64,000 bases of DNA from Natronococcus amylolyticus DSM 10524 (GTDB lineage: Archaea; Halobacteriota; Halobacteria; Halobacteriales; Natrialbaceae): NCBI RefSeq assembly GCF_000337675.1, contig NZ_AOIB01000038.1, positions 1 to 64,000 of the forward strand. Direction: 5' to 3'. Each line of letters opens with the position of its first letter. Position 1 is the first letter of the stretch. Shown here piece after piece: positions 1 through 64,000 of this stretch. The position numbers were made by a program, and so were the translations under genes. Below the pieces are notes generated by a model that did not search any database, was not told the origin of the DNA, and saw nothing but the letters and a program-made list of their open reading frames with translations.

Positions 1-564
1 GGCAGCCACGGTCGGTCGCCGATCACTCGCCCCTTCCTCGGCCGCGTGAGCGAGACCGTCGTCCGCCGAGCGTCGGTCTCGACGACGGTCGTCCCCGAGA
101 CGGCCGCGGCGATCCGAGAGCGGGATCTCCCGGGAGAGATCCTGGTCCCGCTCGACGGCTCCGAACAGGCCGAGGCCGCGCTCGCGTACGCCCTCGAGAC
201 GTTCCCCGACGCCTCCCACACCGCCTTCCACGCGCTGGATCTCCCGTTCGATCGGCCGCGATCGCAGGTCGAGGGGACGTACCTGGAAGCGGTCCTCGAG
301 GACCGCGAGACTCGAGCCGAGGAAATCCTCGAGTCGGCGGCGACGCTGGCCGACGAACGCGGGGCGACGCTCGAGACCGAAACCGCGCCCGGAGCGCCCG
401 CAGCGGCGATCACCGAGCGCGTCGAGTCGGGCGGCTACGATCAGCTCGTCATGGGGAGCCACGGCCGCTCGCTCGCGGCCCGACTGTTCACGGGGTCGGT
501 CGCCGAGCGGGTCGCCCGCCGCTCACCGCGAACGGTCACGCTGGTTCGCGGGGCGCCCGCCTGA
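1..564 (+). CDS. tandem universal stress protein (UspA), 5' truncated by window edge
   Basis: The frame is open from base 1. It starts with the last part of one Usp domain (GSHGRSP... then VSETVVRRASVSTTVV), followed by a complete second Usp domain from about base 140 (EILVPLDGSEQAEAAL to TVTLVRG). The nucleotide-binding signature G-x2-G-x9-GS is visible as GSHGRSLAARLFTGS. The protein is therefore a tandem Usp whose N-terminus lies upstream of the window; the GTG at 46 is internal, not the start. Usp proteins are cytoplasmic ATP-binding stress proteins. Two single-domain Usp genes follow on the opposite strand. Confidence 0.88.
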   Translation, partial: GSHGRSPITRPFLGRVSETVVRRASVSTTVVPETAAAIRERDLPGEILVPLDGSEQAEAALAYALETFPDASHTAFHALDLPFDRPRSQVEGTYLEAVLEDRETRAEEILESAATLADERGATLETETAPGAPAAAITERVESGGYDQLVMGSHGRSLAARLFTGSVAERVARRSPRTVTLVRGAPA

Positions 565-616
565 TCCGCGCTCTCGCGGCCGACAGAGAACGATTTCGAG
601 TCGCGCGTCTCGCTAG

Positions 617-1006
617 TCACTCGTTGGCCGTCTCGATCAGCTCGAACAGCGGATCGAAGTCCTCGGGGAGCCCGTTGCGAACCTTCTCGATGTTGCCAGG
701 TGGGACGTCCTCGGCGACGATCGCGAGCAGCTGCTGAGCGTGGTAGTTCGCATCCGCCCGATCGACGCCCTCGCGTTCGGCGACCCGATCGAGGAACTCG
801 TGATAGTCGAAGCGCTGGCCGTGTTCGGCCTCGTTCAGGTAGCGGTCGATCTCCATCGGGAGCGGACTGGCGAGATCGGTCGCTTCCCCTTCCGGGAGCC
901 GTTCGCCGAGCGTCGTCAGCACCGCCCGGGTCGCCCGGACGGCCTGACCGAACTGTGCGTACTCGAGTCTGTGCTGGACCTGGCCGATGAATTCCTTGTA
1001 GTTCAT
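617..1006 (-). CDS. DUF2267 domain protein
   Basis: 129-aa acidic helical protein beginning MNYKEFIGQVQHRL. The ATG at 1006 is chosen because homology to its paralog at 25318-25728 (MQYDDFIGEVQQRA) starts there; the longer open frame adds a basic, non-haloarchaeal-looking leader. DUF2267 proteins are small cytoplasmic proteins of unknown function, often encoded near stress genes, and this one sits among three Usp genes. A stress-related role is inference. Confidence 0.85.
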   Translation of the reverse strand: MNYKEFIGQVQHRLEYAQFGQAVRATRAVLTTLGERLPEGEATDLASPLPMEIDRYLNEAEHGQRFDYHEFLDRVAEREGVDRADANYHAQQLLAIVAEDVPPGNIEKVRNGLPEDFDPLFELIETANE

Positions 1007-1086
1007 GGGTTGGCGTGCTGGGCCACCTCGAACCGGTGGGCTCCAGGCGACGAGTCGACGGCCGTACACCGCGGAGCGGAATAAAG

Positions 1087-1572
1087 CTACTCGGCTCCGC
1101 AGGATCGATCGTCGCTCCCGTCGCCAGTCGGAACGACCACGACGGGGATCGGCGCCTGGCGCACCAGTCGATCGGCCGTGCTGCCCAGGAGCGCGTCGGC
1201 GACGCCGCCCCGGCCCGTTCGGCCGACGACGAGCAGATCGATCCCGTGCTCCTCGGCGTACTCGAGGATCGTCGCCGTCGGACGGCCGCGACGGACCGCA
1301 CCTCGAACCTCGAGCCCCGACGTTCGGCCGCCGCAGGCGTCGACGATACCGTCGACGAGCTCCGTCCGCGCCCGGTCGAGGTCGGCGACCTCCGCGACGC
1401 CGAAGCGCATCGGGTTCGCCGTCGTATCGACCACCGAGAGGACGTGAACGGTCGCCCCCTCGAGTTCGGCGAACCGGAGTGCTCGCTCGAGGACGGCCTC
1501 GGCGGCGTCGCTGCCGTCGGTCGGGGCGAGGATCGATCGGATCGGCGCGTCGGAACCGTCGTTCTGGCTCAT
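1087..1572 (-). CDS. universal stress protein UspA family
   Basis: 161 aa, single Usp domain. N-terminal strand plus Asp (IRSILAPTDGSDAAEAV) and a C-terminal ATP-binding loop GRTGRGGVADALLGST followed by a beta strand IPVVVVP. Usual length for the family. It lies between the DUF2267 gene and another Usp gene on the same strand, with about 80 and 47 nt spacers, so possibly cotranscribed. Confidence 0.92.
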   Translation of the reverse strand: MSQNDGSDAPIRSILAPTDGSDAAEAVLERALRFAELEGATVHVLSVVDTTANPMRFGVAEVADLDRARTELVDGIVDACGGRTSGLEVRGAVRRGRPTATILEYAEEHGIDLLVVGRTGRGGVADALLGSTADRLVRQAPIPVVVVPTGDGSDDRSCGAE

Positions 1573-1618
1573 TCGACCGACGATTGGATCGCCGGACGCC
1601 TAACGGTTCGCGTCCGGG

Positions 1619-2023
1619 TCAGGCCGTCAGCACCGGTCGGTCGACGCTCCTGACGAGCCGTTCGGCGCTGCTCCCGATCTCGCTGCCGGCGCCCAGTCCG
1701 CGGTTACCGAGCACGACCAGATCCGCGTCGATCGCCGCGGCGTAGTCGCCGATCTCCGCGTGGGGTCGCCCCCGCCGGAGTTCGGTCGTCACCTCGCGGT
1801 CGGTACGGTCCTCGAGGTCCTCGAGCACGCTTTCGGCGCGATCCCGCAGCTCGTCGACCATCGTCCGATCGCCCGACAGCATCGAGTCGCCGTACCGGTA
1901 CGTGTCGACGACGGAGATCCCGTGGAGGTCGGCGTCGAACGTCGACGCGAGGTCGGTCGCGTAGTCGACCGCGCGGCTCGCCGGATCGCTGCCGTCCGTC
2001 GCGACGAGGATCGTCTCGTACAT
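1619..2023 (-). CDS. universal stress protein UspA family
   Basis: 134 aa starting MYETILVATDGSDPASRAV. The ATG at 2023 matches the family N-terminus, whereas the open frame extends 28 codons further without homology. The ATP-binding loop GNRGLGAGSEIGSS is near the C-terminus. First gene of the minus-strand Usp/DUF2267 group and divergent from the aminotransferase. Confidence 0.92.
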   Translation of the reverse strand: MYETILVATDGSDPASRAVDYATDLASTFDADLHGISVVDTYRYGDSMLSGDRTMVDELRDRAESVLEDLEDRTDREVTTELRRGRPHAEIGDYAAAIDADLVVLGNRGLGAGSEIGSSAERLVRSVDRPVLTA

Positions 2024-2139
2024 GGCGTGGGGTCTCACCACCAGTCGGGACAAATAGGTTCCACCCTCGAGGAAGTCGCCCTCGCGGTCGAGCGTGGAAC
2101 ACATCAAGAGTTATCGGGGTCGGCAACACCGGTGTAGCT

Positions 2140-3261
2140 ATGACGGAGTTTGCAGCCCGGGTCGAGCAGGTGTCGATCAGCGGCATTCGGGAAGTGTTCG
2201 AGGCCGCCGGCGAGGACGCGATCAACCTCGGCATCGGCCAGCCGGACTTCCCGACGCCCGAACACGCCCGACGGGGGGCGATCGAGGCGATCGAGGCCGA
2301 GCGGACCGACGCCTACACGTCGAACAAGGGAACCCGATCGCTCCGGGAGGCGATCGCCGCGAACTACGACCGGGAGTTCGGACTCGAGGTCGATCCCGGC
2401 GATATCATCGCGACCTCCGGCGGCAGCGAGGCGCTGCACCTCGCGCTCGAGGCCCACGTCGACCCCGGCGAGGAGGTCATCTTCCCCGACCCCGGGTTCG
2501 TCTCCTACGACGCGCTGACCCACATCGCGGGCGGGACGCCGAAGCCCGTCGGCCTGCGCGACGACCTCACCCTTGACCCGGCGACAGTCGAGGACGCGAT
2601 CACCGACGAGACCGCGGCCTTCGTCGTCAACAGCCCCGCGAACCCGACGGGTGCGGTCCAGAGCGAGGCAGACATGCGCGAGTTCGCCCGCATCGCGGAC
2701 GAACACGACGTGCTCTGTCTCTCCGACGAGGTGTACGAACGGATCGTCTTCGAGGGCGAACACCGCTCGCCCCTCGAGTTCGCCAAGACCGACAACGTCG
2801 TCGTCGTCAGCGCTTGCTCGAAGACGTACTCGATGACCGGCTGGCGGCTGGGCTGGGTCCTCGGCTCCAACCGTCGGATCGAGCGGATGCTTCGGGTCCA
2901 CCAGTACGCCCAGGCCTGCGCCTCCGCGCCCGCCCAGTACGCCGCCGAGGCCGCCCTGACGGGACCACAGGATCCCGTCGAGGAGATGGTCGCGGCGTTC
3001 GAGGAGCGCCGGGATCTGGTCGTCGACGGCCTCGAGGACGCCGGCCTCGAGGTGCCCACCCCCTCGGGGGCGTTCTACGTCATGCCGAAGGTCCCCGAGG
3101 GCTGGTGCGACGAGGTGCTCGAGCGGGACGTGATCGTCGTCCCCGGCGGCGCCTTCGGCGCCAATGGCGAGGGGTACGCCCGCCTCTCCTACGCCACGAG
3201 CACAGCGGAGCTGAAGGAGGCCCTCGAGATCATCGACGACGCGACGCGAGCGGTTCGGTAG
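2140..3261 (+). CDS. pyridoxal-phosphate-dependent aminotransferase, class I/II
   Basis: 373 aa, fold-type I aminotransferase of the AspC/AspB group. Visible: N-terminal GIGQPDFPTP, YTSNKGTRSLREAIA, the NSPANPTG motif (about 164-171), the PLP-contacting Asp in LSDEVYE (D196), Schiff-base Lys in SACSKTYSMTGWR (K228), and a C-terminal Arg in GYARLSYA. Transfers amino groups between an amino acid and a 2-oxo acid in the cytoplasm; substrate cannot be told from sequence. An AT-rich element (agttat, about 2108-2113) lies about 30 nt upstream of the ATG, consistent with leaderless transcription. Confidence 0.93.
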   Translation: MTEFAARVEQVSISGIREVFEAAGEDAINLGIGQPDFPTPEHARRGAIEAIEAERTDAYTSNKGTRSLREAIAANYDREFGLEVDPGDIIATSGGSEALHLALEAHVDPGEEVIFPDPGFVSYDALTHIAGGTPKPVGLRDDLTLDPATVEDAITDETAAFVVNSPANPTGAVQSEADMREFARIADEHDVLCLSDEVYERIVFEGEHRSPLEFAKTDNVVVVSACSKTYSMTGWRLGWVLGSNRRIERMLRVHQYAQACASAPAQYAAEAALTGPQDPVEEMVAAFEERRDLVVDGLEDAGLEVPTPSGAFYVMPKVPEGWCDEVLERDVIVVPGGAFGANGEGYARLSYATSTAELKEALEIIDDATRAVR

Positions 3262-3413
3262 CGACACGGGTTCCCCCTCCGAGCGTCGCCCCGACGAGGG
3301 GCCATCAGCACCTTTCCTCTCGACTCCACTCGCTCGTTGAAGTGAGTCGCTCGAGAAGTTGACCGAGAGGAGAGACGAACGGTCGGACCCGTAAGCCACC
3401 TGCTGGAGGCTCC
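3262..3413. terminator. convergent intergenic region with inverted repeat
   Basis: Between the aminotransferase and the oppositely oriented membrane protein. It contains CCTCTCG (about 3315) and CGAGAGG (about 3364) arms with a nested CACTCGCTCG / GTGAGTCGCTCGAG segment between them. A bidirectional terminator is plausible, but no run of T follows immediately. Confidence 0.3.
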
Positions 3414-5183
3414 TCAGAGTGTCAGTCCGACCACCAGCACGACCGCGACCGCCACGAACACGAGCGCGACGGTCGTCTTCAGCCCCGACTCGTCCGACGT
3501 CCGCCGATCCCAGTCCCGGTAGCGGTCCTCCAGCGGGTCCGGCAGAGCGGTCAGAACCGTCCGCTCCGGATTCCGAACCGCGACGACGATGTCCTCCGCG
3601 GCGCGAGCGACCCGTTTGTCGACCCATCGGTAACTCCGTGCGAGGACGTCGGTGATGGCGTCGGTGCCGTAGAAGACGAACGGATCCCGGAGTTCGTCGA
3701 CGTCCCAACCCCCGGCAACGCGGCCGAATAGCGGTTTCGCGACGACGAACGCGACGAGGCTGCCGCCCGCGAGGACGGCGGCCTTGTAGAGGTGGGCCGC
3801 CGAGTAGGGATCGGTGCTCCAGGCGTCGGTCGCCGGCAGGAGCGCGAACAGCGCCGGGTAGAACACGCCCAGCAGGACGCAGGCGACCGCGATCGGCGCC
3901 GAAACCGCGAGATCAGCCGGCGACAGGTCGGGGATCGAGACGCGCTCGCCCTCGAGGAAGGCGTAGTAGCCGAACTTCATGAACGAGACGAACGTGCCGA
4001 CGGCTCCCGCCAGCAGCAGGGCCTCGAGGAGGGTCGCGTCGGCCTGGGCGGCCGCGTCGAGGACCATCCCCTTCGTGACGAACCCGTTGAAGCCGGGGAC
4101 GCCGGTGATCGAGAGCGCGGCGACGAGGAAGGTCGCGAACAGCAGGGGCGTCGCCCGCCCGAGCGCGCCGACATCGTCGAGTTTGTTCGTTCCCGTGCGG
4201 ACGACGACGAACCCCGCGACCATGAACAGCAGCCCCTTGTAGAGGACGTTGTTGAACAGGTGGCCGAAGCCACCCGCGACCCCCAGCGCCGAGCCCAGCC
4301 CGATCCCGGCGAGCATGTAGCCGACCTGAGCCTGGATGTGGTAGGCGAGCAGTTTCCGCATATCCTTCTGGGCGAGCGCGTAGGCCGCGCCGTAGACGGT
4401 CATCGCGGCGCCGACGGACGCGAGGACGAGGTTCCCCTCGGGGAACGCCCGGTAGGCCGCGTACACCGCAACCTTGGTCGTGTACGCCGAGAGGATCACC
4501 GACGTCGCGACGTGAGGCGCCGCGTAGGTTCGGGGCAGCCAGACGTGGACCCCGATCAGGGCGGCGTTGACGCCGACCGCGAGGCCGACCGCGATTGCGG
4601 ACAGTCCCGGGCTGATCCCCGTTCCATCGTACTGCAGCGCGGTCGCCGAGGGACCGGCGGTGACCCAGTGGAGGGCGATGCCGACCAGCAATAGGCCGCC
4701 GCCGACGGCGTGGACCAGCGCGTAGCGATACCCCGCCCGAACCGCCTCGCCGCCGTGGTACCACACCAGCAGCGTGCTCGCGACGGCCATCAGCTCCCAG
4801 CCGAGCGCGAGCGCGAGCCAGTCGCCGACGAAGACGGTCCACAGCGAGACTCCGGCGTACGCCAGCGCGAGCAGGAGGTGACGGGTGTCGGTACCGACGA
4901 CGAACGCGTATCCGACCGCCAGCGCGCCGAACGCAGAGAGTGCTAGCCCGACGAGCCGTGAGGCGTCGTCGACGCTTACGAGCACGAGTTCGAGCCCGAG
5001 GAACGGCACCGTCGGCCCGGTTCCGTCGGGGACGAGCAGCGTCCACGCGGCGACGAGGCCGAGCCCGACGACTCCGAGGGCGTGTGCGAGCCGTCGCGAG
5101 CAGAACGGCACCAGCGCTGCGACGAGGACGACGATCGCCAGCGGCTGGACCGAAAGCAGGGCGTCGGGACCGCTCCCGATCAC
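3414..5183 (-). CDS. proton-conducting membrane transporter, MrpD/NuoL-N family
   Basis: 589-aa polytopic membrane protein of the Mrp antiporter / complex I proton-channel family. The GTG start at 5183 overlaps the upstream stop as GTGA, which decides the start. The TM5-type segment GDWLALALGWELMAVAS retains the Glu, the TM7-type segment AYTTKVAVYAAYR the Lys, and TM8 NNVLYKGLLFMVAG the second Lys, so it looks competent for proton movement. The C-terminus has a soluble loop (about 500-565) and a last TM helix. Second gene of a two-gene unit with 5180-7006. No other mrp or nuo genes are adjacent, so the ion and partner complex are unknown. Confidence 0.85.
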   Translation of the reverse strand: MIGSGPDALLSVQPLAIVVLVAALVPFCSRRLAHALGVVGLGLVAAWTLLVPDGTGPTVPFLGLELVLVSVDDASRLVGLALSAFGALAVGYAFVVGTDTRHLLLALAYAGVSLWTVFVGDWLALALGWELMAVASTLLVWYHGGEAVRAGYRYALVHAVGGGLLLVGIALHWVTAGPSATALQYDGTGISPGLSAIAVGLAVGVNAALIGVHVWLPRTYAAPHVATSVILSAYTTKVAVYAAYRAFPEGNLVLASVGAAMTVYGAAYALAQKDMRKLLAYHIQAQVGYMLAGIGLGSALGVAGGFGHLFNNVLYKGLLFMVAGFVVVRTGTNKLDDVGALGRATPLLFATFLVAALSITGVPGFNGFVTKGMVLDAAAQADATLLEALLLAGAVGTFVSFMKFGYYAFLEGERVSIPDLSPADLAVSAPIAVACVLLGVFYPALFALLPATDAWSTDPYSAAHLYKAAVLAGGSLVAFVVAKPLFGRVAGGWDVDELRDPFVFYGTDAITDVLARSYRWVDKRVARAAEDIVVAVRNPERTVLTALPDPLEDRYRDWDRRTSDESGLKTTVALVFVAVAVVLVVGLTL

Positions 5184-7006
5184 GGGGGGCTCACCCCCGC
5201 GCTCTCGGCGGCCATGCGGGCGGCCTCGAGGACGAACAGCCAGTCGGCGGCGATCCCGACCGCGACGACGAGCCCGCCCACCGCGAGGATCGGACCCAAC
5301 AGGAGCCACGTCGTCTCGGCGCCCGTCGGGGTGCGGCGCTCCCACTCGGTCCCGACGGCGAGGCCACCGTCACCCTGCGCCCGGCCGGTGGCCGTCGATG
5401 CGTCCGTCGGCTCGGATTCGGCCCCGCCGTCGGCTCGAGCGCCACCCATCGGTTCCTCGACGATCGGTTTCGGGTCGGGGTCCGCGTCCTCGAAGAACGC
5501 GGCGTAGACGATCGGCCAGAAGTAGGCGACGTTGAGCCCGCCCGAGACGACGAACAGCGCGAGCACGAGCCCGTTGTCCGCCTCGGCGCTGCCCAGCAGG
5601 AGGTGCCACTTGCTGACGAAGCCGGCGAACAGCGGGATGCTCGCCAGGCTGGCGGCCCCGACGGCGAAGGCGACCATCGTCAGGGGCATCCGGCGACCGA
5701 TGCCGGCCATCTCGCTTACCTTTTTCGTCCCGCACTCGACGGCCAGCGCGCCGGCACAGAAGAAGAGGGTGAGCTTCCCGACGGCGTGGACCGGCAGGTG
5801 GACCAGCCCGCCGACGACCGCCGACGGGACCGTCGGGGGGAGCCCGATCATCGCGATCCCCAGCAGCGCGAACGTCGCCCCCAGCAGCGGCGCCTCGTTC
5901 GCGAGGCCCGCGTACTCCTCGAGCGAGCGGGCCTCGAAGCGGAGCGCGAAGATGCCGGCGACGAGACAGAGCGCTCCCTTGACGATCCCGTGGCCGAACA
6001 GCTGCAGGATCGAACCGAAGATCGCGTCCTCGTTGGCGATCACAAAGCCCGCGACGACGAGGCCGGCCTGGGAAATCGTCGAGTACGCGAGGACGTCCTT
6101 GATCCCTCGGTGGACCGCTGCCAGCAGGTTGCCGAGCAGCATCGTCCCAAGCGAGACCGCCAGGATCCCGTCGACGAGGATCGGGTTGGCCGCGAGGAAG
6201 TCGGTCGTGTAGACGGTAAAGAGGATCCGCGAGAAGGCGTAGACGGCTGCGGCGGGGATCACGCCCGAGATCAGCGCGCTCAGGGCGTCGGGGGCGACGC
6301 CGTGGGCGTCGACGAGCCAGGTGTGAAACGGGAAGAGGCCGATGCTGATCCCGAGCCCGACGGCCATCAGGAGAAACGAGGCGACCACCAGCGGGTCGGC
6401 GTAGCCGACTGCGGGGAGCCGCTCGGCCAGCAGCGCCATGTTCGCCGTTCCCGTCGCGACGACCGCGACGGCGACCCCCGCCAGGTAGACGCCGACGCCG
6501 AGGGACCACAGCACGACGTACCGACGGGTCACGTCGCTGTCCCACCCGGTTCCCGTCGCGTCGACGAGGGCGACCGTCGAGAGCCCGAGCAACAGCAAGA
6601 AAAGGGACAGCACGAACAGATCGCCCGTCAACGTGACGCCGATCACGCCCGCGACGATCGCCAGATATCCCCCGTAGAAGATATTTCCACGAGGCCCCGC
6701 CGTCCGTGTATACGCGAGCGCGCCGAGTGCGACCAGCGAGTCCAGCAGGACGATCACGCCCGAGAAGCCGTCGGCCTGTAGCTCCGTGGCGTAGCCGAGG
6801 CGAGCCGACGAGAGCCGGTACTGGATCGGTTCGCCGGTGACGAGCGTGACCGCCAGCACGACCGAGAGGACGAACGTCACCGATAGCGACGCCGCGGCGA
6901 TCGGCCACCCGACCTCGTCGAGCCGGCCGTTTGCGAGCACGGAGAACACCGCGGCTCCGAGCGGGACGCCGACCACGGCACCGACGAGCCACTGGAGTTC
7001 GATCAT
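5180..7006 (-). CDS. MrpD/Nuo-family membrane subunit lacking the TM5 Glu / TM7 Lys pair
   Basis: 608 aa, about 14 predicted TM segments; ATG at 7006 preferred to the GTG at 7015. Family landmarks are present: FPFHTWLVDAHGVAPDALSA, RGIKDVLAYSTISQAGLVV, HGIVKGALCLVAG. The helix expected to carry the conserved Glu reads TGDLFVLSLFLLLLGLS, and the position of the TM7 Lys reads SGVIPAAAVYAFSR. The N-terminal charge pair of the proton channel therefore appears lost, while the TM8 Lys and later charges remain. A hydrophilic acidic loop (about 510-555) precedes the C-terminal helix. Translationally coupled to 3414-5183, which does keep the pair. Confidence 0.85.
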   Translation of the reverse strand: MIELQWLVGAVVGVPLGAAVFSVLANGRLDEVGWPIAAASLSVTFVLSVVLAVTLVTGEPIQYRLSSARLGYATELQADGFSGVIVLLDSLVALGALAYTRTAGPRGNIFYGGYLAIVAGVIGVTLTGDLFVLSLFLLLLGLSTVALVDATGTGWDSDVTRRYVVLWSLGVGVYLAGVAVAVVATGTANMALLAERLPAVGYADPLVVASFLLMAVGLGISIGLFPFHTWLVDAHGVAPDALSALISGVIPAAAVYAFSRILFTVYTTDFLAANPILVDGILAVSLGTMLLGNLLAAVHRGIKDVLAYSTISQAGLVVAGFVIANEDAIFGSILQLFGHGIVKGALCLVAGIFALRFEARSLEEYAGLANEAPLLGATFALLGIAMIGLPPTVPSAVVGGLVHLPVHAVGKLTLFFCAGALAVECGTKKVSEMAGIGRRMPLTMVAFAVGAASLASIPLFAGFVSKWHLLLGSAEADNGLVLALFVVSGGLNVAYFWPIVYAAFFEDADPDPKPIVEEPMGGARADGGAESEPTDASTATGRAQGDGGLAVGTEWERRTPTGAETTWLLLGPILAVGGLVVAVGIAADWLFVLEAARMAAESAGVSPP

Positions 7007-7141
7007 CGGGTACACCGGACGGGATGCCGACGCGGGTCGTCCTCGGCCGAACGGGCCCGCCAGAATCGAGTGCGGGTAAGGGGCTCGATGGTTTCAAAAT
7101 GGTGATTCTCTCACCGGCAACCGCCGCGGCCGATCTCCACG

Positions 7142-7148
7142 TTTATAA
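7142..7148 (+). promoter_or_regulatory. TATA element of the quinone oxidoreductase gene
   Basis: TTTATAA lies 27-33 nt upstream of the ATG at 7175, the spacing expected for leaderless haloarchaeal transcripts. This supports the ATG over the GTG at 7160. Confidence 0.55.
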
Positions 7149-7174
7149 CGGCACGCTGCGTGTCCCCGTACGTC

Positions 7175-8140
7175 ATGCGCGCTGTACGACTCTCGGAACA
7201 CGGCGGACCGGACGTACTGGAGGTCGAGGAGATCGACCGACCCGAACCAGCGGCCGACGAACTCCTGCTCGAGATCGAGGCTGCCGGGGTCAACCCCGTC
7301 GACACCTACTTCCGCGAGGGATCCTACGAGCCCCTCGGACCTCCGTTCACGCCGGGCGTGGACTTCGCGGGCGTCGTCGCCGAAACCGGATCGGGCGTCG
7401 AGGGCTTCGAAGAGGGGGATCGTGTCTACGGCACCGGGATCGGCAACGGCTCCTTCCAGGGCGGCTACGCGGAGTACGCGACGGTGCCGACCGACCGCGT
7501 CGTTCACCTGCCCGACGGCGTCGACGCCCGCGAGGCGGGGGCGGCGGGCGTCGTCGGCGTCACCGCCTGGCGCGCGCTGATCGACCACGCCGACCTCGAG
7601 CCGGCCGAGAGCTGCCTCGTCCACGGCGGTTCCGGCGGCGTCGGTCACGTCGCCGTCCAGATCGGCGACGCCGTCAGCGCCCGGGTCGTGACGACCGCCT
7701 CCGAGCAACACCACGACACGCTCGAGGGGCTGGGCGCCGACACCGCCCTCGACTACTCGCGCGACGACCTCGCCGATGCCGTCCTCGAGGCGAGCGACGG
7801 CGGCGTCGACGCGATCCTCGACCACCGGCTCGACGACTACCTCCAGTTCGACGCCGAGGTCGCGGCGACGGGCTGTCGGGTCGTCGGCATCGGCGAGAAC
7901 GACCCCGATCCGGGCTTTACCAGCGTCGGTGCAGCCCGCTCGGCGGACGTCAGCTACCAGTTCATGACGATGTTCAACACGCCGGATCTCCGGGTTCCGC
8001 TGCGGGGGGTCGCCGACCTCATGGAGCGCGGTCGCCTCTCGGTCGAGATCGACCGCACGTACGACCTCGAGGAGGCCGCCCAGGCCCAGCGCGACGTGAT
8101 GGCGGACAGCTTCTTCGGGAAGCTCGTTCTCGAACCGTAG
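7175..8140 (+). CDS. NADPH:quinone reductase-like MDR oxidoreductase
   Basis: 321 aa, zinc-free medium-chain dehydrogenase/reductase of the quinone oxidoreductase type. N-terminal GroES-like half contains GVNPVDTYFREG and FTPGVDFAGVV; the Rossmann half begins VHGGSGGVGHVAVQIG with the nucleotide-binding glycines. No catalytic-zinc Cys/His set is visible, as usual for this subfamily. Likely reduces quinones or enones with NADPH in the cytoplasm; substrate unknown. Divergent from the Mrp-like pair. Confidence 0.9.
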   Translation: MRAVRLSEHGGPDVLEVEEIDRPEPAADELLLEIEAAGVNPVDTYFREGSYEPLGPPFTPGVDFAGVVAETGSGVEGFEEGDRVYGTGIGNGSFQGGYAEYATVPTDRVVHLPDGVDAREAGAAGVVGVTAWRALIDHADLEPAESCLVHGGSGGVGHVAVQIGDAVSARVVTTASEQHHDTLEGLGADTALDYSRDDLADAVLEASDGGVDAILDHRLDDYLQFDAEVAATGCRVVGIGENDPDPGFTSVGAARSADVSYQFMTMFNTPDLRVPLRGVADLMERGRLSVEIDRTYDLEEAAQAQRDVMADSFFGKLVLEP

Positions 8141-8202
8141 TCCGATCGATTTCGGTGGGGATCCGACCCTACTACTATTACTACTGCATGCGTACGAGTG
8201 AC

Positions 8203-9054
8203 ATGGACCCGAACCCCAGCGAGCGCGGCGACCGCGAGACGGAGGCGGGGGTGAGTGTGCACCCGGACGCGATCGACGACGTGGCGTATCTCACGCGATC
8301 GCACCATCGAACGACCGCGCTCGTCGCGCTGGCGGAGCGGCCGCGAACGCGGGCCGATCTCCGCGAGCTGTCCGGTGTCTCGCGGTCGACGATCGGTCGC
8401 ACCCTGCGGGCGCTCGAGGATCGCGGCTGGATCGCCCGAACCGATCACTGCTACGAGACGACGCCGCTCGGCACGTTCGTCGCGGCGGGGATGCGGGAGC
8501 TGCTCGATCGCGTCGAAACCGAGCGGAAACTCCGGGGGATCTGGGTCTGGTTTCCGGACGAGGTCCGACGACTTCCCCTCGAGTCGTTCTCGGAGGCAGT
8601 CGTCACGATCCCCACCGTCGACGACCCGTACCGCCCGGTCAACCGATTCGTCTCCCTGCTCCGGGAGACCGACCGATTCCGGTTCGTCGGCTTCGAGCTG
8701 GCGCTGCTCGAGCCCTGTCGGGACGAGCTCTGTGGGCAGGTCGTCGACGGGATGACGGCGGAGGTCATCGACCCGCCGTCGGTCGTCAGCTACATCCGAA
8801 CGACCTACCCCGAGCAGTCGGAGCGAACCCTGGCGAGTGGCAACCTCACCGTGTTGCTCCACGAGGAGCTGCCCGAGTACGGACTCAGCCTCTTCGACGA
8901 TCGGGTCGGGATCTGTGGCTACCACCCCGACAGCGGGACCGTCCGGGCGTTCGTCGACACCGACGACCCGGCGATCCGCGAGTGGGCCGTCTCGACCTAC
9001 GAGGGGTACCGTCGGGAGGCGCGTCCGCTCGCGGTCGAAACGCCCGCCGAGTAG
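8203..9054 (+). CDS. winged-helix transcriptional regulator, FilR1-type (DUF1724) effector domain
   Basis: 283 aa from ATG 8203 (MDPNPSERG); an ATG at 8188 gives 288 aa. The AT-rich stretch TACTATTACTACT (8171-8183) sits 20-32 nt before 8203, favouring 8203. An N-terminal wHTH is visible at about 25-95 (HHRTTALVALAERPRTRADL, then SRSTIGRTLRALEDRGWI). The C-terminal ~170 aa resemble the middle domain of archaeal FilR1-like regulators, thought to sense a ligand. Target unknown; it may act on the flanking oxidoreductase or methyltransferase genes (inference). Confidence 0.82.
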   Translation: MDPNPSERGDRETEAGVSVHPDAIDDVAYLTRSHHRTTALVALAERPRTRADLRELSGVSRSTIGRTLRALEDRGWIARTDHCYETTPLGTFVAAGMRELLDRVETERKLRGIWVWFPDEVRRLPLESFSEAVVTIPTVDDPYRPVNRFVSLLRETDRFRFVGFELALLEPCRDELCGQVVDGMTAEVIDPPSVVSYIRTTYPEQSERTLASGNLTVLLHEELPEYGLSLFDDRVGICGYHPDSGTVRAFVDTDDPAIREWAVSTYEGYRREARPLAVETPAE

Positions 9055-9223
9055 CGACGACCGCGCGTTCGCGGTCCGTACGAACCGGGGCCAGTGAATC
9101 AGGTAAGGACCGGACCGGTCCCGTTCGCAACGGTCGACAACCGGTCACCGGCTGCAACGGAGCCGGCCGACGATCGATCGCCACTAGTTACGTACATGAC
9201 ACGTGCGAGCGTATCCGAACGGG

Positions 9224-10108
9224 ATGAGCGATCGATCGTCAGTCACGACCGCCGTCGATCGCGTGTCCGTTCTCGAGTGGCAACGCGCTCGAGTCCGGGC
9301 CGATCGGCGACGGTCGCGAACCGACCGTTCAACCGTCGCGACCGACGAGCGGGAGCTGCGACGCGAGGTCGCGGCCGTCTACCGGATCGTCGCCAACACA
9401 CCCGACGAGGGTGCCGGTCTGCAGTTCCCGACGGGCCGCGAGCTGGCGTCCCGGCTCGGCTATCCGCCGGCGGAGATCGGTCGGCTCCCGGCCGCAGCCC
9501 TCGACTCCTTTACCGGCGTCGGCTACCACCTCGATCTGGCCGACCTCGACGTCGGTGACGTCGTCCTCGAGTTCGGCTGTGGCTCCGGAACGGACGCGCT
9601 CGTCGCCGCCGTGCGGGTCGGCGACAGCGGCCGCGTGATCGGCGTCGATCCCGTCCCCGAGCAGCTGGCGAACGCGCGCCGGTGTCGCGAGGACGTCGGC
9701 GCCGCGAACGTCTCGCTCTGGCGGGCGACGGCCGAGGCGATCCCACTCGAGGACGGGACGGTCGACGTCGTCCTGTCGAACGGTGCGCTCTCGCTCTCGC
9801 CGAGGCCGGAGCGAGCCCTCGCGGAGGCGGGCCGCGTCCTCCGTCCGGGGGGTCGGCTGGCGGTCTCCGAACTCGTCGGCGAGCGTCGACTCCCCGAGCG
9901 AATCAGGACCGATCCCGCGCTGTGGGCCGCGGGCATCGGCGGCGCGATCCGGAGCGACGACTACGCCGGCCTGCTCGAGACCGCCGGGTTCGACGACGTG
10001 ACGGTCAGGGAGAACCCCTGGTACGAGTTCGTCTCGGATCGGGCTCGAGGCGTCTGCCAGCAGTACGGCGTCGGGAGCGTCTCCGTTCGCGCCCGCCGCC
10101 GACGGTGA
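9224..10108 (+). CDS. SAM-dependent methyltransferase (ArsM/UbiE-like fold)
   Basis: 294 aa. Class I methyltransferase core: VLEFGCGSGTDALVAAV (SAM loop), GVDPVPEQLANARR, DVVLSNGALSLSPRPERALAEAGRVLRPGG. Upstream of the core is a GYHLDLADLDVGD segment resembling arsenite methyltransferases. The cysteines needed for As(III) methylation are not evident (only Cys in the SAM loop, one at about position 160 and a C-terminal CQQYG), so arsenic as substrate is doubtful. The basic ~60-residue N-terminus is unusual; the ATG at 9224 is the first after the upstream gap, but a later start is possible. Confidence 0.75.
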   Translation: MSDRSSVTTAVDRVSVLEWQRARVRADRRRSRTDRSTVATDERELRREVAAVYRIVANTPDEGAGLQFPTGRELASRLGYPPAEIGRLPAAALDSFTGVGYHLDLADLDVGDVVLEFGCGSGTDALVAAVRVGDSGRVIGVDPVPEQLANARRCREDVGAANVSLWRATAEAIPLEDGTVDVVLSNGALSLSPRPERALAEAGRVLRPGGRLAVSELVGERRLPERIRTDPALWAAGIGGAIRSDDYAGLLETAGFDDVTVRENPWYEFVSDRARGVCQQYGVGSVSVRARRRR

Positions 10109-10114
10109 GGCCCC

Positions 10115-11122
10115 TCAGACCAGTTCCGAGACAGCCTCCATCGTCGTCTCCTTGTCCGCCTCGCTCATCCCGTCGACGAACCCGATCCGGACGGCGTCGA
10201 CGCCGTCGATCTCGGCGTAGTCGGCGACCCACTCGCGGACCTCTGCGGGGGTGCCGGCGGGCGCCAGCTCGTCGAGCACCTCGTCGGGGAGCCGCGCGGC
10301 CATCGCCTCCGTATCCCGGTCCTGCCAGGCCTCGCGGATATCCGCGACGACGTCGGGGTAACCCTGTTCGGCCACGGAGTCGCCGTAGTAGGGGCCGTAC
10401 GCGCCGAGCATGAACGCGATCGTTTTGCGCGCTCGCGACCTCGCGCGCTCGCGATCCTCGGCGGCGATCCCGCGGACGATCGGACTCACGCGCAGCTCGT
10501 CGGGATCCCTGTCGGCGAGTTCCGTGCCCCGGTGGAGGTCCTCGAGCCGATCCTCGAGGCCGGACTTCGTGAACAGCTGTGGCGCCCAGCCGTCGCCGAA
10601 CCGCCCGGCCATCTCGGTCGCCGTCGAACCGAGGGTGGCGAGGTCGATCGGCGGCGGGTTCTCGGGGACGTCTCGCTCGTAGTTGAGTCCGGCGATATCG
10701 AATATTTCGCCCTCGTAAGCGGGGGTTCCCTCGTCGTACACCGCCCGAACGATCTCGATCGCCTCCCGCGTGCGCCGCAGCGGTCGCTCGAAGGACTCGC
10801 CGTGCCAGCGCTCGGTGATCGCGGGCGAACTCGGGCCGAGCCCGAGCCGGTATCGCCCGTCCGAGGCGTCATGCAGGGCCAGCGCGGTCTGGGCGAGCAT
10901 CGCCGGCGACCGTCCGAACGGCGAGATGACGTCGTTCGAGATTCCGAGTTCGTCGGTTCGGTCGGCGATCAGCGTCAGCGCCGGGACGATGTTCCAGCCC
11001 GTCGTCTCGCCCGTCGTGATCCGGTCGAAGCCCAGCTCCTCGGCCCGAACGGCCCGGTCGGCGACGTCCTGGGGTCGGTCGTAGTCGCCGAGTCGAACCA
11101 GCAGATCCAGCTGTTCGTTCAC
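10115..11122 (-). CDS. F420-dependent LLM-class oxidoreductase
   Basis: 335 aa, luciferase-like TIM barrel of the coenzyme F420 family described from Natronomonas (NP1902A type). Visible: LGFDRITTGETTGWNIVPALTLIADRT at the N-terminus, GISNDVISPFGRSPAMLAQ, GRYRLGLGPSSPAITERWHG, and YAEIDGVDAVRIGFVDGM near the end. Uses reduced F420 in the cytoplasm; substrate unknown. Convergent with the methyltransferase (6-nt gap) and divergent from the sulfatase. Confidence 0.9.
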   Translation of the reverse strand: MNEQLDLLVRLGDYDRPQDVADRAVRAEELGFDRITTGETTGWNIVPALTLIADRTDELGISNDVISPFGRSPAMLAQTALALHDASDGRYRLGLGPSSPAITERWHGESFERPLRRTREAIEIVRAVYDEGTPAYEGEIFDIAGLNYERDVPENPPPIDLATLGSTATEMAGRFGDGWAPQLFTKSGLEDRLEDLHRGTELADRDPDELRVSPIVRGIAAEDRERARSRARKTIAFMLGAYGPYYGDSVAEQGYPDVVADIREAWQDRDTEAMAARLPDEVLDELAPAGTPAEVREWVADYAEIDGVDAVRIGFVDGMSEADKETTMEAVSELV

Positions 11123-11240
11123 GCCGCTCGCCTCCGTTGTCGTCTCATACGTGTCACCGTCGACCGCGGTACGGATTGGCTTAACGGATCCCGCGAGGCG
11201 TTCGGTTTGCAGGGAGCCGCGGTGGGTGTAGCCCTCGAGT

Positions 11241-11246
11241 ACTTAT
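11241..11246 (+). promoter_or_regulatory. TATA-like element of the sulfatase gene
   Basis: ACTTAT 28-33 nt upstream of the ATG at 11274. Confidence 0.4.
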
Positions 11247-11273
11247 CCCCGATGTCGTGGTAGCGCGGCCCCT

Positions 11274-12617
11274 ATGGGAGCCAGACCGAACGTCCTCCTG
11301 ATCCACTGTCACGACCTCGGCCGGTACCTGGGCTGTTACGGTGTCGACGTCGAGACGCCGGCGATCGACCGGCTCGCGGCCGACGGCGCGCTGTTCGAGA
11401 ACCACTTCGTGACGGCGCCGCAGTGTACGCCAAGCCGGGGTAGTCTCATGACCGGGCGCTACCCGCACGTCAACGGACTCATGGGGCTGGCCCACACCCA
11501 CTGGGAGCTCGACGAGGGCGAGCAGATTATCTCCCACTACCTCGGCGACGCGGGCTACGAGACCCACCTGTTCGGCCTCCAGCACGTCTCCCAGGACACC
11601 GACACGCTCGGCTACGACCACATCCACTCGGAGGGGAACCTCTACCCCGGCGTCTCGCCGTCGGTCCACCAGGCAAACCGGGCGCGCAACGTCTCCGCGG
11701 TCGTCGCCTCCTTCCTCGAGCGAGGGGGGTTCGATGACCCCTTCTTCGCGTCGGTCGGCTTCTTCGAGTGCCACCGCGTCGAGGAGAAGACGGGTCGGTT
11801 CGGCTTCGACGCCGACCACTACGACGCCGACGATCCCGACGACGTGCGACCGCTGCCGTACCTGCCCGACCGGCGGGGCATTCGCCAGGATCTCGCCGAG
11901 ATGCGGGGGATGGTGGCTGCCATCGACGACGGCGTCGGGACGATTCTGACGGCCCTCGAGGAGGTGGAACTGATCGACGAGACGCTCGTGATCTTCACGA
12001 CCGAACACGGCCTGGCATTCCCACGGGCGAAAGGGAGCTGTTACGACGCCGGCCTCGAGGCCGCGCTGGTGCTGTCCTATCCGGGCGTGATCGACGGCGG
12101 AGAGCGATACGGGGAACTGCTCAGTAATGTCGACGTGTTGCCGACGATCCTCGAGCTGATCGACCTGGAGGTCCCGGACGACCTGAACGGGCGGAGCGTC
12201 CTCCCGCTCGTGACCGACGGCGAGTACGAGCCCCACGAACGGCTCTTCGCGGAGATGACCTGGCACGACGAGTATAACCCGGTTCGGGCAGTCCGGACGG
12301 AGCGGTACAAGTACGTCCGGAACTTCTGGCAGCTCCCCCAGGTGTACCTCGCCCGGGACGTCTTCGCCAGCGAGGCCGGCCGCGAGGTCCGCGAGGCCTA
12401 CACGGCGCCGTTTCGTCCCTACGAGGAGCTGTACGACCTCCGGGCGACCCCACAGGAAGACGAGAACGTCGCGCTCGAGCCCCGATACCAGGACGTCCGC
12501 ACGGAGCTCTCGAGGCGGCTCCACGAGTGGATGGTCGAGACCGACGACCCGCTGCTCGAGGGGCCGATCGCGCCGGGCAACTACGACGACGAGATCGACT
12601 CGTGGCCCCACGAGTGA
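11274..12617 (+). CDS. sulfatase-family hydrolase
   Basis: 447 aa, alkaline-phosphatase-superfamily sulfatase. N-terminal metal site region PNVLLIHCHDLGRYLGCYG, then the formylglycine signature C-T-P-S-R-G-S-L-M-T-G-R (about 52-63), with the Cys that would be converted to formylglycine. A second metal motif reads FTTEHGLAFPRAKG where many sulfatases have DHG. No signal peptide, so cytoplasmic. Monocistronic; no maturation enzyme is encoded nearby. Likely hydrolyses sulfate esters; substrate unknown, and a phosphonate or phosphodiester hydrolase is possible. Confidence 0.87.
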   Translation: MGARPNVLLIHCHDLGRYLGCYGVDVETPAIDRLAADGALFENHFVTAPQCTPSRGSLMTGRYPHVNGLMGLAHTHWELDEGEQIISHYLGDAGYETHLFGLQHVSQDTDTLGYDHIHSEGNLYPGVSPSVHQANRARNVSAVVASFLERGGFDDPFFASVGFFECHRVEEKTGRFGFDADHYDADDPDDVRPLPYLPDRRGIRQDLAEMRGMVAAIDDGVGTILTALEEVELIDETLVIFTTEHGLAFPRAKGSCYDAGLEAALVLSYPGVIDGGERYGELLSNVDVLPTILELIDLEVPDDLNGRSVLPLVTDGEYEPHERLFAEMTWHDEYNPVRAVRTERYKYVRNFWQLPQVYLARDVFASEAGREVREAYTAPFRPYEELYDLRATPQEDENVALEPRYQDVRTELSRRLHEWMVETDDPLLEGPIAPGNYDDEIDSWPHE

Positions 12618-12753
12618 CGGCGGACTCGAGTCCGCCGTCCCCTCGACCAGCTGCGGCTCGAGCACGTCGTCCTCCGCGTCACCTTTGCCCGCGCCACCGG
12701 CAAGCCGATCCCGCGTGCGCTCGAGCGACGCGACACGGACGAAGGTCCGGCCG

Positions 12754-13035
12754 TCACTGGAGAATCCGGTCGCACAGCTCGCGGGCCGCCTCGCAGTGGG
12801 CGACCGCGTCCTCGTGGTCGGGATCGTCGGCCGCCGAGAGCAACCGCTGGACCTGTTGGATGCGCTTTCTGGCCGTCTCTGGATCGACGTCCGCTGCGGC
12901 AGCGTCCCGGGCGACGGCCTCGGCCTCGCCGAGCCAGCGGTTCGTCTGCGGATCGATCGGCAGCTCGGCCGTCGCCTCGAGGTGGTCGCGAAGCGCCGCG
13001 AGCTGGTCCTCGAGGGAGTCCTCGGAATCGGTCAC
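12754..13035 (-). CDS. small acidic conserved haloarchaeal-type protein, unknown function
   Basis: 93 aa from a GTG at 13035 (VTDSEDSLEDQLAALRDHLE). No ATG exists in this frame upstream before composition becomes non-coding-like. The product is acidic and almost wholly alpha-helical, with heptad-like spacing (QLAALRDHL, RIQQVQRLL, HCEAARELCDRIL) and two Cys near the C-terminus. Divergent from the FAD oxidase at 13150, with about 115 nt for both promoters. I do not recognise the family. Confidence 0.65.
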   Translation of the reverse strand: MTDSEDSLEDQLAALRDHLEATAELPIDPQTNRWLGEAEAVARDAAAADVDPETARKRIQQVQRLLSAADDPDHEDAVAHCEAARELCDRILQ

Positions 13036-13149
13036 GTTCGGGCGGACGGGCTCGAGCGCCGTGACCGTTATCCCCGCATGAACTCCGGAGCCCGGGACCG
13101 TCGCGAAGGCGGGGACAACGTTGATGTCGACAGTGGATAATGTGGCCGT

Positions 13150-14589
13150 ATGACACATGACTGTTCGTTTCTCGAGGACCTCCCTCTCGCGGACGACCAG
13201 CACTCCGTCGCCGGCGGACAGCGCGACAGCCACGCCGCCGACTGGGGCGCCGAGCAGCTGGGAGCGGGCGTCCGACCCGACGCCGTCGTCTGGCCCGAAA
13301 GCACTGACGACGTTTCGGCAGTTCTCGCAGCGGCGACCGACCGCGGCGTTCCCGTGACGCCGTACGCGGCGGGAACGGGACTCGAGGGCAACGCCGTCCC
13401 CGCTCGCGGAGGAATCAGCCTCGACCTCACTCGGATGGACGACGTTCGCGACTACCGACCCGACGACTTCCAGATCGACGTCGGGCCGGGGATCATCGGT
13501 TCCGCGGTCGACGAGTACGTCGCGAGCGACGGCCTCTTCTTCCCGCCGCTGCCGTCGTCGGGCAACATCTCGACGATCGGCGGGATGATCGCGACCGACG
13601 CCAGCGGGATGCAGACCGTCAAGTACGGCGAGGTCGCCGACTGGGTACTCGGGCTCGAGGCCGTGCTTGCCGACGGAACCGTGGTGCAGACGGGATCGCG
13701 GGCGATCAAGACCTCGAGCGGCTACAACCTCACCGAGTTGCTCGTCGGCAACGAGGGCACCCTCGCGGTCGTCACCGAGGCGACGCTCGAACTCGCTGGC
13801 CGCTCCGCACAGATCCGCGGCGGCCGAGCGATCTTCGAGACGCTCGAAGACGCGACCGCGGCCGTCTCCGAGGCCGTCCGAACCGAGGTCGACGTTGCGC
13901 GGATCGAGCTCGTCGACGGGCTGAGCGCGCGGATGGCAAACGCCTATCTCGGCACCGACCTCCCCGACGCGCCGATGGTCTTCCTCGAGTTCCACACCAA
14001 CCACGGTATCGAGGAGGAGATCGAACTCTGCCGGACGATCTTCGAGGAGCGAGACGTCGCTCGCTTCGAGCTGAGCGCCGACGACGCCGAGATGGACGAC
14101 CTCTGGCGGGCCCGTCGAGAGCTGGCCTACGCCGTGGCGACGTACGACGCCGACCTCGAGCCGCTCCACCCCGGTGACGTGACGGTCCCGATCAGTTCCT
14201 ACCCCGAGATCGTCCGCGAGACCAGGCGCCTCGCCGACGAACACGACCTGCTGATCCCCTGCTTCGGCCATGCGGGCGACGGCAACCTTCACTACTCCGT
14301 GCTCGTCGACCGGGACGATCCCGACCACGTCGCCCTCGGGGAGGCCGTCTACGCCGAAATCGTCGACCGCGCGCTCGAGCTGGGCGGGACGGCGACGGGT
14401 GAGCACGGTATCGGGCAGGGAAAGCGAGAGTTCCTTGAGGCCGAGCACGGGTCAGGCGCGGTCGACGTGATGAAACGGGTCAAGCGCGCGCTCGATCCGA
14501 CGGGGACGCTGAACCCGGAAAAGATCTTTCCGGAAACCGCGACGGAAGTTCGGGTTTGTGAGAACGACGACCTGGAGGGCGACGGGTGA
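13150..14589 (+). CDS. FAD-binding oxidase, GlcD/D-lactate dehydrogenase type
   Basis: 479 aa, vanillyl-alcohol-oxidase superfamily. FAD domain: RPDAVVWPESTDDVSAVL, PYAAGTGLEGNAVP, PSSGNISTIGGMIATDASG, KYGEVADWVLGLE, SGYNLTELLVGNEGTLAVV. C-terminal cap: CFGHAGDGNLHYSV, GEHGIGQGK and ALDPTGTLNPEKIFP. Oxidises a 2-hydroxy acid such as glycolate or D-lactate; the electron acceptor is unknown because no FeS (GlcF-like) domain is fused or adjacent. A decayed fragment of the same family lies at 16060-16223. Confidence 0.92.
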   Translation: MTHDCSFLEDLPLADDQHSVAGGQRDSHAADWGAEQLGAGVRPDAVVWPESTDDVSAVLAAATDRGVPVTPYAAGTGLEGNAVPARGGISLDLTRMDDVRDYRPDDFQIDVGPGIIGSAVDEYVASDGLFFPPLPSSGNISTIGGMIATDASGMQTVKYGEVADWVLGLEAVLADGTVVQTGSRAIKTSSGYNLTELLVGNEGTLAVVTEATLELAGRSAQIRGGRAIFETLEDATAAVSEAVRTEVDVARIELVDGLSARMANAYLGTDLPDAPMVFLEFHTNHGIEEEIELCRTIFEERDVARFELSADDAEMDDLWRARRELAYAVATYDADLEPLHPGDVTVPISSYPEIVRETRRLADEHDLLIPCFGHAGDGNLHYSVLVDRDDPDHVALGEAVYAEIVDRALELGGTATGEHGIGQGKREFLEAEHGSGAVDVMKRVKRALDPTGTLNPEKIFPETATEVRVCENDDLEGDG

Positions 14590-14601
14590 ACGCGAAGGCG
14601 G

Positions 14602-15840
14602 TTACGGTGGCTCGGTCACTGCTGCCGTAGTCTCCGTTTGCGTCGACGTTGCTGGCAAGGTAAACGAGAACGTCGTCTCCTCGCCGGGATCCGATTCGAC
14701 CCAGATTTCGCCGTTATGGCGTTCGATGATCCGGCTACAGAGGGCGAGCCCGATTCCCGTTCCCGTCCCTTCCTCGTGACTGTGGAGTCGCTCGAACACC
14801 TCGAAGATGCGGTCCTGCTCCTCCGTGGGGATTCCGAGGCCGCTATCACGAACGGAGACGATCCACGCCTCGCCATCACGTTCGGCAAAGACGTCGATCC
14901 GTGGGGGCGCGTCTCCGCTGTACTCGATCGCGTTAGCGATGAGATTCTGGAAGACCTGCCGGAGTTGGCTCGCATCACCTTCGACGTGAGGGAGCTCCTC
15001 GCTGTTGATGACGGCGTCGGTTTCGTCGATCTGTAGCTCGAGGTTTTGGCACGCCTCAGCGTAGATCTCGTCGAGATCAACCGGCTCGAGCGTTTCTCCC
15101 TGCGTTTCCACGCGCGAGTATTCGAGCAACCCGTCGATCATCTCTTTCATTCGCTCCGAGCCGTCGACCGCGTACTCGAGGAACTCTTCGCCCTCTTCGT
15201 CGAACTCATCGCCGTACCGACTTTCGAGGAGTTGCAGGTAGCTCGAAACCATTCGCAGGGGCTCTTGCAGGTCGTGAGAGGCGGCGTACGCGAACTGTTC
15301 GAGTCGTTCGTTCGATTCTTCGAGGCGCTCTTGCGTTCGCTGAAGCTTCCGGTTTTGGAGTTCGAGTTCTCGGGCGCGCGTTTTGGCCTGCGCATCGTAC
15401 ACTCCAACACCGAAGCCGGCGACGCTACCGAACCCGGTAAGAATAGGGAGCGAACGCTCCGGGTTGGTAAGACCAGTGTCCGGCTGGAGATGATACAACG
15501 TTAGAATACCGAGCATTATCCCGAGTCCGGTGAGGCATCTCCCCGCGACAGCGGGGTAACACGTCGAGTGGATATCCATTTGTGGCAACCGATACCCGCC
15601 CCAAAGGAGGACGATTCCCGATCCGCCGATAAACGAAGAGATAACCAGAATAGTCGTAACTGAAGTTCCCAGAACCGCCTGTGGAACCGCCCACCCAACA
15701 GCGAGGGCGACGTAAAGCACCCCGAGGGCGAGCAGGACGCGTCTACTCCCCGGTACGGAAAGTACCCGGGACCAGCGGCTCATTTCATCTACTGCTGCTT
15801 CCCGCTCTTTCTCATTGCTCTCCGGTAATTCCCCCACCAT
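14602..15840 (-). CDS. membrane-bound sensor histidine kinase
   Basis: 412 aa. Four to five hydrophobic segments (about 33-150), a coiled-coil linker (about 155-180), HisKA dimerisation domain with the phospho-His in FAYAASHDLQEPLRM (H189), then HATPase with NLIANAIEYS (N box), RDSGLGIP (G1), GTGIGLALCSRIIERH (G2). The C-terminal tail is Thr/Pro-rich. Its kinase core is very close to that of the kinase at 30841-33288. No receiver protein is encoded adjacently. A TATA-like AAAATATTAA (minus strand, about 15877-15886) lies about 40 nt upstream. Confidence 0.92.
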   Translation of the reverse strand: MVGELPESNEKEREAAVDEMSRWSRVLSVPGSRRVLLALGVLYVALAVGWAVPQAVLGTSVTTILVISSFIGGSGIVLLWGGYRLPQMDIHSTCYPAVAGRCLTGLGIMLGILTLYHLQPDTGLTNPERSLPILTGFGSVAGFGVGVYDAQAKTRARELELQNRKLQRTQERLEESNERLEQFAYAASHDLQEPLRMVSSYLQLLESRYGDEFDEEGEEFLEYAVDGSERMKEMIDGLLEYSRVETQGETLEPVDLDEIYAEACQNLELQIDETDAVINSEELPHVEGDASQLRQVFQNLIANAIEYSGDAPPRIDVFAERDGEAWIVSVRDSGLGIPTEEQDRIFEVFERLHSHEEGTGTGIGLALCSRIIERHNGEIWVESDPGEETTFSFTLPATSTQTETTAAVTEPP

Positions 15841-16059
15841 TACGGATGGATAGGACCGTTAGGATGATACGGGTTAATATTTTTCTGGTACCACTCCTCG
15901 TTGACCTACGGGCGTTCGACGCGCTCGCCCGGGCGGAAAATCGAGGCCGTCACGGCCACCGGTTGATACGGACTACGGTACGAGGTTTCGGCGAGCTGCA
16001 GTTGGTTCGCGGTTTCTCCGATAGCACGGCACGGCAAACCGTGTCGGTCGTGGACGAGC

Positions 16060-16223
16060 ACGTTCGGTCCCTCGCGAGCGAGCACGTCCTCGAGTCGCGC
16101 GCCGACGGCGCGGAGACGGACGACCGCTGGCGCGCTCGACGCGATGCACCGAGTCAGCGCGCACCCGATCCCACGGGGACCGTGAATCCGAAACGGATCG
16201 TCCTGATGCCGGGGGAGGGGTGA
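16060..16223 (+). pseudogene. remnant of a GlcD-type FAD oxidase (C-terminal pieces joined by an internal deletion)
   Basis: Translation gives ADGAETDDRWRARRD followed almost directly by APDPTGTVNPKRIVLMPGEG. Both pieces match separate parts of the intact oxidase at 13150-14589 (ADDAEMDDLWRARRE and ALDPTGTLNPEKIFPE), which there are about 120 residues apart. The intervening cap region, including the GHAGDGN and GEHGIG motifs, is missing. Upstream similarity fades beyond about 16060. This looks like a duplicated or related oxidase gene that decayed by deletion. Confidence 0.62.
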
Positions 16224-16278
16224 ACGGGTGAGCACTCCGTTCCCGAAGATACTTGTCGGTCAGCTATCCTGTTGCGGT

Positions 16279-16749
16279 ATGGTCGCTCGTACCCCGAGTC
16301 GTCGCGCCCTGCTGGGATCGATCGGTGCAGCAACGACGGCGCTCGCCGGATGTGTCGCCGACGACGACGATCCGCAGGTCGGGCTCGGCGAAGTACAACT
16401 CGTCAACTACCTCGAGGACGACGTGACGGCGACGGTCACGATTCACCGGGCCGAGGAGCTGGAGTACGAGGTCGACCACGAGCTCGAGGGGTATCGAGCG
16501 CGAGAGGTCGGCGCCGACGTGTCCGATGAGACGAGCATTCGCGAGTCCTGGATGGGTGACCGCGTCCACTACACGGTAGACGTCCGAACGGACGTCGGCT
16601 CGCTCGAAACGACGTACTCGACGAGCGACGTCGAGGAACTCGTCGACGACTGGGGCGAAAGCGAGTGTTTCACCCTGTTGCTGCGGATCGATTCGGATCG
16701 GATCAGCACCGCGCTCGGAACGAGCGAGACGTGTCCGTCAGACGAGTGA
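16279..16749 (+). CDS. Tat-exported lipoprotein, unknown function
   Basis: 156 aa from the ATG at 16279 (MVARTPSRRALLG). Twin-arginine signal (SRRALLGSIGAATTALAGC) with a lipobox LAGC at about 21-24, then an acidic linker VADDDD, the typical architecture of haloarchaeal Tat lipoproteins anchored outside the membrane. The mature part is a short beta-rich domain (VQLVNYLEDDVTATVTIHRA) with two Cys near the end (ECFTLL, ETCPSDE), possibly a disulfide. A TATA-like GATACTT lies about 28 nt before the start. Ligand unknown. Confidence 0.75.
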   Translation: MVARTPSRRALLGSIGAATTALAGCVADDDDPQVGLGEVQLVNYLEDDVTATVTIHRAEELEYEVDHELEGYRAREVGADVSDETSIRESWMGDRVHYTVDVRTDVGSLETTYSTSDVEELVDDWGESECFTLLLRIDSDRISTALGTSETCPSDE

Positions 16750-16767
16750 CGGCCCAGCCGACGTCGG

Positions 16768-18459
16768 TCAGTCGTGAACCAGCACGTCCAGCACGTCGGG
16801 TCCATCCCGCTCGAGAGCCGCCTCGAGCACCCCTTCAATTTCGTCGGGCGTCTCGACGAGGTGGCCGCGGGCGCCGTGGCTCTCGGCGTTCTTCGGGATG
16901 TCGACCGGCGGCTCGAAGTCCATCCCGGTAAAGTCGTAGTCGTCCTCCTCGCCGCCCATGATCTTGAGCGTGTTGTCCTTCAGGATTCGGTAGTTGCGGT
17001 TGTCCGGGATGACAACGGTGAGATCGAGGTCGTAGCGGGCCGCGCTGTAGACGGCGTTGGGGTAGTACAGATAGGAGCCGTCGCCGATGAAGCCGACCAC
17101 GTCGCGGGGCTCGGCGCGCTGGCTCTCGGCCAGCGCCGCGCCCACGGAGGCCGGCAGCCCGTAGCCGAGCCCGCCGCCCTTGTTCGAGATGTACTGTTCG
17201 GGCGCGAGATTCCACCGGGTGAGCATGGCGTACTTCGAGGTGATCCCCTCGTCGACGACGTAGGCGTCGCCGGCGACCCGTTCCATCGCGTCGACCAGTT
17301 CGGCCTTCGAGGCCCGCGGATCGCCCGGCGCTTCGTCCTCGCCCATCTGCGAGACTTGCGCCTCGACCATCTCCTTGACCGCGGCGACGCGCTCGAGGCG
17401 TTCCTCGACCACCTCCTCCGGGAGTCGCTTGCGAACGCGCTCGGTAAGTCCCTCGAGGGCGAGTCCGGGATCGCCGATCACCGCGGCGTCGGCCGGCTGG
17501 TTCTTCCCGAGCTCCCAGGCGTCGGGGCCGACGTGGATGCACGTCGTCTCGGGGTCGACCAGCGCCTCCTCGTGGCGGGTCAGCGTGGTGTTCGTTGAGC
17601 AGCCAACGAACGCCAGGGTGTCGCTGTCCATCAGCATCGCGGCGAGGTCCTCGTCCGGCGGGATGTGGGAGACCCACTGGTCGTGGTCTGTCGGAAAGTC
17701 GACCTCGCAGGAGAGGATCTCACCGTGGACGCGGGCCCCCGCAGCTTCGGCGAGGTCGACCGCGGCCGCGACGGCGTCGGCGCCCGAGCGAGCGACCTCG
17801 TCGCCGACGACCATCACCGGGTCGTCGGCCTCGGCGAGCAGGTCGGCCGCCAGATCGAGCTGGCCCGGGTCGCCGCTGCCGGCGTTCGGAATCGATCCGA
17901 GCCGTTCCGGTTCGGCGTCGGTCTCCTCGAGCGTGACGTCCAGCGGGAGCGCGAGGAAGACGGGCCCGGTCGGCGGCGTCATCGCGACGCGGAACGCCCG
18001 CCGGAGCATCGTCGGCAGCGCCTCGACGTCTAAGACCTCGTCGGACCACTTGCAGAACTCCTTGGCCATCTCCGCGAGATCCCCCGAGAGGATCGGTTCC
18101 TCGTGGCGGAAGTCCGTGCTGTGGTTGCCCGCCGTGACGACCAGCGGCGCGCCGGTAATCTTGGCGGCGTAAAGGTTGCCGAGCCCGTGGGCCAGCCCCG
18201 GCGCGATGTGAAGGTTCGCCACCCCGACGGGCGTGATCGACTCGTCGTGGTGGGCGTGGTAGCGTCTGGTTTGGGCGTAGCCGCCGGCCATCCCGACCGC
18301 GACGTCCTCGTGGAGGCCCAGTACGTACTCGAGGTCGCTCTCGCCGATCGCATCGACGATCGGCAGCTCCGTCGTGCCGGGGTTGCCAAAGACGTAGTCG
18401 ACGCCGTAGGACTCGAGGGCGTCGACGAAGAGGTCGGCCCCGGTGTATCCGTCCGTCAT
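16768..18459 (-). CDS. thiamine-diphosphate-dependent decarboxylase/synthase (acetolactate synthase/benzoylformate decarboxylase-like)
   Basis: 563 aa from the ATG at 18459 (MTDGYTGADLFVDALE). ThDP three-domain architecture: N-terminal pyrimidine domain with VFGNPGTTELPIVD and the activating Glu in LGLHEDVAVGMAGG; central domain (about 190-330); C-terminal PP domain with NKGGGLGYGLPASVGAAL and the GDG...N motif (FIGDGSYLYYP ... VVIPDNRNY). No small regulatory subunit (IlvH) is encoded nearby, so branched-chain synthesis is not indicated; a 2-oxo-acid decarboxylase role is equally likely. Divergent from the UbiA-like gene. Confidence 0.87.
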   Translation of the reverse strand: MTDGYTGADLFVDALESYGVDYVFGNPGTTELPIVDAIGESDLEYVLGLHEDVAVGMAGGYAQTRRYHAHHDESITPVGVANLHIAPGLAHGLGNLYAAKITGAPLVVTAGNHSTDFRHEEPILSGDLAEMAKEFCKWSDEVLDVEALPTMLRRAFRVAMTPPTGPVFLALPLDVTLEETDAEPERLGSIPNAGSGDPGQLDLAADLLAEADDPVMVVGDEVARSGADAVAAAVDLAEAAGARVHGEILSCEVDFPTDHDQWVSHIPPDEDLAAMLMDSDTLAFVGCSTNTTLTRHEEALVDPETTCIHVGPDAWELGKNQPADAAVIGDPGLALEGLTERVRKRLPEEVVEERLERVAAVKEMVEAQVSQMGEDEAPGDPRASKAELVDAMERVAGDAYVVDEGITSKYAMLTRWNLAPEQYISNKGGGLGYGLPASVGAALAESQRAEPRDVVGFIGDGSYLYYPNAVYSAARYDLDLTVVIPDNRNYRILKDNTLKIMGGEEDDYDFTGMDFEPPVDIPKNAESHGARGHLVETPDEIEGVLEAALERDGPDVLDVLVHD

Positions 18460-18677
18460 GCTTTCCCGTGGGTCCCGGTGGATCATGAAGCTGTGTCCCC
18501 CGGCGACCCGGACCGCGTCGGTCGTCGACTGCGGAGTCCAGCGGGATCTCGGGCGCCTCGACGATGGTTCCCCGCCGGACGGAGTCGAGCCCTTCGATCC
18601 GACCACACCACCCTCGAGAGCCACGCAAACTCCCCGCTACCCGCGGTATTTTACGTCGGACCGTCGTCACCCGAACC

Positions 18678-19538
18678 ATGTCCCTCGCGAGACACGGGGC
18701 CGGCGTCGGGGCGACGGCTCGAGCGTTCTGGTCGCAGGTCCATCCCGTGTTCATGCTCCCGCCGCTCGCCGCCTCGCTGTTCGGGGCGGTGCTGGCCGAA
18801 TCGTTCGCGCCGGGAGTCGCGACGCTACACGTCGTCGCGATGTTCGCGGCGGTGTACACGGCCCACGTCAAGGACGGCTACGTCGACTTCTACGTCCGCA
18901 GCGAGGACGATGACCACCCGCTGACCGAACGCGGCTGTCGGCTCGGCCTGGCCGTCTCGACGGCGACGTTTGCCCTCTGTACGGTTGCGCTGTTCATGTT
19001 GGTCGACTGGATCGCTGCCGCCCTCACGATCCCCGCGTGGGTGATCGCCTACTACCACGCCCCCCAGCTCGACATGAACCCCGTGACGGCGACGACGGGC
19101 TACCCGCTCGGGATCGCGCTCTCGCTTCTCGGCGGGTTCTATGTCCAGGTAGGGACGTTCGCGCTGGTTCCGATCGGCTTCGCCGCGGTGTTTCTCGTGT
19201 TGCTCTCGGGGATCAAAGTCATCGACGACGCCAAGGACTACGACTACGACCGCTCGATCCGCAAGCGGACCGTCGCGGTCGCCGTCGGCCCGGACCGGGC
19301 CTACACCGTCGCCTACGGCCTCATGGTCACGGCCCTGCTTGTCGTCGTCGCCTTCGCCACCGCGCGGGTATTTCCGCCCTCCGCGGTGCTGGCCGCCCTC
19401 GCGTTCGCCGCCGTCGCCGTCGTCGCCCACCGCGCACCGCCGAAGCTGGCGACTATGCTGTTGATTCGCGGTTCGTACGTCTTCCTCGCCGTGCTCGTCG
19501 CCGCGGTCTGGTTCGAACCGCTGGCCCGGTTCTGGTGA
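18678..19538 (+). CDS. UbiA-family prenyltransferase
   Basis: 286-aa integral membrane protein with about 8-9 TM segments. Two Asp-rich loops typical of UbiA enzymes: HVKDGYVDFYVRSEDDDHPL (about 60-79) and DDAKDYDYDRSIRKRT (about 190-205), which bind Mg-prenyl diphosphate. Start at ATG 18678 (MSLARHGAGV); the AT-rich TATTTTA (18647-18653) lies 25-31 nt upstream. In haloarchaea such enzymes serve lipid or menaquinone synthesis; the acceptor here is not determined. Confidence 0.85.
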   Translation: MSLARHGAGVGATARAFWSQVHPVFMLPPLAASLFGAVLAESFAPGVATLHVVAMFAAVYTAHVKDGYVDFYVRSEDDDHPLTERGCRLGLAVSTATFALCTVALFMLVDWIAAALTIPAWVIAYYHAPQLDMNPVTATTGYPLGIALSLLGGFYVQVGTFALVPIGFAAVFLVLLSGIKVIDDAKDYDYDRSIRKRTVAVAVGPDRAYTVAYGLMVTALLVVVAFATARVFPPSAVLAALAFAAVAVVAHRAPPKLATMLLIRGSYVFLAVLVAAVWFEPLARFW

Positions 19539-19644
19539 CCCCAGCGAGACGGATCCCCGTCCCTTTTATCGCCGACCACGAACTGATCGGACAGTGACCG
19601 CGAGACGACTCCCCGACTCGAGCGCACGCGAGGTGTGACACGCC

Positions 19645-20289
19645 GTGCTCGAGGCGCTCCGAACCGTCCTGCTCGATCCGGCGCTGCTGGCGGTGTATCT
19701 CCTCGCCGCGGGAGCGATGATCCTCTCGCCCGGCCCCGACACCGTCTACGTGCTGACCAGAAGCGTCGGCGACGGCCGCGAGAGCGGGCTGGCCTCCGCC
19801 GCGGGGATCAGCGTCGGCGTCCTCGTCCACACGCTCGCGGCGGCTGTGGGGCTCGCGGCGATCTTCCGGGCCTCCGAGGTTGCCTTCGCTGCCGTCACCT
19901 ACGTCGGCGCGGCGTACCTGGTCTACCTCGGCGTTCGGACGATCCGCGAGACGGAGCTCCTGGCGGAGGGTGACGGAACCGCCGTCGAGGAAAACCCCTT
20001 CAGAGAGGCCGTCATCGTCAACGTCGCCAACCCGCAGGTCGCGCTGTTCTTCCTCGCGTTCCTCCCGCAGTTCGTCGACGGTGCGAGCCACGTCCCGACG
20101 CAGCTGTCCGTCCTCGGCGGGATCTACGCCCTGCTCACGATGGCCTACCTGGGAACGGTCGCGCTCGCCTCGAGCGGCGTCCGGACGCTGTTGACCACCC
20201 GACCGCGTCTCGCCACCGGCGTACAGTGGCTCTCGGGGCTCGTGTTGATCGGGCTCGGGCTGCGGCTGTTCGTCGGCGGCGTCGGTTGA
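19645..20289 (+). CDS. LysE-family exporter
   Basis: 214 aa from a GTG at 19645, six TM segments. Family signature SPGPDTVYVLTRSVGDGR after TM1, YVGAAYLVYLGVRTIRE around TM3, and NPQVALFFLAFLPQFVD in the fourth helix region. Exports amino acids or related small metabolites. A stretch of about 105 nt without a gene precedes it. Confidence 0.9.
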   Translation: MLEALRTVLLDPALLAVYLLAAGAMILSPGPDTVYVLTRSVGDGRESGLASAAGISVGVLVHTLAAAVGLAAIFRASEVAFAAVTYVGAAYLVYLGVRTIRETELLAEGDGTAVEENPFREAVIVNVANPQVALFFLAFLPQFVDGASHVPTQLSVLGGIYALLTMAYLGTVALASSGVRTLLTTRPRLATGVQWLSGLVLIGLGLRLFVGGVG

Positions 20290-20305
20290 GGCGACGCACG
20301 GACGC

Positions 20306-21097
20306 CTATACTAGCGCGAATCCAAGCAGCACAATGCCGCCGACGGCTGCAACCACGCCGACGGCCCTCGCGAGCTGCGGTCCCCACGGGACGGTTCGCT
20401 CGAGCGAGAGGACGAGCGCGATGACCGCCATCCAGAGGACGTTCATCGAGCCGGCGACGACCATGAGGGCGAACAGCGCCCAGCAACAGCCGACGCAGAA
20501 GCGACTGAACGCCCACCCCATCCGCGCGGCGCCGACGATTCCGGGCCGGTGGTAGGTCAGCAGGAAGCCGAACGGCGACCGGCAGTAGTCCAGACACCGA
20601 TACTTGTACGGCGACAGCTGGTAGGCGCCGAGCAGCACCAGCACGCCCCCGAACAGGAGCGGGCCGTGATCGGCGGCCAGCGGGGCGATCGGTACCGCAG
20701 CGTTGACCGCAAGTGCCACGACGCCGGTGAGCGTCCAGACGAGCGTGTACGTCCCGAGCAGAGCCCCGAGCCGAAGGGCTCGGCCAACACTCGAGGCGTT
20801 CTGCAGTGTTCCGTGGTAGAGCCGAAACAGCGGCACCGACGAGGGATACATCATGGCGATCATCATCGTCCCCCACATCAACAGGTAGAGTGCGATCCCA
20901 CTGAATCCGTGATCGAGCGCCATCGCTTCCGGTACACCTGGTGCCGACATCTCCATCCCCATCTCGCCGCCCGCCATCGGCAGCCACCCACAGAGGATCG
21001 CGGCCCAGGCGAGGAGCGCGACGCCGTAGACGGTGATCGCGACGATCGGGAGTCGCCGGACTGTGGATCGCCGCGGGACGGAGTCTCGAGTGGTCAT
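20306..21097 (-). CDS. DUF2182 membrane protein
   Basis: 263 aa, about 7 TM segments. Recognisable DUF2182 features: MWGTMMIAMMYPSSVPLF in the second helix region, YQLSPYKYRCLDYCRSP, and FCVGCCWALFALMVVAGSMN. Met/Cys/His-rich membrane regions suggest metal (copper-like) interaction, but this is inference. Encoded 24 nt downstream of a DUF1326 gene, a pairing also common in bacteria. Confidence 0.88.
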   Translation of the reverse strand: MTTRDSVPRRSTVRRLPIVAITVYGVALLAWAAILCGWLPMAGGEMGMEMSAPGVPEAMALDHGFSGIALYLLMWGTMMIAMMYPSSVPLFRLYHGTLQNASSVGRALRLGALLGTYTLVWTLTGVVALAVNAAVPIAPLAADHGPLLFGGVLVLLGAYQLSPYKYRCLDYCRSPFGFLLTYHRPGIVGAARMGWAFSRFCVGCCWALFALMVVAGSMNVLWMAVIALVLSLERTVPWGPQLARAVGVVAAVGGIVLLGFALV

Positions 21098-21121
21098 GCT
21101 GGCACGGTAGCGTGAGTGCGA

Positions 21122-21745
21122 TCAGTTGTTGGCCATCTCGAACGGCCCGAAGTAGGAGTTGTTGCCGCCGACGTCCCACGAGAAGTCGTCGTCGTGGTCG
21201 ACGGTTGCGTCGGTCGTCTTGCCGACGCTCGCTCGCTCCTCCGGTGGGACGAACGGGTGGGGGAAGACGGACCCCAGCTGGTCGCCGAAGCCGACGCCCT
21301 CGTCGGTCTCGATCGTGACGATATCGCCGGCGCTGAACGAGCGGTGGCCGTCGACCGTCGAGTACGAGAACGGGACTGCAACGCTGTCCTCGACCGTCTC
21401 GATCAGCGGGGCGGCGGCCTCGAACAGCCCGCCTGCTTGCCCCGAGAAGATGGCCTCGAGCGCCTCGGCCTGCTCGTCGTCGGCCGCCTCGTCGATCACG
21501 AGGACGACGTGCCAGCCGCCCTCGAGGAGGACGCCGTCCTCCCAGACGAGCATTCCCGCCCCTAGCCCGTCGAGCGAGACGTCGCCGTACGTTCCCTCCT
21601 CGATGGTCCAGAACCCGGCGAACGTGCACCTGTCGTCGTCGGGGAGCTCGTACCACAGACACTGACACGGTACCGAGCAGTTACACGCCTCGATGAACTC
21701 GCCGGCGAGGCGCCACTCCGGCGAATCCTGGGTACTAGCTGTCAT
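21122..21745 (-). CDS. DUF1326 protein
   Basis: 207 aa. N-terminal signature FIEACNCSVPCQCLWYELP with the Cys cluster C-x-C-x3-C-x-C, then CTFAGFWTIEEGTYGDVSLDG. No signal peptide. It pairs with the DUF2182 gene downstream. The cysteines could hold a metal; function unknown. Confidence 0.88.
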   Translation of the reverse strand: MTASTQDSPEWRLAGEFIEACNCSVPCQCLWYELPDDDRCTFAGFWTIEEGTYGDVSLDGLGAGMLVWEDGVLLEGGWHVVLVIDEAADDEQAEALEAIFSGQAGGLFEAAAPLIETVEDSVAVPFSYSTVDGHRSFSAGDIVTIETDEGVGFGDQLGSVFPHPFVPPEERASVGKTTDATVDHDDDFSWDVGGNNSYFGPFEMANN

Positions 21746-21912
21746 GGGACACGATAGATACGCGCGGACCCCTCAGAAAGCTATCCGGTGACGAACTGCC
21801 AGCGACTGACGATCGTGCAGTCGGTGAAAGAGTAACGACCGTTCTCGAGCGTGGGCAGCGCGAGTCCGTCGCCAAGACGGCCAGCAATCGGGAACCGACC
21901 GTGGTCGAACGG

Positions 21913-22482
21913 TCAGTCCGCCGCCTCGAGCTCCCGTACCACCGTCGCGGGGTTGCCCTGGACGACGACGCCGTCAGGGACGTTCTCGGTGACGACCGCG
22001 CCGGAGCCGACGACGACCTCGTCACCGATCGTTACACCTGGGTTGATCACCGCCCGCCCGCCGATCCAGACGTCGTCGCCGATCGTCACCGGCTCGCCGT
22101 ACTCGAGCCCCTCGGCGCGCTCGTCGGCCTCGAGGGGGTGCGTCGCCGTATAGATGTGAACGCCCGGCCCGATCAGGCAGTTCCGCCCGATCTCGATCCG
22201 GCAAACGTCGAGGAAGATACAGTCGAAGTTCGCGAAAAAGTCCTCGCCGACGTGGATATTGGACCCGTAGTCGCAGCGAAACGACGGCTCGATAGTACAG
22301 TTCTCGCCGCGGGAGCCGAGCAGGTCCTCGAGCAGCTCCCGTCGCCGACCGTCCTCCTCGTCGGGCACCGTCCGGTTGTACTCCCGTGTCAGTTCGCGAG
22401 CCCGCTTGCGCTCGGCCTCGAGTTCGGGAGCGGTCGGATCGTACAGCTCGCCGGCGAGCATCTTCGCCTTCTCGCTGGTCAT
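21913..22482 (-). CDS. sugar O-acetyltransferase, maltose acetyltransferase/NodL type
   Basis: 189 aa. N-terminal Mac domain ([20 protein letters not shown]) followed by a left-handed beta-helix of hexapeptide repeats ([74 protein letters not shown]). The catalytic His is in YTATHPL. Acetyl-CoA-dependent acetylation of a sugar or glycoside in the cytoplasm. ATG start at 22482. Confidence 0.92.
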
Positions 22483-22603
22483 CGTGTGGAGTACTCGAGC
22501 GAACGCCGAAAGCGCTTTTCGACGGCAACTGATGGGCTCGGCTCGAGTTTGAGGGCCCCTCCGCCACCGAAGTTGCTAATACGTGTCAGAAAGAACGAAC
22601 GCT

Positions 22604-22873
22604 ATGGACGGACCGACGCTGTACCACCTGTCGAACGGCGTCGTCGGCGGTGTCGTCGCAGCGATGGGGATTTCGATAATTGTCACCGACGGTTCGAGCC
22701 TCGGCGCGGGGCTGATGGCGGTCGGCGGTAGCGGGCTGTTTCTCTTCGCCGCATCACAGCTCCTATTCTCGGACGATCCGTCCGACTCGGTTCCGAACAG
22801 CGGCGGAATCGGACTGGCCGTCCTCGGCGCGGTACTCGTCTGTCTCGGGGCGCTGTTACAGCTGGCAACGTAG
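22604..22873 (+). CDS. small membrane protein, unknown function
   Basis: 89 aa starting MDGPTLYHLSNGVVGG. Three hydrophobic stretches (about 13-27, 35-53, 68-87) with an acidic loop FSDDPSDSVPNS. The ATG at 22604 is preferred over the GTG at 22583. Family not recognised. Confidence 0.6.
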   Translation: MDGPTLYHLSNGVVGGVVAAMGISIIVTDGSSLGAGLMAVGGSGLFLFAASQLLFSDDPSDSVPNSGGIGLAVLGAVLVCLGALLQLAT

Positions 22874-23009
22874 GCTTCCGAACGCGAACCGTCGCTTTCG
22901 GATCGCCGTCCGACACGGGCTCACGGACGGCTCGGAGCACAACGGAGGGGCGTGCCAGAAAAGCGCACACCGACCGAACGTTGACAACCGAGCCGCGGAG
23001 TGGTCCCGT

Positions 23010-23476
23010 ATGGAACTCGTGGAAGCCACCGCGGACGACCTCGAGGCGCTCGCCGACCGCTGGGAGGACCTCGCGGAAGCGATGGCGGAGCACTCGGAAC
23101 TGAACGAACTCGACGCGGACCTAACCGAAGAGACCGCCGAAGACGGCTTTCACGCTCATCTCGAGGACGAGGACGTTACCGACTTCCTCGTCGTCCACGG
23201 CGGCGAGACGATCGGTTTCGTTACGCTCCGTGAGGGCCACCATCCGTCCCGGCGATACTCGAAGTTTCTCCGATCGTGAACCTCACCATCGACGAGGACT
23301 ACCGGAGACGGGGTCACGGCGCGGCGGTCCTCGAGCGCGCGAAAGAGATCGCTCGAGAGCGAGGCTGCGATCACCTCAAGGTCTCCTGCGAGTGGGAAAA
23401 CGAGGGCGCACGCCGGTTCTATCGCAACGTGGACTTCCGGCCGAAGCAGGTCGACTACGCACAGCCGCTCGAGTGA
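23010..23476 (+). pseudogene. GNAT acetyltransferase split by a one-base frameshift
   Basis: The first frame (23010-23279) encodes the N-terminal half ending SRRYSKFLRS-stop. The second frame (effective from about 23273) continues IVNLTIDEDYRRRGHGAAVLERAKEIA, containing the acetyl-CoA loop R-R-R-G-H-G, and ends FRPKQVDYAQPLE at 23476. Joining them requires one extra base near 23273 (CGATCGTG read as CGAnTCGTG). Together they make a normal ~155-aa GNAT enzyme. Either a genuine recent mutation or a sequencing error. Confidence 0.75.
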
Positions 23477-23544
23477 GTTTTGCAGTCGTTGCAGCGGCGA
23501 CCGGACACCAGAACCGTTATTCGGTCGTCTGTGGCAATCTGTGT

Positions 23545-23892
23545 ATGAGTGAGGAACTCTCGTTCGATGGTCGGACACTCGCTGGCGTTGCGAACGACGA
23601 AGACGGAGAAGTGGGTGCAGATACCGTCTTTCATTTCGAGCAGACCGGTGAACGACTCTATGCACACTACTCCGGCGGCGATATCGTCGATGGCCATCTG
23701 GTCGGGACGTTCGATGGGAAACGGTGGGACATCAGATACGCGCAGATAAACACGGACAACGAAACCGCAACTGGCCACTCCGTCGGTGACGTCGAACTCC
23801 TCGACGACGGGCGTCTCAGAGTCGAGGACGAGTGGGAATGGGAATCGAAACCCGGTTCCGGGGAGTCAGTTCACGAAGAAATCGATCGGTAG
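23545..23892 (+). CDS. conserved small protein, MORN/avidin-like beta-rich (often labelled n-acetylglutamate synthase)
   Basis: 115 aa from ATG 23545 (MSEELSFDGRTLAGVAND). Beta-strand pattern with FHFEQTGERLYAHYSGGDIVDGHLVGTFDGKRWDIRYAQIN, resembling a widespread ~115-aa family whose database label n-acetylglutamate synthase homolog is not functionally supported. A TATA-like GTTATT lies about 28-33 nt upstream. Function unknown; cytoplasmic. Confidence 0.7.
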   Translation: MSEELSFDGRTLAGVANDEDGEVGADTVFHFEQTGERLYAHYSGGDIVDGHLVGTFDGKRWDIRYAQINTDNETATGHSVGDVELLDDGRLRVEDEWEWESKPGSGESVHEEIDR

Positions 23893-23997
23893 GATTCGCC
23901 TCTCCGAGTCGCGTCTCGGCTGACCGCTACTCGCACTGTACTGGTGGCCGCGTTTTGACACGCACTACGATCGACGGCCAGATTCGTTCGGAAACCG

Positions 23998-25176
23998 TTA
24001 GTTGGTGCTCACGATCTTGATCACGTCGCCCTCCTCGAGCTCGTACCCCTCGCCCACCTCACGGCTCGACTTGGCGTCGACAGCGTGGAGGTAGCCGTCG
24101 CCGATGTCGGAGTGGACGGCGTAGGCCAGATCCACTGGCGTCGATCCCTGTGGAAGCAGGTGAGCGTCGGGCAGGACGTTCCCGCTGCCGTCAGACCACT
24201 TCGCGGCGTCTTCGACGGGGTAGGCGGTAAGGTGCTCGAGCAGGTCGTACACCGCGTAATCCAGCGCGCCCTGGACGCCGGTACCGTCGTACTCGGCCAT
24301 CGTGTCGGCCAGTCCCTCGAGGGCCTCGCGCTGGGCGTCGCTGACGTCGGCGCCGACCTCGAGGCTCTCGTCGCCGGGGTCGTAGTCGACGAGGCCGTTC
24401 TCGGCGGCCCGACGGAGAGCGAGTTCGCCCTCCGCAGTGGTGGGGATCACGGGCTTGTCGAGCTCGAGGAGCTTCTCGACGTTCTCCTGGGGCGCGACGT
24501 CGATCTTGTTCGCGGCGACGACGATCGGCTTCGTTCGTTGGCGGATCTCGCGGGCCAGGGCCTCGCGGTGGTCGTCGGTCCACTCGCGGGGGTCCTCGGG
24601 GTAGTCGATCTCCCGCAGGGTGCGGGCGACGTCGGTCGGCGAGGCGCCGAACCCGGTGAGCATCTCGGCGAGGGCGTCGTCGATATCGAAGCCGGGCGAG
24701 CGCGACTGGCGCTCGATCGACTCCCAGTTGCGGTCGACGATGTCGGCCAGCCAGAGGTCCATCTCCTCCTCGACGAAGTCGATGTCCTCGAGGGGGTCGT
24801 GCTCGCCGATGTCGACGGGTTCGCCCTTCTCGTTGGTGCCGCCGGAGGCGTCGATCACGTTGACGATCACATCGGCGTTGGTGAGTTCGTCGAGAAACTG
24901 GTTGCCGAGCCCCTTCCCCTCGTGGGCGCCGGGGACGAGTCCAGCGACGTCGATCAGTTCGATCGGGACGTAGCGCTTGCCGTCTTCGCAGTTGTCGGCG
25001 TTACAGCGCCCGTCGCGCTCGAGGCAGGGACACGCCGTGCGGACGTAGCTCACGCCCCGGTTGGCGTCGATCGTCGTAAAGGGATAGTTGGCGACGTCGA
25101 CCTCCGCCATCGTCGCCGCGGTGTAGAACGTGGACTTGCCGGCGTTTGGCTTCCCGGCAAGCGCGATCGAGAGCAT
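23998..25176 (-). CDS. YchF/Obg-type GTP-binding protein with TGS domain
   Basis: 392 aa, ATG 25176 (MLSIALAGKPNAGKST). P-loop GKPNAGKST (about 8-16), switch/G2 NYPFTTIDANRG, a Cys cluster ACPCLERDGRCNADNC (about 48-63) characteristic of the archaeal branch, G3-like IDVAGLVPGAHEGKGLGN, G4 ANKID (about 227-231), and a C-terminal TGS domain (VDLAYAVHSDIGDGYLHA). Translation-associated GTPase in the cytoplasm. Confidence 0.93.
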   Translation of the reverse strand: MLSIALAGKPNAGKSTFYTAATMAEVDVANYPFTTIDANRGVSYVRTACPCLERDGRCNADNCEDGKRYVPIELIDVAGLVPGAHEGKGLGNQFLDELTNADVIVNVIDASGGTNEKGEPVDIGEHDPLEDIDFVEEEMDLWLADIVDRNWESIERQSRSPGFDIDDALAEMLTGFGASPTDVARTLREIDYPEDPREWTDDHREALAREIRQRTKPIVVAANKIDVAPQENVEKLLELDKPVIPTTAEGELALRRAAENGLVDYDPGDESLEVGADVSDAQREALEGLADTMAEYDGTGVQGALDYAVYDLLEHLTAYPVEDAAKWSDGSGNVLPDAHLLPQGSTPVDLAYAVHSDIGDGYLHAVDAKSSREVGEGYELEEGDVIKIVSTN

Positions 25177-25266
25177 GCCTCCCCGTAGCACCGTCCGTTC
25201 AAACTGTCTTTCGATTCCGGACCTCCGGCGGCTCTCGAGCGACGCCCTCGAGGGCGGTCCGGACCG

Positions 25267-25280
25267 CCTTCAGCTGAAGG
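25267..25280. repeat. 14-bp perfect palindrome upstream of DUF2267 gene
   Basis: CCTTCAGCTGAAGG, perfectly self-complementary, 37-50 nt before the ATG at 25318. It could be an operator for this gene or simply the 5' end of a hairpin between divergent transcripts. Confidence 0.45.
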
Positions 25281-25317
25281 CTGCAGGCTCTTTGTGACGG
25301 CCAGTCAACCCGCGGAT

Positions 25318-25728
25318 ATGCAGTACGACGACTTCATCGGCGAAGTCCAGCAGCGAGCACAGCTCGACTCCCGTGAAGCCGCACTGAGCATCTCTCGAGC
25401 GACGCTGACGACGCTCTCCGAGCGCGTCGACCCCGGCCAGGCCGAGAACGTAGGCGCACAGCTTCCCGACGAGCTCGCCCGGTTCCTCGAGGAGGTCGAT
25501 GACGTCGAGCGGTTCGACCACGGTGAGTTCGTCGACCGCGTCGCCGAGCGCGAGGAGATCGGCGGCGGCGACGAGGCCGACGCCGCCTTCCACGCCCGCG
25601 TCGTCGTCGACGTTCTCGAGGAGGCCGTCACCGGCGACGCGCTCGAGGACGTGAGAACGCAGCTTCCGACCGACGAGGGGTACGACGACCTCTTCGAGCT
25701 CGCCGAGAGCGACAGCAGTCCGGCCTGA
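25318..25728 (+). CDS. DUF2267 domain protein (paralog)
   Basis: 136 aa from ATG 25318 (MQYDDFIGEVQQRAQL). Paralog of the protein at 617-1006, sharing the pattern D/YxFIGxVQxR...TLxxLxER...LPxELxRYL/FL...FDxxEFVDRVAERE. Helical, acidic, cytoplasmic; function unknown. Lies between the YchF gene and a GNAT gene, each transcribed from the other strand. Confidence 0.85.
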   Translation: MQYDDFIGEVQQRAQLDSREAALSISRATLTTLSERVDPGQAENVGAQLPDELARFLEEVDDVERFDHGEFVDRVAEREEIGGGDEADAAFHARVVVDVLEEAVTGDALEDVRTQLPTDEGYDDLFELAESDSSPA

Positions 25729-25752
25729 TCGGGATCGATCGGTTCGCCGTTC

Positions 25753-26484
25753 TTAGAGTTCGACGGCCATCATCACCTCGTCGGCGTAGTGGCCGTTGAG
25801 CTTGTAGTGATTCTCGCGGACCGCCTCGGTCTCCCAGTCGTGGGCCTCGAGGAACGCGATCGCGTCCTCGTTGGTCGAGGGGACGCTCTGATAGACCTTC
25901 TCGTAGCCGTTCGTTCCCGCCCACTCGAGGCCGCGAGCAAGCAAGTGTGAGCCGATGCCGTGGCCGTGGTAGCCGTCGAGGACGCCGACGGTGAGTTCAG
26001 CGGTGTGGCTCAGTTTCTCGAGTTCCGGCGCGTGGAGGTGGACCCAGCCGACCACGTCGTCGTCGACGGTCGCGACGAAGAACATTCGGGACTCCAGTTC
26101 GTTGTGTCTGAGCAGCGCCTCCTCGTGGTCGACCTCGTCGGCGACGCTCTCGGCCTCGATGTACGTTCGCTCCTCGGCAACCTGCCGGATCGCGCCGACG
26201 ATCCCGGCTAGGTCTTCCTGTCTGGCCGGTCGGATGTGGAACTCGAGCTCTTCGGAGCGGTACTCCTCCTCGGCGCCGGCGTCGATCGTCACCCGGAGGG
26301 TTCCGGAGTGCTCCTCGAGTCGACCGTCCCGCTTCAGGATCGCGACGTGGTGGCGGAAGCCGCCCGGCTCGATCCCGAGCGCTTCTTGTGCCTCGAGGGG
26401 ATCGACGGCCCCATGGCGCTCGACGTACTCGTAGATCCGCTTCCGGTCGTCGTGCCCGAACTCGAGGGGTTCACTGAGTACCAT
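25753..26484 (-). CDS. GNAT acetyltransferase with N-terminal winged-helix-like domain
   Basis: 243 aa. Residues about 8-70 (DDRKRIYEYVERHGAVDPLEAQEAL, GFRHHVAILKRDGRLEEHSG) look like a winged helix; about 78-240 is a GNAT domain (FHIRPARQEDLAGIVGAI, ELTVGVLDGYHGHGIGSHLL with the acetyl-CoA loop, FLEAHDWETEAV). A minus-strand element GTTAAGTG (26507-26514) lies 23-30 nt upstream of the ATG at 26484. The wHTH-GNAT fusion suggests DNA-linked or autoregulated acetylation (inference). Confidence 0.85.
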   Translation of the reverse strand: MVLSEPLEFGHDDRKRIYEYVERHGAVDPLEAQEALGIEPGGFRHHVAILKRDGRLEEHSGTLRVTIDAGAEEEYRSEELEFHIRPARQEDLAGIVGAIRQVAEERTYIEAESVADEVDHEEALLRHNELESRMFFVATVDDDVVGWVHLHAPELEKLSHTAELTVGVLDGYHGHGIGSHLLARGLEWAGTNGYEKVYQSVPSTNEDAIAFLEAHDWETEAVRENHYKLNGHYADEVMMAVEL

Positions 26485-26637
26485 GGTATGGGTAACCACC
26501 CCAAAACACTTAACAGTTGGCAGGCCTGCTACGCGGTACGTCGATAGATGGATTTGAACAACGACTCTGGACAAGAAACGAGCGATAGAGCCGCCGATCC
26601 GATCGTCCGAGGGACGTCCCGTCCGCGATAGGTGACG

Positions 26638-27087
26638 ATGGTTTGGGTGGAACTTCTCGTCGCCTGCAGCGTGCTCGCAGTGACGGTCGCGATCGGACTG
26701 GTCGCCCACGAGTGGTCCCACGCGTTCGTCCTCCGGTTCGGCGCGGTCGACTACACGATCTCGTACCTCCCGAACCGCGAGGGCGGTCTCGTCGGCCTCC
26801 TCCGAAGCCGTCCCTGGGCGGTCGTCCAGCCGCGACCGACCGGAACCGAGTCGCCCTGGGTTCTCCGAGCGGCGGCGCTCGCGCCGCTTGCCCTCGCCCT
26901 GCCGGCGCTCGGCCTCACCGCGACGGGGTACGCGACCGAGGGGCCGTCCGTCGTCACGGCGGCGACCGTCGGCTGGCTCGCCTGTACGATCCCCAGCCCG
27001 CAGGACTTCTCGGTCGCCTTTCACGCCCACCGGGCGCTTCGGGAGTCCCTCGAGGAGTACGATCCGCGGAGCTCTCGGACGAAGTGA
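26638..27087 (+). CDS. small membrane protein with HExxH motif (putative metalloprotease-like)
   Basis: 149 aa, ATG 26638 preferred over GTG 26632. About four TM segments. The first helix carries IGLVAHEWSHAFVLRFGA, an H-E-x-x-H zinc-protease-like motif placed as in membrane M50/DUF3267-type proteins. The C-terminal region has CTIPSPQDFSVAFHAHRAL with a possible third ligand (D or H). Much shorter than classical site-2 proteases; peptidase activity is not established. Confidence 0.65.
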   Translation: MVWVELLVACSVLAVTVAIGLVAHEWSHAFVLRFGAVDYTISYLPNREGGLVGLLRSRPWAVVQPRPTGTESPWVLRAAALAPLALALPALGLTATGYATEGPSVVTAATVGWLACTIPSPQDFSVAFHAHRALRESLEEYDPRSSRTK

Positions 27088-27501
27088 CCGCTCGAGAAGT
27101 ATTCGGTAAGCGACGACGGGTCCGGCCGGGGCGGAGCCGTGACCCGATCGCACGACAACGCGATCACACAGCCACGAGTGATCGCCGACGGCGAGTCGAG
27201 CATGAGTCATCCACCGGCACTCACGGCCGAGTGCGCTGTCGGTCGGCGTCGACGCCGACGTTCGTTTTCCCACCTATCGATTATTAAACCTACGTGTTGG
27301 TGCGATATCCGTTCGAATCGGAGAGACGAGTGGACGCTCTTCTAATTATGGTCGCACGTATTGCGACGATACCTACAAAAGACCGACGAGCGAGGTCGTA
27401 ACTTGTCACTCGTGGTGACTGCCTCGAATCGGTCGCCGTTCGCTTCGACGATCCAGCGGGTGTCGGCCGGATGGCGTCGCGACGCTGGGCCCCGCGACGT
27501 C
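27088..27501. other. intergenic region without recognised gene
   Basis: About 410 bp between two convergent genes. Short open frames here show no family features and no haloarchaeal acidic composition. The stretch 27280-27380 is AT-richer (CTTCTAATTATGG, ACCTACAAAAG). Nothing specific was identified. Confidence 0.5.
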
Positions 27502-29763
27502 TCAGGCCGGAACTTCCTCGGGATCGCGGTCCCAGTGGCGGTGCTGGGCGATCGCGTCGACGAACGTCTCGGCGAACGACTCGATGTCGTCGCTGCGGCA
27601 GGTGACGACGCCGGCGTCCGAGACGAGTTCGCCCTCGTCGGCGATCTCGGTCTCCGGTAGGTCGACGTCCTCGAATAGCGCCGTTCCCTCGCCGACCGCG
27701 GCGATCGGCTTGTAGTGCTTGAACGCCTCCGCGACGAAGTGTTTCGGGTCGCCCTGTCCGCGCATGGCGTCGACGCTCTCCTCGCCGCCGGGGATCACGA
27801 CCGCGTCGAACGAGACGGAAGCCGCCGCGACGTGGTGTTTGTCCGGCTCGACCGTCTCGCCGTCGGCGCCGGACTTCTCCCCGAGGACTTTCGAGATGAC
27901 CTTGACTCGAGCGCCCTCCTCCTCTAAGGCCGCCCGGAGCGTCTCGACGTGTTCGTCGTCGAACCCGTCGTCGATCAGCATCGCGATCTTGCGGGTTTCG
28001 ATCGTATCGGGGGTCCGGTTTTCCATGCTCAGGGAGGGGTCCTCCCGATCGTGGGTCGGCATCTGGTCACCGGGCTCCTCGGGCGGTTCGATGCCGATCC
28101 CCTCGGCGACGCGTGTGGCGAACTCGTGGTCGACGTTGTTGAAGAGATCGTAGACCATCCGCTCACGGATCTCCACGCGCCCGACCTTGCCGAGTTCGAA
28201 GTGGGCGGCCTCGACGATGTTCTGTTTCTCCGGCTCGGACATGGAGTTCCAGAACAGCCGCGCCTGCGTGAAGTGGTCCTCGAAGCTGTCGCTGCGGTTG
28301 CGGATCTTCTGGCCGTCGACCTTCTCGGCGTAGTGTTCGTAGCCGCCCTCCTCGGCGGAGGCCTCCTGGGGGTCGTCGTCGCCGATCGAGTTCGGCTTGT
28401 ACGACACCTTCCCCTCGTTGATCTCCTGGCGCATGAAGCCGGCGCGCTGGTTGTTGTGTCGCTCGGCGATCGGCCGGTTGATCGGGATCTCGTCCCAGTT
28501 GGCGCCGCCGAAGCGGTTGAGCTGGGTGTCCTGGTAGGAGAACAGCCGCCCCTGCAGGAGCGGGTCGTTCGAGAAGTCGATCCCCGGAACGACGTTGCCC
28601 GGATGGAACGCGACCTGCTCGACCTCCGCGAAGAAGTTGTCGGGGGTTTCGTTCAGGACCATCTTCCCGATCGGCCGGACCGGGACCTCGGTCTCGGGGA
28701 CGATCTTTGTCGGGTCGAGGACGTCGAAGTCGAACTCCTCGGCCTGCTCCTCGTCGAAGATCTGGACGCCCAGTTCCCACTCGGGGTCGTACCCCTCCTC
28801 GATGACGTCGTAGAGCCCCTTGCGGTTGAAGTCGGAGCTCTTGCCCCAGAGCTTCGTCGTCTCGTCCCAGACGAGCTGGTGGGTGCCGAGCTTGGGCGTC
28901 CAGTGGAACTTGACGAACACCGACTCGCCGTCGTCGTTGACCAGCCGGAAGGTGTGGACGCCGAAGCCCTGCATCATGCGGTAGGCTCGTGGCAGCGCCC
29001 GGCCCGAGAGCACCCACATGAGCATGTGGGTCGTCTCGGGTTTCAGCGAGGCGAAGTCCCAGAACGTGTCGTGGGCCGCCGACGCCTGGGGAATGCCGTT
29101 ATCGGGCTCGGGTTTGATCGCGTGGACCAGGTCGGGGAACTCCATCGCGTCCTGGATGAAGAAGGGCGGCATGTTGTTCCCGACGAGGTCCCAGTTTCCC
29201 TCCTCGGTGTAGAACTTCGTCGCGAACCCGCGGACGTCCCGGACAGTGTCAGACGAGCCGCGAGAGCCGACGACCGTCGAGAACCGCGTAAAGACGGGCG
29301 TCTTCTGGTCGGGATCCTGGAAGAGGCCCGCCTTCGTCAGTTCGGAGATGTCGTCGTACTCGCCGAGGTCGGGATCCTCGTAGGGCTGGAAGTAGCCGTG
29401 GGCACCCGTTCCGCGGGCGTGGACGACCCGTTCCGGGATCGACTCGTGGTCGAACTGGGTCATCTTCTCCCGGAAGTGGAAGTCCTCCATGATCGTCGGC
29501 CCGCGCTCGCCCGCCTTCAGGGAGTTGTCGGTGTCGCTGATCTTGACGCCGTGGTCGCTCGTCAGGTGCTCGCCCTCCGGGTTCTCCCGGACCTCCTCGA
29601 GCTGGTCGTGTTTACTGTTCTCGTCTACCTCGCCGCCGGCGTCGTCGCTCTTTCCCGGTGATCCCGAGCCGTCGGCTCGAGTCGGGTTCGCGGTCGCATC
29701 GTCCGTCGTCTTCTCGGCTCGATCCTCCGCTCGGTCGGTGTCGGATGGATTGTTGGCTGTCAT
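27502..29763 (-). CDS. katE: large-subunit (HPII-type) catalase
   Basis: 753 aa, clade 2 monofunctional catalase. Acidic N-terminal extension (1-65); core with distal His in VVHARGTGAHG (H115), RFSTVVGSRGSSDTVRDVRG, Asn region GNNMPPFFIQDA, proximal haem Tyr in RLFSYQDTQLNR; C-terminal flavodoxin/class I GATase-like domain (about 600-735: KIAMLIDDGFDDEHVETL, VVIPGGEESVDAM). Cytoplasmic H2O2 dismutation. A long untranslated gap (about 250 nt) lies upstream. Confidence 0.95.
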   Translation of the reverse strand: MTANNPSDTDRAEDRAEKTTDDATANPTRADGSGSPGKSDDAGGEVDENSKHDQLEEVRENPEGEHLTSDHGVKISDTDNSLKAGERGPTIMEDFHFREKMTQFDHESIPERVVHARGTGAHGYFQPYEDPDLGEYDDISELTKAGLFQDPDQKTPVFTRFSTVVGSRGSSDTVRDVRGFATKFYTEEGNWDLVGNNMPPFFIQDAMEFPDLVHAIKPEPDNGIPQASAAHDTFWDFASLKPETTHMLMWVLSGRALPRAYRMMQGFGVHTFRLVNDDGESVFVKFHWTPKLGTHQLVWDETTKLWGKSSDFNRKGLYDVIEEGYDPEWELGVQIFDEEQAEEFDFDVLDPTKIVPETEVPVRPIGKMVLNETPDNFFAEVEQVAFHPGNVVPGIDFSNDPLLQGRLFSYQDTQLNRFGGANWDEIPINRPIAERHNNQRAGFMRQEINEGKVSYKPNSIGDDDPQEASAEEGGYEHYAEKVDGQKIRNRSDSFEDHFTQARLFWNSMSEPEKQNIVEAAHFELGKVGRVEIRERMVYDLFNNVDHEFATRVAEGIGIEPPEEPGDQMPTHDREDPSLSMENRTPDTIETRKIAMLIDDGFDDEHVETLRAALEEEGARVKVISKVLGEKSGADGETVEPDKHHVAAASVSFDAVVIPGGEESVDAMRGQGDPKHFVAEAFKHYKPIAAVGEGTALFEDVDLPETEIADEGELVSDAGVVTCRSDDIESFAETFVDAIAQHRHWDRDPEEVPA

Positions 29764-30015
29764 CGGTGGATGAAGTGCGCATACTCTCCGAGGAGGCGAG
29801 GACTTCGGGCGGCGTTTCCCGCCTCTCTAAGTGATAGCGTACACCACCGCGTTCGACGATGCGGTCCCTAACGCTCATCCCGTCATGTGCTTGCAACCCA
29901 ACCCGCATCCGAAAAGGGTGGCCCTCGAGGCTGCGAGAAGCGACGCTGTGTCGCTCGGGTTCGGAGAGCGGCAAAATCGTCCCACGAGGCGTCGACGCCT
30001 CCGGGCGACGTCGCG

Positions 30016-30795
30016 TTACTCGAACTCCGGTTCCCGGTCCTCGAGGAACGCCGCCATCCCCTCGCGCTGGTCGGGCGTGCCGAAGAGGCTCGCGAACGCG
30101 CGTTGTTCGTAGGCCAGCCCGCTCGAGCGCGACCCCCCGCCGAACTGGTTGACGGACTGCTTGGCGGCCAGCATGGCGTCGGCGGGTTTCGCCGCGAGGC
30201 GCTCGGCCAGTTCGGCCACGGTCGACTCGAGTTCGTCGTCGGCGACGACCTCGCCGACGAGACCGAGTTCGGCCGCGCTCTCGGCGTCGAGTCGCTCGCC
30301 GAGGAAGATCAGTCGCCGCGCCGCCTCGTCGCCGACCAGCTGTGGCAGACGCTGGGTCCCGCCCCAGCCCGGAATGATTCCAAGGTCGATCTCGGTGTTG
30401 CCGATCAGCGCCGACTCGCTCGCGACCCGCAGGTCACAGGCCAGCGCCATCTCGCAGCCCCCGCCGAAGGCGTAGCCGTTGACCGCCGCGATCGTCGGCG
30501 CCGGGAACGTCTCGAGGGCGTCGGCGACCGAGTGGCCGAGCTCACCCCAGGCCTGGGCCTCCGGGCTCGAGAGGTCCTGCATGTAACTGATGTCGGCGCC
30601 GGCGATGAACGCGTCGTCGCCGGCCCCCGTCAGGATGAGGGCCCGCGCATCCTCGTCTTCGGCCTCGTCGATAGCGTCGCCGATCCCCTCGAGGGTTTCG
30701 ACGTTCAGGGCGTTGAGAGCATCGGGGCGATCGACGGTCAGCGTCGCGACGGTCTCGTCCTCGTTCCAGCTGAGTCGAACGGTATCTCGGCTCAT
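30016..30795 (-). CDS. enoyl-CoA hydratase/isomerase (crotonase) family
   Basis: 259 aa crotonase fold. Oxyanion-hole segments ALILTGAGDDAFIAGADISYMQ and NGYAFGGGCEMALACDL; the first catalytic Glu is present in NTEIDLGIIPGWGGTQRL. The position of the second hydratase Glu (rat E164) reads Arg in EAARRLIFLGERL. Acts on an acyl-CoA in the cytoplasm; the changed residue makes isomerase or another crotonase reaction as likely as hydration. Next minus-strand gene after the kinase at 30841, 45 nt apart. Confidence 0.87.
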   Translation of the reverse strand: MSRDTVRLSWNEDETVATLTVDRPDALNALNVETLEGIGDAIDEAEDEDARALILTGAGDDAFIAGADISYMQDLSSPEAQAWGELGHSVADALETFPAPTIAAVNGYAFGGGCEMALACDLRVASESALIGNTEIDLGIIPGWGGTQRLPQLVGDEAARRLIFLGERLDAESAAELGLVGEVVADDELESTVAELAERLAAKPADAMLAAKQSVNQFGGGSRSSGLAYEQRAFASLFGTPDQREGMAAFLEDREPEFE

Positions 30796-30840
30796 AGCCT
30801 CGGGTTCGACGAACCGTGATAAAAACCCGGCGACAGACGG

Positions 30841-33288
30841 CTACGATTCGGCCGTCGCGTTCCCGGCGGGTGGCAGCGTCACGGTAAACGTCGACCCCTC
30901 GCCGGGCTCTGAGTCGACCCGGATCTCCCCGCCGTGACGTTCGACGATCCGCTGACAGAGCGCGAGCCCGATCCCGGCTCCCGGCTCGTCGTGGCCGTGC
31001 AGGCGCTGGAACACGTCGAAGATCCGCTCGCTCTCCTCGGGATCGATCCCGACGCCCTCGTCGCGAACGGCGACCCGCCAGTAGCCGTCGGCCCGCGAGC
31101 GCTCGGCCGAGACGTCGATTCTGGGCGGGCCGTCGCCGCTGTATTTGATCGCGTTGCTCAGAAGGTTCTGGAAGAGCTGGCGCAGCTGCCCGGAATCACC
31201 CCGAACTCGGGGCAGCGGCGAGGCGGTGATCTCGGCGTCCGACTCCGCGATCTGGACGCGGATGTCGGATCGGACCGCCTCGAGAACGCACTCGAGGTCG
31301 ACGGTCTCGAACGAGTCCCCGCGGGTGTCGACCCGGGAGTACTCGAGCAGCCCCTCGATCATCTCGCGCATGCGGTCGGCGCCATCGACGGCGTACTCGA
31401 GGAACTCCTCGCCGTCGGCGTCGAGCTCGTCGCCGTAGCGGTCCTCGATCAGCCGCAGGTAGCTCGTGACCATCCGCAGGGGCTCCTGGAGGTCGTGACT
31501 GGCGGCGTAGGCGAACTGCTCTAAGCGCTCGTTCGAGGCCTCCAGCTCGCCGACGAGCTCCTCGAGTTCGGTCTGGTGGTGGCGGCGCTCGAGTTCGTAG
31601 CTGAGCCACTGGGCCGCGAGTTCGACGAACCCCCGTTCGGCGGGCGTCAGCGGCTCCGATCGGGCGTCGTCGTCGGCGAAACAGACCGTCCGGGTGCCGT
31701 CGCCCGCCGGGATCTCGCAGCCGACGTAGGTGTCGAACCCCCACCGCCGGTACGCCCGGTCGTCGGCCCACCCCTCGGCGGGCGCGTCGGTGAGGACGAA
31801 CGGCTCCATCGTCTCGATCGTCTGCCGGCAGTAGGTCTCCGACAGCGGCGCCGTCTTCCCCGGTCGAACCCGGTCGTTCGCCGTGGCGTGAACGACATCG
31901 AACTGACCTGCCTCGGTGTCGACGCTGGCGACGAACCCGACCTCGAGGCCGAGCCGTTCGCGACCGAGCTCGAGCAGCTCGGTGACCTTCTCCTCGAACG
32001 ATCGCTCCGGATCGGCGGTGATCTCGTACAGCTGCCGGAGCGCCCAGTTGCTCTCCCGAAGCTCGCGCTCGGCGGTCTTGCGGTCGGTGATATCCCGGAG
32101 GTAGATCGAGAGTCCCGTCTCGGAGGGGTAGACGCTGACCTCGAGCCACGACTCGAGGGCGGGGACGTACTCCTCGAAGGAGGTCGGCTCCTGGCCCTCC
32201 ATCGCGGTTCGACACTCCGCCTCGAACGTCTCGTCGACGTCCGGAAACACCGTCCAGAACGAGCGGCCCAGCAGCTCCCGGTCCTCGAGTCCGATCAGCT
32301 CCGCGGCGCGGTCGTTGACGTGGGTGAACGTCCAGTCGACGTCGAGGCCGATCACCGCGTCGGTGATCCGGCTGTAGATCTCCTCGAACTCGGACTCGAG
32401 CCGCCGGCGTTCGACCACGTCCCGGACGATCGACACCATCCCGCCGTCGGCCGTCGAGGAGAGGCTGTGTTCCTTGAGAAATCGCGTTCCGTCGCTTTGC
32501 AGCCCGACCGTCTGCCCGGCCCAGACGCCGGTCGTCGAGAGCTGCGGGAACACCTTCCGGTAGATCCGCCTGATCATCCCCGGCGGGTGGACCTCCTCCC
32601 AGTGCATCCCGCACATCGCCGCGGGCTCGTAACCGTACAGCTCGGCGTAGGCCTCGTTGACGTACGCGAACTCGCCGCCGGACTCGAGGACGCCGATCCC
32701 CTCCCGTGCGGTCTCGATCGCGCGGAGGACCCGTCCGTCCTCGGTCCTCGAGTCGGCGTTCGGCCGCCGTCGCCCCGAGTCCACCTCGAGTGCGGTCTCG
32801 AGCACGTCGGCGATACGCTCGAGGAATGCGACGTCGCCGTCCCCGAACGCCCCAGGGTTAGTTGCGTGGGCCTCGAGAACGCCCCACGGTTCGCCGTCGG
32901 CGTCGATTCGGATCCCGACGCTGCTTCCCGGCTCGCGTTCGGTCGGCGGATCGACGTCGCTCGTTCGGTGGTCGTCGACGGTAACGGCTCCTCGCTCGAG
33001 CACCGTTCCCATCCAGCTCTCGGACGTCGCGGGAACCGTTCCGGCCTCGCCTCCCGCCGGGTGGCGGCCGACGTGGCTGCGGATCGTCGCGCGGCTCCCC
33101 CCCGGAAGCCGCTCGAGGACCGCCAGCGATCGAGCGTCGATCACGGTGGCGACGGCACCCGTCGTCTCCTGCAGGATCGTGTCGAGGTCGTCGTCCGCGA
33201 GGGCACGCTGTGCGAGATCGGCGACCGCCTCGTACCGACTCGAGTCGGCGGCCGTCGTTTCGTTCCCCCGACGAGTTGATGGCGCCAT
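30841..33288 (-). CDS. multi-sensor (GAF-PAS-PAS-GAF) soluble histidine kinase
   Basis: 815 aa from ATG 33288; no TM segments. Order: GAF-like domain (about 15-180), PAS with YVNEAYAELYGYEPAAMCG (about 210-310), PAS (DWTFTHVNDRAAELIGLED, about 320-430), GAF (about 450-600; DVVHATANDRVRPGKT), HisKA with FAYAASHDLQEPLRM, HATPase with NLLSNAIKYSG, RDEGVGIDP, GAGIGLALCQRIVERHGG. Typical haloarchaeal cytoplasmic sensor kinase; signal unknown. The TATA-like GTTTATGC (minus, 33314-33321) supports the ATG at 33288. Confidence 0.93.
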   Translation of the reverse strand: MAPSTRRGNETTAADSSRYEAVADLAQRALADDDLDTILQETTGAVATVIDARSLAVLERLPGGSRATIRSHVGRHPAGGEAGTVPATSESWMGTVLERGAVTVDDHRTSDVDPPTEREPGSSVGIRIDADGEPWGVLEAHATNPGAFGDGDVAFLERIADVLETALEVDSGRRRPNADSRTEDGRVLRAIETAREGIGVLESGGEFAYVNEAYAELYGYEPAAMCGMHWEEVHPPGMIRRIYRKVFPQLSTTGVWAGQTVGLQSDGTRFLKEHSLSSTADGGMVSIVRDVVERRRLESEFEEIYSRITDAVIGLDVDWTFTHVNDRAAELIGLEDRELLGRSFWTVFPDVDETFEAECRTAMEGQEPTSFEEYVPALESWLEVSVYPSETGLSIYLRDITDRKTAERELRESNWALRQLYEITADPERSFEEKVTELLELGRERLGLEVGFVASVDTEAGQFDVVHATANDRVRPGKTAPLSETYCRQTIETMEPFVLTDAPAEGWADDRAYRRWGFDTYVGCEIPAGDGTRTVCFADDDARSEPLTPAERGFVELAAQWLSYELERRHHQTELEELVGELEASNERLEQFAYAASHDLQEPLRMVTSYLRLIEDRYGDELDADGEEFLEYAVDGADRMREMIEGLLEYSRVDTRGDSFETVDLECVLEAVRSDIRVQIAESDAEITASPLPRVRGDSGQLRQLFQNLLSNAIKYSGDGPPRIDVSAERSRADGYWRVAVRDEGVGIDPEESERIFDVFQRLHGHDEPGAGIGLALCQRIVERHGGEIRVDSEPGEGSTFTVTLPPAGNATAES

Positions 33289-33313
33289 CTCAGCAGTAAT
33301 TCTATCGCGCCAA

Positions 33314-33321
33314 GCATAAAC
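33314..33321 (-). promoter_or_regulatory. TATA element of the multi-sensor kinase gene
   Basis: GTTTATGC on the minus strand, 26-33 nt upstream of the ATG at 33288. The surrounding 33290-33385 is AT-rich and separates it from the divergent zinc-ribbon gene. Confidence 0.5.
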
Positions 33322-33444
33322 TCTCTGCAATTTTCAACCCTCCATCACGTTTGAAATATTAGGAAATAAAAACTGTGTTGAACGAGTGAATGGGGCGGAC
33401 GAAACGCCCTTGTGTCGAGACACCGAATGTCACTGTAGTCAGTC

Positions 33445-33648
33445 ATGAAAAGCGTCTACGCGTGTCGGGACTGCGGCACCCAGTTCCGAGGAACCAGACG
33501 GGTCTGTTCGCTCTGTGGGACACGGGTCGGCGACACGACCCGCGGCACCTGCAAGGACTGTGGCTCCATCCTGACCGAGTCGGCCGAGCAGTGCTGTTCC
33601 CGCTGCGGGTCGACGAACGTCGAGCGCGTCTCCGTCGACGCGGACTGA
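33445..33648 (+). CDS. double zinc-ribbon protein
   Basis: 67 aa (MKSVYACRDCGTQFRG). Four CxxC knuckles, CRDC, CSLC, CKDC and CSRC, form two zinc ribbons with almost no other sequence. Cytoplasmic; probably an RNA-, DNA- or protein-binding adaptor. Function unknown. Confidence 0.8.
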   Translation: MKSVYACRDCGTQFRGTRRVCSLCGTRVGDTTRGTCKDCGSILTESAEQCCSRCGSTNVERVSVDAD

Positions 33649-33719
33649 TTCTCGGGGAGGCAATGTGCTCGAGGGGGTGAAGGTGGGCTCGAGAGTGTTG
33701 GCTGGCTCGAGAGTCCTTG

Positions 33720-33950
33720 CTAGGCCGGGTACAGATCGGTGTACTTCTCGATCACCGACCAGAGGTGTTGCTCGTTGGAGATCCGGTGGGTTTCCTGGAC
33801 TAACTCGGTCCCGTCGTCGGTGTCGGTCAGCTCGAGAGTCCAGTTCGTGTGGTCGCCCTGGTCCATCCCCCGCTTGGCGAACAGGACGAAGCCGTCCTCG
33901 TGGGCCAGCGCGATCGAGTCCTCGTTCTCGTAGTCGACGTCCCAGCTCAT
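33720..33950 (-). CDS. small conserved haloarchaeal protein, unknown function
   Basis: 76 aa (MSWDVDYENEDSIALAHEDG). Beta-rich acidic pattern: FVLFAKRGMDQGDHTNWTLELTDTD, then a helix HLWSVIEKYTDLYP. Composition is typical haloarchaeal. An AT-rich CCAAAACAC element lies about 33-41 nt upstream. Family not named with certainty. Confidence 0.65.
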   Translation of the reverse strand: MSWDVDYENEDSIALAHEDGFVLFAKRGMDQGDHTNWTLELTDTDDGTELVQETHRISNEQHLWSVIEKYTDLYPA

Positions 33951-34063
33951 GTTTGAGGGGTAGGTGTTAGCGTGTTCAGTGTTTTGGGTTGTAGGCAGTC
34001 GCTCGAAGCGAGGTATTCCGGTACGATCTTAACCGCGTCGTTGGAACACCATCCGGAGGCATC

Positions 34064-34678
34064 ATGAATCGCTCGAGCTGTCGAATCCAACTGTTGGCAC
34101 GGGCCTTCGCGGACGCGATCCCGTCCGTCGATGAGAGAGCCACACATAGCAGGTGGAGACCTGGTATCGGCCCATTTGAAGAGGAGAACCAGATCAAAAT
34201 GATACGGGAGGAGGTTGAACAACGGGCATCTATCGGGGAGTCGATCAAACACGAACAACCCTATCCCAACTCCAATCGCCGCGTCGATTTGCTCTTGGAT
34301 GACGATGGTGATCTGTTGCCGATTGAGGCGAAGCTCATCCGTTTCAGACGAGATAACGGAAATATCGATCCGAACATGTACAAGAGCGTCTTCAGTCCAT
34401 TTCCGGAGCGGAGCTCTTCTACGATGCTAACAGACTGCCAGAAATTGGTAGAGTCCGGATTCGGTTTTCCGTGTGGGGTGCTCGGACTCTATTACGAGGC
34501 TAACGATGAAATGTATACGAATCTCTGTGCAGAGGGAATCGCCGAGAAATTCACTCTCGACGTAAAGTACTGGTACGACATTCCAATCGAAACGGTTTGC
34601 ATCGAGCCATTCGATGGTCTTCGTCACCCGCATCATCAGCACGGGGCAGTCATTGCCTGGAAAATCACCGAACCATGA
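34064..34678 (+). CDS. PD-(D/E)XK nuclease-like protein, unknown function
   Basis: 204 aa. The core NRRVDLLLDDDGDLLPIEAKLIR shows the D-(x)n-E-x-K signature (D about 74, E and K about 87-89), with an upstream helix EEENQIKMIREEV that could supply the first acidic residue. Downstream: YKSVFSPFPERSSSTMLTDCQKLVESG and a His cluster HPHHQHG. The gene is less GC-rich than its neighbours and sits at the left of an accessory segment. A defence or mobile-element origin is inference; it could also be a non-catalytic restriction-like fold. Confidence 0.6.
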   Translation: MNRSSCRIQLLARAFADAIPSVDERATHSRWRPGIGPFEEENQIKMIREEVEQRASIGESIKHEQPYPNSNRRVDLLLDDDGDLLPIEAKLIRFRRDNGNIDPNMYKSVFSPFPERSSSTMLTDCQKLVESGFGFPCGVLGLYYEANDEMYTNLCAEGIAEKFTLDVKYWYDIPIETVCIEPFDGLRHPHHQHGAVIAWKITEP

Positions 34679-34809
34679 CACAGGAAATTGATTTCGTCAG
34701 CTGCATCAGACCCAGCGAACGAGTCAGGCGAACTCCACCGTAGCCTCTGTACTTCTGAGTACGACGTTTTGCAGGTGGGCTTTGTAGCGGATTGTGTTAG
34801 CCGAACCTG

Positions 34810-35064
34810 TTACTCGGTGCTGACTTCGATCTTGGAATCAATCTCGAACGTAACTGCTCGAGTGCTTAGTGTCTCGGCGATCTCCCGACGTTGCTCGAGG
34901 GTGGGGTCGTCCCGCTCGAGGACCTGGCGAGCTGCACGGACAAAATGTGGAACATCGTCGTAGGCACTCACCACAGCCTTCATCTTGTTACAATCGTAGA
35001 ACTCGGCCGCTCGTTCGATCGCGTCTCGTCGACAAGCATAGTCGCCATCGGTTCGTATTCGCAT
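34810..35064 (-). CDS. small DNA-binding-like protein (DUF7692-type)
   Basis: 84 aa from ATG 35064 (MRIRTDGDYACRRDAIERAA); a GTG at 35076 adds four residues. One short strand followed by helices (EFYDCNKMKAVVSAYDDVPHFVRAARQVL), resembling the short ribbon-helix-helix-like proteins common on haloarchaeal plasmids and islands. Role unknown. Confidence 0.6.
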   Translation of the reverse strand: MRIRTDGDYACRRDAIERAAEFYDCNKMKAVVSAYDDVPHFVRAARQVLERDDPTLEQRREIAETLSTRAVTFEIDSKIEVSTE

Positions 35065-35076
35065 GCTCTCGTACAC

Positions 35077-35380
35077 ACGACCCCCAATAGTCTAGTTTTT
35101 TCGACTCACTGAACGGCCCATTTCGCCCCAAAACCCGCCGAACCTTTCGGATCATCGTAGAAGAACGGTGGTCTAGCTGACGGATCGACTCGAGATATGC
35201 ACACGGCGGTTCGCGTCTCGTGTGCATATTCGGGGAATAGAATTTGTCGGCGTGCAACCCCTGGGTTGTTGGCCCAATACAGTACAAACTAATCTCTCCG
35301 TCAGAGGAAAGCTTGAACGTGTATTCAAAAAATACCAACGGTCGTAATATTTCCCGCTCTATTCCAGACTCGAAAAATGG
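35077..35380. other. non-coding border of the AT-rich island
   Basis: About 300 bp between the DUF7692-type gene and the AT-rich cassette. It contains a 10-bp inverted repeat (35195-35229, listed separately); composition shifts from GC-rich to AT-rich at about 35270-35340. Open frames here (for example 34988-35338 minus) lack support. Confidence 0.5.
35195..35229. repeat. 10-bp perfect inverted repeat
   Basis: ATATGCACAC (35195-35204) and GTGTGCATAT (35220-35229) are exact reverse complements around a 15-nt loop. Possible hairpin, operator or recombination site at the edge of the AT-rich cassette. Confidence 0.7.
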
Positions 35381-35584
35381 CTAAAGATCAGTCGGCAGTT
35401 CTTCCTCCGACGCGACCATTCTATCAAATAATTCAACAAATTCTCCATCTTTTTTATCATTATCTAATGATTCATCAAATATACACATGGCGGCTCCGTC
35501 TGGGGAATAGAGACGAGTTGGTATTGAACGACCCTCGTCATTCATCGAGAAGATTTCATGTTTTCTTACATTTCTTCTAACCAT
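35381..35584 (-). CDS. small protein downstream of the MBL gene, unknown function
   Basis: 67 aa (MVRRNVRKHEIFSMNDEGRS). It starts 5 nt after the stop of the 731-aa MBL protein on the same strand and shares its low-GC codon use, so it is very likely cotranscribed. Basic N-terminus, central RLYSPDGAAMCIFDESLD, acidic helical end FVELFDRMVASEEELP. Family not recognised; a partner or regulator of the MBL protein is inferred from position only. Confidence 0.55.
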   Translation of the reverse strand: MVRRNVRKHEIFSMNDEGRSIPTRLYSPDGAAMCIFDESLDNDKKDGEFVELFDRMVASEEELPTDL

Positions 35585-35589
35585 ATTCT

Positions 35590-37785
35590 TTAATATTTCA
35601 TTTGGAGAAAGGACTTCTGAGAAACTAATTCAATAGTTCTTCTTGCAATGAATTTGTGAGATGGTATATTGGTGTACTCCGGATGATTTTCAATAACCCA
35701 ACCGAGATAATCATTTCCGTTGGATAGGAATCCTGAACTCATTTCTACAGGATAATGGCGGGTATGAGTGTCTGATTTCTTGAAAGAATTTCTATTATCT
35801 AATCTTTCAGGAGTGAATCCTAGAAGATCACCAGCCTTAAAATCTGATTCCATCCTTTCTGGGGGAGGTGATTCAGTCTGAGTATATATATCGTGTAATA
35901 TCTGCCGATTTTTTATTTTCGTCCCTCGTAATTCTTCAACGTGTTCACGGGTGGTTTCATCATAGTGTAATAATTGTTTTATATCTGCATCTTTTGGAGG
36001 ATGATCCGCCAAGAAGTCCGAGTCACTAGTCATTATACTCTCAAATATTATAATATGTCTTGCGATCTCTTCGTCTGTTTCAAGCGTTTTTGTTTGTTCT
36101 TCAGTCCTATCAACTATAACGTCGTCTCTTTTATAGAGCCTTTCAATTCTTTCTTCTTCTCCAAGCTTTCGAATGGCTTCTGACAGGTCCTTAAGCCGAA
36201 TATCGGGTGGACAGACAATAACTGGCCGTTTTTGTTCTAGTATATCTAATAAAAGTGGATCTTCTTTAATTGATGATAGATGCCTTGAAGCCTCGATTAA
36301 ACCAATATTAGTGTCAATGTCTAGTTGGTCAAGTATATCATGGACTGTGATCTCCTTCCCGTACTTTCCGAATCTCACCTCAAAATCACTCTTTGAGAAA
36401 ATATCATAGATGGTCCTGTTCAGCCCTACGTTATCTATATCCGCCATTTTGTATTTTTTAATAATTTCATCGGCAGTCAGGTTTTCAACCAAGTCACTTG
36501 AAGGAATTATTATGTTTTCATCTATTATATTCCTGATTTCTTCACCTAGTGCCCGTTTATTTGAGAACACTTGGCTCCCTTCATCAGTATACATAAAATC
36601 ATTAGAGGCGGTGACCTGATGAACAAAGGCTGTGCCAGCGAGAATCAGGTCGGCCAATGTTTCAGGACGAGGGTGACCATATTCCTCTAAAGAGCCATGC
36701 GCGATGAACGCATGGTCAGCACGAACCGTCGAAAAGAAGATGGGGGATATATTCCCATTGTTACTTCCATGATGAGGGACTTGAAGTAAATTAACATCCT
36801 TCAATTCTTCTTCATGTTCGCTTAAAAGATAGGAAAGAGTTTCCGAGGTTGCATCTCCGGTAAGGAGGGCTGTAGTACCCGTTTCTATATCCTTTAGTTT
36901 CAATATAGTGTTAACTCTATTGGCTATGTCACTATTTTCCCCATCAGAAATATACTGGCTGATAACTGGGTCAAGATTTGTAAACACGTTATCGGTAGAA
37001 CCAGCATCGTTCTCCGGGAGAATAGCATCCAAGCCATATCTCTCAAAAGATTCTTGTGGAGTCAATAGTAAGGAGGTTGGAGAATAGAGAAAAGGGATAA
37101 GGTGTCCTGAAGCTAGCTCTATTTCACCTCTGTCTTTACTTAGCTTCTGAATGTATGCATTAGCGTTCAATACAGGTGAGAAGGAGTCAAAATCCGTGAT
37201 TCCAAGCTTTTCTAAACCTTTTTCGTAATCCTGAACTGTTGTAGACGGTGGTGACAACCAGTCGATCTCGAAAGTCTCTTCAAGAGAATTACTTGTCCGA
37301 TGAGAGGTAATAAAGTGGTTGTAAACCTGTGCTTTCTTTGCTTGTTCATTTGATGACGAAAACTCATATAGTTTATCAAATAATTCGGCTATATCTGAAT
37401 TGATCTCATTAAGAGGTGGTATACCACCTGATTGATCGATTTGATTGGTCCTATCTTCTGTAGTAAGTAATATATCTACGGGAGGCGACCAAATGCCGTG
37501 AAGCGAGACTTCGGTCTCATCTATTAATGTCTCTATAAATTCAGTAGTCAAATTTTTAAAATGATCCTTGTGAAGATGGGATATAACGATATCTATTGGC
37601 CGTTCCTTATTCTGGAGAGATATATGGTCATTATTTGATAAATATCCTAGTGTTCTACTGTAGTAACTTTTGAAAGTTGTTTCACCATATGTCGCTTGTC
37701 CAAGATCGAAAAAGAGAATCGGCCCCTCCTCTTTTTCAACTATCACCATACTTCCATTACCTTGGTCCGGGAGATGAAGTCTCAT
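35590..37785 (-). CDS. ComEC/Rec2-type metallo-beta-lactamase-fold protein with long unknown C-terminal region
   Basis: 731 aa, clearly AT-rich against its surroundings. Residues about 1-400 form an MBL fold like the C-terminal domain of ComEC: MVIVEKEEGPILFFDLG, metal motif SHLHKDH (H70, H72, D74, H75), LLTGDATSETL (D311), PHHGSNNGN (H338, H339), AHGSLEEYGHPRPETL. An insertion of about 200 residues separates the first and second metal motifs. Residues 400-731 are helical and unrecognised, without TM helices, so it is soluble rather than a DNA-uptake channel. Strong TATA upstream. A hydrolase acting on nucleic acid or nucleotides is inferred from the family. Confidence 0.75.
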   Translation of the reverse strand: MRLHLPDQGNGSMVIVEKEEGPILFFDLGQATYGETTFKSYYSRTLGYLSNNDHISLQNKERPIDIVISHLHKDHFKNLTTEFIETLIDETEVSLHGIWSPPVDILLTTEDRTNQIDQSGGIPPLNEINSDIAELFDKLYEFSSSNEQAKKAQVYNHFITSHRTSNSLEETFEIDWLSPPSTTVQDYEKGLEKLGITDFDSFSPVLNANAYIQKLSKDRGEIELASGHLIPFLYSPTSLLLTPQESFERYGLDAILPENDAGSTDNVFTNLDPVISQYISDGENSDIANRVNTILKLKDIETGTTALLTGDATSETLSYLLSEHEEELKDVNLLQVPHHGSNNGNISPIFFSTVRADHAFIAHGSLEEYGHPRPETLADLILAGTAFVHQVTASNDFMYTDEGSQVFSNKRALGEEIRNIIDENIIIPSSDLVENLTADEIIKKYKMADIDNVGLNRTIYDIFSKSDFEVRFGKYGKEITVHDILDQLDIDTNIGLIEASRHLSSIKEDPLLLDILEQKRPVIVCPPDIRLKDLSEAIRKLGEEERIERLYKRDDVIVDRTEEQTKTLETDEEIARHIIIFESIMTSDSDFLADHPPKDADIKQLLHYDETTREHVEELRGTKIKNRQILHDIYTQTESPPPERMESDFKAGDLLGFTPERLDNRNSFKKSDTHTRHYPVEMSSGFLSNGNDYLGWVIENHPEYTNIPSHKFIARRTIELVSQKSFLQMKY

Positions 37786-37808
37786 TTGTTAGTTAATACA
37801 TGCTCATA

Positions 37809-37818
37809 CCTTTTATAG
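37809..37818 (-). promoter_or_regulatory. TATA box of the MBL cassette
   Basis: CTATAAAAGG on the minus strand, 24-33 nt upstream of the ATG at 37785. The strongest TATA match in the window; it supports leaderless transcription of the two-gene cassette. Confidence 0.65.
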
Positions 37819-37918
37819 ATATATCTAATGGCTCAAGATGAAACTCCCTGAGGTTAGACAAGAGAAAGCGATATTTGTAGACGTTATCGGAACAGGGTTA
37901 GGCATCCAAATATCTGGT

Positions 37919-38140
37919 TCAGCGATCGGCGACGGGGCCGACGAACCCGACCTCGGTACTGCCATCAGGCATCCGCCAGGCCATCTCAGCTCCTCGAAGC
38001 AGCGTCGGATCGTTACCGGACGTCGACCACTTCTCAAGGGCTTCGGCGGCGATCGCCCACGTATTCTCGAAACTGCTCGACTTTAGCCGAGAGAGAATCG
38101 TGTCGATCCGCAGCTGTGCGGTTCGCCCTTCTGGTCGAAC
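37919..38140 (-). pseudogene. coding remnant (C-terminal fragment of an unknown protein)
   Basis: The minus-strand frame reads VRPEGRTAQLRIDTILSRLK ... FENTWAIAAEALEKWSTSGN ... LLRGAEMAWRMPDGSTEVGF, ending at TGA 37919. Composition is coding-like and GC-rich, unlike the adjoining AT-rich cassette. There is no start codon before an in-frame TGA immediately upstream. It looks like the 3' end of a gene cut off by insertion or deletion next to tRNA-Trp. Family not recognised. Confidence 0.45.
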
Positions 38141-38173
38141 TCAAGAACATCTCTCTTAGTCGGTATCCAGAAC

Positions 38174-38193
38174 GGGTCGGAGGGATTTGAACC
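38174..38193. repeat. 20-bp direct copy of the tRNA-Trp 3' end (att-like)
   Basis: GGGTCGGAGGGATTTGAACC here is identical to 38280-38299 inside the tRNA-Trp gene (T arm and acceptor 3' strand), in the same orientation and 106 bp away on the 3' side. This is the pattern left by tRNA-targeting integrative elements. No integrase gene is in the window. Confidence 0.75.
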
Positions 38194-38232
38194 ACGGTCG
38201 CAGCAAAGCTGCTCCCTGATTCAAATCCCCCC
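38179..38232. repeat. inverted repeat built from tRNA T-arm sequence
   Basis: GGAGGGATTTGAA (38179-38191) and TTCAAATCCCCCC (38220-38232) are reverse complements at 12 of 13 positions. Between them lies a smaller hairpin GCAGCAAAGCTGC. A third hairpin follows (ATATTCGCGAC near 38242 with GTCGCGAGAATAT near 38267). Remnant of two opposed tRNA-end copies or a folded transcript end. Confidence 0.6.
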
Positions 38233-38277
38233 CTCATCCAATATTCGCGACTCACGGCGTTGTTCGTCGCGAGAATA

Positions 38278-38452
38278 TGGGGTCGGAGGGATTTGAACCC
38301 CCGATCGACTGATATCTCCGGCGCGCCTCGGAACTCCAGAGGGTCATCACACGGACACTGATCAGGTGTCCGATCAGTATATCAGTCTGGAGTGTCGTCC
38401 CGGGCGCGGTGCCTCTGGAGTCAGTCGCCATGCCTGGCTTGGCCACGACCCC
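38278..38452 (-). tRNA. tRNA-Trp(CCA) with a 101-nt intron
   Basis: 5' exon 38415-38452, intron 38314-38414, 3' exon 38278-38313; mature length 74 without CCA. Acceptor GGGGTCG pairs with CGACCCC plus discriminator A; D stem GCC/GGC; anticodon stem ACTGA/TCAGT with loop CTCCAGA (CCA anticodon); T arm GGGGG-TTCAAAT-CCCTC. The intron lies between positions 37 and 38, the canonical archaeal site. The 3' end serves as a probable integration site (see 38174-38193). Confidence 0.93.
38328..38414 (-). ncRNA. C/D-box guide RNA within the tRNA-Trp intron
   Basis: Minus-strand order: degenerate box C (GGGACGA), guide GACTGATATA (38378-38387), box D' CTGA (38374-38377), box C' GTGATGA (38344-38350), guide CCTCTGGAGTT, and D-like box CCGA (38328-38331). 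The D' guide is complementary to GATATCAGTC of the pre-tRNA; the fifth base upstream of D' pairs with U39. The D guide is complementary to ACTCCAGAG; its fifth base pairs with C34. This matches the known haloarchaeal intron-encoded guide for Cm34 and Um39. Confidence 0.8.
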
Positions 38453-38477
38453 TCGAGTCTACGTTGGGCGATCCACC

Positions 38478-38483
38478 CTAAAG
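38478..38483 (-). promoter_or_regulatory. TATA element of tRNA-Trp
   Basis: CTTTAG on the minus strand, 26-31 nt upstream of the tRNA 5' end at 38452. Confidence 0.5.
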
Positions 38484-38514
38484 TGGTTTCGATTCGGGCG
38501 CTCCGTCCCCCGAT

Positions 38515-39534
38515 TCAGAGCCAGGGGGCCCGTTCCTCCTCGTCGTCGTCGAAGGGACTGTCCTCGTCCTCGAGCGAATCGTCACTCGAGTCCTCGTCGG
38601 CGGACTCCGCGGGCGACTGGTCCTGTCCGCCGTCGGTCGACGCCGACGACCCCGGACTCGAGCTCGAGTTCGAGCCGCCGGGGTTGAACAGCGGCCCGGT
38701 GCCGACCGCCGGCGCCGATTCGGCCGAGGGCGACGGCGACGGGGAGGGCGACGGGCTCGAGAACCGCGGCGCGCTCTCGCTCGACTGCGAGGACGAGTCG
38801 TCGTCGCGCTCGAGCGGGATGTCGATCGCGAAGACCGCCGCGACCAGCAGCGCCGCCAGCGGTGCCTGGCCGAACGCCATCCCCAGAAGCGACAGGGGCA
38901 GCAGGCCCAGCGCGACGGCGCTGCCGAAGCGGAACCGGTCGATGTCCATGTACTCGCGCAGGTACGGGCCGCTGATGGCGACCCCCAGCGCGAAGGCGAC
39001 GCCGACGACGGCCGCGAGCGTCGCGTTGGCGACCAGTGCGGGGTCGTCCATGACGATGAACGCCGCACCGGAGGGCTCGAGGCTCGCCAGCAGGCCCAGT
39101 CCGACGATCACGGCGGGGCTTGGCAGGTACTCGCCGATCGTCGCGCTCGCGGTTTTGGCCGCGATCGCGAGGATGACGACCGCCGCGAACCGCTCGAAGA
39201 CGGCCTCGTTGAGCACGGTGTCGATCGCCGGCGCCAGTGCGGCCTGCAGCGCCGCCAGCAGGATCAGCGGAACGCCGACCAGCAGGACGATCTTGATCTG
39301 CTCGCGGGGCGTCCCGCTCATCTCGGCGAGGATCACGGCGACGGTGGCGCTTCCTCCGAAGATCAGCAGGCCGATCTGCACGGCTCCGAGGGGGTCGTCG
39401 AGCGCTCCCGCGAGGATCAACGCCGGGAAGATCCCGTCGATCAGCGGGAGCATCATGACGAGTGCTAACAGCTTCGTATCGCCGCCCACCAGGCTCTCGA
39501 GCCGGAGGGCGATCGGGTGTTGGGATGCACTCAT
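38515..39534 (-). CDS. DUF5794-type haloarchaeal membrane protein
   Basis: 339 aa. About seven TM segments in residues 18-240 (LLALVMMLPLIDGIFPALI, IGLLIFGGSATVAVILAEM, VVILAIAAKTASATIGEYLP), then a long acidic Ser/Pro/Asp low-complexity tail (about 245-339) ending DDDEEERAPWL. Domain organisation fits the DUF5794 family restricted to haloarchaea. Function unknown. Located just upstream of tRNA-Trp on the same strand. Confidence 0.8.
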   Translation of the reverse strand: MSASQHPIALRLESLVGGDTKLLALVMMLPLIDGIFPALILAGALDDPLGAVQIGLLIFGGSATVAVILAEMSGTPREQIKIVLLVGVPLILLAALQAALAPAIDTVLNEAVFERFAAVVILAIAAKTASATIGEYLPSPAVIVGLGLLASLEPSGAAFIVMDDPALVANATLAAVVGVAFALGVAISGPYLREYMDIDRFRFGSAVALGLLPLSLLGMAFGQAPLAALLVAAVFAIDIPLERDDDSSSQSSESAPRFSSPSPSPSPSPSAESAPAVGTGPLFNPGGSNSSSSPGSSASTDGGQDQSPAESADEDSSDDSLEDEDSPFDDDEEERAPWL

Positions 39535-39957
39535 CGCTTAGGTTCGATGGCCGTGTCCCGAGGCCGATGGGTGGTGTGAACGAGAGTGCCACGAGGGCGT
39601 GGCGAGCCAGTCCATCGAGAGGCCCCGCGCTGTGAGTTTAGCTGTAAAGTTCCCGAAAATTTTGGTGGCGACGGCGGCAGCGCTCGTCTGGCCAACGGGT
39701 CGGGAGCTGTTGAAACTCACAGCGTTCATACACGTACGGTCTATTGGCCAGTCAATAAACGTTGCGTGAGAAGCGATTGCACAACTCGGCGTATCTCAGC
39801 CAATAACGCCCAGATCCTGACAAAGATGAACTGATCTGAATGTGTGGTGCACGTTCCCGGACTGTGTGGTTCTACACGCCGTGTGGCGATTCCCCGGTCT
39901 GAATCACCACTCACCGCCACCGACAGCCGTTGACAACCCCGCCCCGGTCTCGCAACG
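39535..39957. other. intergenic region, no gene recognised
   Basis: About 420 bp between divergent DUF5794 and guaB genes. The part 39700-39850 is AT-richer and contains ATTGGCCAGTCAAT and a later AGCCAATAAC. No supported ORF; both promoters must lie here. Confidence 0.5.
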
Positions 39958-39963
39958 CTTTTT
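39958..39963 (+). promoter_or_regulatory. TATA-like element of guaB
   Basis: CTTTTT 24-29 nt upstream of the ATG at 39987, which supports that ATG over the upstream ATG at 39930. Confidence 0.45.
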
Positions 39964-39986
39964 GCCGACGCTTTCGGACAGTTTAC

Positions 39987-41486
39987 ATGGCGAACGACGC
40001 TCCCGAGCACGAGCCGTACTCCTCGAAACTCCAGGTACCGGAAGCGCTAACGTTCGACGACGTCCTCCTCCGTCCCAAGGAGAGTCGCGTCGAACCCGAC
40101 GACGCCGATCTCTCCTCGCACGTCTCTCGCTCCGTGGAGCTCTCGGTCCCCATTCTGTCGGCTGCGATGGACACCGTCACCGAGAGCGGCATGGCCATCG
40201 CGATGGCCCGCCACGGCGGCCTCGGCGTCATCCACCGGAACATGAACGTCGACGAGATGGTCGAGGAGATCGGCCGCGTCAAGCGAGCCGACGAACTCGT
40301 CATCCCCTACGAGGACGTCGTCACGGCCGACCCCGAGATGACCGTCCGCGAGATCGACGACCAGATGGCCCGCCAGGGCGTCGGCGGCGCCCCCGTGGTC
40401 AACACGCGCGGGGAAGTACTGGGCATCATCTCGAGTACGGACATCCGGCCCCACCTCGAGGTCAACGAGGACGACCTCGTCACCGAGGCGATGACCGACG
40501 AGGTCATCACGGTTCACGAGGACGTCGACCCACGCGACGCGTTCGACCTGATGTACGAACACAAGATCGAGCGCGTCCCCGTCGTCGACGACGAGAACCT
40601 CCTCGTCGGACTGGTGACGATGCAGGGTATCCTCCAGCGCCGCGAGTACAAGGAGGCCGTCCGCGACGAGGACGGCCAGCTGTGCTGTGGGGTCGCCGTC
40701 AGCCCCTTCGAGCGCGATCGCGCCGAGGCCGCCGACGAGGCAGACGCCGACATCCTGTTTATCGACACCGCCCACGCGCACAACCGCAACGTCATCGAGG
40801 GCGCCCGCGAGATCAGCGAATCCGTCGAGGCCGACGTCGTCGTCGGTAACGTCGGCACCCAGGAGGCCGCCGAGGAACTGGTCGAGTTCGCCGACGGAAT
40901 CAAGGTCGGTATCGGCCCCGGTTCCATCTGTACCACGCGAGTCGTCTCCGGCGCCGGCATGCCCCAGATCACCGCCGTCGCGCAGGTCGCCGACGTCGCG
41001 AGCGAACACGGTGTCCCCGTCATCGCGGACGGCGGCATCCGCTACTCCGGCGACGCGATCAAGGCGATCGCCGCCGGCGCCGACGCCGTCATGCTCGGCT
41101 CGTACTTCGCCGGCACCGACGAGGCCCCCGGTCGCGTCGTCACGATGAACGGCAAGAAGTACAAGCAGTACCGCGGCATGGGGAGCGTCGGCGCGATGAA
41201 ATCCGGCGACGCCGACCGCTACCTCAAGGAAGAGCCGGAGGAGGAAGACGACTACGTCCCCGAGGGCGTCGAGGCCGCGACGCCGTACAAGGGCACGCTC
41301 AAGTCCGAGCTCCACCAGCTCGCGGGCGGCATGCAGTCCGGCATGGGCTACGTCGGCGCCGCGACGGTGCCCAAGTTCAAGGAACGCAGCGAGTTCGTCC
41401 GGGTCTCCTCGGCCGGTCAGGCCGAGAGCCACGCCCACGACGTCGTCATCACCGACGAGGCGCCGAACTACTCGCCCAACGAGTAA
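39987..41486 (+). CDS. guaB: IMP dehydrogenase
   Basis: 499 aa from ATG 39987 ([15 protein letters not shown]). TIM barrel with [14 protein letters not shown] at the N-terminus, paired CBS domains (about 95-215: [40 protein letters not shown]), active-site loop [17 protein letters not shown] with the catalytic Cys, phosphate-binding [14 protein letters not shown], and flap region [13 protein letters not shown]. Converts IMP to XMP with NAD+, committing step of guanine nucleotide synthesis. Confidence 0.97.
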
Positions 41487-41523
41487 CTCGAACTCGATGT
41501 AGCTCCCCCGGTCGAACGATTCA

Positions 41524-43233
41524 CTACTCGAGCTCCGACCGTCTGATCTTCCCCGTCGTCGTCTGCGGTAACTCCTCGCGGAACTCGATTGCTCGCGGAT
41601 ACTCGTAGTCGGCCAGTCGGTCCCGAACCAGCTCGCGGATCTCCTCGCGTAGCTCCTCGGACCCCGCCGTCCCCGCGGCGGGCTGGACGACGGCCTTGAT
41701 GATCTTGCCGCGACGGTCGTCGGCCACCCCGACGACGCCGACCTGCGCGACCGACGGATGCTCGAGGATCGCCTCCTCGACCTCCCGGGGACCGACCCGG
41801 TAGCCGCTGGTGATGATGAGGTCGTCGTCGCGCGATTTGAACCAGAGGTACCCTTCCGCGTCGCGCTCGGCGAGGTCGCCGGTCAGGTGCCAGGCCTGGC
41901 CCTCGGGCATCCCGTCCGATTCGGACCGCACCCCAGTACGCTGCCCGTCGCCGTCTCCCCGCTCGAGGGTCGCCGCCGCCGTCTTCTCGGGGTCGTTCCA
42001 GTACTCCGCGAAGACGACGGGGTCGTCGTCCCGCCGGACCGCGATCTCGCCGACCTCGCCCGCCCCGACGCGCTCGCCGGTCTCGGGGTCGAGCACCGCG
42101 ACCTCGTGGCCGGGGACCGGTTTCCCCATGCTGCCCGCTTTCGCGGGGAACCACTCCCGGCAGTTCGTCACCAGGAGGTTGGCCTCCGTCTGGCCGTACA
42201 GCTCGTTGACCACCGTCCCCTCGAGTTCGGCCTCGGCCCACTCGAGGATCTCCGGGGTGAGCGGCTCGCCGCCCGAACAGATCGCCCGCAGGGAGAGCTC
42301 GTAGCGATCGGCTGGGTCGTCGACGTCCATCAGCATCCGGATCGCCGTCGGCGGGAGGAAGGAACCCGTGACGTCGAACTCCGCGAGCAGTTCGAACGCG
42401 GTCTCGGGATCGAACGATCCCATCGGGAAGCCGACGACGGGCTGACCGTAGTGCCAGGCCGGAAAGACCAGATCCCCCAGCGCGCCGATCCAGGCCCAGT
42501 CGGCGGGCGTCCAGTAGGTGCCCTCGAGGTCGCGCTCGAAGTACATCGAGAAGGCGGGACAGTGGCCAAGCCAGACGCCGTGCGTGTGGAGTACTCCCTT
42601 CGGCTTCCCGGTGCTCCCGCTTGTGTACATGACGATCGCGGGCGTGTCGACGTCCGTCTCCGCGACCTCGTGGTCGTCGTCCCGCCAGTCGATCGCCGTC
42701 TCGAATCGGGAGACGGACGCGTCGCCGACGGTCCCGCCCTCGATCTCGGGCTCGCCGTCGACCACCAGCACGGCCTCGAGGTCGGGACAGTCGGGCGCGA
42801 CCTCGCGGATCGTCTCCCACTGGGAGACGTCGACGACCGCGATCCGAGCCTCGCTGTCGGTCAGCCGATAGCGTAACGCGTCGGTGCCGAACAGCACCGA
42901 CAGCGGCAACGAGACCGCGCCGAGCTTCCAGCACGCGAGGTGGGTCAGGACGTTCGCGGGCTTCTGCGGGACGACGACCGCGACCCGATCGCCGAACGCT
43001 AGCCCCAGCGACTCGAGGGCGTTCGCGACGGCGCTCGAGCGCCGATCGAGGTCGTCGAAGCTGTAGCGCTCGCGGCGTCCGTCGGGGAAGGCCTGATGGA
43101 GGGCGACTCGGTCGCCATCGTCGTGTTTCCTCACCAGATCGACGGCTGCGTTGAACCCGTCGGGGACGTCCCACGAGAACGACTCGCGCGCCTCCTCGTA
43201 CGTCTCCCCCTCGAGCGTAACGAAGTACGTCAT
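41524..43233 (-). CDS. AMP-forming acyl-CoA synthetase (MACS-like)
   Basis: 569 aa ANL-superfamily enzyme. A3 loop MYTSGSTGKPKGVLHTHG (about 205-222), A5 ELYGQTEANLLVTN, A7/A8 WHLTGDLAERDAEGYLWFKSRDDDLIITSGYRVGP, C-terminal Lys in LPQTTTGKIRRSEL. Resembles medium-chain acyl-CoA synthetases. Activates a carboxylic acid with ATP and CoA; chain length unknown. Confidence 0.92.
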   Translation of the reverse strand: MTYFVTLEGETYEEARESFSWDVPDGFNAAVDLVRKHDDGDRVALHQAFPDGRRERYSFDDLDRRSSAVANALESLGLAFGDRVAVVVPQKPANVLTHLACWKLGAVSLPLSVLFGTDALRYRLTDSEARIAVVDVSQWETIREVAPDCPDLEAVLVVDGEPEIEGGTVGDASVSRFETAIDWRDDDHEVAETDVDTPAIVMYTSGSTGKPKGVLHTHGVWLGHCPAFSMYFERDLEGTYWTPADWAWIGALGDLVFPAWHYGQPVVGFPMGSFDPETAFELLAEFDVTGSFLPPTAIRMLMDVDDPADRYELSLRAICSGGEPLTPEILEWAEAELEGTVVNELYGQTEANLLVTNCREWFPAKAGSMGKPVPGHEVAVLDPETGERVGAGEVGEIAVRRDDDPVVFAEYWNDPEKTAAATLERGDGDGQRTGVRSESDGMPEGQAWHLTGDLAERDAEGYLWFKSRDDDLIITSGYRVGPREVEEAILEHPSVAQVGVVGVADDRRGKIIKAVVQPAAGTAGSEELREEIRELVRDRLADYEYPRAIEFREELPQTTTGKIRRSELE

Positions 43234-43683
43234 TCGTGTCGTACGAGAGCGGATATCATGAAAGAACTACCGCCGAACGTACCCCCGTCAGGTCGGTCTC
43301 GTCGCGTTCGAACGAGGACCGCTCGAGCCCCGACGGGTTGTGTCACGCACTGACGAAGGGAGCGAGACGATCCACAAACTCGTGGTAATTCGGTTCGGAC
43401 GATTAGAACCGTCCACGTTTCAACGGGTAGTCGGTCTTCGGGGGCCGATACGTACAGGTCAAGTAGGTAACGGCGCAGCAATCGGTACCTCCTATATCTG
43501 TCGAGAGAAGTCTGCTGAATATAGAGGATAAGTTCAGCACGGGAGAGTCGTTTCTTCGCCCATCTTATAGAGGAAGCTACCAGCTCAGCCCCGTACGTAA
43601 TGAGCGCCTATCTTCGCCCCTGCTTTTAGATTTGGTCTAAATTATGGGAAGACACTTACAATAGCGGAATCAAACAAGTTTGT
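43234..43683. other. intergenic region with one arm of a direct repeat
   Basis: About 450 bp, shifting to AT-rich DNA after about 43490. It includes a ~32-bp segment at 43496-43527 repeated imperfectly at 44016-44047. Short ORFs at 43230-43481 (minus) and 43340-43531 (plus) look non-coding. The promoter for the 43684 gene is expected near 43645 (GTCTAAATTATGG). Confidence 0.45.
43496..43527. repeat. imperfect direct repeat, left copy
   Basis: Starts ATCTGTCGAGAGAAG and continues CTGCTGAATATAGAGG; the right copy at 44016-44047 reads ATCTGTCAGAAAATG then CTGCTAAATATAGGTG. Roughly three quarters identical by eye, flanking the small AT-rich gene at 43684-43899. Confidence 0.5.
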
Positions 43684-43899
43684 ATGTCGTCTCTGGTTGC
43701 TGCCGCTTTCATCGGAATTGGGATTGTTTCTCTTTTCCAGCCAAAATGGCTGATACAAATCGAACGAGAGGTAAAGGCCACTGGAACGGATAACGACCCA
43801 AATGAAATCGAGTTTGCCGATTGGTGGTTTATTATTGGCCGAATGACTGGCATCTTCGCAATTTTGTTTGGATTACTGATTTGGTTCAACGTAATATAA
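43684..43899 (+). CDS. small two-TM membrane protein
   Basis: 71 aa (MSSLVAAAFIGIGIVSLFQP). TM helix at 3-18, polar middle QIEREVKATGTDNDPNE, conserved-looking WWFIIGRMTGIFAILFGLLIWF as the second TM. The pattern resembles the DUF6199-type family (P-W at the first helix end, R-x-x-G before the second), a tentative match. AT-rich and flanked by imperfect direct repeats, so possibly acquired. Confidence 0.6.
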   Translation: MSSLVAAAFIGIGIVSLFQPKWLIQIEREVKATGTDNDPNEIEFADWWFIIGRMTGIFAILFGLLIWFNVI

Positions 43900-44345
43900 C
43901 ACGTCACTATAGTCAGTACCACCCTGTACTGACCGACCACTCCCCATCACAGATCTGTTCTAAGCCTGCTCCCCTCCATGCTTTGCATTTATCAGAGACT
44001 GAACGTCCTATTCAGATCTGTCAGAAAATGCCTGCTAAATATAGGTGAAACAGATACCACTGCGGTGCGGTTCAAGCATCGCACCCGCGAGCGACCATCG
44101 GGAGCGAGCGGCTTTTTAGCGTAGATTTTTGAGTCGAGTGGGACCGGTGGTCCCACTGACCATGCAAACGGGCGCTTCGCGCCCGTGAGCAGAGAGTGGT
44201 GAGCGAGCAGCGCGAGCGAACCCGACGAGAAAAAGGTACGTGGGCACGCGCTACGTAACGATTCGCTCGATCCAGGTTCACGACCCAGACCGAGTACAGA
44301 AACCGCGATACTGCACCGACAACCCCCGCTCGAGTCGAGCCGTCG
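43900..44345. other. convergent intergenic region with serial hairpins
   Basis: Holds the right direct repeat (44016-44047) and three successive stem-loops: GGTGCG...CGCACC (about 44065-44091), GTGGGACC-GGT-GGTCCCAC (44140-44158) and CGGGCGC-TTC-GCGCCCG (44171-44187). They are interspersed with GAGCGAGCGGCTTTTT and GAGAAAAAGG. No ORF has support. See findings. Confidence 0.5.
44016..44047. repeat. imperfect direct repeat, right copy
   Basis: Partner of 43496-43527, same orientation, 520 bp apart. Confidence 0.5.
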
Positions 44346-45086
44346 CTACTGGTACATCCGCAGCGGCTGGGCCTGGGAGCTCTCCTCCTGGCTCAGCTGT
44401 TGCATCTGGCGGGCGAACTGTTCGCGCTTCTCCCGGATCTCCTCGGCCCGACCGACGAGCTCCTCGATGTCGATCGAGACGTCCGCGATCGGCGCGATCC
44501 CCTCCTCGAGCAGGACGCTCGCCGCCTCGGGGTCGGGAAACTGCGGGCTCGAGTCGACGATCAGTCCCAGACTATCGTCGTTGCGCTGTGCGGCGCGGTC
44601 GAGCAACGCCCCCGTGGGTCCGCTGATGACGCCGTCCTCCGGCGGCGTCGCGATCCCGTGGTCCTCGAGCGTCTCGAGTTGGCTCCCGGTGGCGACTCCG
44701 TACAGCGAGGGGGGCTCCTCGCGTTCGGCGGGAAGCCCGCTGAGGTAGATCGGCCGCACCTCCCGGGCGGCGATCCAGCTCGAGACGCAGTTCGCGACGC
44801 TGCCGACGGCTGGTGCACCGATCGGGACGTCGCTCTGCAGCGCGATCAGGTCGTGAGCCTCGCTGGCGTAGAGCCGAACGGGCGGGCGTACCCGCCCGTC
44901 GCCGGCCCGGTAGGTCCCCACGCGGGGCAGACCCTCACAGTCGACGCTGGCGTAGTACTCCATCTCGAGCTCCCGAATGAGGTGGTCGGTCGCGATCTTG
45001 CCGACGAGGCCGACGCCGGGAAACCCCTCGACGAACGTCGGCTCCTCGAGCGATACCTCGGAGTCCTGTATCTGAATCCCTGCCAT
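44346..45086 (-). CDS. PAC2-family (proteasome assembly chaperone-like) protein
   Basis: 246 aa from ATG 45086 (MAGIQIQDSEVSLEEP). Family motifs FVEGFPGVGLVGKIATDHLI, DLIALQSDVPIG, YLSGLPAE, GVISGPTGALL, SLGLIVDSSPQFPDPEAA; C-terminal helix with many Glu/Arg/Gln (EELVGRAEEIREKREQFAR). Archaeal PAC2/DUF75 proteins are cytoplasmic; their link to proteasome assembly is by homology only. Divergent from the RNA methyltransferase gene. Confidence 0.9.
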   Translation of the reverse strand: MAGIQIQDSEVSLEEPTFVEGFPGVGLVGKIATDHLIRELEMEYYASVDCEGLPRVGTYRAGDGRVRPPVRLYASEAHDLIALQSDVPIGAPAVGSVANCVSSWIAAREVRPIYLSGLPAEREEPPSLYGVATGSQLETLEDHGIATPPEDGVISGPTGALLDRAAQRNDDSLGLIVDSSPQFPDPEAASVLLEEGIAPIADVSIDIEELVGRAEEIREKREQFARQMQQLSQEESSQAQPLRMYQ

Positions 45087-45179
45087 GTACTGACAATCGC
45101 GTGTGAGCGGCATAAAGACGGTGCCGACGTGGGCGGCGCTTCGAAACCCACAAGCGACGGGCTCTCAAATCCACGGGCA

Positions 45180-46088
45180 ATGGAGCCACTCGAGCGGTAC
45201 CGGCCGATCGTCGACGACTTCGAGGCGTTTCTCGACGCCTGCGAGCGCCCGCTTGGCAACGCGGTCCGGGTGAACACGATCAAGGCCTCGGTCGACCGGG
45301 CGACGACCGTCCTCGAGGAGGAGGGCGTCGGCTACGAGGGGGTCGACTGGAACCCTCGAGTGCTGCGTCTCGAGACCGACTCGCCGGGCTCGACGTGGTC
45401 GTCGTTTCACGGGTTCACCCACGGCCAGGAGGAGGTGTCGGCGGTCCCCGCGACCGTGCTCGAGCCCGAACCCGGCGAGCGGGTCTGGGACTGCTGTGCG
45501 GCCCCCGGCGGGAAGGCGACCCAGCTCGCGGCGCTGATGGACGATCGGGGCACCGTCGTCGCCAACGACAGCAATCTCGGGCGGATCTCGGCGCTACGCT
45601 TCAACGCCGAACGGCTCGGTGCGACGAGCCTTGCGGTCACGAACGACGACGCCCGCAACTACTCCCTCGAGCGGTTCGACTTCGACGAGTTCGACCGCGC
45701 GCTCGTCGACGCGCCCTGTTCCTGTGAGGGGACGATCCGGAAGAACCCCGACGCGCTCGACGGCTGGTCGGAGGGCTACCTCGACGAGGTCTCGGGAATC
45801 CAGAAGGGCGTTCTCGGGCGGGCCGTCCAGGCCACTCGCGAGGGCGGCACCGTCGTCTACTCGACGTGTACGTTCGCTCCCGAGGAGAACGAGGCCGTCG
45901 TCCAGCACGCCCTCGACAGGGAGGACTGCCGGATCGTCGACTTCGACCTCGAGCTCGAGCACTCGCCCGGACTCACCGAGTGGAACGACGAGGAGTACGA
46001 CGACCATCTCGAGCAAACTGCGCGGATCTACCCCCACCAGAACGACACCGGCGGCTTCTTCGTCGCGAAACTGGAGGTGACGGCCTGA
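45180..46088 (+). CDS. RsmB/NOP-family RNA cytosine-5 methyltransferase
   Basis: 302 aa from ATG 45180 (MEPLERYRPIVDDFEAF). SAM domain VWDCCAAPGGKATQLAALM (about 103-121), catalytic motif IV DAPCSCEGT (C180) and motif VI YSTCTF (C230), NOP-type NDTGGFFVAKLE at the C-terminus. N-terminal ~70 aa give the NAVRVNTIK element. Methylates tRNA or rRNA cytosine C5. It has no PUA/RNA-binding tail; the next gene, overlapping by one base (TGATG), likely supplies one. Confidence 0.93.
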   Translation: MEPLERYRPIVDDFEAFLDACERPLGNAVRVNTIKASVDRATTVLEEEGVGYEGVDWNPRVLRLETDSPGSTWSSFHGFTHGQEEVSAVPATVLEPEPGERVWDCCAAPGGKATQLAALMDDRGTVVANDSNLGRISALRFNAERLGATSLAVTNDDARNYSLERFDFDEFDRALVDAPCSCEGTIRKNPDALDGWSEGYLDEVSGIQKGVLGRAVQATREGGTVVYSTCTFAPEENEAVVQHALDREDCRIVDFDLELEHSPGLTEWNDEEYDDHLEQTARIYPHQNDTGGFFVAKLEVTA

Positions 46089-46633
46089 TGGGTGACGACG
46101 CCGCGGACGGCGCGAGTGAGAGCGACCTCGCACAGAACGACGGCCAGCGCTTTGGCCGGCTGCCGACGACCGCCGCGGAGCGGACCGTCGAGGGCCGAGC
46201 CAGCCGCGAGGAGGTCGTCGACTACTTCGCGGACCGCTTTGCGATCCCACCCGAGGCGTTCGACGACTACACGTTCTGGGAGAAAGGGGCGGGCAAGATC
46301 TGGATCTACGGCGGCGACGCCCCTTCGCCGATCACCATCGAGGCGATCGGCATGACCTGTCTGCGAACCCGACAGGAGCACTGGAAGCCGACGACGGACT
46401 TCGTCCAGCGCTTCGGCCGGGAGGCCGGCGAGTGCGTGATCGAACTCGAGTCCGACGAAGCACGGGCGTTCGCCGCGGGCGAGGACCGAGAGCTCGAGCG
46501 CTGGGAGGGCGACTGGGGATATCTGATCGCCGCCCACCGGATCGCGGGCGCGCTCGAGCCGATCGGCGTCGGACTGTACGTCCACGGCGAGTTGCGCTCG
46601 ATGGTGCCGAAGGGACGCCAGCGGGAGCTTTAA
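46088..46633 (+). CDS. RNA-binding C-terminal-domain-like protein coupled to the NOP methyltransferase
   Basis: 181 aa; ATG at 46088 shares its A with the previous stop (TGATG), indicating translational coupling. After an acidic N-terminus it contains FADRFAIPPEAFDDYTFWEKGAGKIW ... EAIGMTCLRTRQEHWKPTTDFVQRFG ... EGDWGYLIAAHRI ... GVGLYVHGELRSMVPKG. This resembles the C-terminal domains of bacterial RsmF and archaeal NSUN enzymes (PUA-like). Probably binds RNA for the methyltransferase (inference). Confidence 0.75.
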   Translation: MGDDAADGASESDLAQNDGQRFGRLPTTAAERTVEGRASREEVVDYFADRFAIPPEAFDDYTFWEKGAGKIWIYGGDAPSPITIEAIGMTCLRTRQEHWKPTTDFVQRFGREAGECVIELESDEARAFAAGEDRELERWEGDWGYLIAAHRIAGALEPIGVGLYVHGELRSMVPKGRQREL

Positions 46634-46638
46634 GCCGG

Positions 46639-47031
46639 TCAAAACACCGGTGCCGTTCCGCTCGCACCGACGAGAATCCGAACCACGATCCCAACCATCA
46701 CGGAGTACGTGACGTTGACCAGTGTTCCGGCGAGATAGAACAGACTGTTATTTTTCATGTCGTCGCTCCGGACGATACTTTTTGCTGCGAAAATGACCGC
46801 GATCGCCGTGTACGCACCGACGAGGACCAGTGTCAACAGGAGAACGTTCTCCGTCTTCCCGACGACGACTCCAATATCGCGATCAGTGTCGGTAACGGTA
46901 TCGGCGTACTCCGCGTCAGCCCACGAAAGTGTCCTCGTTACTACCGAACCGCTGGTCACGACCACTCCGAGGTAGGCAGCGACGATGATCGCAGCATCGG
47001 TCACCGCCGGAGCAATACCGATTCCGGTCAT
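46639..47031 (-). CDS. membrane protein paired with SatD (DUF3307-like C-terminal part)
   Basis: 130 aa, ATG 47031 overlapping the SatD stop by ATGA. Three TM segments; KTENVLLLTLVLVGAYTAIAVIFAAKSIVR and YLAGTLVNVTYSVMVGIVVRI resemble the C-terminal region of DUF3307 proteins, which accompany SatD in bacteria. The N-terminal half of that family is absent, so it is a short version. Function unknown. Confidence 0.75.
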   Translation of the reverse strand: MTGIGIAPAVTDAAIIVAAYLGVVVTSGSVVTRTLSWADAEYADTVTDTDRDIGVVVGKTENVLLLTLVLVGAYTAIAVIFAAKSIVRSDDMKNNSLFYLAGTLVNVTYSVMVGIVVRILVGASGTAPVF

Positions 47032-47684
47032 CGGCCGTACGCCTCGAGCGTTCGCCGTAATCGGGTCTCGATCGTCTCGGCGAATGGCCACGATGCGCCC
47101 CGAAGTGCGTTCGAAACGGCTTGCTGGCTCACGTCCAGATCGTCGGCAACCGCTTGTTGATTGCCGGTTCGCTCGTACAGTTCGATTACGTCGCGTTGAC
47201 GGTCGGTCCACGACTCACGGAGATGTAGCAGCAAGTTGATCTCGTCTGCAACTGCGGTATCGAGCGGGACCGTCCGGGTATCAAGGTCGAACCGAAGACC
47301 GGTCCGCTCGATGGATTTCAGGAGTTCCGTCGCCCGGTGGAACGCCTCCCCGTCCATCTGCGAGACGTCCTGGTCGTCGACTCCGAACTCGATCTCCCCG
47401 GAAGCGACCGCAAGCCGAATGGAGTGTGGACGGAGGTGATCGGTGAGCGCGACGACGATGCTGTAGAGGTGTTCGACCGATGTCAACACAGCGCCGATTT
47501 CGTCGATACCTTTCAGAGCGGAAAGCGGCGTAGCGAAAGACTCCTCGTACGACTCCGTGACCGTCTGCCGAGTGTCCCTGAGTTGCTTTCGAAATCCCTC
47601 TCGATCGGTAATCTCCCTCGAACCGACTACGTCCCCGAGCAGGACATATTGTGAGGAAGGTGATTTGGAGTTATCGAGTTGCAT
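47028..47684 (-). CDS. SatD-family protein with C-terminal HTH
   Basis: 218 aa (MQLDNSKSPSSQYVLLGDVV). SatD signatures: GDVVGSREITDREGFRKQL, FATPLSALKGIDEIGAVL, IRLAVASGEIEFGVD, QMDGEAFHRATELL. The C-terminus carries a helix-turn-helix ELYERTGNQQAVADDLDVSQQAVSNALRG. SatD proteins were named in Streptococcus SRP-suppressor work; their biochemical role is unclear. First gene of a coupled pair with 46639-47031; TATA TTTTTTAG (minus, 47710-47717). Confidence 0.85.
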   Translation of the reverse strand: MQLDNSKSPSSQYVLLGDVVGSREITDREGFRKQLRDTRQTVTESYEESFATPLSALKGIDEIGAVLTSVEHLYSIVVALTDHLRPHSIRLAVASGEIEFGVDDQDVSQMDGEAFHRATELLKSIERTGLRFDLDTRTVPLDTAVADEINLLLHLRESWTDRQRDVIELYERTGNQQAVADDLDVSQQAVSNALRGASWPFAETIETRLRRTLEAYGR

Positions 47685-47709
47685 TCGTGTCTACCCCACA
47701 CCTATACAA

Positions 47710-47717
47710 CTAAAAAA
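47710..47717 (-). promoter_or_regulatory. TATA box of the satD pair
   Basis: TTTTTTAG on the minus strand, 26-33 nt upstream of the ATG at 47684, in an AT-rich stretch 47690-47740. Confidence 0.5.
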
Positions 47718-47801
47718 GGTTGTTTTATCGATTACAACCACTGTGGGTTGTAGGACACCACTGAATCGGCGAGATCAGTCGTTCGTCCAGCGGGACAACC
47801 G

Positions 47802-49325
47802 TCAGCGTTCGACGAGTGTCCCACCCGCGAGCCCCTCCCACTCGACGCGATAGCCGAGTTTCGAGAGCACCGCGCTCGAGTCATCGACGCCGTAGCGTTC
47901 GAGGACCGACTCGGCCTCCGAGAGCGAGATACCGGCCTCGAGCTCCTCGGCGAGTTCCTCGAGCACCGACGGGCGAATCAGCGTTCGGCCGACCAGTTCG
48001 TGCTCGGGGAAGGCGACGTCGGCCAGGGCGTCCTCGCTGACGCCGCGGTCGGCGGCCAGCTCCTCGAGGGTGCGAACGTCCGCGTCGGGTCGCAGCTCCT
48101 CGGGCAGCGCGGCCGCGCTGTCGGCGACGAGCTGGCGCTCGTACTCTCGGAGGACGTCGCGGACGTCCTTCAGCCGAACGCTGCCGGAGTAGGTGATCGC
48201 CCGGAAGTCCCGCGCAGCGATCTCCTCGCCGACGCCAAGCGACTCGTCGACGGCGACGACCAGCTCAACGTCCTCGAGTTCCGAGAGCTGGCCGAGCTTC
48301 TTTTCGACGTACTCGGGCGTCCAGAAGCCCATGATCTCGAAGAAGACCCGAAAGTCGCCGTGCGAGTAGTCGAACGCGAAGTCGGGGATCATCACCCGCG
48401 TTCCGGTCTCGAGCGGTTCGGGTTCGCGGACGAGCTCCCAGTCGAGATCCAGGCTCGAGAAGCGCCCGGCGAAGTCGGCCTCGACGCCGCTATCGAAGGA
48501 GACGTCCGCGACGGGGTCGGCGTCGGGCACCCGAACGGGATCGGCGTCGGTGAGCTCGAGGATCCGTTCGGTTCCCCGGTCGTTGATCGTCGCCTCGAGT
48601 CGCCACTCGTCCGCTTTCGCGACTGTTCGCAGGAGTCGAGCGAAACGGGTGCCGTACCGGCGCGTGGCTCGGAAGAGGTGCGTGGGGCCGGTGACGACGA
48701 CCTCGCGGTCGCTCAGGTCGGTTTCGTTCGCGTCGCCCGTCTTGCGGATCTCGTACATCAGCCGAAGTCGCTTGATCGCCGACACCAGCGCCTTCGGGTC
48801 GCTCGACCTGACGCGGAGCTCGGTCGCGTCGAACAGCGCAGTCTGGGCCAGCGAGAGGTTGTACTGCGCGACGAGGTCGTCGGGATCCCACCGGGAGTCG
48901 ACCCCTTCGAGAACCTGTCGTTCCTCGAGGTCGGCGTACAGCGCCCGCTCGAGGGCGTCCGGCGAGAGTCCGAGCCCGTCGGCCGCGCGGGCGAGCGCCG
49001 CCTCCCGCTCCGCGCCGGTGACGACGCCGACCGCTTCGGCCGCCTCGAACGTCGCCCGTCGGGCGCGCTCCGGATCGATCTCGGCGTCGGTCCCGAACGT
49101 CGCCTCGCGCTCGAGCAGGGCCGAGAAGCCCCGGACGAGCTTGAAGTGGTCGGCGTCGGGCTCGAGATCGGTAAGAGCGCCCTCGAGCTCCCCGCGGGAC
49201 TCGCCAACGTGGCCCTGGTAGGTACCGATGACGCGGGCGGCGAGGGGCCGGTGCTCGCGGCTCGCGAACTGCGGGTGGTATCCCCCGCCGGCCCTCGAGA
49301 CGCGCAGCAGGTCCTTTGTCAGCAT
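47802..49325 (-). CDS. DUF790-family nuclease (Bax1-like, XPB partner)
   Basis: 507 aa. N-terminal helical region (MLTKDLLRVSRAGGGYHPQF), followed by the core RVMIPDFAFDYSHGDFRVFFEIMGFWTPEYVEKKLGQL, where D and E give the PD-(D/E)XK-like active site, with LVVAVDESLG after it. In other archaea Bax1 binds the XPB helicase and acts in nucleotide excision repair. An XPB gene is present at 54957-56390 but not adjacent. Nuclease activity is assigned by family. Confidence 0.85.
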   Translation of the reverse strand: MLTKDLLRVSRAGGGYHPQFASREHRPLAARVIGTYQGHVGESRGELEGALTDLEPDADHFKLVRGFSALLEREATFGTDAEIDPERARRATFEAAEAVGVVTGAEREAALARAADGLGLSPDALERALYADLEERQVLEGVDSRWDPDDLVAQYNLSLAQTALFDATELRVRSSDPKALVSAIKRLRLMYEIRKTGDANETDLSDREVVVTGPTHLFRATRRYGTRFARLLRTVAKADEWRLEATINDRGTERILELTDADPVRVPDADPVADVSFDSGVEADFAGRFSSLDLDWELVREPEPLETGTRVMIPDFAFDYSHGDFRVFFEIMGFWTPEYVEKKLGQLSELEDVELVVAVDESLGVGEEIAARDFRAITYSGSVRLKDVRDVLREYERQLVADSAAALPEELRPDADVRTLEELAADRGVSEDALADVAFPEHELVGRTLIRPSVLEELAEELEAGISLSEAESVLERYGVDDSSAVLSKLGYRVEWEGLAGGTLVER

Positions 49326-49382
49326 CTATCTCGAGTCGGTGTGCCGAACGCAAAAGTGATCCGCACCGGGGAAATCGTGCGC

Positions 49383-50858
49383 TCAGTCGTCGGCGGCCGG
49401 CGCGTCGCCCACAGTTGGATCGGGAACGTCGGCGACGTCGGTACCGCTGCTCGAGGTGGCGACCGTGACGGCGACGATCGCGGCGATGCAGATCGGCCAG
49501 ACGAACAGCGAATAGTGCTCGGGCGTGATCCACCCTACGCCGAACGTCGCCACCAGGCCGGTGACGATTCCGGCCAGGACGGCTTCGCCGGTCGTCCGCT
49601 CCCAGAACAGCATGAACAGCAACGGGAGCCCGAACGTCGCGCCGAGCCCGACGTAGGCGAACTCGATGATCTCGAAGATCGTTCCGGGCTGGACGAACGC
49701 GAGCGCGACGCCGCCCAGCGCCAGGACGCCGACGGTCCCTCGTCCGAGCAGGATGAGTTGGGCCGGGCTCGCGCTCGGATCGATCTTCTCCTCGTAGAAC
49801 CGCGTGAAGTCGGAGGAGGCGACCAGCAGCATCGAGTCCGACGTCGAGAGGATCGCGGAGACGATCGCCGCGAGCAGGACGCCCGCGATCAGCTCCGGGA
49901 AGAAGTCGACGATGGCCATCATCGCGACGTTCTCGGGGTTATCAACGGAGCCGTAGAGGACGCGGCCGGCGGCGCCGATCAGCAGCGGCACCGTCAGTCG
50001 GAGCGACTGGAAGGAGACGGAGATGACCGATGCGGGGCTGAGCAGCCGCTCCGAGCGGATCGCCTGGAGCCGCATCAGCGAGTGGGGCTGCCCGATGGTC
50101 CCGAACGCGAACGTCACCAGCCCGAGCGCCGAGAGCAGGAACGCCTGTCCGGCCAGCCCGGCGGACATCTCGAGCAGCGCCGCGTCCTCGACGGCCGCCG
50201 CCTCCGTGACGAACGCCGACCAGCCGCCGATCTCGGCGATCATCAACACCGGGAGCGTCACCGCGGCGACGAAGATGAGGATCCCCTGGAAGACGTCGGT
50301 CCAGATCGAGGCGTTGAACCCGCCGAGCATCGTGTACAGGCCGACGATGACGCCGCCGACGGTGATCGCAATCGCGTAATCGATACCGATCCCGGTGTCC
50401 ATCGCCTCACCGACGGCGATGATCTGGGCGCCGACGTAGGCGCCCATAAACAGCAGGATCGAAACCGTCGCGACCACCCGAACGTACGTGCTGAGCCTGG
50501 CGTCCTCGACCGCGAGCGAGAGGTGGTCGGCGATCGTGATGCTTCCCAGCTCCTCGGACTGGCGGCGAAACCGTGAGCCGACGTAGCGGTACATGAAGAC
50601 GATGATGAAGATCATCGTGATCGAGAACCACAGGCCGTGGATCCCGGTCAGAAAGCCCATCCCGACCCAGGCGAAAAAGGTCCAGCCGCTGGCGACGGAG
50701 GACACTTCGGAGATCGCAACCGGCCAGGCCCCCACGTCCCGATCCGCGAGAAGGTACTCGGAAAGCCGGTTCGTCTCGGTCGTCACGAAGAAGTACGCCC
50801 CGATCGCCAGCAGGATGAGCAGGTATACGCCGAAGGTGAGCTGGATCGTCGAGACCAT
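49383..50858 (-). CDS. sodium:solute symporter (SSS family)
   Basis: 491 aa, about 13 TM segments. SSS features: LADRDVGAWPVAISEVSSVASGWTFFAWVG, YTMLGGFNASIWTDVFQG, GTIGQPHSLMRLQAIRSER, VSAILSTSDSMLLVASSDFTR. Closest in character to proline/pantothenate-type symporters; substrate unknown. It starts 1 nt after the stop of a 44-aa ORF (50860-50994), so the two are cotranslated. Confidence 0.92.
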   Translation of the reverse strand: MVSTIQLTFGVYLLILLAIGAYFFVTTETNRLSEYLLADRDVGAWPVAISEVSSVASGWTFFAWVGMGFLTGIHGLWFSITMIFIIVFMYRYVGSRFRRQSEELGSITIADHLSLAVEDARLSTYVRVVATVSILLFMGAYVGAQIIAVGEAMDTGIGIDYAIAITVGGVIVGLYTMLGGFNASIWTDVFQGILIFVAAVTLPVLMIAEIGGWSAFVTEAAAVEDAALLEMSAGLAGQAFLLSALGLVTFAFGTIGQPHSLMRLQAIRSERLLSPASVISVSFQSLRLTVPLLIGAAGRVLYGSVDNPENVAMMAIVDFFPELIAGVLLAAIVSAILSTSDSMLLVASSDFTRFYEEKIDPSASPAQLILLGRGTVGVLALGGVALAFVQPGTIFEIIEFAYVGLGATFGLPLLFMLFWERTTGEAVLAGIVTGLVATFGVGWITPEHYSLFVWPICIAAIVAVTVATSSSGTDVADVPDPTVGDAPAADD

Positions 50859-50859
50859 C

Positions 50860-50994
50860 TCACCGCCTCCCCAGAACCGAGACGTAGCCGTCGTTGGTCG
50901 TTCGATCGATCCAGTACAGCACGAGCGTCGCGATCGGAAGCGCCACCATCACGAACAGCGCGATGGCGGTCCCCGTCGGTACTCCCAGCAGCAT
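50860..50994 (-). CDS. 44-aa single-TM accessory protein of the symporter
   Basis: ATG at 50994 gives MLLGVPTGTAIALFVMVALP, then IATLVLYWIDRTTNDGYV and a short basic end LGRR. One TM helix (about 8-27) with a charged exit. The stop (TGA 50862-50860) is separated from the symporter ATG at 50858 by one base. Many SSS symporters are preceded by a similar tiny membrane subunit. TATATA (51020-51025) lies 26-31 nt upstream, so this ORF is the first translated in the transcript. Confidence 0.75.
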   Translation of the reverse strand: MLLGVPTGTAIALFVMVALPIATLVLYWIDRTTNDGYVSVLGRR

Positions 50995-51019
50995 GGGTGA
51001 AGCTGGCACACAGCGACGG

Positions 51020-51025
51020 TATATA
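51020..51025 (-). promoter_or_regulatory. TATA box of the symporter operon
   Basis: TATATA 26-31 nt upstream of the ATG at 50994 on the minus strand, which indicates that the microprotein ORF belongs to the transcript. Confidence 0.5.
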
Positions 51026-51153
51026 GCTACCGACTCGAGTGCAGTCCGGCGGTTTCGTCTCGAGTCGCGATCGCCACGGACTCCGGGAGCGAGCGCCCTC
51101 GCCTGAGGGTACAGGCCGGCTCGTTATGCCCGTGCCAGTCCCACTGCGGGACG

Positions 51154-51522
51154 ATGACTGGGAAACACACGTGGGCGATTCCGGAGGGGTACATCCCCGA
51201 GGAGAGCACCGGCCCCGAACCCGAGATGGAAAGCCACGAGACCGTCTGTGTCCTGAACACGAACGACGAGGCGGCGTCGATCGAACTCACGCTGTACTTC
51301 ACCGACCGCGAGCCCGTCGGCCCCTACGAGCTGACCGTCCCCGCCGAGCGAACCCGACACTTCCGGTTCAACGACCTCGAGGATCCCGAACCGGTGCCGA
51401 AGGGCGAGGACTTCGCGAGCGTGCTCGAGTCCGACGTCCCCGTCGTCTGCCAGCACACCCGGCTGGACTCGCGTCAGGCCGAGAACGCCCTGCTCACGAC
51501 CATCGCGCATCCGGGTGAGTGA
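51154..51522 (+). CDS. ASRT-family (sensory rhodopsin transducer-like) small-molecule-binding protein 1
   Basis: 122 aa (MTGKHTWAIPEGYIPEESTG). Full-length match in pattern to the Anabaena sensory rhodopsin transducer family (PF07100): W-x-I-P-x-G-x-I-P, STGPEPEMESHETVCVLNT, ASIELTLYFTDREPVGPY, RTRHFRFNDL, VPVVCQHTRLDSRQAENAL. The fold is a beta sandwich, soluble, usually tetrameric, and predicted by family analyses to bind carbohydrate-like ligands. First of three overlapping genes; 42% or so like the second copy by eye. Confidence 0.85.
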   Translation: MTGKHTWAIPEGYIPEESTGPEPEMESHETVCVLNTNDEAASIELTLYFTDREPVGPYELTVPAERTRHFRFNDLEDPEPVPKGEDFASVLESDVPVVCQHTRLDSRQAENALLTTIAHPGE

Positions 51523-51524
51523 CG

Positions 51525-52829
51525 ATGGCGCCGGTGTCGGACGAAGAGATCGCAGGCGAAGCGACCGACGCCGAGGAGTGGACGAACTGGTCGGGGAGCG
51601 TCTCGTTCGAACCCGATCGAATCCTCGAGCCCGAGAGCGAGTCCGAACTCCAGGAGATCGTCCGCCGCTGTGTCGAGGCGGACCGAACCGTCCGCGTCGC
51701 CGGGGCGGGCCACTCCTGGACGCCCGTCGTCGAAACCGAGGACGTCGTCGTCTCCCTGACGAACATGACCGGCGTCGTCGACCACGACCCCGAGGCGAAG
51801 ACGGCGACGCTGTACGCCGGGACGACCCTCGAGGAGGCCGGGACCGAACTCCACGATCGGAACCTCGCGCTGCCGAACCTCGGCGACGTGACGATGCAGA
51901 CCGTCGCGGGAGCGTTCGGTACCGGCACGCACGGGACGGGTCCCGAATTCGAAAACCTCGCGGGCTCGCTCGTCGGCGGACGAATGGTCACCGGAACGGG
52001 CGAGATCCGCGAATTTAGTGCCGAGGACGATCCCGACCTGCTGCGGGCCGCGCGGGTGTCGCTCGGCACGCTCGGTATTTTCACCGAACTGAAGCTGGAT
52101 CTGCAGACGACCTACAAGCTCCAGCGCCGCGAGTACTGTACGAGCTGGCGCGAGTGTCGGGACCACCTTCCCGACCTGATCGAGGAGAACCGCAACTTCG
52201 ACTGCTACTGGTATCCCCGCTCGGACGAGGTGAAACTGCGCCTGCTCAACGCGCCCGGCGGGGGGACCGACCACGAGGATCTCTCGTACGCGACGCTCGT
52301 CGAGGACCAGACCGGCTGGTGGCAGGAGACGATCCCCGAGCACGACGACATCGGCCGCGAGTTCGACGAGATGGAGTACGCCGTCCCGATCGAGGACGGG
52401 TTCGACTGTCTCGAGGAGGTGCGCGAGCGAGTCCGCGAGAACTGGCGGGCCGACGTCGGCTGGCGGCTGCTCGTTCGTACCGTCGCGGCCGACGACGCCA
52501 TGCTCTCGACGGAGTACGACCGCGACGTAATGACCATTTCGTGTATTCAGAACGCCGAACTCGAGCACTGGCCGTACTTCGAGGACATCGAGCCGATATT
52601 CAACGAGTACGACGGCCGCCCCCACTGGGGGAAGAAACACACCCTGCGGGCGCCCGAGCTCGGCGAGCTGTACCCCGAGTGGGAGCGCTTCCAGGAGATC
52701 CGCAGCGAGCTGGATCCCGAGGGCGTGTTCGTGACCGAGTATCTCGAGGAGCTGCTGGGAGCGACGACGACGGACGACGAACGAAGCGACGAGACGCGAA
52801 CGACCGAGCGAGTCGAGGGAGAACCATGA
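51525..52829 (+). CDS. FAD-dependent sugar-1,4-lactone oxidase (GULO/ALO family)
   Basis: 434 aa from ATG 51525; a GTG at 51519 overlaps the previous stop (GTGA) and is the alternative. FAD-binding PP loop VRVAGAGHSWTPVV (about 62-75), NLGDVTMQTVAGAFGTGTHGTG, GTLGIFTELKLDL, and the C-terminal aldonolactone-oxidase signature RPHWGKKHTL followed by YPEWERFQEIRSELDPEGVF. Likely oxidises an aldono-lactone or sugar alcohol. It lies between two ASRT-family genes with overlapping ends. Confidence 0.9.
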   Translation: MAPVSDEEIAGEATDAEEWTNWSGSVSFEPDRILEPESESELQEIVRRCVEADRTVRVAGAGHSWTPVVETEDVVVSLTNMTGVVDHDPEAKTATLYAGTTLEEAGTELHDRNLALPNLGDVTMQTVAGAFGTGTHGTGPEFENLAGSLVGGRMVTGTGEIREFSAEDDPDLLRAARVSLGTLGIFTELKLDLQTTYKLQRREYCTSWRECRDHLPDLIEENRNFDCYWYPRSDEVKLRLLNAPGGGTDHEDLSYATLVEDQTGWWQETIPEHDDIGREFDEMEYAVPIEDGFDCLEEVRERVRENWRADVGWRLLVRTVAADDAMLSTEYDRDVMTISCIQNAELEHWPYFEDIEPIFNEYDGRPHWGKKHTLRAPELGELYPEWERFQEIRSELDPEGVFVTEYLEELLGATTTDDERSDETRTTERVEGEP

Positions 52830-53221
52830 CCGACGAGGACAACAATGCAACCGATCCGATCGGGGAGAGGCGCTGGGAGCTCCCCGGCGGCCACGTGCCA
52901 GTCGACAGCACCGGCTCCGAGCCGGAGATGGTCAGCCACGAGAAGCTGTGTCTGCTCAACGCCGGCGACGAGATGGCGACGCTCGAGGTGACCCTCCACT
53001 ACGCGGACGGCAACGAGGCGGGCCCGTACCCGCTGAGCGTCGCGCCTCGGCGAGTGCGCCACGTCCGGATCAACGACCTGATCGATCCGTACGCGCCGCC
53101 GCTGGGCGAGGACTACGGGATCGTCGTCGAGTCGAACGTCCCGGTCGTCGTCCAGTGGAGCCGCCAGGACACCCGCCAGGCCGAGAACGCGGGCCTCTCG
53201 ACGCTCGCGTACGGAGAGTGA
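52826..53221 (+). CDS. ASRT-family small-molecule-binding protein 2
   Basis: 131 aa, ATG overlapping the oxidase stop by ATGA. Same family as 51154-51522: RRWELPGGHVPVDSTG, SEPEMVSHEKLCLLNAGDEM, LEVTLHYADGNEAGPY, RVRHVRINDLIDPYAP, VPVVVQWSRQDTRQAENAGL. Divergent in sequence from the first copy, so either a heteromer or two ligand-binding specificities are possible. Stop at 53221. Confidence 0.85.
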   Translation: MTDEDNNATDPIGERRWELPGGHVPVDSTGSEPEMVSHEKLCLLNAGDEMATLEVTLHYADGNEAGPYPLSVAPRRVRHVRINDLIDPYAPPLGEDYGIVVESNVPVVVQWSRQDTRQAENAGLSTLAYGE

Positions 53222-53556
53222 CCGAAGCGGGATCGTCGACTCCTGACGACATCGGTTTTCCCACCGTACCACCCCGCCCGAGGCGCTCACCACTCGTGGA
53301 GTAGAACTACGGGTGAACCTCGAGACGAGATGCTGCGGATGTGCGTCTCACGTGATGGTTACCATACTACACGGCTGTCGTGCGTTCGACACAACTCCGT
53401 GGATACGAAACGACGACCACTCCGCAGCGACGGATCGAATCGTCCGTGTAGACGGGACGGTCCTTGTCTTGCCTACTCGCTGGAGTCCGGTCAGCGACTG
53501 CACGAACGTCACTAGTTGCCTACAATGTCTCGCCCATCGTACTACCCATCGCTACA
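53222..53556 (+). other. intergenic region, no gene recognised
   Basis: About 335 bp between the lactone-oxidase operon and the cupin gene. Less GC-rich and without coding signature; TTGCCTACAATG (53516-53527) may be part of the cupin promoter. Confidence 0.4.
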
Positions 53557-53916
53557 ATGGCAAACGAAACAGCAACAGCCAGCAACGCGATACAGGCAGC
53601 GCCACTCGTATCCATCGAGGAGACGTTCGAGAAGGCAGCGGTCGAAGCTGCGGAGCTCGGCGACACGACGTTCTACCGAATCACGGTCGAACCGGGATGG
53701 GTGTGGTCCGACCACTACGGACCCGTGATCGGAGCGGAGATCTGTTCGGAACACCACCATCTGTGCATGCTCTCCGGCGAGATGACGGTCGAGATGGACG
53801 ACGGCACCCGTAAGACGCTTCGAGCGGGCGACGTCTCGGTGATACCGCCGGGACACGACGCGTGGACCGAAGGGGGCGAGCAGGCCGTCTTCCTCGACAT
53901 CGACCAGGGACGGTGA
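53557..53916 (+). CDS. cupin-domain protein
   Basis: 119 aa from ATG 53557 (MANETATASNAIQAAP). Single cupin: motif 1 about DHYGPVIGAEICSEHHHLCMLSGEM, motif 2 LRAGDVSVIPPGHDAWTEGGE. His-rich metal site plausible. Likely a small-molecule-binding or dioxygenase-like protein. Followed at 7 nt by an alpha/beta hydrolase. The longer frame from 53464 has no cupin-like extension. Confidence 0.8.
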   Translation: MANETATASNAIQAAPLVSIEETFEKAAVEAAELGDTTFYRITVEPGWVWSDHYGPVIGAEICSEHHHLCMLSGEMTVEMDDGTRKTLRAGDVSVIPPGHDAWTEGGEQAVFLDIDQGR

Positions 53917-53923
53917 GAGCGCG

Positions 53924-54880
53924 ATGGGAACAGAGAGAGTGACCGCTGAGGAGCCGAACCGTGCCGTCGGTTCGCCGGACGGCACCGAGGTCGCGAGGAG
54001 CGGGTCAGAGGAGTATCGCTTCCGTTCGGCTGGCGAGCAGTGTGCGGCTACGCTGTATCGTCCCGCCGCCGCTACAGCGGGCAACGTACCCTGCGTGGTG
54101 ATGGGAAACGGCTTCAGCCTGACCCGCCGCGACGGACTGCCTCGCTTCGCAGAACGGTTCGCGGACGCCGGTTTCGCGGCGTTGACCGTCGACTTCCGTC
54201 ACCTTGGGGACAGCGACGGCGAGCCTCGCCAACTCGTAGACTATCAGCGCCAGCGCGCCGACCTCACTGCCGCCGTCGTCTTCGCACGCACGCTCGACGG
54301 AATCGACGCCGACCGGATCGCGGTCTGGGGGTTCTCCTTCAGCGGCGGGCACGTCGTCCACGTCGCCGCGCGCGACGAGCGACTGGCGGCGGCGGTCGCG
54401 ATGTTCCCGATGCTCGACGGCCTACGAGCGGCGCTCAAGTACGGCGTCCGAAGAAACGCGCGGTACACCGCCGCGATGGTACGCGCGGTGGTAGGGCGTC
54501 GACCGATTCGAATGCCCGTCACCGGACCGCCTGGCTCGTCGGCGATGTTGAACCAGCCCGAGGCGGCACCCGGTTTCGAGGCCGTGTGCGCTGCGGACTC
54601 GGGCTGGCGCAACGAGTTTCTCGCGAGGCCAAGCCACCCCCTCCCGAAAGTGCGACCGGTGCGCGACGCCCGTCAGGTCCGCTGTGCGTCGTTGTTCTGC
54701 CTCGCTACCGAGGACAGCATGGTACCCCGCAAGTCGATCGAGCGGGCCGCCGACCATGCCCCTCGCGGTGAGCTGCGCAGCTACTCCGTTGGGCACTTCG
54801 GCGGGTTCCTCGAGGGGTTCGAGGACGTGGTCGACGATCAGGTCGAGTTCCTCGACACCCATCTGCGGGAGGAGCACTGA
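53924..54880 (+). CDS. alpha/beta hydrolase (dienelactone hydrolase-like)
   Basis: 318 aa. Fold landmarks: VPCVVMGNGFSLTRRDGL (oxyanion region), ALTVDFRHLGDSDGEPRQLV, nucleophile elbow VWGFSFSGGHV (G-x-S-x-G), acid region CLATEDSMVPRKS and catalytic His in YSVGHFGGFLEGFEDVV. Intracellular hydrolase; substrate unknown. Forms a two-gene unit with the cupin. Confidence 0.85.
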   Translation: MGTERVTAEEPNRAVGSPDGTEVARSGSEEYRFRSAGEQCAATLYRPAAATAGNVPCVVMGNGFSLTRRDGLPRFAERFADAGFAALTVDFRHLGDSDGEPRQLVDYQRQRADLTAAVVFARTLDGIDADRIAVWGFSFSGGHVVHVAARDERLAAAVAMFPMLDGLRAALKYGVRRNARYTAAMVRAVVGRRPIRMPVTGPPGSSAMLNQPEAAPGFEAVCAADSGWRNEFLARPSHPLPKVRPVRDARQVRCASLFCLATEDSMVPRKSIERAADHAPRGELRSYSVGHFGGFLEGFEDVVDDQVEFLDTHLREEH

Positions 54881-54956
54881 TCCGAGAGCAGGGTTCCGCG
54901 AAAATCGACCCTGCGGGGGTCGGTTCGACCCCCGGAGCCGAAAGGCACGACAGCGA

Positions 54957-56390
54957 TCACTCTCGCCGCCGCCGCGACGTCCGCTCTTCGGCCGTTTCGC
55001 TCGCGACGACCTCGTACAGCAGCGCGCGCCCGCCGTCGGCTTTCGGCCGCAGAATCCGTCCGAGCCGCTGAGTGAACTCTCGCTCGCTGCCGCTGCCCGA
55101 GAGGACGACGGCGACGTTCGCGTCGGGGACGTCGACCCCCTCGTCGAGGACGTTCGAGGTTGCGATGCGCGTATAAGTGCCGTTGCGGAAGCGTTCGAGG
55201 ATCTCCCGTCGTTCGGCGGCCCCGGTTTGGTGGGTGATCGTCGGGATCAGGAACCGCTCGCTGACGTCGTACGCGAGGTCGTTGAACGCCGTGAAGACGA
55301 TGATCCGCTCGCCGCGGTGGTCCTCGAGAATCCCCTCGAGGGCGTCGATCTTCGCCTCGCTTCCGTAGGTGATCTCGCGGGCGCGCTGGCGCGCGAGCAG
55401 TGCTTCGCGGGCCTCGGGGTCCGAACCGGATCGCTTGACGAGCTCCTGATAGTCCGAGCCGCTCGAGAACTGGATGTTCGACGTCGCGAGGTAGTCCGCG
55501 AACACCTCCTGGTTGCGGTCGTACTCCTCGCGCTCCTCGGGAGTCAGCGAGACCTCGAAGCGTTTCACGTCGTACGGTGCGAGGTGGTCGCCCGCCAGCT
55601 CGTCGGGCGAGATCCGGTAGACCAGCGGGCCGACGACGTCCTCGATAATCTCGTGGGCGCCGTCGGGTCGCTCGAACGTCGCGGTCAGCCCCAGCCGTGC
55701 GGGTGCGGCGAGCAGTCGGGCGATCTCGCGGTAGCCCTCGCCGCCGAGGTGGTGGACCTCGTCGAAGACCACCAGCCCGAACCGATCGCCCACCGAGTCG
55801 GCCTTGAGGTACGCCGAGTCGTACGTCGAGACGGTGATCGGACCGAGTCGTTGTTCGCCCCCGCCGAAGCGCCCGATCTCGAGATCGAACTCGCGCTCGA
55901 GTTCGCGCTGCCACTGCTCGAGTAAATCGATCGTCGGGACGACGACGAGCGTCGGCGTCGCGAGGCGCTCGATCGCCTTCAGCGCGATGACGGTCTTTCC
56001 GCTGCCGGTGGGAAGCTCGAGGACGCCCGCGGGGGCGCGGTCGACGGGGAGCGTTCCGTCGGGTTCGAGGCCCGCCCAGCGGTCGGTCTCGAGCCAGGCC
56101 GACAGCGCCTCCTGCTGGTACTCGCGGAGTTCGTACGCCGAGCGCAGCTCCGAAAGAGAGCTGCGCTCGAGCACTCGATCCCGAACGTCGATTTCCTCGA
56201 GCGCCGGCGCCGCCCGAAGCGGCGCGTACCGCAGGGCGGGAACGCGTCGACCGCCCGATCTGGGATCCGACTCGAGCTCCGGAACGTGCTCTCGTAGCGC
56301 CGACACGAGTTCCGGAGTCAGTCCCTCGAGGCGGACGGTGCCGTCCTCGTACCGGAGCTCGATGACTCCCTCCTCAGCCGTCGGTGTCAC
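54957..56390 (-). CDS. XPB/Rad25-type DNA repair helicase
   Basis: About 477 aa from GTG 56390 (VTPTAEEGVIELRYEDG); the ATG at 56417 gives 486 aa but lies inside the apparent TATA sequence ATATATG, so a leaderless GTG start is preferred. N-terminal damage-recognition-like region (1-95), Walker A ELPTGSGKTV, motif II VVFDEVHHLGG, LGLTATFERPDG, then helicase C with IIVFTAFNDLAYDV, ATSNVLDEGVDVPDANVAVV and QRLGRILRPK. SF2 3'-5' helicase of nucleotide excision repair; expected partner of the DUF790/Bax1 protein at 47802-49325. Confidence 0.9.
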   Translation of the reverse strand: MTPTAEEGVIELRYEDGTVRLEGLTPELVSALREHVPELESDPRSGGRRVPALRYAPLRAAPALEEIDVRDRVLERSSLSELRSAYELREYQQEALSAWLETDRWAGLEPDGTLPVDRAPAGVLELPTGSGKTVIALKAIERLATPTLVVVPTIDLLEQWQRELEREFDLEIGRFGGGEQRLGPITVSTYDSAYLKADSVGDRFGLVVFDEVHHLGGEGYREIARLLAAPARLGLTATFERPDGAHEIIEDVVGPLVYRISPDELAGDHLAPYDVKRFEVSLTPEEREEYDRNQEVFADYLATSNIQFSSGSDYQELVKRSGSDPEAREALLARQRAREITYGSEAKIDALEGILEDHRGERIIVFTAFNDLAYDVSERFLIPTITHQTGAAERREILERFRNGTYTRIATSNVLDEGVDVPDANVAVVLSGSGSEREFTQRLGRILRPKADGGRALLYEVVASETAEERTSRRRRE

Positions 56391-56415
56391 GCCGAACACT
56401 GCGGTCGGCGGGCAC

Positions 56416-56421
56416 ATATAT
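56416..56421 (-). promoter_or_regulatory. TATA element of the XPB gene
   Basis: ATATAT (minus strand) 26-31 nt upstream of the GTG at 56390. It overlaps the ATG at 56417, which argues against that ATG as the start. Confidence 0.45.
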
Positions 56422-56458
56422 CGTCGGATCGCGCCCCGTCGAGTCCGGATCTCAACCC

Positions 56459-56464
56459 TTTTAC
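56459..56464 (+). promoter_or_regulatory. TATA element of grpE
   Basis: TTTTAC 24-29 nt upstream of the ATG at 56488. Confidence 0.5.
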
Positions 56465-56487
56465 CGCCGCTGGCCGTTGACCCGATC

Positions 56488-57150
56488 ATGAGCGAAGACG
56501 AGGGCACGAACGCGTCAGCCCAGGGTGTCCCGTCCGAGGATCGACCCGACGGCGGCGACGGCGTCGAGACCGACACGGGCGACGAATCGGACGCGGAAAC
56601 GGCCGAGCCGGAGCCGGAGACGGCCGGCGGCGAGACCGAGATCGACGAGGAGACCGTCGAGCAGCTCCGCGCCGAGCTCGAGGAGGCCGAAGCAGAGATC
56701 GAAGACCTCGAGGGCCGGCTCAAGCGCAAGCAGGCCGACTTCCAGAACTACAAGAAGCGGGCGAAAAAGCGCCAGGAGCAGATGAAAGACCGCGCGACCG
56801 AGGATCTGGTCGAGCGACTCGTCGGCGTCCGGGACAACCTCAAGCGCGCACTCGAGGAGGACAGCGACGACGTCGAGAGCCTCCGTGAGGGCGTCGAGAT
56901 GACGATGCGGGAGTTCGACCGCGTCCTCGCCGACGAGGACGTCTCCGAGATCGACCCCGAGCCCGGAACCGAGACCGACCCCCAGCGCCACGAGGTCATG
57001 ATGCAGGTCGACAGCGACCAGCCCGAGGGGACCGTCGCCGACGTCTACACGCCGGGCTACGAGATGGGCGAGAAGGTCATCCAGAACGCCCAGGTGACGG
57101 TCTCGAACGGTGAACTCGAGGACGACGCAAACGAGGACACGGCGGAGTAG
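56488..57150 (+). CDS. grpE: nucleotide exchange factor GrpE
   Basis: 220 aa from ATG 56488 (MSEDEGTNASAQGVPSED). Long acidic N-terminal tail (1-50), coiled coil (TVEQLRAELEEAEAEIEDLE and on), ADFQNYKKRAKKRQEQMKDRATEDLVERL, then the beta-domain with PQRHEVMMQVDSDQPEGTV and VIQNAQVTVSNGE. Exchanges ADP on DnaK. Encoded 900 bp upstream of dnaK, in the same orientation but not directly linked. Confidence 0.95.
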   Translation: MSEDEGTNASAQGVPSEDRPDGGDGVETDTGDESDAETAEPEPETAGGETEIDEETVEQLRAELEEAEAEIEDLEGRLKRKQADFQNYKKRAKKRQEQMKDRATEDLVERLVGVRDNLKRALEEDSDDVESLREGVEMTMREFDRVLADEDVSEIDPEPGTETDPQRHEVMMQVDSDQPEGTVADVYTPGYEMGEKVIQNAQVTVSNGELEDDANEDTAE

Positions 57151-57300
57151 TTCCTCGAGGCGCGAAGTAGCGTACCCGCTCTATCTGCGAAACCGAGTTC
57201 AGCACTACCCCTCGGAATTGCTGTTCGTGGCAGTAGATCGGAGCACGGCTGCGTTATCCGCTCTGCGGACCGATACCGGACGAACTGACCAGAGATTCGC

Positions 57301-57495
57301 TCACGTGTCGCCACCCGTAGTATACGAAGAGGGTGCCACGGAGTAAACGATGAAACCGATAGCCGTGGCCCCAAAGATCATCCAAACCGGTCCGACAGTT
57401 CCGACGGAGACCGAAATGGCTAACAGAGCCAGTGCGACAGCGATTATCGCAGCCCGAATCGCACGCAGGTGTGCACCGAGTAGTGCATCGTCCAT
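57301..57495 (-). CDS. small two-TM membrane protein
   Basis: 64 aa (MDDALLGAHLRAIRAA). Two hydrophobic helices (about 13-34 and 36-52) and a short tail SSYTTGGDT. A clear TATA (CCTATAAAGC, minus 57524-57533) lies 29-38 nt upstream, which supports reality. Function unknown. Confidence 0.6.
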   Translation of the reverse strand: MDDALLGAHLRAIRAAIIAVALALLAISVSVGTVGPVWMIFGATAIGFIVYSVAPSSYTTGGDT

Positions 57496-57523
57496 ATCCC
57501 GTTCCGCTCCCGGATGGTAATAT

Positions 57524-57533
57524 GCTTTATAGG
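57524..57533 (-). promoter_or_regulatory. TATA box of the small membrane protein gene
   Basis: CCTATAAAGC on the minus strand, 29-38 nt upstream of the ATG at 57495. Confidence 0.5.
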
Positions 57534-58017
57534 TTTGCGGACGGCGGATCGGAATCCCGAGTGAGTCGCTCGTACCGTGTACTCGGCACCCTTCGGCGAC
57601 CGGGCACCGGCTCGCGCAGTAACCACGCGGCGTACAGCGAGTCGGATCGTTCGGAGGCGGGCCCGCAACTGGGTCCGGAAACCTCGCCTCACCTACCGGC
57701 GTGGAAACGTGCTAGACGGCACGAACGGCGATGCGAGAACACCGCGGGACGACTTCCCGTGTAGCTCTACGTTGTGGCCAGAGGCATTCAACGCGAGACG
57801 GCGGGCTACGGCACTCGAGGCAATTCACTCGAGCGAAGCGAGAGTGCCGTCACGGTCCCGCGGACCCGTGGATCCCGTCGGCCTCCCCGCTCGGTCCGTC
57901 GCGAGGGCTCGTTCCGTGGAACGAACAGTAGCCGAACGAAAAGTCAATATCCAGCTTGAGAGGTCTCCTCCCACGGTATCTGCTGTAATCCAAAGTGCGC
58001 TCACTCGCTGTGATAAG
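57534..58017. other. intergenic region upstream of dnaK
   Basis: About 480 bp with no supported ORF. It contains an inverted repeat GGCACTC (57811) / GAGTGCC (57841) and a near-palindrome CACGGTCCCGCGGACCCGTG (about 57851-57870). These may be transcript ends or regulatory sites. Confidence 0.4.
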
Positions 58018-58024
58018 CTTTAAA
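58018..58024 (+). promoter_or_regulatory. TATA box of dnaK
   Basis: CTTTAAA 27-33 nt upstream of the ATG at 58051. This supports [12 protein letters not shown] as the true N-terminus over the ATG-less extension from 58030. Confidence 0.6.
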
Positions 58025-58050
58025 CCAAAGTGAGCATTACCCGTCTCGTA

Positions 58051-59988
58051 ATGACGAGCAACAAGATTCTCGGTATCGACCTCGGTACCACGAACAGCGC
58101 GTTCGCGGTCATGGAGGGAGGCGATCCGGAGATCATCGCCAACGGCGAAGGCGAACGGACGACGCCGTCGGTCGTCGCGTTCAACGACGACGAGCGACTC
58201 GTCGGCAAGCCGGCCAAGAACCAGGCCGTCCAGAATCCCGACCGGACGATCCAGTCGATCAAGCGCCACATGGGCGAGGAGGACTACACGGTCGAGGTAG
58301 ACGACGAGGAGTACACGCCCGAGGAGATTTCGGCGATGATTCTCCAGAAGATCAAACACGACGCCGAGGAGTACCTCGGCGACGACGTCGCGAAGGCCGT
58401 CATCACCGTACCGGCGTACTTCAACGACAAGCAGCGCCAAGCGACCAAGGACGCCGGCGAAATCGCCGGCTTCGACGTCGAGCGCATCGTCAACGAGCCG
58501 ACCGCGGCGTCGATGGCCTACGGTCTCGACGACGAGTCCGACCAGACCGTCCTCGTCTACGACCTCGGTGGCGGCACGTTCGACATCTCCATCCTCGATC
58601 TGGGCGGGGGCGTCTACGAGGTCGTCGCGACCAACGGGGACAACGACCTCGGGGGCGACGACTGGGACGAAGCGATCATCGACTACCTCGCCGAGGAGTT
58701 CGAGGCCGAACACGGGATCGACCTCCGCGAGGACCGCCAGGCCCTCCAGCGGCTGAAAGACGCCGCCGAGGAGGCCAAGATCGAGCTCAGTAGTCGAAAG
58801 GAGACGGACATCAACCTGCCGTTCATTACTGCGACCGACGACGGTCCCGTCCACCTCGAGGACTCGCTGACCCGCGCGAAGTTCGAGAGCCTCACCGAGG
58901 ACCTCATCGAGCGCACCGTCGAGCCGACCGAGCAGGCCCTCGAGGACGCCGGCTACGACGAGAGCGACATCGACGAAGTTCTCCTCGTCGGTGGCTCGAC
59001 CCGGATGCCCCAGGTCAGCGAGAAAGTCGAGGAGCTCACCGGCCAGGAGCCCCAGAAGAACGTCAACCCCGACGAGGCCGTCGCGCTGGGCGCGGCGATC
59101 CAGGGCGGCGTGCTCTCGGGCGACGTCGACGACATCGTGTTGCTCGACGTCACCCCGCTGTCGCTGGGGATCGAGGTCAAGGGCGGCCTCTTCGAGCGCC
59201 TGATCGAGAAGAACACGACCATTCCGACCGAGGAGTCGAAAGTGTTCACCACCGCGGCGGACAGCCAGACCTCCGTGCAGGTCCGGGTCTTCCAGGGCGA
59301 GCGCGAGATCGCCGAGGAGAACGAACTGCTCGGCGAGTTCCACCTCACCGGTATCCCGCCGGCCCCGGCCGGAACGCCCCAGATCGAGGTCACCTTCTCG
59401 CTCGACGAGAACGGCATCGTCAACGTCTCCGCCGAGGATCAGGGCTCCGGCGAGAGCGAGGAGATCACCATCGAGGGCGGCGTCGGTCTCTCCGACGACG
59501 AGATCGATGAGATGCAACAGGAGGCCGAGCAACACGCCGAGGAAGACGAGAAGCGCCGCCAGCGCATCGAGGCCCGTAACGAGGCCGAGGCGACGCTCCA
59601 GCGCGCCGAGAAGCTCCTCGACGAGAACGACGACCAGATCGACGACGACGTCCGCGCCGACATCGAGGCGGCGATCGAGGACTTAGAGGAGACCGTCGAC
59701 GACGACGAGGCCGACGCCGAGGACCTCGAGGACGCGACCCAGGAGCTCAGCACCGAACTGCAGGAGATCGGCAAGCAGATGTACCAGCAACAGGCCGGCG
59801 CGGCGGGCGCCGGCGGTGCGGCCGGCGGCGCCGCTGGCGGTGCGGCAGGTGCCGGCCCCGGCGGGATGGGCGACATGGGCGGCGCTGCCGGTCCCGGTGG
59901 CGCAGCCGGCGGTGACGACAGCGAGGAGTACGTCGACGCCGATTTCGAAGATGTCGAAGACGACGGCGATAACGAAGACGAGAACTGA
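58051..59988 (+). CDS. dnaK: molecular chaperone DnaK (Hsp70)
   Basis: 645 aa. N-terminal ATPase: [48 protein letters not shown], phosphate-2 [29 protein letters not shown]; substrate domain [39 protein letters not shown]-terminal helical lid and a Gly/Ala-rich linker before a very acidic tail. As in other haloarchaea the system is bacterial-type. Cytoplasmic, ATP-driven; works with GrpE and DnaJ. Confidence 0.97.
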
Positions 59989-60219
59989 CAGGACGAGTCA
60001 TCATTCGTCCGGAACCTTCGATTCGCGCTGGTGACGAGGACGAGAACTGAGCGAACAGGTCGTCCGCTTCGACTCGAGTTCGGCGGCGGGCTCGAGCGAG
60101 GAACCGTGCTCGTTCGCCAGTTGGCTCGCGACCGCGAGCGCAGTTCGGGCTTCAGTTTCGCGCCGAGGCACGACCCGGCTCGCGTCGAAGCCGCCGTGTG
60201 ATCAAGCGGACGCTGATTT

Positions 60220-61041
60220 TCAGCGGCTACTACCGCTCCCCTCCGCGATCGCCGCGTCGCGGTCCGAGGCGTTCCGCGTTGCTCCTCGCTCCGCGACGAG
60301 GAGAAACAGCGCGGTCCAGAGGACGAGCGCGGCGCCGAGCCCGACGCCGAGGCTCGACCCCTGTTCGGCGCCGGGGTAGGCGATCGAGCCGAGGCCGACG
60401 AGCGCCATGAGCGCCGCGGCAGCGTAGACGGGGAACCGCCAGCCGACGCCCCTGAGGCTCGCGTACAGCGAGAGCGCGCCCGCGCTTACGGCGGCGCTCG
60501 CCATGATCAGGTAGTGGCCGAAGCCGGCGTGGGCGTCGCCGGTTCCGAAGTGGGCAGCGAGTTCGACGCCGGCGAACGCGAGACCGCCGACGGCGGTAAC
60601 GCCGGCGATCGCGGCCAGCCGACGGTCGAACCGGTCGGTCGACGGAAGCTGATCGCGGCCGGCCGGGTGTGCCAACGCCATCCCCACGAGCAGGGCCAGC
60701 AGGACGAGGAAGATCGACGAGAACTCCCCGCCGACGGCGTACACGACCGTCAGGGAGACCCACATCACGATCGCGGCGTGGAGCGCGCCGACGCGTGCGC
60801 TCGGGCGAACCGCCTGAACGAACACGCCGAGCAGGAGGATCACGAAGAAGCCGCCGAGGACGAAGTGGTGGAGCTCGTGGGTCGGGTAGGCGTACCCTCC
60901 GAACACGATTCCCGTCCAGAACGTCAACGGCTCGGCGAACCCTGGGACGGCGAGCGCCAGGAAGCCGACGCCGAGCACCACGAACGCGCCGAGTCTCAGC
61001 CGACTGACCGAGGGGTTGATCCGCGCCGAAGTCGTGCTCAC
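60220..61041 (-). CDS. integral membrane protein, unknown function
   Basis: 273 aa from GTG 61041 (VSTTSARINPSVSRLRL); the open frame upstream is basic and not protein-like. About eight TM segments with YPTHELHHFVLGGFFVILLLG and AAHFGTGDAHAGFGHYLIM, two His-bearing loops. Polar C-terminus. Sits between dnaK and dnaJ on the opposite strand. Family not recognised. Confidence 0.7.
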   Translation of the reverse strand: MSTTSARINPSVSRLRLGAFVVLGVGFLALAVPGFAEPLTFWTGIVFGGYAYPTHELHHFVLGGFFVILLLGVFVQAVRPSARVGALHAAIVMWVSLTVVYAVGGEFSSIFLVLLALLVGMALAHPAGRDQLPSTDRFDRRLAAIAGVTAVGGLAFAGVELAAHFGTGDAHAGFGHYLIMASAAVSAGALSLYASLRGVGWRFPVYAAAALMALVGLGSIAYPGAEQGSSLGVGLGAALVLWTALFLLVAERGATRNASDRDAAIAEGSGSSR

Positions 61042-61480
61042 GGGCGATCGACTCCGACTATACCGACCGACTGGGACGTCGCTTCGGCGACGGCTCGAAC
61101 GCGGGTTCCGGACACGTAACCTCTTTCCAACATGTGTGAGTATTATCACCACTCGAAGACATATCAACTGTTCGATACTCTCGACTCGGTCGAAGTCTGT
61201 TCGTGCCCCGAGTGCGGGTAGCGCGTCAGAATAGCCGCGAGACACGACACCTCGAGTGGTCGACGTATCGGCTAAGGGATCGATAGCGATATCCTCCCAA
61301 TGGCGGTCGAACGAGACGACCCGACAGCGGGAGACCGCGTGACGGCTGCGTCGGAGCGCCGTCTCGAGACCGCCGTCTAGACAACGGACCCGGGGTCGCG
61401 ATCGGCGCGGTTCGCCAGCACACCCGGTAGCCGAGGGAACGGTCGTTTCAAGTGTCTCAACCGAGTACGGCCCACAACGA
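61042..61480. other. intergenic region upstream of dnaJ
   Basis: About 440 bp. It contains a possible 29-codon ORF (61132-61221, listed separately). TTTCAAG (61447-61453) lies 28-34 nt upstream of the dnaJ ATG and may be its TATA element. Confidence 0.4.
61132..61221 (+). CDS. possible 29-aa Cys-rich microprotein
   Basis: ATG at 61132 reads MCEYYHHSKTYQLFDTLDSV then EVCSCPECG and stops at TAG 61221. Two C-terminal Cys pairs (C-S-C-P-E-C) plus Cys2 and a His pair could bind zinc. Codon composition is coding-like and lower GC than neighbours. No clear TATA was found, so this is speculative. Confidence 0.3.
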   Translation: MCEYYHHSKTYQLFDTLDSVEVCSCPECG

Positions 61481-62635
61481 ATGAGCGAGGATTTCTACGA
61501 CGTTCTCGGCGTGAGTCGCGACGCGTCCGCCGACGAGATCAAGAGCGCCTACCGGGAGAAGGCCACGGAGTACCACCCGGACGTCAGCGACGACCCCGAC
61601 GCCGAGGAGAAGTTCAAGAAGATCCAGAAGGCAAAACAGGTGCTGACCGACGAGGAGAAACGCGAGGCCTACGACCGAATGGGCCACGACCGCTACGAGC
61701 AGGCCGAAAAGCACGGCTACGACGCCGGCGGCGGTGCGGGCGGGATGGGCGGCGACCCGTTCGGCGGCATGGGCGGCGGAATGGGTGGCGGCGGCCTCGG
61801 CGACATCTTCGAGCAGGTCTTCGGCGGTGGCGGGGGTCGCGGTCGCCAGCGCCCGCGCAAGGGCCGCGACCTGCGAACCGAACTCGAGATCACGCTCGAA
61901 GAGGCCTACGAGGGTGTCGAGAAGCAGTTTTCGGTCGAACGGCCTGAGGCTTGCGACACCTGTGACGGCGAGGGTCACCCGCCGAGCGCCGACGCCGAGA
62001 CCTGTCCCGAATGTCAGGGACGGGGCCAGGTGACGCAGGTCCAGCAGACGCCGCTGGGCCGGGTCCAGCAGACGACCGCTTGTCCGCGCTGTGAGGGGGA
62101 GGGAACGCTGTACTCGGAGACCTGTAGTGACTGTCGCGGCGAGGGGTACGTCCGCGGCGAGGCGAGCCTGACCGTCGAGGTGCCCGCCGGGATCCAGAGC
62201 GGCCAGACCCTGCGGATGGAACGGGAGGGGGCGCCCAGCCCCGAGGGCGGTCCGCGCGGCGACCTGCTGATCGACGTCGCGGTCGCCGAGCACGACGACT
62301 TCGAGCGCGAGGGCGACAACCTTCGCCACCGGCTTCCGATTTCGTTCCCGCAGGCGACGTTCGGCGACACGGTCCAGGTGCCGACGCTCGACGGCAGCGT
62401 CGAGTTCGACGTCCCCGAGGGCACCCAGAGCGGGGAGACGTTCCGCCTGCAGGGGAAGGGAATGCCCCGCCTGCGCGGACGCGGCCACGGCGACCTCTAC
62501 GTCAAGGTCCAGATCGTCACCCCCGACTCGCTCAACGAGGAACAGCGCGACGCCCTCGAGGCGTTCGCCGAGGCCGGCGGCGACGAGATCGAGGTCAACG
62601 AGGGCTTCTTCGAGAAGATCAAGCGAGCGTTTTAG
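61481..62635 (+). CDS. dnaJ: co-chaperone DnaJ (Hsp40)
   Basis: 384 aa type I DnaJ. J domain (1-70) with EYHPDVSDD (HPD), Gly-rich region (about 85-125), zinc domain with CDTCDGEG, CPECQGRG, CPRCEGEG and CSDCRGEG, then C-terminal substrate domains (RLRGRGHGDLYVKVQI). Delivers clients to DnaK and stimulates its ATPase. Confidence 0.97.
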   Translation: MSEDFYDVLGVSRDASADEIKSAYREKATEYHPDVSDDPDAEEKFKKIQKAKQVLTDEEKREAYDRMGHDRYEQAEKHGYDAGGGAGGMGGDPFGGMGGGMGGGGLGDIFEQVFGGGGGRGRQRPRKGRDLRTELEITLEEAYEGVEKQFSVERPEACDTCDGEGHPPSADAETCPECQGRGQVTQVQQTPLGRVQQTTACPRCEGEGTLYSETCSDCRGEGYVRGEASLTVEVPAGIQSGQTLRMEREGAPSPEGGPRGDLLIDVAVAEHDDFEREGDNLRHRLPISFPQATFGDTVQVPTLDGSVEFDVPEGTQSGETFRLQGKGMPRLRGRGHGDLYVKVQIVTPDSLNEEQRDALEAFAEAGGDEIEVNEGFFEKIKRAF

Positions 62636-62727
62636 CTGAATCCGAACGACAAACGAGTCGCTTCCCCTAACTGTCGCCACAATCGTCGGTACGAGTTTTC
62701 CTTCTCCGTGGTGTGTGCACAGACGCC

Positions 62728-63315
62728 ATGTCCGAACAGATACTCCTGCTGGCGGGTGACTTCGTCGAGGACTACGAAGTGATGGTCCCGTTCCAGGCGC
62801 TACAGGCGGTCGGCCACGACGTCCACGCGGTCTGTCCCGAGAAGGACGCGGGCGATCAGTGTCCGACGGCGATCCACGACTTCGAGGGCGATCAGACCTA
62901 CACCGAGAAGCCGGGGCACAACTTCGAGCTGACCCACGAGTTCGACGCAGTCGAGCCGAGCGACTACGACGCGCTCGTCGTCCCCGGCGGCCGCGCGCCC
63001 GAGTACCTCCGTACGTACGACGAGGTCCTCGAGACGGTTCGGCACTTCTTCGAGGAAGGGAAACCCGTCGCCACGCTGTGTCACGGCCTGCAGATACTCG
63101 CAGCGGCAGACGTCCTCGAGGGCCGGACCTGTACGGCCTACCCCGCACTCGAGGCCGATATGCGCCAGGCCGGCGCGGAGTGGGAGGAGGGCGTCGCGCG
63201 GGACGAAAACCTCGTGACCGCTCAGGCCTGGCCCGACCATCCCGAGTGGCTCGCGGCGTTTCTCGACCTGGTCGGGACCGACCTCGAGCAGCCGGCGGAG
63301 GCGGCCGACGACTGA
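62728..63315 (+). CDS. DJ-1/PfpI-family protein
   Basis: 195 aa from ATG 62728 ([17 protein letters not shown]). Class I GATase-like fold: [20 protein letters not shown] and nucleophile elbow [19 protein letters not shown] with the reactive Cys. A Glu near the start (FVEDYE) matches the conserved acidic partner. Possible glyoxalase/deglycase or protease-like activity; exact function is not determinable. TATA-like GTTTTCC (62694-62700) about 30 nt upstream. Confidence 0.88.
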
Positions 63316-63370
63316 CGACCGACGCCCGCGAGTCGGCGCGCTTTTTTGCGATCGGCCCTCACTCGAGGGT

Positions 63371-64000
63371 ATGAACGCCGCGACAGTCGACGACCTGCTC
63401 GCGCGAGAGCGACGCGGCGACCGGACGGCGCTGGTCGACGCGACCGGGCGCGAGTACGACCGCCACTGGCTGTGTACCTCCTCCTGGAAGGCCGGCAACT
63501 TCCTTCGTCACTCGGGCGTCCGCGAGGGCGTCACCGTGGGCGTCGTCGGCGAGGGTCCCCTCTCGCTGCTCGCCTTCTTCGGGACGACCCTGCTCGAGGC
63601 TACTACCCAATTCGATCCGCCGACCGACCTCGCCGACGACGAGCGGTTCCGGGCCCTCGTCGCGCCGACCGACGAGGGCGGCGCCTACGAGCTGCCGCCC
63701 GGCGCTCAGCGGGTCTACTACGGCGACAAGCCCGACGAACCGGGGGTCCACCACTTCGACGCCGGGCTCTGGAGCGAGAACCCCTCCTTCCCCCCGCTTT
63801 CGGTCGATCCGGAGACAGCGCTGGTGACCGACGGGGAGCGAACGCTCACTCATGGCGAGGCCCTCGAGGCGGCCCGCGGGGTCGTCGAGGAACACGACCT
63901 CGAGGCCGACGATCGAGTCGTCGTCCGGGCGCCGCTGTCAAATCCTGGAACCGTCGTCGCCGGTGTGCTCGCGCCGCTGCTGATCGAGGGGACGATCGTT
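63371..64000 (+). CDS. acetyl-CoA synthetase-like protein, N-terminal part (cut by window edge)
   Basis: Frame open from ATG 63371 to the window end (210 codons). Reads MNAATVDDLLARERRGDRTA, then TSSWKAGNFLRHSGVREGVTVGVVGEG, YYGDKPDEPGVHHFDAGLW, LVTDGERTLTHGEALEAARGV. It resembles haloarchaeal AMP-binding proteins annotated as acetyl-CoA synthetases, but the ATP-binding motifs would lie mostly downstream or be altered. Confidence 0.65.
   Translation, partial: MNAATVDDLLARERRGDRTALVDATGREYDRHWLCTSSWKAGNFLRHSGVREGVTVGVVGEGPLSLLAFFGTTLLEATTQFDPPTDLADDERFRALVAPTDEGGAYELPPGAQRVYYGDKPDEPGVHHFDAGLWSENPSFPPLSVDPETALVTDGERTLTHGEALEAARGVVEEHDLEADDRVVVRAPLSNPGTVVAGVLAPLLIEGTIV

Follow-up and report, generated by a model that had tools for sequence, protein, structure and literature searches.

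ComEC-like metallo-beta-lactamase (MBL) proteins have been described in the ComEC/Rec2 DNA-uptake channel and in the defence systems Hachiman, AVAST, and canu. In the ComEC/Rec2 nuclease domain (PDB 9IC4), most metal-ligand mutants are virtually inactive, and nuclease activity requires the equivalents of the catalytic residues that we describe below (PMC12455585). In these three defence systems, the ComEC-like MBL is a pro-nuclease in which insertions block the active site. A trypsin-like protease activates HamM of Hachiman and likewise its AVAST counterpart, and a caspase activates CanC (PMC12799240). An anti-phage protein, 6A-MBL, is also represented by a family model (NCBIfam NF058524); our literature search found no paper on it.

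Here we describe a two-gene cassette from Natronococcus amylolyticus DSM 10524 that encodes a 731-aa protein with a ComEC-type MBL core and a 67-aa partner. We favour, at a probability of about one half, the reading that the cassette is an accessory, probably antiviral module with a stand-alone, self-inhibited ComEC-type MBL nuclease as its effector. The window, by which we mean the whole stretch of 64,000 nt that was analysed, contains the following features:

33992..38168, no strand: variable cargo slot enclosing the cassette, delimited by genus comparison
34064..34678, + strand: PD-(D/E)XK-like ORF in the slot (VDLLLDDDGDLLPIEAK; sub-threshold Cas4 match), true start probably further downstream
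34810..35076, − strand: DUF7692 gene in the slot (E 8.7e-27)
35381..35584, − strand: 67-aa orphan partner gene, presumably co-transcribed with the 731-aa gene
35590..37785, − strand: 731-aa gene, encoding the MBL core (residues 1–100 and 290–408), an acidic expanded region (about 101–289), and a C-terminal part (409–731)
36556..36918, − strand: second part of the MBL core (residues 290–410), with TGD311, PHHGS337–341, and YGHP369–372
36919..37485, − strand: acidic expanded region (residues 101–289), a putative gate
37811..37818, − strand: TATA-box-like TATAAAAG, read from the sequence, ∼30 nt 5′ of the ATG
38173..38193, − strand: partial copy of the tRNA-Trp 3′ end at the slot edge, a possible old attachment site
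38278..38452, − strand: tRNA-Trp(CCA) with a 101-nt intron, bounding the slot

Both ORFs are intact, and the 5-nt gap between them agrees with the two-gene arrangement proposed in an earlier note on this DNA, which had been made from the letters alone. By codon log-odds (usage trained on the 731-aa gene), the frame of the 67-aa ORF is the best of six and its value was reached by none of 2000 shuffles, so we regard this ORF as coding. The same note had pointed to a TATA box belonging to the pair and to a base composition unlike that of the chromosome, and both observations hold. Since TATAAAAG lies ∼30 nt ahead of the ATG of the 731-aa gene, the transcript would be nearly leaderless. The cassette is foreign in composition: GC is 0.388 in each of the two genes versus 0.653 in the haloarchaeal window, and the 731-aa gene has the only AT-rich third codon position (GC3 0.33) among the well-supported listed genes of the window. 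The maximum 19-residue hydropathy is 1.09 in the 731-aa protein and 0.18 in the 67-aa protein, values at which a transmembrane helix is not likely in either and which bear out the earlier argument that the 731-aa protein is not a DNA-uptake channel.

The 731-aa protein carries a ComEC-type MBL core with its metal and catalytic residues. The metal motif set is complete, as first read, and consists of SHLHKDH (residues 69–75), TGD (309–311), PHHGS (337–341), and YGHPRPE (369–375). No Pfam family matches the protein; sequence searches of NCBIfam and the PDB return mainly ComEC/Rec2, and weakly 6A-MBL, around residues 281–381. We used 45 ComEC-type MBL segments from fetched loci to build an AlphaFold2 model, which is confident at residues 1–100 and 290–408 (block means 67–96). 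Among solved structures, this model is most similar in fold to the ComEC nuclease domain 9IC4 (E 2.8e-9, TM 0.72 on the target); the Pce phosphorylcholine esterase, an MBL of the same structural group, ranks second. The features of a ComEC-type MBL (HxHxDH or HxDxDH, the TGD aspartate, HHGS, and GHP) are present in order, residues, and fold, with an enlarged H75–D311 spacing. All 100 sequences of an alignment share H70, D74, H75, D311, H338, and H339, and 97 of them have S341. Because these residues are invariant and most of the corresponding metal-ligand mutants of 9IC4 are virtually inactive, the core is probably catalytic; we infer that it cleaves DNA. Both sequence and fold support a ComEC-type MBL that lacks a membrane channel. 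We rejected a ComEC/Rec2 channel, as the protein has no competence transmembrane domain (hydropathy ≤1.09) and its core begins at residue 1.

Two parts of the protein depart from this core. H75 and D311 are separated by 236 residues; in 99 relatives the median spacing is 98 and the largest 204. The earlier note was thus right to place an insertion between the first motifs but overestimated it at ∼200 aa; the excess is ∼140 aa, and nothing searched matches it. Residues 80–290 are acidic (pI 4.15), and the expanded region is modelled with low confidence, which may reflect missing relatives and not disorder. The blocked pro-nucleases of Hachiman, AVAST, and canu suggest, as an analogy and not a proof, that the region gates the active site. 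The C-terminal part (residues 409–731) is mainly helical in the AlphaFold2 model, at low confidence, and reaches a pLDDT of just 32 when modelled alone. It measures 323 aa and not the roughly 330 first given. The companion statement that it matches nothing stands, since Pfam, NCBIfam, PADLOC, PHROGs, and the PDB gave no match above chance. In particular, these databases returned no match to a known housekeeping family, one of two results that, according to the note, would speak against its proposal; the other, homologs lacking the small gene and lying outside accessory regions, did not appear in the collections searched either. The C-terminal part could turn out to be something new.

No full-length relative of either gene was found in any collection searched. 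These collections comprised 125 genomes of the family, ∼390 genomes each sampled from the class, order, and phylum (overlapping sets, ∼700 distinct archaeal genomes), plasmids and phages (tblastn), peptide-pattern scans of genome and viral contigs, and whole-genome searches; 50,697 phage records and the IMG/VR pattern scans likewise contained no relative of the cassette. In some contig pattern scans the query alignment included synthetic rows, which solely steered pattern choice toward MBL motifs. Among the matches listed, only parts of the MBL core are covered, almost all within residues 230–445. Methanogen and haloarchaeal ORFs of similar length (656–714 aa) were set aside, as those fully read are secreted or lipoprotein-like MBLs with other extra parts. 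The 67-aa protein has a single other match, weak and over an interrupted frame, in one of 292 genomes, and Pfam, NCBIfam, PADLOC, and further searches found no known partner family for it. As no relatives were found, neither the expanded region nor the C-terminal part nor the partner gene can be shown to be conserved. For the same reason, the argument for a defence role of the cassette is one of guilt by association and of analogy.

The position of the cassette provides the strongest evidence for such a role. Seventeen bases of the tRNA-Trp 3′ end are present twice with no mismatches, at 38177 and 38283 (0.16 matches expected at up to three mismatches), in line with the earlier description of an adjoining tRNA with a duplicated 3′ end. 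The second copy sits in the flank common to most sister genomes. In most related genomes examined, this tRNA lies 3′ of the same DUF5794 gene. The right flank is kept in all eight other genomes of the genus. In five of these (G002, G004, G005, G006, and G007), the left flank is conserved as well, as far as about 33990–34017, and the content between is replaced; in most genomes, the partial tRNA copy marks the right-hand break. What occupies the slot instead includes a type I CBASS in G002, with a CD-NTase (cyclase E 1.9e-97) and Cap15 (E 2.7e-27), and an LmuB-like ATPase in G005 (E 9.8e-22). The G006 slot holds a 198-aa protein with sub-threshold HEPN/AbiU2 matches only, and the G004 and G007 slots hold unmatched genes. 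In G017, a genome from another genus, the same tRNA is followed within 4 kb by a gene for SRA-HNH type IV restriction (E 3.9e-23). The site therefore has the features of a genomic defence hotspot, namely conserved flanks and variable content that includes known defence genes. Since CBASS, LmuB-like, and type IV restriction genes occupy the same place, we consider the slot a cargo site that has repeatedly acquired defence genes. Some slots have no recognisable defence gene, and the background control is small (ten other window genes gave one PADLOC hit at 1e-5). The earlier link to biological-conflict systems thus gains support from position, and its overall interpretation is upheld only in part.

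Several of these loci are of interest in themselves. In G002 (L093:7888-9454), Cap15 is split over two overlapping frames, a 78-aa part with two TM segments and a 169-aa receptor part, and is therefore either frameshifted or affected by a sequencing error. The G005 locus (L094:7348-10062) encodes the LmuB-like SMC-type ATPase, preceded by a small membrane protein and followed by a protein of 149 aa, neither of which matches a PADLOC family; the locus is possibly a Lamassu-like variant. The G007 slot (L095:6484-9396) contains an AT-richer overlapping pair (364 and 382 aa) after a 199-aa gene, with no Pfam or PADLOC match. A DUF7692-like 100-aa ORF lies 3′ of tRNA-Trp in G011 (L100), beside AT-rich unmatched genes. 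Outside the slot, G004 has a gene for a stand-alone MBL of 348 aa, and the next gene, which overlaps it, encodes a protein of 224 aa with hydrophobic stretches (L066:5290-7007); the two are another candidate conflict pair.

Among described systems, the ComEC/Rec2 nuclease domain shares the MBL subtype and the catalytic residues with the 731-aa core (PMC12455585) and is its best match in sequence and fold. Unlike ComEC/Rec2, the 731-aa protein lacks a competence membrane channel and has 140 extra core residues and the 323-aa C-terminal part. The pro-nucleases of Hachiman (HamM), AVAST, and canu, compared by description, resemble it as soluble ComEC-like MBLs with extra core residues and a defence context. 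The extra residues of the 731-aa core might form a blocking insertion, but the model is of low confidence there, and no cleavage site could be assigned, as no relatives were found. However, the pro-nucleases have a linked protease, whereas the cassette has none; its large C-terminal part and its 67-aa gene have no counterpart in those systems. No trypsin-like or caspase protease gene was found in the slot or its immediate flanks. The cassette thus lacks the defining feature of the protease-activated modules of Hachiman, AVAST, Lamassu, and canu, and its activation would have to differ from the published mechanism, which cannot hold here unchanged. The match to 6A-MBL is weak (residues 296–342, E 1.7e-5), and we rejected membership in that family because the score of 24.1 bits compares with a curated cut-off of 220 and the match is limited to the common TGD–HHGS stretch. 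The candidate defence families PDC-M48B and PDC-M64B were also rejected, with just 45–72 residues matched at E 2.6e-4 or weaker. A PDC-M48B profile search of the relatives carries no information, since its controls were silent as well.

Long H–D spacings occur elsewhere in ComEC-type MBLs. Nine of the 99 relatives exceed 150 residues, two of them ComEC-length proteins and seven stand-alone MBLs from four Streptomyces (L134, L136, L140, L160) and three Bradyrhizobium (L163, L165, L185) genomes. A subtilase (Peptidase_S8) gene lies directly upstream of six of the seven (four by Pfam, two by motifs), with none seen beside the MBL of L136, and a patatin gene is confirmed by Pfam in three of the seven loci. 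This recurrent cassette of an S8 subtilase, a stand-alone long-spacing ComEC-type MBL, and, where checked, a patatin resembles a subtilase counterpart of the trypsin–MBL pro-nuclease modules. Our literature search found no paper that combines the three, and the main text of PMC12799240 mentions neither subtilases nor patatins. The Streptomyces and Bradyrhizobium MBLs are like the 731-aa protein in standing alone and in their long spacing (163–204 residues there), but they have subtilase and patatin neighbours and no 320-aa C-terminal part, and the similarity is confined to the core. Two related MBLs of about 340–350 aa on IMG/VR contigs (L214, L215) also have an enlarged HxHxDH–HHGS spacing (206 residues).

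Other readings of the cassette must be weighed against an antiviral one. The tight two-gene order, the small acidic partner, and the inserted stretch beside a tRNA would suit a toxin–antitoxin-like addiction or inter-element conflict pair. With the MBL nuclease as toxin and the 67-aa protein as antitoxin, it would stabilise the inserted DNA and not be antiviral. Such a pair is unlikely: the small gene is second in order and matches no antitoxin family, and typical toxins are smaller than a 731-aa protein with a 323-aa extra part. Alternatively, the cassette might be cargo of a virus or integrative element that serves the element itself, in replication, DNA degradation, or competitor exclusion, and has no role in host defence. 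No integrase or viral hallmark was recognised in the slot, both ORFs are intact, and the phage records and IMG/VR scans yielded no relative, which makes this reading very improbable despite the foreign composition, the tRNA-proximal slot with its repeated tRNA end, and the absence of relatives from the cellular genomes searched.

The substrate of the core may also be questioned. MBL cores switch substrate easily, and the second place of Pce among the fold matches raises the prospect of a phosphodiesterase or phosphatase whose substrate, as with Pce, is not DNA but a small molecule or a lipid head group. The ComEC nuclease is, however, the top match in both sequence and fold, and the PHHGS serine, a substrate contact in ComEC, is retained; we therefore judge a non-DNA substrate quite unlikely.

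In the antiviral module that we favour, the 731-aa protein would be a soluble ComEC-type MBL and probably a two-metal deoxyribonuclease. The acidic expanded region, which interrupts the core between HxHxDH and TGD, would keep it inactive. The helical C-terminal part may sense infection or bind a target and, once triggered, would free the active site for DNA cleavage. Presumably translated from the same transcript, the 67-aa protein may be a dedicated regulator, whether inhibitor, chaperone, or activator. More tentatively, and with considerable doubt, the cassette may represent a protease-independent class of gated archaeal ComEC-type nucleases that combines sensor, gate, and nuclease in one polypeptide, with the 67-aa partner setting the threshold. 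It would then be a one-protein immune effector with an undescribed sensor domain.

If the reading that we favour is correct, MBL pro-nucleases, which are known so far from bacterial systems in which a protease activates them, would also occur in archaea, as effectors that stand alone and carry their own regulator. In this haloarchaeal family, the slot 3′ of tRNA-Trp, which unmatched genes already occupy in sister species, would then offer an address at which to seek further unknown archaeal defence genes.
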